Assembly: GCA_024763055.1 (NCBI GenBank)
Contig: JANTGH010000016.1
Location: forward strand, 1 to 40,049
Origin: Desulfobulbaceae bacterium
GTDB taxonomy: Bacteria > Desulfobacterota > Desulfobulbia > Desulfobulbales > Desulfobulbaceae
Reading direction: 5' to 3'
Length of the DNA: 40,049 nt
Shown: positions 1 through 40,049 of the stretch, one piece after another
Layout of the letters: each line of letters begins with the position of its first letter
How positions within the stretch are numbered: the stretch's first letter is position 1
Program-made: the position numbers and the translations under genes
The notes under the pieces: model-generated
Seen by the model: only the letters and a program-made list of their open reading frames with translations
What the model was told of the DNA's origin: nothing
The model's database searches: none

Positions 1-270
1 GCGGCCAGCCGCGCCTGCACGAATCTGCAGCACCCCTGACCAGTTACAAGTTTTACAGAGGTGAAACCACATGGTTACAAACCCTGTGACCAGATACACA
101 TTTATTGCGTAGCTTGGGTTTAATACCCCGCCGCTTGCGGCGATGTAACTTCATCAAAGGTTGATGGGAATACCCCGCTTGAGCGAAGCGAAAGTCGAGC
201 CTAAGCGAGAGGGCTTGCCCCGGGGTATTTTATTATAGAACAGGCGGTCTGATATTGGCTGTCATGCCAG
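1..270. other. left-edge non-coding stretch
   Basis: No convincing coding sequence is seen. Short open frames run in from the window edge, but none can be matched to a family. The stretch is dominated by inverted repeats described separately at 122-229. It is downstream of the minus-strand glycosyltransferase and could also carry the 3' end of a gene outside the window. Confidence 0.4.
122..229. repeat. palindromic repeat cluster (AATACCCCGC)
   Basis: AATACCCCGC occurs twice in direct orientation (122-131 and 169-178). The second copy pairs with CGGGGTATT at 221-229. A 6-bp perfect palindrome with a 2-nt loop (CGCCGC/GCGGCG) lies at 129-142. Read on the plus strand, the last arm is followed by a T-rich TATTTTATTATAG, so it could end a plus-strand transcript entering from the left. 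On the minus strand no T-run follows. REP-like extragenic palindromes are an alternative explanation. Seen directly in sequence; function is inference. Confidence 0.45.
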
Positions 271-1071
271 TTAAGTTTTTTTGAGTGGCGGCGAATCCGG
301 CGCCTGCCAGTCGGCCTGGAGTTCCACCAGCTTAGCGTATTTATAAAAGGTACCCTGAAAGTTTCCGAGGGCAATAACAACACCCGGCCAGCCGTCCAGG
401 ATGCCTTTTTTTAAGATATACATATGGAAAAAGGACCAGCAGCCACGGGAGAGCGCCGTCAACATCGTTGCCTGTCGGCCTTGTTGGTGCAGTTTTTTCG
501 CGCCAAGAGTGGAGTACTTGTTGGCCTTGTGTGCGACCTCTTGCAGATTTTTGTAAGGAAACTGCCAGATGGGATACTTTAGGTAACCCGTCGGTTTGTC
601 GGAGATGATGGCGTACTCTTCGTGGACCGGATCATTATTTTTAAAGTTCAGGGCATTTTTTTTAAAAAGTTGCGGCTGCCGATAGTCGGGATAGAAACCG
701 GAATATTTAATCCATCGGCCCATGAAAAAGTTGCGACGGGGAATGTAATACGCGTCAGCGGTTTCCGGGCGATTGATGACGGTCAGAATCTCATCCCGGG
801 TTTCCGGCGTGCAGCGTTCATCGGCATCAAGAGAAAAGATCCAGTCATGACTGCAGGCCGCCATGGCACGGTTTCGCAGATCGCCAAATCCGGTAAATTT
901 GATCTGAATTACCCGTGCTCCTAAGTTTCCGGCAATGGTAGCGGTTTCATCCCTGCTGTAGGAGTCGGCGACAATAATTTCATCCGCCCACAGCACCGAA
1001 TTAATGGCGGATCGGATTTTTTCCGCCTCATTATAGGCGATAATATAAACGGAGATTTTTTTTGAACTCAT
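271..1071 (-). CDS. glycosyltransferase family 2
   Basis: A 266-residue GT-A fold glycosyltransferase, probably cytoplasmic and acting on a lipid-linked or LPS-core acceptor. The N-terminus has the GT2 pattern: ISVYIIAYNEA near residues 6-16, then WADEIIVADSYSRDET, and a D-x-D-like SLDADERC near 80-87 that would bind the metal and nucleotide sugar. The layout resembles the WaaE/KdtX group (small GT2 enzymes adding sugars to the LPS inner core), but donor and acceptor cannot be read from sequence. Its ATG overlaps the stop of the upstream ATPase gene by 4 nt (ATGA), so the two are probably translationally coupled. No obvious intrinsic terminator follows. Confidence 0.85.
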   Translation of the reverse strand: MSSKKISVYIIAYNEAEKIRSAINSVLWADEIIVADSYSRDETATIAGNLGARVIQIKFTGFGDLRNRAMAACSHDWIFSLDADERCTPETRDEILTVINRPETADAYYIPRRNFFMGRWIKYSGFYPDYRQPQLFKKNALNFKNNDPVHEEYAIISDKPTGYLKYPIWQFPYKNLQEVAHKANKYSTLGAKKLHQQGRQATMLTALSRGCWSFFHMYILKKGILDGWPGVVIALGNFQGTFYKYAKLVELQADWQAPDSPPLKKT

Positions 1072-3314
1072 GCCCGGCGAATGGCCTGTGGCCTGGGCCT
1101 GCCGCCGCCGGCTAACTGAACCACGATCCGGTCGGTTTTCTGCAGGCGGCCGACCAGCGTTTTAAAGAGGTGTCTTGAGACATCCGGATATTTTTCGATC
1201 AGTTCACCAAGTTTGTCACCGGGATATCGTTTAACCGTGCAACGGCCGGAAGAGACTATGGACGCAGAGCGAACCTCGTTGAGGATGGCTGCCATCTCCC
1301 CGAAATATTCTCCCGGTTCAGTGATCTCGGCAATTTTTTTACCACTCCTGAGCACTGCAACCTTGCCGCGGACCAGTTTGAAAAAATCCTTGTCCTTATT
1401 GCCTTCCTGGATAATCCCATCGCCCTCCTGGTATTCTTCGACATCCGGATTGACAAGATAGGCCGGCAGGCTGTCTTCATGGACGACCGTACGTCGCAGT
1501 ACTTCTTCCAAGCTGGTCACGCCTTCCCGGGCCTTTTGAAGTGCTGCCTGACGCAGGGTGTACATACCCTCCTGAACGGCAATCTTGCGCAGCTGCTCCT
1601 CGGATACCTCGGCCTGAATGGCCTTGGCCACTTCGTCAGTCACTTCCATAAGCTCAAAAAAACCAACTCGCCCCTTATATCCCAGCCCATTGCAGTCGGG
1701 GCATCCTTTCGCCTTATAGAGCTTAAGATCCTTGAGTTCCTCTTCTTTGAAGCCAATACTTAATAATTTTTCTTTCTTATAGGTTGCCGGTTCTCTGCAT
1801 TTCAGACAGAGCCGGCGGCCAAGACGTTGCGACAGCACCATGGTCAGGGACGAGGCTAACAGGTAGGGGGGGATGCCTATATCCACCATACGGCCGACCG
1901 TTGATGGAGAGTCATTGGTATGGAGGGTGGAAAAAACAAGATGACCTGTCATGGCGGCTTTCATGGCAACTTCTGCGGTATCAATATCCCGAATTTCACC
2001 GACCATGATAATGTCCGGATCCTGGCGGAGAAAGGCTTTGAGCGCTGCTGCAAAGGTCATTCCGACCTCGATGTTGACATTGACCTGATTTATGCCTTTG
2101 AAGTTGAATTCCACGGGATCTTCAGCCGTTAGAATTTTGATGTCTTCACTGTTGAGAGAATTGAGAGCGGAATACAGAGTGACTGTCTTGCCTGAACCGG
2201 TAGGTCCGGTAACAAGCAGTAACCCCTGGGGGCGGTTGAGGCAACGTTTGAGTGCGTCAAAGGTCTGCTGTTCAAAACCTAACTTGGTCAAGTCTACATT
2301 CAGTGAGCTTTTATCTAAAATACGAAGAACAATGCCCTCGCCATAGAGTAAGGGCAGGGTAGAGACACGAAAATCAACAGCCTTGTTGCGTCCCATACGC
2401 ATTTTGATTCGGCCATCCTGGGGAACACGACGTTCAGTGATGTTCAGGTCAGCCAGGATCTTGACCCGGGCAATGAGAGCATTTTTGATGGTCAGAGGCA
2501 GGTTCATGGATTTAAACAAAGCGCCGTCCTTACGATATCGCACCTGCATGGTCTTTTCAAAGGGTTCAATATGGATATCGCTGACCCCTTCCTGCACGGC
2601 TTTAACCAGTATCCCATTCACCAACTTGATAATCGGGGCATCGGATGCTGAGAACTGGTCAAAACCACTTTCGTCTTCAATACCGGTTTCGATTTCAAAA
2701 TCTTCTGCCGCATCTGACACCAGTGCTCCGAAATCCTCGACCTGGGTTATATCTTCCTCTTCTTCCTCTTCCTGCTGAAAGCTGAAGAAGGACTTAAATT
2801 CCTTCTCATCTATTGCATAGTATTTTTGATAGGCTTCAATAATGTCACGGGCGGTAGAAACACAGACATCAAGTTCCATGTTGACAGTGTCCTGCAGCGC
2901 TTCGACCTCGATATGGTCAGTGGGCTCTGCCATGGTAACCTGAAGGGTGTTTCCGGCCATCCGCAGAGGAAAGGCGAGAAACTGTTTTGCCGTCTCATAG
3001 GGAAGAAGTTCAAGAACTTCCTGACTTGGGGGCTCGTCTTCAATGGACACCAGGGTATAGTTGTGCATCCGACTGAGAAAATTGGCAATGGTGTCTCGCT
3101 CCAGGGTACCGTTTTCCAGTAAAATTCGTCCCAGGCGCTCTCCAGTCTTTTGATGGAGTTTTTTTGCCTCTTCAAACTGGTTCGCTGTGATGTAACCAGC
3201 TTTTTGCAGGAGTTCGCCGATTTTAAACTTACCGGCACCGGACTGGTCTTTTACCGTCCGTTTTCTGGAGGTTTTTCTGCCGGTATTTTTGTTTGTTGCT
3301 CTCTTCTTGACCAT
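1068..3314 (-). CDS. PilB/GspE-type ATPase with C-terminal cyclic-nucleotide-binding domain
   Basis: A 748-residue secretion/pilus-type AAA ATPase. A Lys/Arg-rich start is followed by an MshEN-like N-terminal domain (about 30-165), an acidic linker with a Glu run (about 181-188), and the T2SE/PilB motor: Walker A GPTGSGKT at 370-377, the Asp-box/Walker B region LRQDPDIIMVGE at about 429-440, and a zinc-binding pair CLKC (503-506) and CPDC (538-541). Residues about 625-735 form a cNMP-binding fold: FGE at 671-673 and Arg682 in VRSAS match the phosphate-binding cassette. Most PilB/GspE proteins end near residue 570, so this is a fusion. The neighbour is a glycosyltransferase, not other pilus genes. 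It probably drives a type IV pilus or related machine under nucleotide control; the partner machine is not in this window. Confidence 0.85.
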   Translation of the reverse strand: MVKKRATNKNTGRKTSRKRTVKDQSGAGKFKIGELLQKAGYITANQFEEAKKLHQKTGERLGRILLENGTLERDTIANFLSRMHNYTLVSIEDEPPSQEVLELLPYETAKQFLAFPLRMAGNTLQVTMAEPTDHIEVEALQDTVNMELDVCVSTARDIIEAYQKYYAIDEKEFKSFFSFQQEEEEEEDITQVEDFGALVSDAAEDFEIETGIEDESGFDQFSASDAPIIKLVNGILVKAVQEGVSDIHIEPFEKTMQVRYRKDGALFKSMNLPLTIKNALIARVKILADLNITERRVPQDGRIKMRMGRNKAVDFRVSTLPLLYGEGIVLRILDKSSLNVDLTKLGFEQQTFDALKRCLNRPQGLLLVTGPTGSGKTVTLYSALNSLNSEDIKILTAEDPVEFNFKGINQVNVNIEVGMTFAAALKAFLRQDPDIIMVGEIRDIDTAEVAMKAAMTGHLVFSTLHTNDSPSTVGRMVDIGIPPYLLASSLTMVLSQRLGRRLCLKCREPATYKKEKLLSIGFKEEELKDLKLYKAKGCPDCNGLGYKGRVGFFELMEVTDEVAKAIQAEVSEEQLRKIAVQEGMYTLRQAALQKAREGVTSLEEVLRRTVVHEDSLPAYLVNPDVEEYQEGDGIIQEGNKDKDFFKLVRGKVAVLRSGKKIAEITEPGEYFGEMAAILNEVRSASIVSSGRCTVKRYPGDKLGELIEKYPDVSRHLFKTLVGRLQKTDRIVVQLAGGGRPRPQAIRRA

Positions 3315-3380
3315 AAAAAGTGCGGATATCGTCCTATACTATTGTTGCGAAGAATATTGTCCTGAAATGTATGATACTAC

Positions 3381-3423
3381 AAAAAAGAAACCTGGTCAAA
3401 AGTACAATGTGCTTTTGACCAGG
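3381..3423 (-). terminator. rho-independent terminator of fhs
   Basis: A perfect 12-bp inverted repeat (arms 3391-3402 CCTGGTCAAAAG and 3412-3423) with a 9-nt loop. On the minus strand it is followed by TTTCTTTTTTG. It lies 65 nt after the fhs stop codon and before the ATPase gene, so it separates fhs from the downstream transcription unit. Confidence 0.88.
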
Positions 3424-3487
3424 TTGGCGGGAAAGATTACTGAAAATTTAGATAAGACATGCAGAGAGTAAAGATATTGCTGAAAAT

Positions 3488-5251
3488 TTAGAATACCCCT
3501 TTAACCTTTCCTGTTTCCACGTCCACATCAATGCGGCGATAAGCCGGATCAGAGGCCGTGCCGGGCATCAGGCTGATAGCTCCGGCCACCGGAACAACAA
3601 AACCCGCGCCCTTGTAGGTGAGGATATCACGGATGGGCAGGGTCCAACCTTTGGGCACACCTTTGAGCTTGGGATCATGGGAGAGCGAGAGGTGGGTCTT
3701 AACCATACAGGTGGTCATCTCCTTCATTTCCGGGTCGGCTTCAATGCGTTTGAGCTTGGCTGCCGCCTCGGGTGAGTAACTGACACCGTCACCACCATAA
3801 ACTTCCTTGACAATCAGTTCAATGCGCTTGGAGAGGGGGGTATCGAGGTCATAGAGGAATTTGAACTCATTGGGCTCTTCACAGGCATCAACAACCGCAT
3901 CGGCAAACTCAAGGGCTCCGTCTCCGCCATGTTCCCAGTGCCGTGACAGGGCAACCCGGGCACCGGCTGCTTCTGATATACGACGAACCGCGGCAATTTC
4001 GTTGTCTGTGTCGGTGTAAAAGGCATTAATACAGACAACGGGGTTAATACCTGCTTTTTTAACCGTCTCAATATGGTGGATGAGATTTTTGCAACCTTCT
4101 TCAACCCAACCCACGTTTTCACCTTCATATTCTTTTGGCATGGGCTTACCCGGCACGGGAATCGGGGCGCCACCGTGGCATTTAAGGGCCCGAATGGTGG
4201 CAACAACAACGGCGCAGTTTGGTTTGAGGCCGGAGTAACGACATTTGAGGTTCCAGAATTTTTCAAAACCGATGTCGGCGCCAAAGCCGGATTCCGTTAC
4301 ATTGTAGTCGGCAAGTTTCAAGGCAACCCGGTCAGCGATGACCGAAGACTGGCCAATGGCAATGTTGGCGAACGGACCGGCATGAACGATGACCGGCTGG
4401 CCTTCAAGCGTCTGCATCAGGTTCGGGTTGATGGCATCGACCATCCAGGCGGTCATGGCACCGTCCACTTCAAGGTCGGCTGTGGTGATCGGTTGATCCT
4501 GTTTATTGTAAGCAACGACAATTCTGCCGATACGTTCCCGCATATCTTTGAGATCTTTGGCAATAGAGAGAATGGCCATGATTTCTGAACTGACTGCAAT
4601 ATTAAAGCCGGACTGCATGGTCATGCCGTCCATTTTGCCGCCGATACCCTGGGTAATGTTGCGCAGCGCCTGGGCACAGAAATCCATGATCCACCGGAAT
4701 TCCACTTTTTTAGGATGGATATCCAGACGTTTCAGGTTGCGCAGCGCAAGCTGCTCATCGGTATAGTTGCATTCGTGCTGCATGCGGGCACTGAGCGCAA
4801 CCATGCCCAGGTTGTGGGCGTTCATTATGGCATTGATGTCACCGGTCATTCCAAGAGAAAAGGGTGTCAGCGGAATACATTGGGCCAATCCGCCACCGGC
4901 AGCTGAACCCTTTATGTTCATGGTTGGCCCGCCGGAAGGCTGGCGGATAGCTCCGACAACTGATTTGCCGCGTTTACCCAGCCCCTGAACCAATCCCATG
5001 GCACAGGTGGATTTACCCTCGCCAAGCGGAGTGGGGGAGATGGCGGTTACGTCAACATATTTGCCGTCAGGCTTGTCTTTCAGCCGGTCAAGAATTTTGC
5101 GGTAATCCAGCTTGGCGAGATAATGGCCGTGGGGCAGCAGTTCTTCTTTCTTCAGACCGAGCTTTTCTCCCAGCTCATATACTGTTTTCATGCGGCTTTC
5201 CGCCTCTTCCGCAATTTCCCAGTCCGCGTGCTTGGTGGGATCCAAAACCAT
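3488..5251 (-). CDS. fhs: formate--tetrahydrofolate ligase
   Basis: Ligates formate to tetrahydrofolate with ATP to give 10-formyl-THF, feeding C1 metabolism and, in acetogens and sulfate reducers, the methyl branch of the Wood-Ljungdahl pathway. The 587-residue length is close to the usual 555-590. The phosphate-binding loop [10 protein letters not shown] is at residues 73-82, followed by a family-typical region with [19 protein letters not shown] and long conserved blocks to the end. The start ATG at 5251 is preceded by a strong ribosome-binding site (AGAGGAGG). A promoter (5435-5463) and a structured leader (5276-5366) lie upstream, and a strong terminator lies downstream, so it is probably monocistronic. 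The next upstream gene is thyX, another folate-linked enzyme. Confidence 0.97.
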
Positions 5252-5275
5252 AGAGTCCTCCTCTAATATTTCTAA

Positions 5276-5366
5276 ATAAACCAGAATGGCCGAACCGAAT
5301 CATGGACACAGCCACAAATAAACGATGAAAATCAATCCCGAAGCCCTGTGCTTCGAGCCGATTTTC
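5276..5366 (-). repeat. structured element family 2, copy 1 (fhs 5' leader)
   Basis: Read on the minus strand this has two hairpins. Hairpin 1 pairs GAAAATC (5366-5360) with GATTTTC (5333-5327). Inside is a small internal loop, then CGAAGC/GCTTCG (5355-5350 with 5344-5339) closing a 5-nt loop. Hairpin 2 pairs GGCTG with CGGCC downstream, and the element ends in CTGGTTTATT. A second copy lies at 21450-21543: the 3' halves share ATCGTTT, GTGGCTGTG, CC, TCGGT and CTGGTTTATT in order, while hairpin 1 differs in sequence but stays paired. The element lies between the predicted fhs promoter and the fhs ribosome-binding site, so it should be in the mRNA. A cis-regulatory RNA or a dispersed repeat are both possible. 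Confidence 0.6.
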
Positions 5367-5434
5367 GAAAAACGGAATGAACAAAACAAGAATGCCCAGG
5401 AAGACTCCTGTGCTAAATCTACGATAATTACGAC

Positions 5435-5463
5435 AAATTAGCAGATTCCGGCAAAGATGTCAA
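5435..5463 (-). promoter_or_regulatory. sigma-70-like promoter of fhs
   Basis: On the minus strand, a perfect -35 TTGACA (5463-5458) is followed after 17 nt by TAATTT (5440-5435), a weak -10. It lies just downstream of the thyX stop codon. Transcription would start near 5428, giving a 5' UTR of about 175 nt that contains the two-hairpin element. Confidence 0.5.
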
Positions 5464-5532
5464 TTATTACCGGCACAGGGTGGACGCAGATATTTATCGG
5501 CATCTTGTAGCCTTGGGGGTGAATATGAGATT

Positions 5533-6465
5533 TCAGGCAAATACTTTGGTGAAACGGTGTAGGAAATCTTCATGCAGGGGGATCATGACTTCTCGCATGG
5601 AGGGTTCCGCAGCCTTGGTGGTCCGCAGTTTGAAAATGTGTTTCCATTCGATCAGGTTGGCATACACGATCAGCTCTGTTTTGCACGAGTTGGGGAGAAC
5701 GGTCCGGGCCGCCTGGGGAGTAGAAGTTTCAAGCAACTGTAAATAGAGTGCCTCTGTGTCTTCCATTGCCTTTTGCCAGATCCCATATTCCGGACTGCCA
5801 TCTTCAAAAAACATGGGCTTGACGAAGGTCACCTCACTGCCAAACTTGTCATCACTATAGCGACAGTAACGCTGGGACTCCTGAAGAAAGGAGCAGGGGC
5901 GGTGGCGGACAATTTCATGGGTAATGGCGCGGTTGATAATGAATTTGACCGCAATGTGGCGATGTTTGGCTAACTTGTCTGCGGGAAGTCGGTCGACTTC
6001 TTCAAGCTCTATTTTTCGCACCGAGATGGAGGAATCCTGCTGAAAACCGCCCTTTGGCAGGATAGTACTGAAAAAATAGGGGTGGCGATCATTGAGATAA
6101 CTGCACATGGCATCAACAATTCCGCACTCGGGATGAAACATGAGCAATTCACGAAAGGCTCGTACACTGCCGGTAACCAGCAGGAGGGTACCTTCGCGAT
6201 TGATCTGCAGGTATCGTGGCTGGGTCAGGAAAAGTTCGGTAACCTGGTCATTATTTGTGCAGTTCACTTCCAGGGTGACAACTCCCATTTCGAGGACGGA
6301 GTTGTGTCCGTGCTCCGCCATTTTGGCGACAAAGGGCAGGGCGGATTCGTGATTGATTTTGTCTTCACTTTTGTAACAGATGCGTCCGCAGAACTCAATA
6401 CGGACGGCAAGACTTTTTTCGTCAAGATCATCCAGGACTTCAAAAGAAGGCGGTACGGTTTTCAT
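5533..6465 (-). CDS. thyX: flavin-dependent thymidylate synthase ThyX
   Basis: Makes dTMP from dUMP using methylene-THF and reduced FAD, without dihydrofolate as product. The signature RHR-x7-S is present at residues 187-197 (RHRPCSFLQES), followed by QRY. The usual x-N-E-x stretch inside the motif reads F-L-Q-E here, as in some divergent ThyX proteins. At 310 residues it is longer than the common 210-260 form, with extra sequence in the middle and at the C-terminus. The start ATG at 6465 has GGAG 7 nt upstream. It lies between nifS and fhs on the same strand; fhs has its own promoter. Pairing with fhs fits shared use of the C1-folate pool. Confidence 0.93.
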   Translation of the reverse strand: MKTVPPSFEVLDDLDEKSLAVRIEFCGRICYKSEDKINHESALPFVAKMAEHGHNSVLEMGVVTLEVNCTNNDQVTELFLTQPRYLQINREGTLLLVTGSVRAFRELLMFHPECGIVDAMCSYLNDRHPYFFSTILPKGGFQQDSSISVRKIELEEVDRLPADKLAKHRHIAVKFIINRAITHEIVRHRPCSFLQESQRYCRYSDDKFGSEVTFVKPMFFEDGSPEYGIWQKAMEDTEALYLQLLETSTPQAARTVLPNSCKTELIVYANLIEWKHIFKLRTTKAAEPSMREVMIPLHEDFLHRFTKVFA

Positions 6466-6564
6466 TCCTTTCTCCAGAGCGGATTATAAAAAAAGAAACT
6501 ACGGATGGACAAGGATACCCCTGGTTTTTTACAGGCAATCAATAAACTCATCAATACGCATCCG

Positions 6565-6578
6565 TGACCTGTAGGTCA
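6565..6578. repeat. short perfect inverted repeat after nifS
   Basis: TGACCT-GT-AGGTCA lies 3 nt beyond the nifS stop codon. It is a 6-bp stem without a following T-run, so it is at best a weak attenuator or RNA 3'-end stabiliser, not a clear terminator. Confidence 0.3.
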
Positions 6579-6580
6579 TC

Positions 6581-7768
6581 TTATTCCTCGTCTTTCCAGA
6601 AGGGTGACATGGCGCGCAGGTCGGCTATTATCGCCGGCATTTTTTCGAGAACATAATCCACCTCTTTCTCGGTGTTATACACAGAGAGGCTGAAGCGGAT
6701 CGAGCCATGGGCCGCTGTAAACGGTACGCCCATGGCCCGCATGACATGGGATGGCTCAAGAGAGCCCGAGGTGCAGGCCGAGCCCGACGATGCACAGATA
6801 TTGTACCGGTTCATGTGCAGGAGTATGGCCTCGCCCTCGACAAATTCAAAGCTTATGTTTGTTGTGTTGGGGAGACGCTCTGTGGGATGGCCATTGAGCA
6901 TGGATTTGGGGATGGAGGCAAGAAGTCCCTGCTCCAACCTGTCCCTTAACGCTTTGACCCTGGTATTTTCTTCTTCCATGGTTGCGGCGGCCAGTTCACA
7001 GGCCCGGCCAAGGCCGATAATCGAGGCCACATTTTCGGTGCCGCCTCTGCGGCCATGTTCCTGGTGGCCACCGTTTAAGAATGGCACAAAAGGTGTTCCC
7101 TTGCGCACGTACAGGACCCCGACTCCTTTAGGCGCATGCAGCTTATGCCCGGATATGGAGAGGAAATCGATCTGGTTTTTCTTCATGTTGATAGGGATCT
7201 TACCTACAGCCTGGACCGCATCGGTATGAAACAGGATGTCACGTTCCTTGGCCATGGCCGCCATCTCTTCCACTGGAAAGATAACCCCGGTTTCGTTGTT
7301 GGCCCACATAATGGAGATAATGGCCGTGTCCTCGGAGAGCGCTTCCCTGTAACTGTTCATATCCAGCATACCGTCGCTATCGACCATCAGTCGGGTAGTT
7401 CGATGTTTATGGCCGGTGAGTTGGGTCAGGCTGTCACAGAGGCTCTTGACCGCTGGATGTTCCACCCTGGTGGTCACCAGGTGCCGCTGTTCCGGAAAAG
7501 TCTGCAGGGCTGACAGGATGGCCGTGGAATCACTTTCCGTACCGCAGCTTGTAAAGACGATTTCCGAGGGATCGGCCCCGATCAGATCGGCAATTTTTAT
7601 CCTTGCCTTTTCAACAGATTTACCAACCTGGCCGCCAAAGGTATGCATGGAGGATGGATTGCCGTAACAGTCTGTGAGAAAGGGCATCATGGCATCTACA
7701 ACTTCCGGTGCAATCCTGGTGGTTGCGTTGTTGTCCATGTAAATGACCTTGTCGCTGCCGCAGTTCAT
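6581..7768 (-). CDS. nifS: cysteine desulfurase NifS
   Basis: A PLP enzyme that removes sulfur from cysteine as a persulfide and passes it to the NifU scaffold. In 395 residues it shows the class V aminotransferase layout: YMDNNATT near residue 10, the HTDAVQAVGK block near 181-190, the PLP-binding SISGHK with Lys209, and the catalytic-loop Cys332 in SSGSACTSGSLEPSHV. This C-terminal motif is typical of the NifS/IscS group. Its start overlaps the nifU stop by one nucleotide, so the pair is co-transcribed and coupled. No nitrogenase genes are in the window, so it is probably the general Fe-S assembly system, as in other Desulfobacterota. Confidence 0.95.
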   Translation of the reverse strand: MNCGSDKVIYMDNNATTRIAPEVVDAMMPFLTDCYGNPSSMHTFGGQVGKSVEKARIKIADLIGADPSEIVFTSCGTESDSTAILSALQTFPEQRHLVTTRVEHPAVKSLCDSLTQLTGHKHRTTRLMVDSDGMLDMNSYREALSEDTAIISIMWANNETGVIFPVEEMAAMAKERDILFHTDAVQAVGKIPINMKKNQIDFLSISGHKLHAPKGVGVLYVRKGTPFVPFLNGGHQEHGRRGGTENVASIIGLGRACELAAATMEEENTRVKALRDRLEQGLLASIPKSMLNGHPTERLPNTTNISFEFVEGEAILLHMNRYNICASSGSACTSGSLEPSHVMRAMGVPFTAAHGSIRFSLSVYNTEKEVDYVLEKMPAIIADLRAMSPFWKDEE

Positions 7769-8604
7769 TATTTATCCTCCTCAACGATCAGGGTGTCAAC
7801 CACCTGTTCGCGCAGTTTCTTTTCCACATACTCTTTCAGCGTTGTCCTGGACGATTGACAACCGGAACAGGCGCCGCGCAGGGATACCGTGACAAAATCA
7901 CCGTCTACGTCCACCAGCTCGATATCGCCGCCGTCTTTTCTTAAAGTGGGTTTGACCTCCCGTTCGAGAACGTCTTCGATTTTTTTGATTTTCTGCAGGG
8001 TGGTCATGCGTTGACCTTTTTTTGGCTTGACCTTGTCGGCAGTTATTCCTTCAACAGTCTGCTGCAAGATTTCACGCAGCCGATCCTCGCATTTTCCGCA
8101 GCCGCCTCCGGCCTTGGTGAAGTTGGTGATCTCTTCCACTGATCGCAGATCAGATTCTTTTATCGCCCGGATAATTTCGAGATCGGTCACGCCGAAACAT
8201 TCACAGACCACCTCACCTTCGGCCATAGGCAGGATAACACCCCTGAAATCGGCAATGGCTGCTTCCAGGGCCTCGCGGCCCATGACCGAGCAATGCATTT
8301 TTTCTTTGGGCAGACCGCCGAGGGCCTCGGCAATGTCTTCATTTGTAAGTTTTGCCGCTTCGTCAATGGACATGCCCTTGATGATTTCGGTCAGTACCGA
8401 GGAAGAAGCTATGGCTGAGGCGCAGCCAAAAGTCTTGAATTTGGCATCCGTGATTATGCCGCTGTCATCGACTTTAATGGTCAGTTTTAACGCATCACCG
8501 CAGGAAAGAGAACCCACATCACCCGTGCCGCTGGGATTTTTTAGCTCGCCGACATTATGCGGATCCATGAAGTGCTGTTGTACTTTATCCGTATATTCCC
8601 ACAT
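7768..8604 (-). CDS. nifU: Fe-S cluster scaffold NifU (three-domain)
   Basis: Assembles Fe-S clusters from NifS-derived sulfur and transfers them to apoproteins. Domains in order: an IscU-like scaffold with the usual three cysteines (SLSCGDA, FGCASAIASSS, MHCSVMG), a central BFD-like [2Fe-2S] domain (C-E-C then GGGCGKC), and a C-terminal Nfu domain with CSGC. Start chosen at 8604 (MWEYTDKV), the usual NifU N-terminus, with an AAAAGG box about 7 nt upstream. The frame stays open to 8718, but that extension does not look like NifU. Length from this start is 278 residues, normal for NifU. It is followed directly by nifS. Confidence 0.95.
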   Translation of the reverse strand: MWEYTDKVQQHFMDPHNVGELKNPSGTGDVGSLSCGDALKLTIKVDDSGIITDAKFKTFGCASAIASSSVLTEIIKGMSIDEAAKLTNEDIAEALGGLPKEKMHCSVMGREALEAAIADFRGVILPMAEGEVVCECFGVTDLEIIRAIKESDLRSVEEITNFTKAGGGCGKCEDRLREILQQTVEGITADKVKPKKGQRMTTLQKIKKIEDVLEREVKPTLRKDGGDIELVDVDGDFVTVSLRGACSGCQSSRTTLKEYVEKKLREQVVDTLIVEEDK

Positions 8605-8722
8605 GGTAGTACCTTTTTTTAACATTCTCTTTGATGATGGAAGCAGATTCTTTGATATCTTCCATCCTGTTTTCAAATTGATAATAGGTACTGTAAGGAA
8701 GAATTTCCATTTCGGCAAGCAT
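8585..8722 (-). CDS. possible 45-residue small protein or leader ORF upstream of nifU
   Basis: ATG at 8722, preceded by AAAGG about 7-8 nt upstream, opens a 45-codon frame. It overlaps the first 20 nt of nifU in a different frame and contains the nifU ribosome-binding site. The peptide starts MLAEMEILPYSTYY, has a charged helical middle (FENRMEDIKESASIIKENVKKR) split here only for description, and ends YYHVGIYG. It looks more protein-like than the alternative in-frame nifU extension. Translation across the nifU start could couple or limit nifU expression. I do not recognise a family, and the reading may be chance. Confidence 0.35.
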   Translation of the reverse strand: MLAEMEILPYSTYYQFENRMEDIKESASIIKENVKKRYYHVGIYG

Positions 8723-8829
8723 GGATTTTGCCTTTTATAAAGAGGACCTTCAAAAAAATATATTGTGTAAGCAGGAATTCAGTCTTCTTCGGGTATACGA
8801 AAGGGAAATGAAAGAAATTATTGTTTGGG

Positions 8830-8858
8830 TTGACCGGAAGAGAAAAATTTTTTATTGA
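8830..8858 (+). promoter_or_regulatory. possible promoter of ppsA
   Basis: TTGACC (8830-8835), a 17-nt spacer, then TATTGA (8853-8858) in an AT-rich stretch upstream of ppsA. The -10 is a moderate match. The resulting leader would be about 75 nt. Confidence 0.35.
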
Positions 8859-8939
8859 TATAGAGTATACAGAATATATTGAAAAATCGGTATTCGTCCG
8901 TGAATTGAAATAATTTGACACCAGCAAGGGAGAAAAAAC

Positions 8940-11381
8940 ATGGGACAAGCACACGATGAGAAATTTATCCTCTGGTTTGATGAAATCGGTATTGATGATG
9001 TGCCGTTGGTGGGAGGGAAAAATGCTTCGCTTGGTGAAATGTACCAGCATCTTACCTCTGAGGGGGTCGCTGTTCCCCATGGTTTTGCCATTACCGCCTA
9101 TGCCTATCGTTATCTGTTGAAAGAGGCCGGAGTTGAACAGCAGATTCGTGACGTCCTTGCTGATCTGGATATTGAAGATATGGAAAATCTGGCCGAGCGC
9201 GGCGAAAAGTGCCGGGACATTATCCGTCATGCCGAGTTTCCCGATGAGTTGCGCGACGCCATTATAGAGTCCTACAAGAAGATGGAAGCCGAATACGGAG
9301 AGGGTGTCGATATTGCCGTCCGTTCCTCCGCTACTGCCGAGGACCTGCCCGATGCCTCTTTTGCCGGTCAGCAGGAGACCTATCTCAATATTCACGGCTA
9401 TGACAATATCATTGAAAATTGTCGTAAATGTTTTGCCTCCCTGTTTACCAATCGTGCCATTTCTTATCGACAGCATCAGGGCTTTGGCCAGTTTGATGTT
9501 TACCTCTCCATCACTATCCAGAAGATGGTCCGTTCGGATTCCGCCTGTTCAGGTGTTATGTTTTCCATTGATACCGAGTCCGGTTTTGAAGACGCCGTTT
9601 TTATTACCGGTGCCTGGGGATTAGGAGAAAATGTTGTCCAGGGCGCGGTTAATCCGGACGAATATTATGTGTTCAAACCAACGCTTAAGGAAGGAAAACG
9701 GCCGATTGTAGGGAAAAAGGTGGGTTCCAAAGAGATTAAGATGATCTATGATAACGACCCGTCAACCGGGGAGCCGGTCAAAAATATTGATACCACGGCG
9801 GAAGAACGTCAGTCCTATGTTGTTTCTGATGATGAAATTCTGCAGCTTGCCAAATGGGCCTGTATTATCGAAGATCATTACGGCAAAGGCATGGATATTG
9901 AATGGGCTAAGGATGGCGACGGCAAGGAAATCGGAACCGGCGGCCTTTTTATTGTCCAGGCCCGGCCCGAGACCGTGCATTCTCAGGCCAACAAAGGCGC
10001 CATGGAAACATATAAGCTGCAGGAAAAAGGGAAGGTGCTTGTAGAGGGCCTTGCCGTCGGCACCAAGATAGGCCAGGGGGTGGCCCATTGTATAGCCGAT
10101 GCCAAGGATATCGGTACCTTTAAAAAAGGTGAGGTCCTGGTGACGGACATGACCGATCCCGACTGGGAGCCGATTATGAAGATCGCCGGCGCCATCGTCA
10201 CCAATCGCGGCGGACGCACCTGTCATGCGGCAATTATCTCCCGTGAGCTGGGTATCCCCTGTGTGATCGGCACGGTTGATGGAACAGAGAAGATCACGAC
10301 CGGTCAGGGGATTACGGTTTCTTCTGCCGAGGGAGAAACCGGTTATGTGTATGAAGGGCTCTTGAAATTTGAGATTGAACGGATGGATCTTGGCGACCTG
10401 CCGGAGACCAGGACCAAGATTATGATGAACCTGGCCATTCCGGAAAAGGCCTTTACCGAATGCCAGATTCCCAATGATGGTGTGGGCCTTGCCCGTGAGG
10501 AATTTGTTATCAACTCTCACATTGCCATCCATCCCCTGGCCCTTTATAATTACGAGGACTTGAAAAACTCCGATGATCCAGAAGAACGAGAAGTTGCTAA
10601 AGAAATTGAAGCCAGAACCGGCGCATATATCGATAAAAAGCAGTTCTTTGCCGATAAGGTTGCCGAGGGTGTCGGCCGGATCGCGGCTGGTTTTTATCCC
10701 AAGGATGTTATTGTCCGTCTTTCCGATTTCAAGAGTAACGAGTATGCCAATCTGTTAGGCGGGACCCTGTATGAGCCGGAAGAGGAAAATCCGATGATCG
10801 GCTGGCGCGGGGCCTCCCGTTACTACGATCCCAAGTATCGGCCCGCTTTTGAGCTTGAGTGTCAGGGGCTGCTCAAGGCGCGTAACGATATGGGCCTGAA
10901 CAATATCAAGCTGATGGTTCCCTTCTGCCGAACGCCCGAGGAAGGAAAAAAGGTTGTTGAGGTCATGCGTGACTGCGGCCTGGTCCAGGGCGAAAACGGG
11001 CTTGAGCTTTATGTCATGTGCGAGATTCCCTCAAACGTTATCTCGGCTGATGCCTTTGCCGATATCTTTGACGGTTTTTCCATCGGTTCCAATGACCTGA
11101 CCCAGTTGACCTATGGGCTTGACCGGGATTCAGGACTCATTGCCGGCATTGCCGACGAGCGGGATGAATCGGTGAAAGATATGATCCGTATGGTCATCAA
11201 GACAGCCAAACGACGTGGAAGAAAGATCGGGATCTGCGGCCAGGGGCCTTCCGACTTTCCGGAGTTTGCCACCTTCCTGGTCGAGCTTGGTATTGATTCC
11301 ATGTCCCTGATCCCTGATACAGCCATCAAAACCAGGCTGGCCGTGTATGAAAAGGAAAAAGAGATGGGGGTCGCACCGTGA
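8940..11381 (+). CDS. ppsA: phosphoenolpyruvate synthase
   Basis: Converts pyruvate, ATP and water to PEP, AMP and phosphate in gluconeogenesis. The 813 residues follow the family order: an N-terminal nucleotide-binding domain (VGGKNASLGEM near 24-34, VRSSATAEDLPDASFAGQQET near 127 onward, split motifs of one block), the mobile phosphohistidine domain with catalytic His429 in GGRTCHAAIISRE, and a C-terminal PEP/pyruvate barrel with CEIPSN and FSIGSNDLTQL near the end. GGGAG lies about 8 nt before the ATG. The gene is divergent from nifU and followed by a clear terminator, so it is probably monocistronic. Confidence 0.96.
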   Translation: MGQAHDEKFILWFDEIGIDDVPLVGGKNASLGEMYQHLTSEGVAVPHGFAITAYAYRYLLKEAGVEQQIRDVLADLDIEDMENLAERGEKCRDIIRHAEFPDELRDAIIESYKKMEAEYGEGVDIAVRSSATAEDLPDASFAGQQETYLNIHGYDNIIENCRKCFASLFTNRAISYRQHQGFGQFDVYLSITIQKMVRSDSACSGVMFSIDTESGFEDAVFITGAWGLGENVVQGAVNPDEYYVFKPTLKEGKRPIVGKKVGSKEIKMIYDNDPSTGEPVKNIDTTAEERQSYVVSDDEILQLAKWACIIEDHYGKGMDIEWAKDGDGKEIGTGGLFIVQARPETVHSQANKGAMETYKLQEKGKVLVEGLAVGTKIGQGVAHCIADAKDIGTFKKGEVLVTDMTDPDWEPIMKIAGAIVTNRGGRTCHAAIISRELGIPCVIGTVDGTEKITTGQGITVSSAEGETGYVYEGLLKFEIERMDLGDLPETRTKIMMNLAIPEKAFTECQIPNDGVGLAREEFVINSHIAIHPLALYNYEDLKNSDDPEEREVAKEIEARTGAYIDKKQFFADKVAEGVGRIAAGFYPKDVIVRLSDFKSNEYANLLGGTLYEPEEENPMIGWRGASRYYDPKYRPAFELECQGLLKARNDMGLNNIKLMVPFCRTPEEGKKVVEVMRDCGLVQGENGLELYVMCEIPSNVISADAFADIFDGFSIGSNDLTQLTYGLDRDSGLIAGIADERDESVKDMIRMVIKTAKRRGRKIGICGQGPSDFPEFATFLVELGIDSMSLIPDTAIKTRLAVYEKEKEMGVAP

Positions 11382-11403
11382 TCCGGTAACGCATAAAAGT
11401 ATC

Positions 11404-11436
11404 AAAAGGGCGGGCCATTGGCTCCGCCCTTTTTTT
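11404..11436 (+). terminator. rho-independent terminator of ppsA
   Basis: AAAAGGGCGG (11404-11413) pairs with CCGCCC and the T-run starting at 11424. The GC-rich core is followed by seven T residues (11430-11436). It lies 22 nt after the ppsA stop. Confidence 0.92.
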
Positions 11437-11656
11437 GTTTGGTGGCCTGAGAGTTGAGTATGGTCTCCCCGAACAGCTGACTGAACCGCAGGCAGCTTGC
11501 GCTGGGAATTTTTGGAAAAAAGAGTAGCCGAAGGCGGCATCAGGGTTCCTGTTTTTCCGCTGAATCCCTTACGAATCGCCGGATTCCCTATCGTGGCCTT
11601 TCTGACCGGAAAGTGATTTCTTGTCAGCTTATCAACCATAAGGGAAAGGAGTTGTT

Positions 11657-11974
11657 ATGAAAGTGGTTCTGTTAAATGCTTTTCTAATGGTTTAAATACT
11701 CGTATTTTTACCTGTTTCGCAGCTGGCGGCAGTCAGCAATGAGCCAGTGACCAGGGTGGTGGTAATTCCGCTGGGTGGAAGGGCGAACGGGACGGCAACC
11801 GTCGTTGATGTTTTCAAAGGAAAAGCTTTTTCGAGCAGCGCCGGAGAAGGGATTACTGGAACCCGACCGCCGGCGCCCGTCCCTCAGACAGGAATTTCGG
11901 CTTGCGTGGATCAAGGTGTCATCGATTGCGCGGGAACCGAAATAAATATAGAACAAATAGGGTCGAATAAATAG
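11657..11974 (+). pseudogene. broken and truncated exported protein gene (DUF1566-type N-terminus)
   Basis: An ideal ribosome-binding site (AAAGGAG) precedes ATG 11657. The frame reads MKVVLLNAFLMV, hits TAA at 11693-11695, and continues in the same frame as ILVFLPVSQLAA. Together these form a normal signal peptide interrupted by one stop. Beyond it the frame stays open to 11974 and reads VVVIPLGG, ADV/VVDVFKGKAF, GITGTRPPAPVPQTG and IDCAGTE. From memory, this resembles the N-terminal part of secreted DUF1566-type proteins of Desulfobacterota. Such proteins normally continue for hundreds of residues; here the similarity ends near 11938 and runs into copies of AAATAGGGTCG. It is most likely a decayed remnant with a nonsense mutation and a lost 3' end. 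Suppression of the stop cannot be ruled out. Confidence 0.6.
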
Positions 11975-11979
11975 GGTCG
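11955..11979 (+). repeat. direct repeat AAATAGGGTCG at the truncation junction
   Basis: The 11-mer AAATAGGGTCG occurs at 11955-11965 and 11969-11979, followed by GAGTAAAATTAAAT. It sits where the exported-protein remnant ends. GGGTC(A/G)GAGTAAAATTAA-like words are, from memory, found beside REP/RAYT-type elements in related genomes. Here there is no transposase. The rest of the gap to 12179 holds only small hairpins (CCGCC-GTTA-GGCGG at 12024-12037). Confidence 0.4.
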
Positions 11980-12179
11980 GAGTAAAATTAAATCACAAGG
12001 AAGTTGATAGACGTTCTTTTTTTCCGCCGTTAGGCGGCAAATCAAGGGCAGGCGACGGCGCTACCCGTTGACTTTCTGTATATTCATTCAAGCGCACTGT
12101 TGTCGTATACGGCCCTATTATGTTCTAAATGATCCGGTGAATTGAATTGGTTCTATCCGTTGGGAATGGGCTGCGCCCA

Positions 12180-12500
12180 TTAAATAGGCGGGGCTATGGT
12201 GACGACAATCCGCATGTCCGTGTCGGCTCGAACCCCGTGCGGTTCCCGGATGTCCGAGATCAGCATGTCGCCGGTTTTTGCTTGGATAACGGCCTCATTA
12301 TCGCCTAAAAATGCGCCTTCGCCTTCAATGACAAGAATGCTCAACTGCCCATCCAGATCATGGGAGTGAATGGGAAAGACATGGCCTGCCTTGAGGTTGA
12401 AGTTGAGAATCTTGAAATATTCCGAGTCGTGGAGAACTATGCTTTTCATACCCAGGGGATTAAATACCCGGCTGTCGGCAAGTGCCAGTTTTTTCATCAT
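12180..12500 (-). CDS. small cupin-domain protein
   Basis: A 106-residue single cupin barrel. The first cupin motif is HVFPIHSHDLDGQLSILVIEGE near 40-61 (His, His and Glu-type positions for a metal are partly present). The second half has GDMLISDIREPHGVRA near 83-98, with a second-motif His. Such proteins bind a metal and often sense or modify small molecules; a specific substrate cannot be assigned. Start at 12500 (or the adjacent ATG at 12497), with AAGGAG 8 nt upstream. It lies 12 nt downstream of the MscS gene on the same strand, so it is probably co-transcribed. Confidence 0.8.
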   Translation of the reverse strand: MMKKLALADSRVFNPLGMKSIVLHDSEYFKILNFNLKAGHVFPIHSHDLDGQLSILVIEGEGAFLGDNEAVIQAKTGDMLISDIREPHGVRADTDMRIVVTIAPPI

Positions 12501-12512
12501 GGTGTTTTCTCC

Positions 12513-13655
12513 TTACAGTGTATCGTAATCTGCTGAATCATCGTCAGCAGGGTATTTTTTCACTCTTTCCGTCAAATTCACATCTCGCTTGGGAAAGGGA
12601 ATCTCAATTCCCCGTTCCTGAAAGGCGCTATGGATCATCTTCAGCAGGTTATGGGTCTCCCTGCCCCGGTGACGGGGATCCTGCACCCAGACCAACAGTT
12701 GAAAATGAATGGCGGAGTCGCCGAAACTGCGCACCCGTACCCGGGGCAGAGGTTTGTCGGCCAGAGCATTGTTTTGTTTGGCCACGGCAAGCAGGGTTTT
12801 TTCAACGAGCCGCAGGTCGCTGTCATAGCCGACACCCACATCAAGCCGGATCCGGTAACGGGGTTCCGGAGCCGACTGGTTGATAATCTTGGTCGTCGAC
12901 ATGATGGAGTTGGGTATCGTGATCAGGATGTCGTCCCTGGTTTTGATTTTGGTCGACCGGATGCCGACTTCAACCACCTCGCCACGTTCTCCCGTGTCTA
13001 AAATAATATAATCACCTACCTTGTAGGCCGCATCGATAAATAGGGCTATGCCGCCGAAAAAGTTGGCCAGCGTATCCTTGGCGGCAAGAGCTATGGCAAT
13101 ACCGATAATACCGGCCGAGGCAAAAAGCGGCGTCAGGTTGACATTCCAGATGACCAATCCCCAGAGAATACCGGTAAACAGGAGAACAATGCGGGAAATG
13201 TTCTTGATCATGTAGAAATGGGTCTTGTCTATTTTGCTCAGCGCCCATTCCATATTATGCTCATCCATGGCCGTAATCTCCCGGATAAGGGAGAACCACC
13301 AAACCATGAGGATCAGGGTTTTGACAATATTGGGAAGTACTATGTTCCACGGGGCATCGAATGCCGGTTCAAGCAGGACGGCGTGCATGATGCCTAACAA
13401 AAAGATCGACCAGCAGATAGGCCTGTGAACAATCTCCATTATTCGTTCATCGGCCTGCCAATGGGTACGGGCGGCAATACGAATAAGGAGCCGATCTATA
13501 AAAAGATCAGCCGCTTTGGCCAAAACAGCATAAAAGAAAATAAGCAGGAAGCGCTGGCCTAACTGGAAACGGCTGAGCTCATGCAGGAAATAGGAAAATT
13601 GTGTTTTTGCAATCTGCAGCAGCGTATCGAAATCCATGGTTATCCCAGAAAACAT
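12513..13655 (-). CDS. MscS-family mechanosensitive channel
   Basis: A 380-residue inner-membrane channel. About four hydrophobic segments occupy the first half. They are followed by the MscS pore helix and beta-domain signature: GIAIALAAKDTLANFFGG, then FIDAAYKVGDYIIL, GEVVEVGIRSTKIKT and an ITIPNS motif. The C-terminal alpha-beta domain contains RIRLDVGVGYDSD. It opens under membrane tension to release solutes during hypo-osmotic shock. The annotated ATG (13655) overlaps the upstream Trm112-like stop as TGATG; an internal ATG at 13637 (MDFDTLL) with GGGA upstream is an alternative start. Confidence 0.92.
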   Translation of the reverse strand: MFSGITMDFDTLLQIAKTQFSYFLHELSRFQLGQRFLLIFFYAVLAKAADLFIDRLLIRIAARTHWQADERIMEIVHRPICWSIFLLGIMHAVLLEPAFDAPWNIVLPNIVKTLILMVWWFSLIREITAMDEHNMEWALSKIDKTHFYMIKNISRIVLLFTGILWGLVIWNVNLTPLFASAGIIGIAIALAAKDTLANFFGGIALFIDAAYKVGDYIILDTGERGEVVEVGIRSTKIKTRDDILITIPNSIMSTTKIINQSAPEPRYRIRLDVGVGYDSDLRLVEKTLLAVAKQNNALADKPLPRVRVRSFGDSAIHFQLLVWVQDPRHRGRETHNLLKMIHSAFQERGIEIPFPKRDVNLTERVKKYPADDDSADYDTL

Positions 13656-13837
13656 CAGGATGATTTTTCATTGAAAAGAGGTTTGGCTTCATCGATCAGC
13701 ATGATGGGGATGTCATCCCGGATTTCATAGGTCAGCTTGCAGGTTTCGCATATAAGGCCGTTTTTTTCTTTATTGAGCTTGACTTCCCCCTTGCATCTCG
13801 GGCAGGCGAGAATATCGAGCAGTTCCTGTTTTATCAT
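13655..13837 (-). CDS. Trm112/UPF0434-family zinc-ribbon protein
   Basis: A 60-residue protein with CPRC (near 12-15) and CETC (near 34-37) spaced as in the Trm112/YcaR family. These small zinc-ribbon proteins serve in eukaryotes and archaea as partners of methyltransferases; the bacterial versions are poorly characterised. The ATG at 13837 has AGGAGA just upstream. It is the first gene of a likely Trm112-mscS-cupin operon transcribed away from the divergent molybdopterin gene. Confidence 0.88.
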   Translation of the reverse strand: MIKQELLDILACPRCKGEVKLNKEKNGLICETCKLTYEIRDDIPIMLIDEAKPLFNEKSS

Positions 13838-13878
13838 GCGTTGTCTCCTGTTATCGATGGTGGTGAATTAGGATCGCG

Positions 13879-14023
13879 GGAAAAAATAATTATTCCATTC
13901 TGCTTGTCTTTTGTCCCAGTTTCTACGTTATGAAAAGGGTTACATATTCCCAATATGCGCTCCTTTTCACGCCTTGAATCTGGAACAAAATTCGGCGCAT
14001 TATTGGATAATTATTATTTTTCC
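13879..14023. repeat. structured element family 1, copy A
   Basis: A 145-nt near-palindrome with four nested stems. The outer AT-rich stem (13879-13897 with 14004-14023) encloses TTTTGTCCCAGTTTC (13909-13923) paired with GAATCTGGAACAAAA (13976-13990). Inside are GAAAAGG/CCTTTTC (13932-13938 with 13962-13968), a 4x4 internal loop (GTTA/CGCT), and CATAT/ATATG closing TCCCA. Copy B at 30770-30892 keeps TGCTTGTCTTTT, GTTACATA, TATGC, CGCCTTGA and ACAAAA in order, while the 7-bp stem has a different but still paired sequence. It lies between divergent genes and 70 bp upstream of a strong plus-strand promoter, so it is outside that mRNA. Confidence 0.65.
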
Positions 14024-14058
14024 GTGACCCTAACGTGATTGCATTATCGATTCTGTTT

Positions 14059-14072
14059 GCCGGCATGCCGGC
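14059..14072. promoter_or_regulatory. 14-bp perfect palindrome, possible operator
   Basis: GCCGGCATGCCGGC is a perfect GC-rich dyad in an AT-rich intergenic region. It lies 20 bp upstream of the -35 box of the promoter for the molybdopterin-binding protein, a typical position for an activator site. The binding protein is unknown. Confidence 0.35.
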
Positions 14073-14092
14073 TGGATCGTTTGTATCAATAA

Positions 14093-14121
14093 TTGACGAT
14101 GACAGCGAAAGATCGTATAAC
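14093..14121 (+). promoter_or_regulatory. sigma-70-like promoter of the molybdopterin-binding protein gene
   Basis: TTGACG (14093-14098), exactly 17 nt, then TATAAC (14116-14121), both five of six matches to consensus. Transcription would begin near 14128, about 60 nt before the chosen start codon. Confidence 0.6.
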
Positions 14122-14188
14122 TTCTTTCTGCCAACCATCATGCATAATTTTTACATTATTTTCAATAGAACTTGGAGCAGTCAGGCAA

Positions 14189-15214
14189 ATGAAAAAAAGT
14201 ATTCCAGTGGATCAGGCCGTGGGTATGGTCCTGCCGCATGATATTACGGAAATCGTCAAGGATGAATTTAAGGGTTGTGCTTTCAAGAAGGGCCATATTA
14301 TCCGTATGAAAGATGTTGAACATCTCAGGCGTCTTGGCAAAGAGCATATCTATGTTCTGGAGTTGTCCGAAAATGAAATTCATGAAAATGAAGCTGCCCG
14401 GCTTATGGCTGCAGTTCTCTCCGGTGACGGAACCGAGTACGGTGATAAGGTCGTGGAAGGCAAAGTATCCATCAGAGCATCCTGTGACGGCCTGCTCAAA
14501 ATTAATAAGGAGGCCTTGCTGAAGTTTAACTTGCTCGGTGAGGTGATGTGCTCAACCCTGCAGACAAATACTCCGGTGAAGAAGGGTGAGCAGGTGGCTG
14601 CCAGTCGGTTGATTCCGCTGGTCGGCAGCCGGGCGTTGGTGGAGAAAGCTGTTGCCGTTGCTGGTGAAGGGGCGGCGATTGCCCGTGTTCTACCGCTTAA
14701 AAAAGCACGGGCCGGGTTGGTTATCACCGGTTCTGAGGTGTTCTATGGCCGTATTGAGGACAGGTTTGAACAGGTGCTGCGCGAAAAGTTGGCCGAGTTA
14801 GGTTCCGAGGTGGCCATGGTAGGTTTTGCCCCGGACGATCCCCAAAAGATTGCCGCGGAAATTCACAAGTGCCTTGATGCCGGAGCCGACCTGATTGTCA
14901 CATCCGGCGGTATGTCTGTTGATCCCGACGATGTCACCCGCAAAGGTATTAAAGCGGCCGGTGCCGAAGATACGGTCTATGGAACACCTGTCCTGCCCGG
15001 GGCCATGTTTCTTGTCGGGCGGATCGGCGCGGTACCGGTTATGGGCCTGCCTGCCTGCGGAATGTTTTACAAAATTACGGTTTTTGATCTGATTTTGTCA
15101 AGGATTCTGACCGGAGAGAGCATCGGGCGGAGGGAACTGGCGGATATGGGACACGGGGGCCTGTGTAGAAATTGCAAACAGTGCCGATATCCGGTCTGTA
15201 ATTTCGGTAAATAG
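14189..15214 (+). CDS. MoeA/MogA-like molybdopterin-binding protein with Cys-rich tail
   Basis: Start chosen at ATG 14189 (MKKSIPVDQAVGMVLPHDIT). The longer frame from 14093 begins inside the predicted promoter. The 341 residues start with a MoeA-like segment (GMVLPHDITEIV, FKKGHIIR) and end with a MoCF/MogA-type molybdopterin-binding domain: LVITGSEVFYGRIED, then DLIVTSGGMSVDPDDVTRKG, GTPVLPGAMFLVG and GLPACGMFYK. The last 20 residues hold C-x2-C-x2-C-x3-C (CRNCKQCRYPVC), absent from ordinary MoeA, and could bind iron or zinc. The protein is shorter than true MoeA (about 400). A role in molybdenum or tungsten cofactor handling is likely; the exact step is unknown. Confidence 0.82.
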   Translation: MKKSIPVDQAVGMVLPHDITEIVKDEFKGCAFKKGHIIRMKDVEHLRRLGKEHIYVLELSENEIHENEAARLMAAVLSGDGTEYGDKVVEGKVSIRASCDGLLKINKEALLKFNLLGEVMCSTLQTNTPVKKGEQVAASRLIPLVGSRALVEKAVAVAGEGAAIARVLPLKKARAGLVITGSEVFYGRIEDRFEQVLREKLAELGSEVAMVGFAPDDPQKIAAEIHKCLDAGADLIVTSGGMSVDPDDVTRKGIKAAGAEDTVYGTPVLPGAMFLVGRIGAVPVMGLPACGMFYKITVFDLILSRILTGESIGRRELADMGHGGLCRNCKQCRYPVCNFGK

Positions 15215-15357
15215 ATCTTATGGCCTGTTTGTTGCAATCGGGAGGGAGTGCGTTGGTTCTGTTTACCTGCCTTCAAGTATTTAAATAGAGCGCCAACGTG
15301 TTGCCGGGAGAAGTATCCGGTAGAGCTGATGTCCCGGTGAGCTTGGGGCTATTTCAT

Positions 15358-15386
15358 TTGCCATAACTCGGTGAAACTGCTATTCT
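15358..15386 (+). promoter_or_regulatory. possible promoter of the CFI-box protein gene and gsp operon
   Basis: TTGCCA (15358-15363), 17-nt spacer, TATTCT (15381-15386). Start would be near 15393, about 60 nt before the ATG at 15456. No other strong promoter was recognised before gspG, so this could serve the whole unit. Confidence 0.4.
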
Positions 15387-15455
15387 GTTATATAGACTAC
15401 GCTCATTTTTTCCATATACCGTACTACCGTACCCTCTTGATCGGGAGATGGGGTT

Positions 15456-18041
15456 ATGTTGAGAAAAATATTTCATCTGATTCTAATTACTGGGTTTATA
15501 TTTTTATTTACCGGTTTTGCTGTTGCCGGAGAGCTTGATCCTGCCTTTGGTGTTGATGGTCGTGTTGCTCTTGAGATCGGCACCTATGGAGATCGAGCCC
15601 AGGCCATCGTGATTCAGGAGGATGGGAAAATTCTTCTCGGTGGATCGTCAACCAATGGTGAGTCGCTTGCGTACTCACTCATTCGTCTGCTTCCTGACGG
15701 CAGTCCGGACCCTGATTTTAATGGTGATGGCACGGTTCAGCTTGACTTGAGTAACGGGGATGATGAAATTCTTGCCCTTGGATTGTTGCCCAATGGCGAC
15801 ATTCTTGCGGGTGGATATGCTGAAAATGACAAGGATCGTGATTTTGTGCTGGTTCGTTTTCATTCCGACGGTTCTCTTGATGCCGGTTTCGGGGAGCAGG
15901 GTAAGGTGGTCACGGCAGTCGGTAACAGTAATGACGAGATCACGGCCCTGCTGGTTGAAGACAGTGGTAAAATTCTGGTGGCCGGGAATGCCGCCGGAAC
16001 CAAAGGACGGGTCCTGGTACTTGGTCGATACTTGAAGGACGGCCGTCTTGATTCCGTCTTTGGTGACCAGGGTCTGAGTTTGACCGGTGTCGGTATCGAT
16101 GCGCTGGCCCAGGGTATGGTAGTTGATAACGATGGCCGGGTGGTGGTTTCCGGCTCCTATACGGACGGTAAAACAACCCGGATGATGCTGGCCGGTTTTT
16201 CCACTGCCGGCAGCGTGGATACCGGGTTTGGAGAAAATGGTATTGCCACGCCCCTCGACAGGGAGGAGATATCCGAGGGGTACGGTATTTTTCAGGCAGA
16301 GAATGGAAATATATATGTTGCCGGATCGGTTGGACCGGAAGGTGAACGGGCGGCCGCACTTTTTCGTTTCACTTCCGGGGGGCATGCCGACGCCTCCTTT
16401 GGTGAACGTGGAGTTCTGTTGACTGAAATCGGGCCGGAAGATGATGTGCTGTACAGCCTTGCCGGTAATACAACAAGTCTCAATGCCGCCGGATTTACCA
16501 CCACAAACGGCAGTCGAGATTTTCTCCTTATCAGCTATGATCGATCGACGATCGATAAACAGAAAAAATCCTCGCAATCTGTTGTTTCATCGGGCAATAA
16601 AGAGGCAACTCTTCATATCGGCGATCTCCAGGTCAAGAAGTCACTGGAGTCCTTTAATCCTGAACCGGCCGTTCAGGATGAACAACTTCTACCGGCCGTG
16701 GTGACCACTTCTTTTGGTACGGGTGAGTCAGTGAGTTACGGTTTGGCCATGCAGAAGGACGGCAAAGTTGTGACCGTGGGTACGGCGGGTGATAACGGCA
16801 GCACCAGCGCCGTGGTGGCCCGCTTTGGGAAGAGTGCAACCCTGAAAGCCGCCGCCGGCGGTTCGGTGGATAACAATGTCAATATCACGACTCTGCCTCT
16901 TTCCGAGATTACGGCCACGGGCGCCTTTTCAGGCGGTAATATCAATGGGACGCTTGGCTCGGTTACCCAGCGGGGTGTTGTGTTCTCCATTGCTCCCTAT
17001 CCGGTGTGTAAAGGCGATTGCGCTACAGGCGGCAGCGGCAGCGGTGGAGGCAGCGGAAGTGGTTCAGGGGGTGGTTCCGGAGGTGGAACAGATACAATAC
17101 CCCCGACTATTACAAATACGACACCAAGTACCTTTACATTGGCGGATTCCATAAAGCTTTCCCTGACAACCAATGAAAATGCAACCTGCAGGTACAATAA
17201 GGATACGGATAATTCTTTTGGATCGATGACGAGCACGTTTTCAGGCAACGGGACCACGTCACATACAAGTAGCGTTCTTGCTCTCAAGGATCCTCTCTCG
17301 TATACCTATTATGTCCGCTGTCAGGATACGGCAGGCAATGAAAATGATCCAGGAACAAAGATCACCTTTACCGTTACCAACGCAACCGCTCTTCTGCCGC
17401 TTCGTTCCCTTGGCGAAGCAGGCCATTTGCTCGCCGATGCCTCCGAGAGCATAGGAAATTATCTGATGCCATCCGCCCATGCCCAGGCAGTCAACAGCGG
17501 GACAACGACGACGGCGGCAGCAGCAAATACTACCAATTCAACCGGTTTGAAGATGCTGAAAGAGGGATATACCAATGACGGTGGTGGTACAGGATTGTAC
17601 AGCTCCATCCTGGAGGACCTCGCTCCTGATACCCAATATTATGTACGTGCCTACGCTATTGTCGATGGAACAACCTATTATGGCCCCCAAATCCTTTTTG
17701 AAACCCACAACGCCTGTTTTATTGCCACAGCCGCCTATGGCTCTCTTCTTCATCCGGCGGTTGCCGTTCTGCGCGACTTTCGAGATCATTTTCTCAACAC
17801 CAACCAGTTAGGTCGGCAATTTGTCACCTGGTACTACACCAATTCACCGCCTATTGCCGACAGGATTGCGGCCTCACCCGGCCTGCGTTTTATCACCCGT
17901 ATCCTTCTTGTGCCGTTGATCGGAGCCGGCTGGTTACTCCTGCATCCGGGCTGGGCTGGTTTAATTATTGTTCTCTTTAGCGCTGCCGCAATTCTTGCCT
18001 ACCGGCAACACCATGCAGCTCTATCTCCCTCATTAAGCTGA
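15456..18041 (+). CDS. exported delta-60-repeat protein with CFI-box C-terminal region
   Basis: An 861-residue protein that begins with a signal peptide (hydrophobic 5-24, cleavage near AVAG). About six delta-60-type repeats follow to residue 370; each has a beta-propeller-like unit ending in D-x2-F-G-x2-G ([27 protein letters not shown] and others). Next come a Gly/Ser-rich linker (about 524-546), an Ig/fibronectin-like domain with CRYNKDTD and [12 protein letters not shown], and a second such segment ([16 protein letters not shown]). From about residue 752 is the CFI-box C-terminal module: [11 protein letters not shown], a helix with [21 protein letters not shown] and two hydrophobic segments before the end. 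The module is thought to mark a surface or secretion sorting class. It directly precedes gspG. Confidence 0.8.
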
Positions 18042-18078
18042 TTATAGATATTTTAATTTTTTTTATTTTGACCAATTC

Positions 18079-18528
18079 ATGCAGATCAAACGACGACCAA
18101 TAGCCCAACAGGGCTTTACACTTATTGAACTGATGGTGGTTATGGTGATTCTCGGTATTCTTGCCACCATGATTGTTCCCCGGATTATGGATCGGCCGGA
18201 AGAGGCCAGGCGTACCAAGACGGCCATTGATATCCAGGCCCTTGAACAGGCGTTGAAACTTTATAAGCTTGATAACGGCAAATACCCGTCCACCGAGCAG
18301 GGGCTGCAGGCCCTGGTTGAGCCGCCTTCAGTGGGGAAACTGGCAAAAAAATGGCGAAAGGGCGGCTATCTTGACAAGGGTAGAGTGCCCAAGGATCCAT
18401 GGGACAATGATTTTGTCTATATCAGTCCCGGACTGCATTCGGATTTTGACCTGATGTCCTACGGCGCCGATGGCGAACCCGGAGGCGAGGGTAATGATGC
18501 CGATATCAATAATTGGGAGCTTGAATAG
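18079..18528 (+). CDS. gspG: type II secretion major pseudopilin GspG
   Basis: The main subunit of the periplasmic pseudopilus. A short basic leader (MQIKRRPIAQQ) is cut after Gly in QG-FTLIELMVVMVI, leaving Phe1 and Glu5 as in all type IV pilin-like proteins. After the N-terminal helix come the GspG landmarks DIQALEQALKLYKLDNGKYPSTEQGLQAL and a C-terminal SYGADGEPGGEGNDADINNW loop of the calcium-binding type (given here in part). At 149 residues the length is typical. The sequence before the ATG is AT-rich and lacks a clear ribosome-binding site. gspH starts inside its last 35 nt. Confidence 0.97.
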   Translation: MQIKRRPIAQQGFTLIELMVVMVILGILATMIVPRIMDRPEEARRTKTAIDIQALEQALKLYKLDNGKYPSTEQGLQALVEPPSVGKLAKKWRKGGYLDKGRVPKDPWDNDFVYISPGLHSDFDLMSYGADGEPGGEGNDADINNWELE

Positions 18529-19096
18529 TTTTTTAGATTCAATCTCCTCTTCGGGCGCCATATCCTCGGTGCAGGAACGGGAGCGTGGTTTTACCCTGAT
18601 GGAGTTGGTGGTGGTCATGGTCCTGCTCTCCCTGATGACGGCCTTTGCCGTGCCTAAAATTCGTACCTCTCTGTTCTCTGATCAACTGAAGGCTACAGCC
18701 CGCCAGGTTATTGGCTTGATCAATTCCACCGGTCAGGCGGCGCGGAGTGAACACCAACCGTATCTTTTGATCTTTGACGGCGATACCCGGACGTTTCGGG
18801 TACAGGCGGAGAACAATACCAAAGAGAAGCCGGTAGAGAAACAGGTGCAGATGATCCGGCCCGTGCATGTGCCTGAGAGGGTCAGGGTGGTTGATTTTAC
18901 CTCAGTTCACGGCGGCACGAAAAATTCAGGTGAGATGCGTCTGCGTTTTACCCGGAAAGGGTATGTCGATAAGACCCTTATTCATTTCAGCGATGAGTCA
19001 GGTCGTGAATTAACCCTGGCACTGTCCCCGTTTCTTGGAGTCAGCAGGCTTTATGATTCCTACCTGACGCTTGAGCAGGATGATCTCCAATGGTAG
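18494..19096 (+). CDS. gspH: type II secretion minor pseudopilin GspH
   Basis: A minor pseudopilin of the pseudopilus tip. Start chosen at ATG 18494 (or 18497) because GGAGG lies 8 nt upstream; the frame itself is open from 18470. The prepilin site is RERG-FTLMELVVVMVLLSLM, near residue 34 from this start, so the leader is unusually long (about 34 residues). The C-terminal domain is a GspH-type beta sheet with the TARQVIGLINSTGQAARSEHQ helix and a MRLRFTRKGY strand. 200 residues. It overlaps gspG by 35 nt and gspI by 7 nt. Confidence 0.92.
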   Translation: MMPISIIGSLNSFLDSISSSGAISSVQERERGFTLMELVVVMVLLSLMTAFAVPKIRTSLFSDQLKATARQVIGLINSTGQAARSEHQPYLLIFDGDTRTFRVQAENNTKEKPVEKQVQMIRPVHVPERVRVVDFTSVHGGTKNSGEMRLRFTRKGYVDKTLIHFSDESGRELTLALSPFLGVSRLYDSYLTLEQDDLQW

Positions 19097-19503
19097 GTAG
19101 CTCCCGGGCAGGATTCACGCTCCTTGAGGTCATGGTTTCAGTGGCCATAATCGGTATTGCCCTGGTCACGCTGATCGGTTCCCAATCCCAAAGTATTTCC
19201 ATTGCCACCATTTCACGATTTGAAACCACGGCTTCGTTTCTGGCCCGCTGGAAATTGACGGAACTGGCCCTGGCCGGCTTTGATGATCTCCACTCCACAG
19301 AGGGGGATTTTGATGAAGAGTTTGCGCAATTTCACTGGAAGGTCGAGGTTCGCGACCTTGGCGAGGAGGATACGGGGATTAAGGGTGTGGATGAATTACT
19401 TAAAGTCGTTGATCTTGTCATTTTTTCCGATTTTGAAAACGAAGAGAGTTTTGCTGTTCGGGAAATCATAATGGCTCCTGTTAAACCGGTGCCTGGAACA
19501 TGA
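19090..19503 (+). CDS. gspI: type II secretion minor pseudopilin GspI
   Basis: 137 residues with a short leader MVGSSRAG cut before FTLLEVMVSVAIIGIAL, keeping Glu5. The following ETTASFLARWKLTELAL segment and the compact C-terminal domain fit GspI, which binds GspJ and GspK to form the pseudopilus tip that starts assembly. It overlaps the end of gspH and shares ATGA with the start of gspJ, as expected for coupled genes. Confidence 0.92.
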   Translation: MVGSSRAGFTLLEVMVSVAIIGIALVTLIGSQSQSISIATISRFETTASFLARWKLTELALAGFDDLHSTEGDFDEEFAQFHWKVEVRDLGEEDTGIKGVDELLKVVDLVIFSDFENEESFAVREIIMAPVKPVPGT

Positions 19504-20270
19504 TCATGACTGTAAACACTCAGGTGGAAAACCAGCCGACTGATTTGGGAAAAAATCTCCATTGTTGTCGGTTGCCCTACATTACAAGCCGGGGATTTAC
19601 TCTGATGGAGGTCATGCTGGCAACGCTTATCCTGGCCATGGTGGTGAGCATGGTGACACTGGCGCTTTCCGGATCGTTAAAGGTTGTGGAGGCTACCCGC
19701 GATCAGGGAGATCTCTATTACAGGGCTCAGGTTGCCATGGAGCGGATCAGTGAAGATTTTGAAGCTGCGATTTTGACCGATGGTGTTGAGTTTATCGGTC
19801 GGTCGACGGATACTTCGGACCAGGAACAGCTCCTTGTTCGTTTCGGTTCCATGGCCCATCTTGTGTTTGACCCTGAGTATGGCCGGGAGGGCATGGGACA
19901 AATTGAATATTATCTGGTGCCGGATCCTGAGGACGGCGGGCAAATGGCCCTGTTGCGCAGTGATCGATTGTCTGTGCCACAGGAGAAACAAGAAGAGGGG
20001 GATGGAAAGGATAAGAGTGGATTTTTACTCAGCAATCATTTGCGAACGGTGAAGTTATCCTATTTTGACGCCCAAGGGGAAGAACACGATTCCTGGGATA
20101 CCAGAGTTGATTCTGATGCGGGTATTGATGAAAAGAAACGCAAACATCGGCTGCCGTCCGCGGTCACCTGCATTTTGGAATTCTGGTTGGATCGTGAACA
20201 GGAAACGACTCTCACCTTTCAGACCAGTGTCCGCATTCCTGTGGGTATGATTGTTGCCAAGACAAAATAA
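19500..20270 (+). CDS. gspJ: type II secretion minor pseudopilin GspJ
   Basis: 256 residues. A long leader (about 32 residues, ending ITSRG) precedes FTLMEVMLATLILAMVV. GspJ traits follow: YYRAQVAMERISEDFEAAI after the helix, a larger beta-rich domain, and PSAVTCILEFW near the C-terminus. It forms part of the tip complex with GspI and GspK. The start at 19500 overlaps gspI by 4 nt; a second ATG at 19506 is possible. The C-terminal third has an acidic/Lys-rich insertion (EEGDGKDKSG). Confidence 0.92.
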   Translation: MIMTVNTQVENQPTDLGKNLHCCRLPYITSRGFTLMEVMLATLILAMVVSMVTLALSGSLKVVEATRDQGDLYYRAQVAMERISEDFEAAILTDGVEFIGRSTDTSDQEQLLVRFGSMAHLVFDPEYGREGMGQIEYYLVPDPEDGGQMALLRSDRLSVPQEKQEEGDGKDKSGFLLSNHLRTVKLSYFDAQGEEHDSWDTRVDSDAGIDEKKRKHRLPSAVTCILEFWLDREQETTLTFQTSVRIPVGMIVAKTK

Positions 20271-20341
20271 TTTATTACTGGAGTGTTGAAATCGTTACAG
20301 ATTTCCAGGAGAGGCCGGGTAGCCCTTCTACCGTTAAGAAA

Positions 20342-21442
20342 ATGATGAGGCTGTCAGGAAAAAATATCAGCTGTCGGTGCAGGCAAATAAAAACAAAGCT
20401 CGGTGATGCGTCGGGGATGGCATTACTGATGACCCTGGCCGCCATCAGCTTCCTGGCTGCCATTACCGTCGGACTGGCGACCAGCGTCAACTGGCAGATA
20501 CAGGCATCAACCGGCCAGAAAGAAACAGTTAGGTTGCATGCGGCCGTATTGTCCGGGCTCAGCCTCGTTCGTGCCTCACTGTATGGGGATCAGCAAAAAC
20601 AAAAGTTTGATACCCTGCTTGATGGCTGGAATACCTTGGATATGAAAATAGTTAACAAACTCTTTGCAGGTGATAAGGTATCCATTACCGTGCGAGACAT
20701 GTCCGGCAGAATTCAGGTCAACAGGCTGGTGCTGAGTGATGAGGAAAAAAAGAAACTGCAAAAAGATCGCTTGAGAGGCCGGAGGGAAGGCGGGAAAAAA
20801 CAGGGCGATCCGGAAAAGCAGCAACGGGAACTCTGGAAACGTTTTCTTCTTTCCGGCAAATTTGCCGTTGAAGGAGAAGACGAGGCGATCGCCTTGATTG
20901 ATGCCTTGAGCGACTGGTTGGACAACGATGATCTGGCGCGGGATCACGGGGCGGAAACCGGATATTATCAATCGTTGAAAAATCCATATATTTGCCGAAA
21001 TGGTCCATTGCGCTATCCGGAGGAGCTATTGCTTGTCAAGGGCTTTAGCCGGAAGATCGTGTATGGTGACAAAGAACATGAGGGAATTATTGACTATTTG
21101 ACAATTTATGGTCAAGATGGCAAGATAAATATAAATACTGCACTTCCCCTTATTCTGCAGGCACTGGCACCAGGAATGAACGATGAGATGGCCGGACAGC
21201 TGGTTGAATTCAGAGAGGAGAAGGACAATCTGAATGCACTTGAAAATCCACAATGGTATCGGCAGGCCGGCGATTTCCCCGGTGATCTCGTCTTTGACAA
21301 AGAAATGATAACTACGGTAAGTTCTTATTTTTTCTTAAAAATAACAATAGAGAACAATGGATTTCAGCAAACGGGTGAAGGTTTCCTCTACCGGGATCCG
21401 AAGACCCGAGAGCAGGATTTGCTGAGTTGGAAAGAAAAATGA
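20342..21442 (+). CDS. gspK: type II secretion minor pseudopilin GspK
   Basis: 366 residues. The prepilin-like segment is ASG-MALLMTLAAISFLAAITVGL; a residue other than Glu at position 5 is typical of GspK, which caps the pseudopilus. Long alpha-helical insertions follow (charged EEKKKLQKDRLRGRREGGKK region), then the family landmarks SDWLDNDDLARDHGAE, YPEELLLVKG and INTALPLILQAL. Start at ATG 20342 or the next codon; no strong ribosome-binding site is visible. A 71-nt gap separates it from gspJ, and a 134-nt gap with a structured element follows before gspL. Confidence 0.93.
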   Translation: MMRLSGKNISCRCRQIKTKLGDASGMALLMTLAAISFLAAITVGLATSVNWQIQASTGQKETVRLHAAVLSGLSLVRASLYGDQQKQKFDTLLDGWNTLDMKIVNKLFAGDKVSITVRDMSGRIQVNRLVLSDEEKKKLQKDRLRGRREGGKKQGDPEKQQRELWKRFLLSGKFAVEGEDEAIALIDALSDWLDNDDLARDHGAETGYYQSLKNPYICRNGPLRYPEELLLVKGFSRKIVYGDKEHEGIIDYLTIYGQDGKININTALPLILQALAPGMNDEMAGQLVEFREEKDNLNALENPQWYRQAGDFPGDLVFDKEMITTVSSYFFLKITIENNGFQQTGEGFLYRDPKTREQDLLSWKEK

Positions 21443-21449
21443 TTTATCT

Positions 21450-21543
21450 GAAAATAACCCCGGAAGTGATGCCGTTTCGTGTTATTTTCATCGTTTGTTG
21501 TGGCTGTGACCTGAAAAATCGGTCCAGCCTGCTGGTTTATTCG
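21450..21543 (+). repeat. structured element family 2, copy 2 (gspK-gspL gap)
   Basis: Hairpin 1: GAAAATAA (21450-21457) pairs with TTATTTTC (21482-21489); inside, CGGAA/TTTCG can pair with one G-U. Hairpin 2: GGCTG-T-GACC pairs with GGTC-CAGCC nearly perfectly. The 3' half matches the fhs-leader copy (5366-5276 minus) in order: TTTTCATCGTTT, GTGGCTGTG, CC, ATCGGT, GCC and CTGGTTTATT. In both copies hairpin 1 begins with GAAAAT and ends with ATTTTC, but the inner sequences differ while pairing is retained. It begins 8 nt after the gspK stop and ends 33 nt before the gspL ATG. Confidence 0.6.
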
Positions 21544-21576
21544 AAGACCCTCTCTATTCCCACTGGTTAATTAACT

Positions 21577-23094
21577 ATGGCGACCCGTATGCTCGGCATT
21601 GACCTCCAGGAAGATTTGCTTTGTGCCGTTGTTGTGGAACAACTCGGCCCGGAACGAATTGTTCATTCCTGTGCCTCTCTCAAGGTCGATGGCATTGAAC
21701 AGCTTGCCGTTGCCGTGCCCGAACTGCTTGGCGCGATTGACTCTCCCTCAGATGGATGTATCCTGGGACTGCCGCTGTCTATTTTAAGTGTCCGCAATCT
21801 GACCCTGCCCTTCAGTGATCAAAAAAAAATGAGACAGGTACTGCCGCTGGAGCTTGAGGAGCAACTCCCTGTACCTGTGGATCGACAGGTTATCGATTTT
21901 ACGGTCACCGGGAGTCAGGATGGAGGCAGTCGTGTTCTCATCGCAGCGGTGGATAAGATTGTTCTCCGTGACCTGATTTCCGCCCTTGATGAGGGAGGCT
22001 CTCCTGTCCGGGCTGTTACCCTTTCGCTTGATGCCCTTGTTCGTGGTTATATGCGGGAAAATGAAGAAAAACAGCCGACCTTGTTTCTACATGCCGATCC
22101 TCACGGAATGTGTATGGCCTTATGGGCTGATGGCCGAATTGTTTTTATGCGCTGGATAACCTATCAGCAGCAGGTATTCACTCAGCCCCTTGCAGATCAA
22201 AAAGAGATTCTGCTTGCGGTTGATCGGAAAATAGCGAAAAAATGCATGGATGACGCCTGTGTGCTTATACGGAACAGTCTGTATTATTTTCTGCAGGAGG
22301 GCGGCGAATCCATGCAGCCAAGACAGGTCGTTTTATCTGGCTGTATTAACGGCAGGGGATTATGGGAATCATTGATTGCTCATGAACTTGATCTGCCGGT
22401 GAAGATGGCCGGGACACAGCCTAATATTTCCGGGCTCCGGCTTTCGGAATCGGTACAAAAACAATGGAATTTTTGTCTGTATGCTGCCGCTCTCGCTCTT
22501 GCCGAAAGTGGTTTACGGAAAAAGAAAAAATCCGTCGGCCTGAATTTTCTTAAGGGAGAGTTCGCGCCTAATCCGATTCGTTTTTTTTCCAGACGATCCT
22601 TACTCACTGCCGCCGCAGTTTTTGGTCTGATTGTTGTCATCGGTTTCGGGTTGTTATGGAACAGTTACCGCAACCTTGATGCCCGTGCCCTTAGTCTGCA
22701 TGGGAAAATGACAGCCATCTACAAACAGACATTTCCCGGAGTGAACAGGGTTGACCGTCCCTATCTGCAGATGCAGTCAAAGCTCAGGGAAGTGCAGGGC
22801 TCAGAAGTTTCTTTGCCCTTATTTTCTGGTGAAAAGCGGGTGCTTAAAATTCTTGCTGATATTTCCGAGCGTATCCCAAAAGACCTTTCTCTTCATGTTT
22901 CCCGTCTGGTTATTGATAAGGAGTCCGTGCAAATGAAGGGAACAACGGATGCGTTTAATAATGTGGATGTTATAAAAAATAAACTTGCCGCCTCGTCTCG
23001 TTATGTGGAGGTCAAAATTGTTTCGGCGGCAGCGGACAAGAAAAAAGGTGCCATTCGTTTTGAAATTCGTCTTCAGCTTGGTGAGACATCCTGA
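21577..23094 (+). CDS. gspL: type II secretion assembly-platform protein GspL
   Basis: 505 residues. The cytoplasmic half is an actin-like/PilM-type domain (MLGIDLQEDLLCAVVV at the start, GLPLSILSVRNLTLPF, LPLELEEQLPV) that docks the GspE ATPase. One transmembrane helix lies near 345-365 (LLTAAAVFGLIVVIGFGLLW), then a periplasmic ferredoxin-like domain that pairs with GspM. Longer than E. coli-type GspL (about 400). Ends in TGATG shared with gspM. No clear ribosome-binding site precedes the ATG, so the upstream structured element may matter for its translation. Confidence 0.92.
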   Translation: MATRMLGIDLQEDLLCAVVVEQLGPERIVHSCASLKVDGIEQLAVAVPELLGAIDSPSDGCILGLPLSILSVRNLTLPFSDQKKMRQVLPLELEEQLPVPVDRQVIDFTVTGSQDGGSRVLIAAVDKIVLRDLISALDEGGSPVRAVTLSLDALVRGYMRENEEKQPTLFLHADPHGMCMALWADGRIVFMRWITYQQQVFTQPLADQKEILLAVDRKIAKKCMDDACVLIRNSLYYFLQEGGESMQPRQVVLSGCINGRGLWESLIAHELDLPVKMAGTQPNISGLRLSESVQKQWNFCLYAAALALAESGLRKKKKSVGLNFLKGEFAPNPIRFFSRRSLLTAAAVFGLIVVIGFGLLWNSYRNLDARALSLHGKMTAIYKQTFPGVNRVDRPYLQMQSKLREVQGSEVSLPLFSGEKRVLKILADISERIPKDLSLHVSRLVIDKESVQMKGTTDAFNNVDVIKNKLAASSRYVEVKIVSAAADKKKGAIRFEIRLQLGETS

Positions 23095-23624
23095 TGACAC
23101 TTTCAAGACGGGATAGATCGGCCTTGATGATCGGCGGCATCTTGCTTTTGGTTTTTGCCGTTGTGCAGCTTGTGCTTTTTCCTCTTCTTGACAAACGAAA
23201 ACGGCTTGAAAAAACGATCACAACAAGAGCTCGGGAAGTACAGGAAATGCAGGCCATGCAACAGCAATACGACCAGCTGCATGAAAAGAGCAACAGCCTG
23301 GAGAAACAATTGAGCAAGAGGACTGCAGGATTCAGTTTGTTTTCCTTTCTTGAGAAGATGGCGACGCAGAACATGATCAAAGACCATATCGCCTATATGA
23401 AACCATCATCCGTAACAGGCGAAGGGATGCTCAAGCAGGTGCTGGTTGAAATGAAGATACAGACTCTCGGTTTAAAACAGCTTGTTGCCTTTCTTGAGCA
23501 TATTGAGTCACCTGAAAATGTTGTTGCTGTAAAACGAATATCTATTCAGGAGAATAAAAAGGTAAAGGGAACGCTTGATGTTATCATCCAGGTCATCAGC
23601 ATTGACCGGCAGGGAGAGAAATAA
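23094..23624 (+). CDS. gspM: type II secretion assembly-platform protein GspM
   Basis: 176 residues: a short cytoplasmic start, one membrane helix (about 12-32, LMIGGILLLVFAVVQLVLF), a coiled coil (about 36-75, rich in Lys/Glu/Gln), then a small ferredoxin-like periplasmic domain (KQVLVEMKIQTLGLKQLVAFLEHIE). It stabilises GspL and connects the inner-membrane platform to the pseudopilus. Weak primary conservation is usual; position between gspL and gspN supports the call. Confidence 0.88.
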   Translation: MTLSRRDRSALMIGGILLLVFAVVQLVLFPLLDKRKRLEKTITTRAREVQEMQAMQQQYDQLHEKSNSLEKQLSKRTAGFSLFSFLEKMATQNMIKDHIAYMKPSSVTGEGMLKQVLVEMKIQTLGLKQLVAFLEHIESPENVVAVKRISIQENKKVKGTLDVIIQVISIDRQGEK

Positions 23625-23645
23625 TGTTTGCCCGGCAACAGGGTT

Positions 23646-24578
23646 ATGAGCGGTAAGATGATGCGTTGGCTTTTATCATCAATCGGCTACCTGTTGTATA
23701 CTCTGGTGGTTCTGGTCTGTCTGCTCTGGCTGCTGTTTCCGACGGATACGGTGAAAAGCTGGCTTGAGCAGCAACTGAATGCCCGGTATCCTCATTATGT
23801 CTGGAAAATTAGATCGCTTAAGCCTGTATTGCCGGGACGAGTAGAGCTTACGGGTATTACCGTAACCCGTTATCGTGAGAAGACTCCGATAGTTGAGGCG
23901 AAACAACTTGACCTTGTTTCGAATCCAGTTCGTTTTTTTGGAAAAAGAAAACTTGTTAAATACAAATTGTATATACTCGGGGGCACTGTTGCCGGCCGGG
24001 TTGTTTCCTCAACGAGTTTTCGACAATTTGAATATCAAGGCAAGGGTAATGGCTTGCAACTTGAGCAATTAAAGACGGTGCAACAGCGTTTGCAGCGGAA
24101 GTTGGATGGAACAGCTGCGGGGAACTTTTCCGGGCAGGGAACATGGAAACGGTCCGGAAAAATGGAACTTAAGGGCAATTTGAGCATTGCCGGAGGAACG
24201 CTGCAGTTAAAAAAACCAGTACTGGGACTTGAGCAACTGCCCTATACGAGAATTGAATCGAATTTCAAGTACCGGAATGGACAATGGGTGTTTGAGCAGG
24301 GAAAACTTGTATCAACAAAGATGTCCGCAACCTTTGGTGGTCAGGTTACGACCGGTGAAAATCTTCAAGCAGCCGGCCTGCGGCTTTCCGGCAGTATTAT
24401 TCCCCGGCCTGAACTCTTTGCCGGGGCTGGGGATAAGCAGATGGCCCGGGTTGTGCATACCTTTCTTCAAGATGGTGGTCTCCCTTTTACCATCAGCGGC
24501 ACTGCCGGTGAGCCGGGCATTCAGTTTAAGGGCGGATTATCCCAGGCGCTTAAACGGCTGCAGGGAAGTAAGAGGTGA
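23646..24578 (+). CDS. gspN: type II secretion protein GspN
   Basis: 310 residues from ATG 23646; the frame is open slightly further upstream (TTG at 23628). One N-terminal membrane helix (YLLYTLVVLVCLLWLLFP) is followed by a beta-rich periplasmic domain of the AsmA-like/GspN kind: LKPVLPGRVELTGITV, then LKGNLSIAGGTLQLKKP and LRLSGSIIPRPELF. This matches the GspN form common in Desulfobacterota; its role in the apparatus is not settled. It overlaps gspC by 4 nt. Confidence 0.85.
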   Translation: MSGKMMRWLLSSIGYLLYTLVVLVCLLWLLFPTDTVKSWLEQQLNARYPHYVWKIRSLKPVLPGRVELTGITVTRYREKTPIVEAKQLDLVSNPVRFFGKRKLVKYKLYILGGTVAGRVVSSTSFRQFEYQGKGNGLQLEQLKTVQQRLQRKLDGTAAGNFSGQGTWKRSGKMELKGNLSIAGGTLQLKKPVLGLEQLPYTRIESNFKYRNGQWVFEQGKLVSTKMSATFGGQVTTGENLQAAGLRLSGSIIPRPELFAGAGDKQMARVVHTFLQDGGLPFTISGTAGEPGIQFKGGLSQALKRLQGSKR

Positions 24579-25342
24579 CTGTGATTCGTATAGTCTTAAA
24601 ACTTTTTCTGCTTTTTATCCTGGTGTATGCCGGTGTGCATCTGTGGTATGCTCGTCTGGAAAAACGGTTATTGGTCGAAGCATCCTCGCCTCCTGAATCG
24701 GCTGCCTCAAAGCAGGTTCCTCGAAAGGAATCGGTTCAAAAACCAACGACGCAACCTGCTCATAATGGAGATGATTTTCAGGTCATTGTCGCTCGGAACA
24801 TTTTTGAGGCAGTACCTGAACAAGCGGCGAAGCCGGAAAAACAGGTGCCGAAAGAAAAAGAGCCGGAAAAAACAACCTTGAAATTGGTGCTGCAGGGGAC
24901 AGTGAGCGGGAGTGAACGGGATGCCCGGGCAATAATTGTTGATGAAAAAGAAAAAAAACAGGACCTCTATCAGGTAGGAGATGCCGTTCAAGGGGCCATA
25001 ATTACGGCCATTGAACGGGGCAGGGTAATTCTTGAACTGAATGGCAGCAAACAGTTTTTAATGATTAAAGAGCGTAAGGGTGGAGGCAATGGCGGCGGAT
25101 CGTCCGGATTTATTCCCGAGCCGTCTTCCGCCAGTGCTCGTCGTTCAAGGACGTCTTTTTCAAGAACCGGTGACAGGGTGCCGCCGGCGGTTGTTCCGCA
25201 TCGCCGTATCAATTTCAGGCAGACAAGGAGTGCCCGAGCGCCTGAATCAGAGGGACCGGAGCAACCCGTCACGGAAGAAGAGCTGCAAGGGGAAGAATCC
25301 CCTGAAAGTCCTGATCTAAAGGCGGGAGACCTCATCCAATAA
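24575..25342 (+). CDS. gspC: type II secretion clamp protein GspC
   Basis: 255 residues starting with GTG. One membrane helix (about 5-25), a proline/lysine-rich linker, then the HR domain (about 68-165): VIVARNIFEAV, LKLVLQGTVSG, ARAIIVDEKEKKQDLYQVGD and GRVILELNG, which binds the secretin N0 domain. No PDZ or coiled-coil domain follows, unlike classical GspC; instead there is a Gly/Ser/Arg then Glu/Pro-rich, probably disordered tail (about 168-255). It is followed after 23 nt by gspD. Confidence 0.9.
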   Translation: MTVIRIVLKLFLLFILVYAGVHLWYARLEKRLLVEASSPPESAASKQVPRKESVQKPTTQPAHNGDDFQVIVARNIFEAVPEQAAKPEKQVPKEKEPEKTTLKLVLQGTVSGSERDARAIIVDEKEKKQDLYQVGDAVQGAIITAIERGRVILELNGSKQFLMIKERKGGGNGGGSSGFIPEPSSASARRSRTSFSRTGDRVPPAVVPHRRINFRQTRSARAPESEGPEQPVTEEELQGEESPESPDLKAGDLIQ

Positions 25343-25365
25343 TCGGGCTACTATGAATTTCCGGT

Positions 25366-27660
25366 GTGAACACATTAATGAGAAATAAGACTGTTATCGG
25401 GGTAAGGAATGTGCGTAATACGCTTATAAAATTACATATTGTCCTGCTGTGTTTTTTTATCGGGCCACTTTTTGCCGGGCCGTTATATGGTGCCCGGCCC
25501 GGCACTGTTCAGCCGAAGGTTTCGTCATCCCAGCGTTATGTAACTATTGATTTTAACGATGTGGATATCAATCTGTTTATCAAATATATCAGTGAGCTGA
25601 CAAAGAAGAACTTTGTCGTTGACCGGGCTGTCAAAGGTAAGGTGACTATTATTTCCCCGACCAGGATATCCGAGGAAGACGCCTACAAGGTTTTTGAATC
25701 GGTTTTGGAGGTTAATGGCTTTACAACGGTTCCCGCGGGTTCAATCATAAAAATTGTTCCGGCAGTCCAGGCGCGTTCCAAATCCATTGCCACCATCCGC
25801 AAACCCGGCGTACAGTATTCGGAAGACAAGGTCGTAACCCAGATCCTGGAGCTTACTCATGCCAATCCGAACGAGGTGAAGAAAATACTGGCTCCCCTGG
25901 TTTCCAAGACCAGTGTAGTCATTTCCCACCCGGAGTCGGGCATGTTGATTATCACGGATGTACAGTCAAACATTCAACGGCTCCAAGAGATCATCAAGGC
26001 AATTGACGTGCCTTCCATTGGGGAAGAACTTATTATTTTACCCTTGAAATACGCGTCTGCGGTAGCAGTCTCCAAATCAATCAGCTCGCTTTTTCAAAAG
26101 GCGATCAAAAAAGGAGCACGTCGACAATCCATCAGGATTATCCCCTATGAGCGGACCAATTCATTGATCGTTTTTGCTCCAAAGGCACAGGTCCAGAAGA
26201 TTCGGAACCTGCTTGGCAAGCTTGATACGGAGATCCAGAGAGGCGAGGGGAATATCCATGTCTACTATCTGCAGAATGCCGATGCCGAGGAAATGGTTAA
26301 GGTGCTGACCAACCTTCCGGAGAAACAGGCCGGGGCAAAAAAAGTCCGCACCAAGGCACCCGCAATTTCGGATCGTGTGAGGGTCATGGCTGATGCCGAA
26401 ACCAACGCACTCATTATTACCGCCCCGCGTGAGGAATACATGGTCCTTGAAGATGTAATCAAGAAACTCGATATCCCGAGGCGCATGGTTTATCTTGAGG
26501 CTCTTATCATGGAAATTTCGGCGGATAAGTCCTTTGAGCTTGGGGTGCAGTGGGGCGGGGCCGGGGATTTTGATGACGGTACCGGCAAGGTGGCGGCCGG
26601 CTTCAGCGGTAATCCTGCCCGACCCTATGACGTGTTGAACGGTCTAAAGGAAACGCCACCTGTACTTCCGGGCGGTTTCACCTTCGGCGTCCTGAAGCAG
26701 GGAATTAAAATAGGTAATGTCGTGTTTCCAGACCTGGGGGCCGTACTTAAGGCTTTTCGAAATGATTCCGATATTAATATCGTTGCTACGCCCCAGATTT
26801 TAACCACCGATAACAAGAAAGCCTCCATCGTGGTCGGTGAAAATGTTCCCTATATTACCAGCCAGAATACCACCACCGCCCAGCAGGATTACACCAATTA
26901 TGAGTACAAGGATGTGGCGACCACCCTGGAAATTACCCCGCAGGTTAATCATTTTGATGTACTCAGGCTTGAGATTATGGCCGAGGTGATAAAACTTAAA
27001 AATCCAAATGATGTCAGCGGAACCCCGACCACCTTCAAGCGGAGGGCTGAAACCACTGTGGTCGTCCACAATAACGAGACCGTGGTCATTGGAGGTATAA
27101 TCGGTCAGGATTCTTCTTCGAGTGAATTTAAGGTTCCGTTGCTTGGGGATATCCCTCTTCTTGGTTGGCTGTTTAAGACCAGGACCACTTTTCATAACAA
27201 GACAAATCTCTACATCTTTATTACACCGAAGATTGTTGATAATCCGGCGGAACTGGCCTCTATTTATTATAAAAAACGCGATATCATGGAGGATGTTAAA
27301 AAGGGCTCCAGCGCTATTCCTGACTGGCAGTTTAACCCGACTCCAAATCCAAAGCATTCCGAGGAGTTAACGAATCTTGGTTTTGCCAAACTTCAGAAAG
27401 AAGAGTACGACAAGGCAAAACAGTATTTTGAAGAGGCCTTGAAAATTGATCCGAAAAACCCCTATGCCTTAGTTAATTTCGGGGTTGCCTGTGAGCGGCA
27501 GGGTGATGTCGAGCGGGCTGGGAAAATGTATGAAAAGGTGTTGCGGCTTGAAGCAACGGATCAGGTTATCGGTGGCGCAGCTGCAATAAAATCATTAAAA
27601 AAGCTGGCCAAAGAGAATCTGGACCAGCTCAATAATAAGAAGAAACCGATAAAAGAATAA
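25366..27660 (+). CDS. gspD: type II secretion secretin GspD with C-terminal TPR
   Basis: The outer-membrane channel. Start at GTG 25366, or more likely ATG 25378; neither has a strong ribosome-binding site. A signal peptide ends near residue 45 (FAGPLYGA). N0 (VTIDFNDVDINLFIKYISELTKKN, in part), then N1-N3 (KILAPLVSKTSVV, ILPLKYASAVAVSKSI, YYLQNADAEEMVKVL), then the secretin barrel with VATPQILTTDNKKASIVVGENVPY (in part) and VPLLGDIPLLGWLF. After the barrel, residues about 657-764 hold a two-repeat TPR (LTNLGFAKLQKEEYDKAKQY, FGVACERQGDVERAGKMY), not usual for GspD, which normally ends in an S domain. 764 residues. Confidence 0.95.
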   Translation: MNTLMRNKTVIGVRNVRNTLIKLHIVLLCFFIGPLFAGPLYGARPGTVQPKVSSSQRYVTIDFNDVDINLFIKYISELTKKNFVVDRAVKGKVTIISPTRISEEDAYKVFESVLEVNGFTTVPAGSIIKIVPAVQARSKSIATIRKPGVQYSEDKVVTQILELTHANPNEVKKILAPLVSKTSVVISHPESGMLIITDVQSNIQRLQEIIKAIDVPSIGEELIILPLKYASAVAVSKSISSLFQKAIKKGARRQSIRIIPYERTNSLIVFAPKAQVQKIRNLLGKLDTEIQRGEGNIHVYYLQNADAEEMVKVLTNLPEKQAGAKKVRTKAPAISDRVRVMADAETNALIITAPREEYMVLEDVIKKLDIPRRMVYLEALIMEISADKSFELGVQWGGAGDFDDGTGKVAAGFSGNPARPYDVLNGLKETPPVLPGGFTFGVLKQGIKIGNVVFPDLGAVLKAFRNDSDINIVATPQILTTDNKKASIVVGENVPYITSQNTTTAQQDYTNYEYKDVATTLEITPQVNHFDVLRLEIMAEVIKLKNPNDVSGTPTTFKRRAETTVVVHNNETVVIGGIIGQDSSSSEFKVPLLGDIPLLGWLFKTRTTFHNKTNLYIFITPKIVDNPAELASIYYKKRDIMEDVKKGSSAIPDWQFNPTPNPKHSEELTNLGFAKLQKEEYDKAKQYFEEALKIDPKNPYALVNFGVACERQGDVERAGKMYEKVLRLEATDQVIGGAAAIKSLKKLAKENLDQLNNKKKPIKE

Positions 27661-27671
27661 TATCCCTCTCT

Positions 27672-29363
27672 ATGAAGCAGCTTGGTGAAATTCTTGTCGA
27701 ACGGTTCGGGGTCGACCCGGCGAGTATTGAAGAAGCTCTGTCCACCCAGCCCGATAATGGCCGACGTCTCGGTGAGATGCTGGTGCAGCAGAAGATAATC
27801 AGCGAAGAAAACCTTCTCCGTTCCCGGTCAGTCCAGTCGGGCCTGGAGCTACGTTCCACGCTGCCCGCTGAACCTGATCCATTTTTTATTGACCGGGTCC
27901 CCATAGGTTTTTTGAAAAAGTATATGATGATGCCGGTGGCCACACCGGATGAATGTTATATAGCAATGGCAGAACCCCATTATTTTCAGCAGCTTGACGA
28001 TCTTATGCGCATTCTGCACTGGGAAGGGGCGCTCACTGTTCTTGCGCCGCAGGAAGAGATCTATGTGGCCATTAACACCGCGTATGACTCGGGAAGCAGC
28101 GATGCGGCCGACCAGGTCCTGCAGGATATTGATGAAGAAGATCCCGAAAGCATTCTGTCGGAGATCGAGGAAACAGCGGATCTGCTTGATGATACCAGTG
28201 ATGCTCCTGTTATCAAGCTGGTCAACCTGGTTCTTTCTCAGGCCGTCCGTGACAATGCAAGTGACATTCATATCGAGTCGTATAAAGACAGGGTCAAGAT
28301 CCGCAAGCGGGTGGACGGTATTCTCTATGATATGTATTCGCCGCCCAAACATGTCCAGTCCAAGCTGATCTCACGAATCAAGATCATGGCCAAGATGGAC
28401 ATCGCCGAGAAAAGGCTGCCTCAGGACGGACGGATCGAAATCCGGATAGCCGACAAAAACATAGATCTCAGGGTATCTACTCTGCCCACGGCCTTTGGCG
28501 AGCGGGTGGTCATGCGTTTGCTGGATAAATCAAGCGTATTGCTCTCCCTGGAAAGCCTGGGTATGGTCAAGACTGATCTTTCCCGGTTTATGCAGTTGAT
28601 TAAGGCACCGTACGGCATTATCCTGGTCACCGGCCCCACCGGCAGCGGCAAGACTACCACTCTTTATTCAGCGCTGTCCATTCTCAATCAGCCTGGGATT
28701 AATATCATTACCGTTGAAGACCCCATAGAGTACCAGATCAACGGCATCAGCCAGATGCAGGTCAACACCAAGATCGGACTCAGCTTTGCCAGCGGCCTGC
28801 GCACCATAGTCCGTCAGGATCCGGACATCATCCTGGTGGGTGAGATTCGTGATCTGGAAACCGCTGAGATCGCTATTCAATCGGCTCTGACAGGTCACCT
28901 TGTCTTCTCGACTCTACATACCAACGACTCTGCTTCTGCGGTTACCCGCCTTATCGATATGGGTTTGGAGCCGTTCCTGGTTTCCTCTTCGGTAAATGCC
29001 ATTCTTGCCCAGCGACTGGTTCGAAAAATATGTCCTCATTGCCGGGACTCGTATAAACCGGACCAGGAGTATCTGGCGAGGGTCGGTCTTTCTCCGATCA
29101 AGTTCGGTGACCGGGTGCTCTACCATGGGCATGGATGTCCGGAATGTATGGGCACCGGTTATAAAGGGAGGATCGCCCTTTTTGAATTGATGGTTTTAAA
29201 TGATACCTTGAAAAGCCTGATCCTGACCACCTCCGATGCCGGCCAGCTGAAGCGGCAGGCACTTTCCTCACTGGCCATGGGCATGCGCACCCTTCGGCAG
29301 GATGGTCTGCGCAAGGTATTGGCCGGTTTGACCACCTTGGAAGAAGTTTTTCGGGTTACCTGA
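27672..29363 (+). CDS. gspE: type II secretion ATPase GspE
   Basis: 563 residues. An N-terminal MshEN/GspE-N region (LGEILVERFGV, LGEMLVQQKII, about 1-140), then the N2 linker domain (SDAPVIKLVNLVLSQAVRDNASDIHIE, in part) and the motor: Walker A GPTGSGKTTT from 321, Walker B LRTIVRQDPDIILVGE about 375-391, His box GHLVFSTLHTND, and a zinc site CPHC (454-457) with CPEC (489-492). It powers pseudopilus assembly and docks on GspL. Its 3' end overlaps the convergent gspF by 8 nt. A second PilB/GspE-type ATPase is present at 1068-3314. Confidence 0.97.
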   Translation: MKQLGEILVERFGVDPASIEEALSTQPDNGRRLGEMLVQQKIISEENLLRSRSVQSGLELRSTLPAEPDPFFIDRVPIGFLKKYMMMPVATPDECYIAMAEPHYFQQLDDLMRILHWEGALTVLAPQEEIYVAINTAYDSGSSDAADQVLQDIDEEDPESILSEIEETADLLDDTSDAPVIKLVNLVLSQAVRDNASDIHIESYKDRVKIRKRVDGILYDMYSPPKHVQSKLISRIKIMAKMDIAEKRLPQDGRIEIRIADKNIDLRVSTLPTAFGERVVMRLLDKSSVLLSLESLGMVKTDLSRFMQLIKAPYGIILVTGPTGSGKTTTLYSALSILNQPGINIITVEDPIEYQINGISQMQVNTKIGLSFASGLRTIVRQDPDIILVGEIRDLETAEIAIQSALTGHLVFSTLHTNDSASAVTRLIDMGLEPFLVSSSVNAILAQRLVRKICPHCRDSYKPDQEYLARVGLSPIKFGDRVLYHGHGCPECMGTGYKGRIALFELMVLNDTLKSLILTTSDAGQLKRQALSSLAMGMRTLRQDGLRKVLAGLTTLEEVFRVT

Positions 29364-30582
29364 TCAGCTGGTTCATTTCAAAGATAGGCAGAAGGATGGA
29401 AATGACGATAAATGCCACCACCAGACCCATGGTCAGGATCATGACCGGCTCAATCATCGATGTAAGAGCAAGAATCTTCGCCTCTATTTCCTTTTCATAG
29501 CTTGTCGCGGCCTTATCCAGCATTTTTTCCAGAGCGCCGCTCTGCTCACCTACCGCAATCATTTGTACAAGCATGGGGGTAAACCATTTGCTTCCCCTTA
29601 GAATATGGGACAGACTTTTCCCTTTTTCCAGCTCGATGGCTGCATCTTCGATAACTTCAGCCAACAGAGTATTGTTAAGGATGTTTTTTACAATACCAAG
29701 CGAAGTAAACAGGGGGACGCCCGCATGGAGCAGGCTGGAAAGAGTCCTGCTGAACCGGGCTGAGGCAATTTTGATGTTGACATCACTCAACCCCGGCAGG
29801 GTGAGTTTCATTCGATCCCAGAATCGGCGGCCGGTCGGCCGGTTGAGTGCATATCGTACCCCGAACACTATGCCGATAATCAACAGGAGAACCAGCCACC
29901 AGTAGTTTGCCAGCAGGTTACTTAAGTTGATAAGAAAAATCGTCGGCAGGGGAAGGGCCTGCCTGGTTCCTTCAAAGACCTTGGTGATGCTTGGCACGAT
30001 AAAGGTGATTAACATGAACAGAACTCCGATACCGACCAGGGCCATGAAAATAGGATAAATCAGGGCTGCCGTAATTCGTGATTTCAGGGCCTGTTGATTC
30101 TCACCGAATTCCGCAAGTCGTTCAAGGACGACATCAAGTGAGCCGGAGGCCTCACCTGCCTGCACCATGTTGATATAAATTCTTGAAAAGAGACGGGGAT
30201 GTTCGGAGAGCGCGGCAGTGAGAGAATTTCCCTCGTTGACGCCGTCTTTTATCTGGGCAATGATGGTTCGAAAGGCGGGGTTGGTCGTCTGCTCAATCAG
30301 GCCGTTAAGGGAGGGAACCAGTGGGATGCCCGCCCCGAGCAGAGTAGCAAGCTGCCGGGTGGCGAGGTGCACTTCCTGCTGTTTGATGCGTTTACCAAGC
30401 TGGGGAAGCTGGAACCCTTTTCCTCTACCTGCCTTTGCCCTCGGTACCGTTTCCTTGATATCGACCGGATAATTTCCCGCCTGCCGGATTTGTTGTCGAG
30501 CGGCAGTCCGGGAGTCGGCATTCACTATACCTTTGAGTTTTTTCCCGGCTGGATTGAGTGCAGTGTATTCATAAACAGGCAT
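29356..30582 (-). CDS. gspF: type II secretion inner-membrane protein GspF, inverted
   Basis: 408 residues of the polytopic platform protein. An N-terminal cytoplasmic part begins MPVYEYTALNPAGKKLKGIV, followed by two T2SSF domains, each with the four-helix bundle and GEASGSLDVVLERLAEF / GEQSGALEKMLDKAATSYE motifs, and about three membrane helices (LALVGIGVLFMLITFIVP, YWWLVLLLIIGIVFG, MTMGLVVAFIVISILLP; written as parts). GspF links GspE/GspL to the pseudopilus. In most T2SS operons gspF follows gspE on the same strand; here it is convergent with an 8-nt tail overlap, so it must have its own promoter. Confidence 0.95.
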   Translation of the reverse strand: MPVYEYTALNPAGKKLKGIVNADSRTAARQQIRQAGNYPVDIKETVPRAKAGRGKGFQLPQLGKRIKQQEVHLATRQLATLLGAGIPLVPSLNGLIEQTTNPAFRTIIAQIKDGVNEGNSLTAALSEHPRLFSRIYINMVQAGEASGSLDVVLERLAEFGENQQALKSRITAALIYPIFMALVGIGVLFMLITFIVPSITKVFEGTRQALPLPTIFLINLSNLLANYWWLVLLLIIGIVFGVRYALNRPTGRRFWDRMKLTLPGLSDVNIKIASARFSRTLSSLLHAGVPLFTSLGIVKNILNNTLLAEVIEDAAIELEKGKSLSHILRGSKWFTPMLVQMIAVGEQSGALEKMLDKAATSYEKEIEAKILALTSMIEPVMILTMGLVVAFIVISILLPIFEMNQLIR

Positions 30583-30689
30583 TGGTGTTTACTGTTGTTC
30601 CCTGGTTATTATTTTTAATGTACAAACCATTTTTTTTATCATACCCGGATCACGTCGATCTTGAAAAGAAAAACCGATGAGCACTACCT

Positions 30690-30710
30690 GGGGCTAATAT
30701 TTTCAGCCCC
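30690..30710. repeat. GC-rich hairpin upstream of gspF
   Basis: GGGGCT (30690-30695) and AGCCCC (30705-30710) form a 6-bp stem with a 9-nt AT loop, in the gspF/selenoprotein divergent region. On the plus strand TTTGCATGGATTTTTT follows, so a weak plus-strand terminator is possible; on the minus strand it would lie in the gspF leader or promoter region. Confidence 0.35.
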
Positions 30711-30769
30711 TTTGCATGGATTTTTTGATATGCTATAATAATAGGCATTTTATGGGCTTGTTCATCGAT

Positions 30770-30892
30770 AACCTTTACATCTTGCTTGTCTTTTTTCCAT
30801 ACTCTGCGTTCGCAAACAGTTACATAAACATGCTATGCATCTGTTTACGCGCCTTGATTACGGACAAAAATCCTGCGTAATAGTGTAAGGTT
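30770..30892. repeat. structured element family 1, copy B
   Basis: Outer stem AACCTTTACA (30770-30779) with TGTAAGGTT (30884-30892); a middle stem between TTTTTTCCATACTC and GATTACGGACAAAAA; inner stem AAACAG/CTGTTT (30814-30819 with 30841-30846); top stem CATA/TATG (30823-30826 with 30834-30837). It shares with copy A (13879-14023) TGCTTGTCTTTT, GTTACATA, TATGC, CGCCTTGA and ACAAAA in the same order and spacing. It ends 34 bp upstream of the promoter of the SelW-like gene and lies in the gap between that gene and the divergent gspF. Confidence 0.65.
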
Positions 30893-30925
30893 TATTTCGT
30901 CACAACCCTGTATTTTTTGGATATT

Positions 30926-30954
30926 TTGAAACAGTACGTTTTATTTGCTACTAT
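30926..30954 (+). promoter_or_regulatory. sigma-70-like promoter of the SelW-like gene
   Basis: TTGAAA (30926-30931), 17-nt spacer, TACTAT (30949-30954). Transcription would begin near 30961, leaving a very short leader before the AGGTG ribosome-binding site and the ATG at 30978. Confidence 0.5.
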
Positions 30955-30977
30955 TATACTATATTTCAGGTGATTGC

Positions 30978-31202
30978 ATGAAGGTTAGTGTTGAATACTG
31001 CACAAAGTGAAATTATAAACCTCGTGCCTCCAGGTTGGAGAACGAATTGTACGCGGCTTTCGGTAGAGATATCGATGTCGAGTTGATCGCAGGAAGCGGC
31101 GGTGTATATGAGGTAATTGTGGATGGAAAGAGTATCTTTTCCAAAAAGCAGACGGGCCGGTTTCCGAATGAGGGTGAGATTGTCGCTTTGATCAGGGCGT
31201 GA
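30978..31202 (+). CDS. SelW-like selenoprotein (Rdx family), UGA-encoded selenocysteine
   Basis: ATG 30978 has AGGTG 5 nt upstream. The frame reads MKVSVEYCTK, then TGA (31008-31010), then NYKPRASRLENEL and continues to TGA at 31200-31202. If UGA is read as Sec, this is a 74-residue protein with C8-x-x-U11 at the end of the first strand. It matches the SelW/SelT/SelH Rdx fold: VEYC-x2-U-NYKPRA, a helix, a strand region YEVIVDGKSIFSKKQTGRFP and a C-terminal helix. These are thioredoxin-like selenol-thiol redox proteins of unknown substrate. A hairpin sits 18-30 nt after the UGA (31028-31040). Ordinary gene calling would miss it. Its last 11 nt overlap the convergent dtxR-like gene. Confidence 0.88.
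31023..31045 (+). promoter_or_regulatory. candidate bacterial SECIS hairpin
   Basis: CTCC (31028-31031), loop AGGTT, GGAG (31037-31040), inside the coding region with the apical loop about 22-26 nt after the UGA. Bacterial SECIS elements are small hairpins at this distance and often carry a GU in the loop, as seen here. They bind SelB. Confidence 0.6.
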
Positions 31203-31722
31203 GTTGTTTTTTTTGCCTGCTGTCTTTGGAGGTGTTTTTCAAACATTGAGAAACGCAGTCTCCGCAGTCAAGGCGGGTCTGGCCTTTTTCACAGAAGTCT
31301 GAAAAGCCCTGGATCAATTCTTTCCCTCCCCTCGGGCATTGTTCAAGAAATTTGATGAAATTAACCATCCGGGCAATAACCTCAGGTGGGGCCGTATGCT
31401 CAATTTTGCAGGCGCCCTGTTCAGCGATTGCATCATCGATGGCAAGAACCTCGATAAAAAACTGTTTGAGAGCATTGTGTCGTCTGATTACATCTTCGGC
31501 CGTGATCCGTCCGGCATCAGTCAGGGTGATGACTTCGTAAGGGGCGTAGTTGATGAGTCCTTTTTTTGAAAGCGATCGCAGAGCTTCCGTGACCGAGGCA
31601 CCACTGACGCCGAGACGGGCGGTAATGTCCTTGCCCCTGGCGACTTGTTTTTCGGTAATGATATGGTAAATGGCTTCTATATAGTCTTCCAGGCTGGCGC
31701 TGAGCTGCCGGATTTCCTCCAT
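31192..31722 (-). CDS. DtxR/MntR-family metal-dependent transcription regulator
   Basis: Start chosen at ATG 31722 (MEEIRQLSASLEDYIEAIYHI), with GGAG 6 nt upstream; the longer frame begins with TTG at 31734. 176 residues: an N-terminal winged helix-turn-helix (VARGKDITARLGVSGASVTEALRSL, in part), then the DtxR dimer/metal domain (RHNALKQFFIEVL, EQGACKIEHTAPPEVIARM). No SH3/FeoA domain. The C-terminus instead has FCEKGQTRLDCGDCVSQC, a Cys-rich tail that could bind metal. Usually such proteins repress iron or manganese uptake genes; no transporter is next to it here. It converges on the SelW-like gene. Confidence 0.85.
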   Translation of the reverse strand: MEEIRQLSASLEDYIEAIYHIITEKQVARGKDITARLGVSGASVTEALRSLSKKGLINYAPYEVITLTDAGRITAEDVIRRHNALKQFFIEVLAIDDAIAEQGACKIEHTAPPEVIARMVNFIKFLEQCPRGGKELIQGFSDFCEKGQTRLDCGDCVSQCLKNTSKDSRQKKQLTP

Positions 31723-31877
31723 GCAATTCTCCAAGGGTAAAAAAATATTTATGTCTCAATGTAGGCCATGGATAATTGGCAGGATATATTTTGTAATTGC
31801 TGCCGTCAAGGAGAATGTCTTGAAAATGGCGGTAAAAGCAGCCGAGTTGTCTCTTAAAAACGCTGAAAAATAAATTT

Positions 31878-33569
31878 ATGCTGCAAGAATTACGGATAAA
31901 AAATCTGGCTCTACTTAAATCGTTGGACCTTGAATTGCCGGATCAGAATAATGGCTTAGTGGTATTTACCGGGGAAACCGGCGCCGGGAAGTCAATAATC
32001 CTGCAGGCTATTCATCTGCTGACCGGGGGGCGCGGTTCCTCCTCCTGGGTCAGGAGTGATTGCGCCAAGGCAGAGGTCGAGGCTTTCTTTGTTTTTGGTG
32101 ACCAGCATGAGGATGTCCGGGCATTTTTACGGGAGCATGGACTGGAATCAGGTGATGAATGCCTGGTGCGGCGGACGTTGAATCGGAAAGGCCGGAGTCG
32201 GCTTTTTATTAATGACCGGGCGGTGACCAGCCGACTGGCTGCCGAACTGGCAGAGAACCTGGTCAACATTGCCAGCCAGCATGATCACCAACAGCTTCTG
32301 CAGGCGAGAAAACATCTCGATTTTCTCGATTCCTACGGCGAACTCTGGCCGCAGCGGCTTGAGTTCAGTGAGCTGTTTAGAAAGTGGCAACAGTTGTCCG
32401 GTAGACTGCGTGAGTTGCAGGAGAAGGAACAAGACAAGGAACAGCGCCGGGATTTTCTGGGTTATCAGCTTAAAGAGATTCAGGAAGTCGCACCGATTTC
32501 CGGTGAGGATGATAGCCTTGCCCGGGAGCGGGACCTCTTGAAGGCAGCGTCAACCCTGTCCTTTCTTGCCCGCGACAGTTATCAGTTGCTCCAGAGCAAA
32601 GTTATCGAGCACCTGACGGCCATCAGGAAGAATATGGAACAGGCTGGAGAATTGGATCCTGAAGTTTCTGAGCTTTCCGAGCGGATTATTTCCAGTTGTT
32701 ATGAAATTGAAGATTTGGAGAGCGCGTTGCGACGTTATCGTGATGGGCTGCCCATGGATACCTCCCGTATGGAGGAAATTTCCCACCGTTTAGCCCAACT
32801 TAAAGGGTTGCAGCGAAAATATGGACAGAGCCTTGATGATGTCCTGACTCATGCCAGGCTGGCCGAGGAGGAACTTGAGGGGCTTGCCGTACTTGAAGAG
32901 GATATCGAGGAGCTGGAACTGGCCCTGGAGGAAATCAGCACAGAGGCCCTGCTCAAGGCCACGGAGTTGACCGAGAATAGACGCGATGCGGCGGCAAAAC
33001 TCAAAGCTGTCATGGAAGCGGAACTGGTATCTCTTCATTTCTCCCAGGCTGTATTTGATGTTTCCCTGCGATACCCTGATGGCATGGGTCTGGATGGAAT
33101 ACAGGCCAGTGGCCGGGACCAGGTGGAGTTTCTTTTTTCCGCCAATCCCGGCGAGCCGGCCAAACCCTTGGCTAAGGTTGTTTCCGGGGGCGAGCTTTCC
33201 CGGCTCATGCTGGCCATGAAGTGTATTCTTGCCCGTCGTGACCAAGTGGATACGGTCATATTTGATGAGGTTGATGCCGGGATCGGCGGTCAGGCAGCTG
33301 AGGCCGTTGCCTCCAAGATCCGTGAGCTGGCCGCACATCACCAGGTTCTGTGTATAACCCATCTGTCACAGATTGCCGCCTATGCTGATACCCATTTTCT
33401 GGTAGAAAAATCAGTGGAAGATGGTCGAACAGCGACTTCTATCCGGCTTTTGAATCAGGAAGAGCGGGTGTGCGAGTTGGCCCGGATGCTTGGCGGCGAG
33501 GATCCAAGCAAACAGACCCTTGCCCTGGCACGTGAACTGGCAGAAAAACAGGGTGGGCTGGACGGGTGA
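31878..33569 (+). CDS. recN: DNA repair protein RecN
   Basis: An SMC-like ATPase that acts at double-strand breaks. 563 residues: Walker A GETGAGKS at 32-39, followed by the RecN order DLELPD to NIASQHDHQQLL, a long central coiled coil (about 170-370, Glu/Leu/Arg-rich), and a C-terminal head with signature VVSGGELSRLMLAMK, Walker B TVIFDEVDAGIGG and CITHLSQIAAYAD. Standard length. The stop codon overlaps the GTG start of the following PP-loop gene by 4 nt. No clear SOS box was identified in the 140 nt upstream. Confidence 0.96.
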   Translation: MLQELRIKNLALLKSLDLELPDQNNGLVVFTGETGAGKSIILQAIHLLTGGRGSSSWVRSDCAKAEVEAFFVFGDQHEDVRAFLREHGLESGDECLVRRTLNRKGRSRLFINDRAVTSRLAAELAENLVNIASQHDHQQLLQARKHLDFLDSYGELWPQRLEFSELFRKWQQLSGRLRELQEKEQDKEQRRDFLGYQLKEIQEVAPISGEDDSLARERDLLKAASTLSFLARDSYQLLQSKVIEHLTAIRKNMEQAGELDPEVSELSERIISSCYEIEDLESALRRYRDGLPMDTSRMEEISHRLAQLKGLQRKYGQSLDDVLTHARLAEEELEGLAVLEEDIEELELALEEISTEALLKATELTENRRDAAAKLKAVMEAELVSLHFSQAVFDVSLRYPDGMGLDGIQASGRDQVEFLFSANPGEPAKPLAKVVSGGELSRLMLAMKCILARRDQVDTVIFDEVDAGIGGQAAEAVASKIRELAAHHQVLCITHLSQIAAYADTHFLVEKSVEDGRTATSIRLLNQEERVCELARMLGGEDPSKQTLALARELAEKQGGLDG

Positions 33570-34615
33570 GTACGACGGTGGCGCTTGGACTTTTTTCCGG
33601 TGGCCTGGATTCCATTCTCGCCTGTCGAGTGGTTGCGGACCAGGGAATCCTGGTCAAAGGATTGAAATTTGTTACTCCTTTTTTTGATCATCATCTTTTG
33701 GCGGATCAGGAGAAATATCAAAGGGAAATTCGACAAAAATACGACATTGATGTCGAATTGATTGATCTCAGCGAGGGCTATATTGATCTGCTGAGGAATC
33801 CGGCACATGGTTTTGGCAAGAATTTCAACCCCTGTATTGACTGTAAGATTCTTATGTTGAAAAAGGCCCGGCAGCTCCTTGAGCGATATCAGGCCTCTTT
33901 TCTTGTAACCGGCGAGGTTCTTGGTCAGCGGCCCATGTCCCAGCGTCGGGATACGCTCAGGGTCATTGAGCGCGATGCCGGTTGTGAGGACATTCTTCTT
34001 CGGCCGCTTTGTGCCAGGCGATTAAATCCGACCCTGCCTGAGCGTGCTGGCTGGATTGACCGGGACCGGCTGTTCGGTTTTTCCGGTAGGGGACGCAGGC
34101 CGCAGATCGAATTGGCCGGTAAGTTAGGCATAAAAGAGTTCCCTGCGCCTGCCGGCGGCTGTGTGCTTACCGATCCAAACCTGGCCTCACGTATAGAGCG
34201 TTTTTATGCGGGGTTGTTTGCTCTTAGGCAGGAACAGTTCCAGGCCAATGATTTCCGGTTGCTTCTCGTGGGAAGGCAGTTCCGTCTTCCCGGCGGTCAT
34301 TGGCTGATCCTTGGCCGCAATGAACAGGAAAATGACCTGCTCTGCTCCTTAGCGGGGCCGGATGACTGGCTCTTGTATATGCCCGAGCGTCCCGGACCCA
34401 CCGGCTTGTTACGCCGGGCAGCTGTTCTGGTAAACAGGGATGTTGACGAAACAGTGACACTCAACCGGATCGGTGGCCTTATTGTGCGTTACGGCCGAAA
34501 AATAAATGGCGCACTGCCACCGGGAGATGTTCTCCTTGAGCGGGACGGTTCTCAGGAGGTACTAAGGGCAATACCTCTGCTTGATGATGTGATTTTCAGG
34601 GAATGGATAGTGTAG
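33566..34615 (+). CDS. PP-loop ATPase (thiouridine-synthase-like) with C-terminal NFACT-R-like domain
   Basis: 349 residues starting GTG, overlapping recN by 4 nt. The PP-loop motif SGGLDS is at 11-16, as in MnmA/ThiI-type enzymes that adenylate a nucleic-acid base and replace oxygen with sulfur. A C-x2-C (NPCIDCK, near 91-96) and RPMSQRRDTLRVIERDAG follow, then LLRPLCARRLNPTLPE and GFSGRGRRPQ. The last third (FRLPGGHWLILGRNEQEN and DWLLYMPERPGPTGLLRR) resembles the DUF814/NFACT-R RNA-binding domain. This architecture is often annotated as a tRNA thiouridylase-related protein; the exact base modified is unknown. No THUMP domain is present, unlike ThiI. Confidence 0.8.
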   Translation: MSTTVALGLFSGGLDSILACRVVADQGILVKGLKFVTPFFDHHLLADQEKYQREIRQKYDIDVELIDLSEGYIDLLRNPAHGFGKNFNPCIDCKILMLKKARQLLERYQASFLVTGEVLGQRPMSQRRDTLRVIERDAGCEDILLRPLCARRLNPTLPERAGWIDRDRLFGFSGRGRRPQIELAGKLGIKEFPAPAGGCVLTDPNLASRIERFYAGLFALRQEQFQANDFRLLLVGRQFRLPGGHWLILGRNEQENDLLCSLAGPDDWLLYMPERPGPTGLLRRAAVLVNRDVDETVTLNRIGGLIVRYGRKINGALPPGDVLLERDGSQEVLRAIPLLDDVIFREWIV

Positions 34616-34672
34616 ACCTCTACATAAAAATACAAATTATCCGGTTCCTGCCGGGTTGATTATGGTGATTTC

Positions 34673-35431
34673 ATGATCGGCTTAGAGAGGATAAATCTTG
34701 AGCCGTTGATATCCTTTGTCCTGCAGCGGCAAAAAGAGGATGGTTGTTTTGCACCCTGTCCGAGCCTGCCCTCAACCGTTGCCGATACATTCTACGCCCT
34801 GGGCATTTTGTCCGCGTTGGGATCTCTTGGGCCTGGTTTAGATCTTTTTTCCCGATTAGACAAAGAAAAACTGCTTGCTTTCATTAAGGAGCATGAGTCC
34901 ATTAGAAAAAGTCTGCCGCTGCGAATCCGCTTTTTTTTAGTGGAGATCGGCAGGTATATTTCAGAAGACAAATCAACCTATGTGGATCATTGTGAGGATA
35001 TCAGTGCGGCAAAGATGGTCAGCTATGAAAATTATTACTATCTGGGCAGGCTTACCTCGGGGAAAAAAACAGGAATTCAGGTCAAAGAGTTGGATCTTTC
35101 TGCTTGTACCTGTAGGGATGTTTATTATTTTGTTCTCTCCTTTCCAGAAATCGCCCGATCACGGGCCGGTGAGATTGTCGACTGGCTGAGAGAATGCCAG
35201 AATTGCGACGGGGGGTTTGGTTTTTTTCCAGGCACAACCTCTTACATTGAATACTGCGATTACAGCCTGTCGGCGCTGGCCGTGTTGAAAAAGCGGCCAA
35301 CCCATAGCGCACAGGTAGAACGTTATATCAGGTACTGCCAGACCGGGGCAGGCGGATTTTCCCGCAGCAGCAAGGCCGCACCTTTTCTTGAAGCCTCTTT
35401 TCATGCCGTGCATGCATTGCTTGATCTGTAA
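34673..35431 (+). CDS. alpha-alpha toroid protein (prenyltransferase/squalene-cyclase repeat)
   Basis: 252 residues, soluble. Prenyltransferase-type repeats are visible: FVLQRQKEDGCFAPCP near the N-terminus, WLRECQNCDGGFGFFPG in the last third and YCQTGAGGFSRSSKAAPFLE near the end (Q-x3-G-G-F pattern). Such folds occur in protein prenyltransferases, terpene cyclases and alpha-2-macroglobulins. The protein is shorter than these enzymes and shows no DXDD or DCTAE cyclase motif, so activity cannot be assigned. It follows the PP-loop gene after 57 nt and may share its transcript. Confidence 0.6.
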   Translation: MIGLERINLEPLISFVLQRQKEDGCFAPCPSLPSTVADTFYALGILSALGSLGPGLDLFSRLDKEKLLAFIKEHESIRKSLPLRIRFFLVEIGRYISEDKSTYVDHCEDISAAKMVSYENYYYLGRLTSGKKTGIQVKELDLSACTCRDVYYFVLSFPEIARSRAGEIVDWLRECQNCDGGFGFFPGTTSYIEYCDYSLSALAVLKKRPTHSAQVERYIRYCQTGAGGFSRSSKAAPFLEASFHAVHALLDL

Positions 35432-35481
35432 AAGGGCGCAGGTTGTTTGATCTTTGAAATTTTTTCGGCGATTTTTAGCGC

Positions 35482-36378
35482 TCAATGACGCGTGAGCAGC
35501 GGCATCCATGGAAGACCTCTGGGTGCGACCTGGGTGAAGTGTGCATCGACCACATATTGTTGTATAAAATCGACAAATTCAGAGGTGCGGGTATAGACCC
35601 CATACCAGCCGTCATAAACATCACATGATTTCCCGTAGGAAACAAGTCCGGCATGCACCCATTCTCCGTCGATTCGGGTAACCACCGGTCCGCCGGAGTC
35701 CCCGTTGCAGACATCTTTGCCTTCGAAATATCCTGCGCAAAGCTGTGAGGTGATGAGCGTGACGTGATAGATATTATTACAGTAACTGTCATCAACCACT
35801 GGCAGGTCGACCTGCCGGAGTTTTTCCGGGTAATACCAGCTGCCCCCGCTGCCGTCAGCCATCCCCCAACCCAGGGCCGTGAGCATCCTGCCCGACAAGT
35901 CCTGCGGAGCTTTCTCTTTTGACTCACCGGAAAACAGAGTGATTGGCGGTTGCGTGGAAGGCTGCTCCAGTTCAAGCAGGGCGATATCATTAGTGAAATA
36001 GGAGGTGTCGTATTGGCTGTGAATGTGTATGCTTTTTACCCCTATCCTCGTGCCCGAAAAAGAACTGAGGTCAAAGATGCCGACAGCAACTTCTATGTCA
36101 CCGGAACTCAAGCCGCTGGCACAGTGGGCGGCTGTCAGGACCCATGTGTCGTCAATGAGTACACCGCTGCAGTATTGAGCAGAATAGGTGTTCGGTTCAC
36201 TTGCGCGAAGAAGGGCTGCCATCCATGGCCAGTCACCTGACTTTGACTGGCTGCCGCCAAGGATCTTTGTGGTGAATCCAGGAGATTGGGTTGTTTCGTT
36301 ATTTAATCCACCTGCGCAAGTGAAGTGGGGGAAGAACAGCAGGACGAGAAGCAGAAATCGTACACGTAGAAAGAACAT
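35482..36378 (-). CDS. exported trypsin-like serine protease (S1 family)
   Basis: 298 residues. A signal peptide (FFLRVRFLLLVLLFFPHF, ending near CAG) is followed by a short propeptide and an activation site K38-ILGG. The catalytic triad is His85 in LTAAHC, Asp131 in NDIALLEL and Ser228 in GDSGGP. Asp222 at the trypsin-189 position points to Arg/Lys specificity. Six or so cysteines would form the usual disulfides, including YCSGVL and SQLCAGY. S1 proteases of this type are uncommon in Desulfobacterota and are classic type II secretion substrates; the complete gsp set lies a few kilobases away. Confidence 0.93.
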   Translation of the reverse strand: MFFLRVRFLLLVLLFFPHFTCAGGLNNETTQSPGFTTKILGGSQSKSGDWPWMAALLRASEPNTYSAQYCSGVLIDDTWVLTAAHCASGLSSGDIEVAVGIFDLSSFSGTRIGVKSIHIHSQYDTSYFTNDIALLELEQPSTQPPITLFSGESKEKAPQDLSGRMLTALGWGMADGSGGSWYYPEKLRQVDLPVVDDSYCNNIYHVTLITSQLCAGYFEGKDVCNGDSGGPVVTRIDGEWVHAGLVSYGKSCDVYDGWYGVYTRTSEFVDFIQQYVVDAHFTQVAPRGLPWMPLLTRH

Positions 36379-36861
36379 GTTATCGGTCTTTGAGCTAATT
36401 GTAAAATAGAGTTAAACAGTAATCACCCAAAAGGGTATTTTTCATTCCATGGAACGGTGTGACCGTTTAACGATTTTGGAAAAATGTAATAAAGTCCTGG
36501 TATTGGCCTGAAGGTCAACGAAAATTCCGGTTTGTTCGAGCATTTTATAGTGGTATTGTAACGGGTCTCCAGGTAAATGGCAAATCCGTTGCCGGAATTG
36601 TCGGCGTATTGAAACGCCGGAAGTTGTCTGTCGACGCACCGAGTTTCAGTGTTATGCTGTCAGGCAAGGTTGAGGGTTACTGAAAATCCGGTGGGAGAGA
36701 ATTGAAGCTTGTCGGTTACGATGAAGAAAATTTGCACACAATCCTACAAGACCATGGTCCTCATCTGCATGGATGGAGTTGCATGCAGAATTGGAATCTT
36801 AGAGATTTTTTTCGAAAAAACACTTCCTTTCAGCTACAAAACATCAATACCCATAATTCGA
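36379..36861. other. non-coding gap with inverted repeats
   Basis: No supported gene. An AATTCCGG/CCGGAATT pair at 36523-36530 and 36592-36599 brackets 61 nt, and CGGCGT-ATTGAA-ACGCCG forms a hairpin at 36602-36619. A minus-strand 65-codon frame (36442-36639) has no recognisable content. The hairpin ACCCATAAT-TCG-ATTATGGGT at 36849-36869 overlaps the stop of the next minus-strand gene and may end its mRNA, although the following T-run is weak. Confidence 0.4.
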
Positions 36862-37050
36862 TTATGGGTCGACTTTAACAACTCCTGTACCTTTACAGGT
36901 CGGGCAGGTTTGTTCAGCTTCACACTGACATTCATTCCAGTCATCGCCGTCCTGTGTCCCTCGCCATTCACTGTCGCAGACGCAGGCTCCCGGGATCCTT
37001 TTATTGCCATGACATTCCGGGCATTCTTTTGTTGTCTTTTTTTGCGTCAT
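36862..37050 (-). CDS. small DnaJ-type zinc-ribbon protein
   Basis: 62 residues with paired CxxCxG motifs: CPECHGNK near 10-17 and CPTCKGTG near 49-56, plus CVCD and CQCEAEQTC between them. The C-x2-C-x-G pattern is that of the DnaJ cysteine-rich domain and small relatives that bind zinc or hold thiols. GGAG lies 7 nt before the ATG. It is 145 nt downstream of the selenoprotein thioredoxin on the same strand. The function is unknown. Confidence 0.7.
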   Translation of the reverse strand: MTQKKTTKECPECHGNKRIPGACVCDSEWRGTQDGDDWNECQCEAEQTCPTCKGTGVVKVDP

Positions 37051-37143
37051 AGGATGTCTCCGTTTTAGATACTTCTATTTTTATCAATGTCGCTAAATAA
37101 AGGAATTGCCCCGATCCTGTGCGAATGCATGGGATCGGTCAAA

Positions 37144-37186
37144 GTGTCACCTCAACGACAGAATGATAGTATTGCTGAGGTGACAC
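37144..37186. repeat. perfect 11-bp inverted repeat after the selenoprotein thioredoxin gene
   Basis: GTGTCACCTCA (37144-37154) and TGAGGTGACAC (37176-37186) with a 21-nt loop, 9 nt past the stop codon of the thioredoxin gene. A second hairpin, CCGATCC/GGATCGG, lies at 37111-37138. No T-run follows on the minus strand, so a factor-dependent end or an RNA-stabilising structure is more likely than an intrinsic terminator. Confidence 0.5.
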
Positions 37187-37195
37187 ACTGTGAGG

Positions 37196-37768
37196 CTACT
37201 GGATGAGACGATAGGGATAGGCTCGCTTTGTCCAGGTGCTTGCGGGAAAATCCCTGCACAGTTGTTCGTAGGCCTCTTTAAGTGGCTTGGGATCATTGGT
37301 GCTTTTGTAGCGACTGACTCCTGTCTGAAAAACAGCCTCAGGGGCTGCATCACTATCAGCATGATCAGCAAGGATTATTTTATAGTGATCAAGTGCTTCC
37401 TTGAAGGCGTTTTTATGGAAATACATATTACCAATGCCGAGCAATAACGAGGAGATCAATTCTTCAGGATTTAAGAAGCCAACTGTTTGATGGTGTTCGT
37501 GACCGTCCTGATCAAGAATGAACAGGGCCGGAGTCCATGATATGTCAAATTTCCTGGACAGAGGCTGGTGGTCAGAGGGAATCCGCAAGGGGATTACGTT
37601 CTTATTGACGAATGAAATTACAGCTTTATTTGGATACGTAACTGCATCCATTTGTTGGCAGCCTATTCACTGTGGATTAAAGAAGTCCAAAAAAATCGGT
37701 TTATTGTCTTTTTTTGATTGCTCTAAAGCCTGTTCCAGCTCTGTAAGCCAGTTAATGGTGGAATTCAT
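37196..37768 (-). CDS. thioredoxin-TPR selenoprotein with U-x-x-C active site
   Basis: ATG 37768 has AGGAG 8 nt upstream. The minus-strand frame reads MNSTINWLTELEQAL, then DFFNPQ, then TGA (37669-37667), then IGCQQMDAVTYPNKAV without another stop to 37196. With Sec at residue 34 this is a 190-residue protein whose active site is U34-x-x-C37 at the normal place of a thioredoxin CxxC. The fold continues with VPLRIPSD, SWTPALFILDQDG (cis-Pro region) and GFLNPEEL. A C-terminal TPR-like part (LGIGNMYFHKNAFKEALDHY, APEAVFQTGVSRYKST) follows. Relatives with Cys instead of Sec are known. After the UGA, CTGC...GCAG (about 37661-37642) could form a SECIS-like hairpin. Without Sec the call would be a truncated ORF starting at 37651. 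Confidence 0.87.
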
Positions 37769-37933
37769 AGTTGCATCTCCTGTTAAGATAAAAAATGATA
37801 AAAATATCCTCACTGATCGTGTAGACGATTCCCCATTTATTTCCCATGAAACTGTCAGGGGGATTTTTATGTTGGACTGTGGGCCTGTGTCACAACATGG
37901 TACATAAATATACAGGTAATCAGGAAGCTGGAA

Positions 37934-38077
37934 ATGTCAATCTGGAATATGGAAGAGTCAGGGAAATGGCAGAGTCGATTGACCAGCAGGTATTATTCCG
38001 GCTGGGTAGGATTTATCACTAAGGAGCTAAGGAGGTATCGGCTAAAGGGAAAAGATCATGATGATCTTCTCTTTTAA
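37934..38077 (+). CDS. possible 47-residue small protein
   Basis: ATG 37934 is preceded by AGGA about 9 nt upstream. The frame encodes a basic, Trp-containing peptide beginning MSIWNMEESGKWQSRL and ending KGKDHDDLLF. No family recognised. A CCC/GGG mini-hairpin with seven T residues follows directly. It may be chance. Confidence 0.25.
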   Translation: MSIWNMEESGKWQSRLTSRYYSGWVGFITKELRRYRLKGKDHDDLLF

Positions 38078-38078
38078 C

Positions 38079-38098
38079 CCCTGAAGGGCTGTTTTTTT
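38079..38098 (+). terminator. weak possible terminator
   Basis: CCCCTGAAGGGCTG followed by TTTTTTTATTTT. The stem is only three or four base pairs, but an imperfect AGATCA/TGATCT hairpin just upstream (about 38051-38067) may add to it. Confidence 0.3.
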
Positions 38099-38447
38099 AT
38101 TTTCCATACAGGCTGTCTTATGAGTCGATGCATTACTGCACTGCGAATTTTTAGGGAGCGAAAATTGAACCATTGTTCGCAATCGGATTGGTGTGGCCAA
38201 AGAATCTTGCAACAGGTTGTAAGTGAATTCATTTCCTTGACCATCATACGCTGTGGCATTATATATTAGATAAGGTTAACGCTTTTATCGTTCTTTTTTT
38301 GAAAATGAATTGAAAGTGTCACATTTGGTAACCAGCCGGCAATTTTTTCAGACCATAGCCGTTTTCATGACGCTGCCGTCGTGAAGATCAGTTGGAACCC
38401 AATAAGTCTATGGGCGATTTTGAGAGAAAAAAAACAGGAGAATGAAT

Positions 38448-38702
38448 ATGCATGACAAACAGGAACTCTGCAGCAAGATTATAGGTATGTACCCGGAATT
38501 AGGCCAGTGCGAAATTGATGTTATGGTGGATTGGGATGAAGAAAAAAATGCATGGGCCGTTGACTTAAAAAAAGAGAACCATGAGCTTAAGCATTATCTC
38601 GAAGAACCGGATGCGGATAGTTGCATGGAGGGCAGGCAGTGTGTCTCCCTGGGGCTTGAAATTGCACAGCTTGTTAAAAATATCAAAGGTGAACAGTATT
38701 AA
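38448..38702 (+). CDS. small acidic hypothetical protein
   Basis: Start chosen at ATG 38448, 7 nt after CAGGAG; an earlier in-frame ATG at 38442 is too close to that site. 84 residues, soluble, rich in Asp/Glu, with cysteines in ELCSKI, LGQCEID, DSCMEG and RQCVSL. WDEEKNAWAVDLKKENHELKHYL reads as a beta-hairpin then helix. I do not recognise a domain. It lies 155 nt upstream of the DsrC-like gene on the same strand, suggesting a linked role. Confidence 0.7.
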   Translation: MHDKQELCSKIIGMYPELGQCEIDVMVDWDEEKNAWAVDLKKENHELKHYLEEPDADSCMEGRQCVSLGLEIAQLVKNIKGEQY

Positions 38703-38857
38703 CCGGTTTAACAGCAGGATCAGCCTTGATGCATTCCATAGAGAAAATGGATGTATATTGCGGGAAAAAAATAATAGGGTGTTTTAAATTTGTTGTCGGA
38801 AAAGAATGATATCGATGGAGAGTATTCGGCAACATACATTTTAGAGTGAGGTCGATA

Positions 38858-39214
38858 ATGTCTGTCTTGGAATGTGCCGGGAAAACGGTTGAACTTGATG
38901 GCAATGGTTTTCTTGCAAATCAAGAAGACTGGGATGAAAATGTCGCTCAAGCGCTGGCAGTACGGGAAGGAGTTGATGCCTTGACCAGCGAGCAATTGGA
39001 AATAATATCTTTCATGCGAAGCTATTATTTAAAATTCAAGGCGTTTCCTATTCTTGGTCAGGTCTGCAAAATTGTTCGCCAACCGGGAAAATGTGTGAAT
39101 GAACAATTTATCAATCCTGAAAAGGCGTGGAAGATAGCCGGACTCCCAAAACTCAGTGGCATTCATTTTATTACTCTGGATGGAGAAAATTATAAAATGG
39201 AAGAATGCTGTTGA
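38858..39214 (+). CDS. DsrC/TusE-family protein with variant C-terminus
   Basis: Start chosen at ATG 38858 (MSVLECAGKTVELD), with GAGG 6 nt upstream; the frame is open from GTG 38846. 118 residues. The DsrC/TusE order is visible: VELDGNGFLANQEDWDENVAQALA, EQLEIISFMRSYYLKFKAFP and AWKIAGLPK (each in part). In true DsrC, KMAGLPKPTGCV ends the protein with an essential penultimate Cys. Here the Cys before KIAGLPK is Trp, the PTGCV tail is replaced by LSGIHFITLDGENYK, and the chain ends MEECC. Two extra cysteines occur in QVCKIVRQPGKCV. It is probably a sulfur-relay or thiol-carrier paralogue, not the DsrAB partner itself. Confidence 0.85.
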   Translation: MSVLECAGKTVELDGNGFLANQEDWDENVAQALAVREGVDALTSEQLEIISFMRSYYLKFKAFPILGQVCKIVRQPGKCVNEQFINPEKAWKIAGLPKLSGIHFITLDGENYKMEECC

Positions 39215-39348
39215 GTCCACGGGCGGAATTCGGACCCATTGTCTGTACTGAAAAGAATTGCCGCGACAATGGAATCCGGCACTCTGGCACTGGCGTCCCG
39301 ATGGACGGGCACCGGAGGGGAGCCTGGATGTCTGCATGGGGGAAGAGT

Positions 39349-39834
39349 TCAGTCATGCACTGCCCGTATCCAACCCTCAATCCGGGCTCGTGTGGGTAGA
39401 AGTCCCGAGCTTTTTAAGCTGTTATTTATCATCAAGGCCGGGGTCTGTAAAATGCCCGCCCGTCCGATTTCATCGGGATCATGAATCTGCTCGATATCAG
39501 CGCCGATATTCATGTCGGCCAGCACCTCAATGACAAGTTTTTGCAAGCCATTGCAACTGACGCATCCCGTTCCGAAAATTCGAATAATCAACGTTTCTTC
39601 TTCTCCAACCCCACCCTGCAGGTGTTTTGTGTATTCTTTGAACAGGGCAATTTTATATTTCTCTTTCATGGTTGTCGGGATATAATTCTTTTTTTCCACG
39701 GCCTGGTAGAGAAAGTTCATGGCTTCATCCTTGGCCAGTTTTTTTGCTGTAGCTTTGTTGAGGGCAATATCAAGACCGATCAGGCCGATATTTGTTTTTC
39801 CAATGCGAATAGTACGGGAAGTGGCGGCATCCAT
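39349..39834 (-). CDS. thioredoxin-like small disulfide protein with N-terminal extension
   Basis: 161 residues from ATG 39834 (the frame has TTG 6 nt earlier). The C-terminal 80 residues match the MTH895/small redox-active disulfide protein type: IIRIFGTGCVSCNGLQKLVIEVL (in part), IGADIEQIHDPDEIGRAGILQTPALMI and a final helix. Active site is C-V-S-C with the cis-Pro TPAL. The first 80 residues (IGLIGLDIALNKATAKKL, FLYQAVEKKNYIP, YKIALFKEYTKHLQGG) are a helical extension of unknown role. No strong ribosome-binding site is visible. Confidence 0.82.
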   Translation of the reverse strand: MDAATSRTIRIGKTNIGLIGLDIALNKATAKKLAKDEAMNFLYQAVEKKNYIPTTMKEKYKIALFKEYTKHLQGGVGEEETLIIRIFGTGCVSCNGLQKLVIEVLADMNIGADIEQIHDPDEIGRAGILQTPALMINNSLKSSGLLPTRARIEGWIRAVHD

Positions 39835-40049
39835 AGGCAACAGAGATAGTATTTTTTTGTAAGCAAAAGCAAAATTGATAAACTCGTAAAAAGTCCAGAC
39901 AATGCTTAAAGATGGCTAAGTAAAAACACAGATATACAGGTAAGCGGAGCACAGCGTAGACTCCGAGGAGTAGTGTTCTGTGGCGGGTCTTAACTATACA
40001 TGTAGTATGTTGAGAATCGCCACAGGACACACGACGCAGTAGATCGAAG
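39835..40049. other. right-edge non-coding stretch
   Basis: Upstream of the thioredoxin-like gene. No supported gene; an 86-codon minus frame (39770-40030) overlaps the thioredoxin gene and has no family content. AACTCGTAAAAAGTC near 39884 and a short TATACATGTAGTAT dyad near 39994 are the only patterns noted. Confidence 0.35.

Follow-up and report, generated by a model that had tools for sequence, protein, structure and literature searches.

The window analysed here, a 40,049-nt stretch of the genome of a Desulfobulbaceae bacterium, contains two copies of one 90-nt, two-hairpin element, each extending from GAAA to GGTTTA. Copy A (5277..5366, minus strand) lies in the 5' leader of fhs, which was identified by the Pfam family FTHFS, and copy B (21450..21539, plus strand) lies between gspK and gspL and starts 7 nt past the gspK stop codon. 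The gene downstream of copy B is GspL-like (T2SSL and GspL_C matched below their cut-offs, PilN just above), and its neighbours matched T2SSK and T2SSM. Both copies match the covariance model R1 (copy A 73.9 bits, E 4.8e-12; copy B 91.5 bits, E 6.9e-16), which was built from nine copies; as both belong to these seeds, the scores are in part due to construction. The preliminary description had placed the element between a TTGACA promoter and the ribosome-binding site of fhs and had reported a homologous copy in the same orientation before gspL, and both statements were confirmed. A 24-nt core (TTTTCATCGTTTNTTGTGGCTGTG, up to 3 mismatches) was matched only at the second copy, with 0.00 matches expected in shuffled sequences; the fhs copy possesses one extra T.

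Folding of copy A yielded hairpin 1 at 5327..5366 (-) (GAAAATC...GATTTTC), the helix of which covaries across the copies, and hairpin 2 at 5286..5315 (-) (GTGGCTG...CGGCCAT). The counterparts in copy B were found at 21450..21489 (+) (GAAAATAAC...GTTATTTTC) and at 21500..21532 (+) (GTGGCTG...CAGCC). It had been claimed that the paired bases of both hairpins change together. This applies to hairpin 1, both arms of which differ between the copies (GAAAATC/GATTTTC versus GAAAATAAC/GTTATTTTC) while pairing is kept, but not to hairpin 2, in which the 5' arm GTGGCTGTG is identical and only the 3' arm differs (CAGCC versus CGGCC, replacing a U-A by a U-G pair). A first MAFFT-based structure, in which the arm of hairpin 1 was misplaced, contained only an alternative 3' hairpin (CCAGC-CAT-GCTGG) competing with hairpin 2. 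In comparison to dinucleotide shuffles, the RNA folding z-scores were -3.56 for the fhs copy and -3.48 for the gspL copy. Since the opposite strands also fold (-1.62 and -3.24, respectively; the gspL copy thus nearly as well), folding alone cannot assign the strand.

The fhs promoter was predicted at 5435..5463 (-) as TTGACA-17-TAATTT by a pattern of our own that allowed one substitution. This pattern was found in six of seven congeners and is absent in L133; a consensus scanner did not list the site, nor did it list any promoter-like site at the gspL copy (21380-21640). Another feature of the fhs leader is conserved independently of the repeat, namely the palindrome CAGGAGTCTTCCTG (5397..5410, -), which is part of a conserved leader block with the sequence AGCACAGGAGTCTTCCTGGGC (5394-5414, -). 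The own genome and six of seven congeners share exactly this palindrome; G002 deviates by a single change. Minimum-energy folding predicts that AGTCTTCCT of the palindrome is paired to the ribosome-binding site (at AGGAGGAC) in the own leader and in four of the six congener leaders examined; the leaders L130 and L132 instead show the palindrome folded back on itself. Judging from these predicted folds, the palindrome of the AGCACAGGAGTCTTCCTGGGC block might serve in translational control independently of the repeat, and it would be a better candidate than the repeat for regulation in the fhs leader.

The two copies belong to an extensive family of repeats that Desulfobulbaceae-like genomes carry at gene ends and in leaders. 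When the fhs copy served as BLAST query against the own genome, ten other places emerged at E<0.005, one of them the gspL copy. Scoring of the best 150 of 797 candidates with R1 gave at least 110 matches at E<=1 and at least 88 at E<=0.01 in the 4.17-Mb genome. If up to 2 mismatches were allowed, an 18-nt core was hit 79 times in the own genome (37 forward, 42 reverse) and 50 times in G012 (19 and 31), and the reversed-pattern control for this core gave 0 hits. The covariance-model search of related genomes that had been proposed for the element was also performed: among 57 genomes, including the own one, 27 contained an R1 match at E<=0.1 and 30 did not. Six of the seven congeners showed at least 66 to at least 76 matches each, the best 76 candidates per genome being scored, and BLAST with the gspL copy matched many copies of G002 at 83-87%. 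The seventh congener, G006 (89% complete), showed one weak match; compared with at least 66 in the other congeners, it offers a useful contrast for the search for a mobiliser. Elsewhere, matches were counted in G011 (58), G012 (37), G019 (63), G022 (22), G030 (15), G038 (75) and G050 (17), and the distribution across the relatives is patchy. In a phylum-wide draw, 2 of 297 genomes, the own included, contained matches; as 14 candidates per genome were scored, this is an underestimate.

Viral contigs gave no match to one exact pattern, and plasmids and phages gave none to the gspL copy (blastn, E<=1e-5). The preliminary statement that no named riboswitch fits agrees with the Rfam searches, in which the window gave 0 matches, with far sub-threshold ones only at copies A and B, and 14 loci from 14 other genomes gave 0 matches at E<=0.1. 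In the literature searched, which covered few subscription papers and no preprints, no description of the repeat was encountered. The window also contains another dispersed repeat, about 165 nt long, at 13868-14034, upstream of the ORF 14093-15214; among the matches listed, it had at least nine in the own genome at 79-88% and many in G001.

The notion that the element belongs to fhs and gspL could not be upheld, as it is a dispersed repeat with about a hundred copies and most congeners have no copy at either gene. In the fhs leader, the copy was not found in five of seven congeners, and the leaders of G002 and G003 contain a different copy, located upstream of the conserved AGCACAGGAGTCTTCCTGGGC block, whereas the own copy lies downstream of it. 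At the gspL site, no model match was present in the six congeners inspected (G006 was outside this comparison). By eye, a weakly similar stretch was seen there in G001 and G007; it may be an old relic, so that the site is perhaps not cleanly empty in these two genomes. Another insertion is common to G001 and G007 and absent from the own genome and G005. A further site is the stop codon of a gene which, from its C-terminus, we take to be ubiE. In the own genome the unit follows the TAA of this gene directly; orthologues with the stop at the same position were found in five of the seven congeners searched, and no unit was visible in the next ~110 nt. As regards a target-site duplication, many copies are flanked by TTTAT on both sides, but the TTAC-type copies lack it; the empty sites compared are diverged. 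No excision or recent jump of a unit was seen, which counts against a mobile repeat.

Placement relative to genes was analysed with a set of 85 own-genome copies, which resulted from 90 model matches after merging of overlapping loci and in which C12:42480 and C12:42511 are the two strands of one place. Of the 110 R1 matches, 29 (all with E 7e-4 or weaker) are absent from this set, which conversely includes 4 copies outside those 110. Genes were called with a codon-score ORF caller written for the analysis. Only 9 of the 85 copies shared more than 30 nt with a called gene, versus 73050 of 90024 random windows (81%). The copies are distributed over both contig strands (41 plus, 44 minus). For the 66 copies with both neighbours called and no overlap, the orientation of the neighbours relative to the unit was (-,-) in 32, (+,+) in 17, (-,+) in 13 and (+,-) in 4 cases; copies A and B both belong to the (+,+) class. 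Among neighbours no more than 200 nt away, genes following the unit were sense in 22 and antisense in 36 cases; for genes preceding it, the figures were 17 and 32. The downstream genes, the comparison of which had likewise been suggested, are varied, and with 54 gene starts (22 sense, 32 antisense) versus 53 gene ends (17 sense, 36 antisense) at this distance, neither a sense bias nor a general preference for gene ends is apparent. A particular junction recurs nevertheless: in 13 of the 85 copies the end of the unit coincides exactly with the stop codon of an antisense neighbour (11 TAA, 2 TGA), whereas 81 of 1927 non-coding TAA (4.2%) serve as stops at the same loci. All ten close, non-overlapping pairs (up to 200 nt) are arranged head to tail at distances of 3 to 163 nt, and in seven of them exactly 3 nt separate the model ends.

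The units have recurring ends, TTTATNNGAAA on the left and CTGG, followed mostly by TTTA or TTAC, on the right. In between, a variable hairpin 1 is followed by a more conserved 3' module, TTTCAT.GTT.GTTGTGGCTG...GGTCCAGCCATGCTGG. Flank tables and BLAST define the termini of copy B as TTTATCT on the left (21443..21449, +; most BLAST alignments with G002 copies begin at 21440 or 21443) and TTTAT after CTGG on the right (21536..21540, +; these alignments end at 21537-21545). The left terminal TTTAT is present in 40 of the 85 own copies. At the right end, scored in 75 copies, 38 read TTAN and 26 TTTA; the corresponding antisense tags, scored at this end only (10 of the 85 copies unscored), were GTAA in 27, TAAA in 26, ATAA in 7 and others in 15 copies, and neither GTAG nor CGTC was among these 75. 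Inspection by eye of the ends TTTATNNGAAA and CTGGTTTA/TTAC revealed no terminal inverted repeats. An integron attC site was considered and rejected, as the ends are not complementary when judged against the attC consensus.

Longer repeats were also found around copies. They start with TTTATCCGAAAATGGCGCAGAGCGCC or a similar sequence, contain several further hairpins and end with a similar 3' module. A pattern for them gave twelve hits, one of which is a short unit and six of which are complete, with 187-269 nt including a flank of ~18 nt. At L041, L054, L093, L100, L108 and L125, such multi-hairpin repeats were noticed; their left end is the same and their right end is related, and loops such as CGCTCTGCG and CGCAGAGCG recur among their hairpins. 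Deletions in these longer repeats may have given rise to the short units. Several copies contain nested inserts of 16 to 27 nt. Small inserts (AGTCTACGCTTATCTG, AGTCTTCACTACGTTCCGCTTACCTGG) were noticed within the copies at L087, L105, L110, L116, L117, L122 and L125, where they sit between the hairpins or in the loop of hairpin 2. No longer version carrying a gene was recognised by eye in a non-exhaustive inspection of the core hits of both halves in G012 and G000.

The preliminary description had concluded from the compensatory change that an RNA or cruciform structure is under selection. A maintained, covarying hairpin was indeed found. Covariation was determined in alignments fitted to the covariance model, with 85 distinct rows for the own genome and 40 distinct rows from 27 other genomes. 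The covariation score was 0.271 (0.152 shuffled) in the own set and 0.224 (0.097 shuffled) in the other set, and 0 of 500 shuffles reached it in either. With APC-corrected G statistics, for which 2 fragments of the 85 own rows were left out, the best four of 3871 column pairs all belonged to hairpin 1, and hairpin 2 did not stand out in this set. In the other set, the best three of 2232 column pairs were helix pairs (two of hairpin 1, one of hairpin 2).

As fitted alignments lean to the model, the pairing test was repeated without alignment, with the arms anchored only at GAAA and TTTC (63 of 85 own and 32 of 40 other copies could be anchored). Watson-Crick pairs exceeded those obtained with shuffled partners in both sets (own 516 versus 410, sd 10; others 271 versus 227, sd 6). 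Neither G-U pairs (own 71 versus 84; others 23 versus 36) nor A-C pairs (own 47 versus 63; others 25 versus 30) showed a rise. In structured RNA, G-U pairs are usually tolerated; their missing rise therefore favours a DNA hairpin or a replication process that restores the palindrome, and the compensatory change by itself does not point to RNA. Two observations count against a DNA repeat. In the fitted alignments, the hairpin 1 cells contained 70 G-U versus 30 A-C pairs in the own set (16 versus 16 in the other set), and this excess would favour RNA. In addition, hairpin 2 possesses one nearly invariant G-U pair (73 of the 83 copies with letters there); without this first pair, the ratio of G-U to A-C was 48/54 in the own and 12/16 in the other set. 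The earlier view that genome-wide copies lacking both orientation bias and covariation would favour a simple repeat applies only in part: genome-wide copies exist and no sense bias was found, but the covariation is significant.

Copy number, intergenic placement, orthologous sites without a copy, the junction at stop codons, the direct arrays and the covariation of hairpin 1 were all observed. The family probably consists of miniature mobile DNA repeats and not of a riboswitch, and the copies at fhs and gspL are most likely incidental insertions. The units would be mobile but non-autonomous DNA, moving by way of a single strand or hairpin and copied by an enzyme acting in trans. In this process the CTGG end would join at TTA, which reads TAA on the opposite strand and in some cases is precisely a stop codon, and the units would stack head to tail. 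Pairing might be kept by a requirement of the mobiliser or by template switching during replication rather than by an RNA function. No mobilising enzyme was found, and the Y1 transposases do not track the repeat, which counts against this reading. There is a small chance that the family represents a cassette-like system, in which recurring ends and the conserved 3' module carry an exchangeable insert of ~20 to 200 nt that comprises one to several hairpins with preserved pairing, and units are integrated head to tail next to TAA by an unrecognised enzyme, which would be neither Y1 nor a known repeat mobiliser.

Beside miniature mobile repeats of this kind, a REPIN- or REP-type repeat mobilised by a RAYT or an IS200/IS605 Y1 transposase was considered. 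High copy number, extragenic or intergenic placement and hairpins agree with it, and seven matches to Y1 genes were found in the own genome. Compensatory hairpin changes are reported as common in REPINs (PMC3116915), so that mobile DNA hairpins can covary too, and REP termini are stated to provide stop codons often (PMC3733652). This origin is nevertheless rather unlikely: none of the 75 scored antisense tags is GTAG, and close units are direct, not inverted (10 of 10). Furthermore, G011, G022 and G030, which belong to one genus and of which G030 is 79% complete, contain 58, 22 and 15 copies and no PF01797 match, G014 contains 11 such Y1 matches and no copy, and only 1 of 27 Y1 loci examined had copies in its flanks, beside a fragment. 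Y1_Tnp was rejected as the mobiliser, since copies and PF01797 matches are uncorrelated; a lost or unrecognised relative may have this role.

A mobile terminator or stabiliser of mRNA ends, kept for its function at the 3' ends of genes, is quite improbable. The 13 copies exactly at stop codons, the stems flanked by A and T runs and one terminator-like site in copy A would fit, but gene ends (53) and gene starts (54) balance each other within 200 nt, the T tract comprises only 4 residues, and the terminator scan was not above shuffles (1 versus 0.5 for the fhs copy, 0 versus 0.4 for the gspL copy). Moreover, one window copy occupies a 5' leader and the other lies within an operon, and no listed promoter-like site adjoins the gspL copy.

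It is very unlikely that the element is a cis-regulatory RNA, riboswitch or leader, controlling fhs and gspL. In its favour, copies A and B have the orientation of the gene that follows, the fhs copy is preceded by a conserved promoter-like site and followed by the ribosome-binding site, and covariation was observed; however, the position at either gene is not conserved in most congeners, about 100 copies have varied neighbours, those near gene starts are sense in 22 and antisense in 32 cases, and the alignment-free test gave no G-U preference. Equally remote are many paralogous, independently transcribed small RNA genes, which the conserved 3' module and the covariation would suit, but not the arrangement of units in tandem, head to tail, at distances of 3 to 163 nt, or the missing G-U preference in the alignment-free test.

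Under the preferred reading, the family is a clear example of strong compensatory change between two copies, often read as a mark of functional RNA, in a dispersed, apparently mobile DNA repeat. In motif searches, dispersal and G-U preference are worth testing. As repeat abundance does not track Y1 transposases, the nature of the mobiliser becomes a testable question.

MITEs, ERIC, Correia/NEMIS and BOX elements are small, non-coding, dispersed miniature repeats in intergenic regions, and the repeat described here resembles them in all these properties. MITEs possess terminal inverted repeats, whereas the ends of the present repeat are not inverted repeats of each other. REPs carry a tetranucleotide in front, most often GTAG, and are inversely oriented in BIMEs (PMC8266576). 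Because neither GTAG nor inverse pairing was found, the repeat is classed as a miniature dispersed palindromic repeat, a variant of that known kind, and not as a REP or REPIN. REPINs and REP doublets are likewise extragenic, hairpin-forming and of high copy number, with common compensatory changes and tandem clusters (PMC3116915). They differ in consisting of two inverted REPs together with a RAYT, whereas here two unlike hairpins occur in fixed order, in direct arrays, with no GTAG and no correlation with Y1. The termini of GTAG/CGTC-tagged REPs often give stop codons to flanking ORFs (PMC3733652), a feature shared by the present repeat, but these REPs are short single palindromes (20-40 bp) with a GTAG or CGTC end, in contrast to the 90-nt unit with two hairpins and a TAA-type junction. 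Finally, template switching is reported to produce compensatory change by a mutational process (PMC8794818); hairpins maintained in this way reflect a process and not an element, and the same process could act on hairpin 1 of the repeat.
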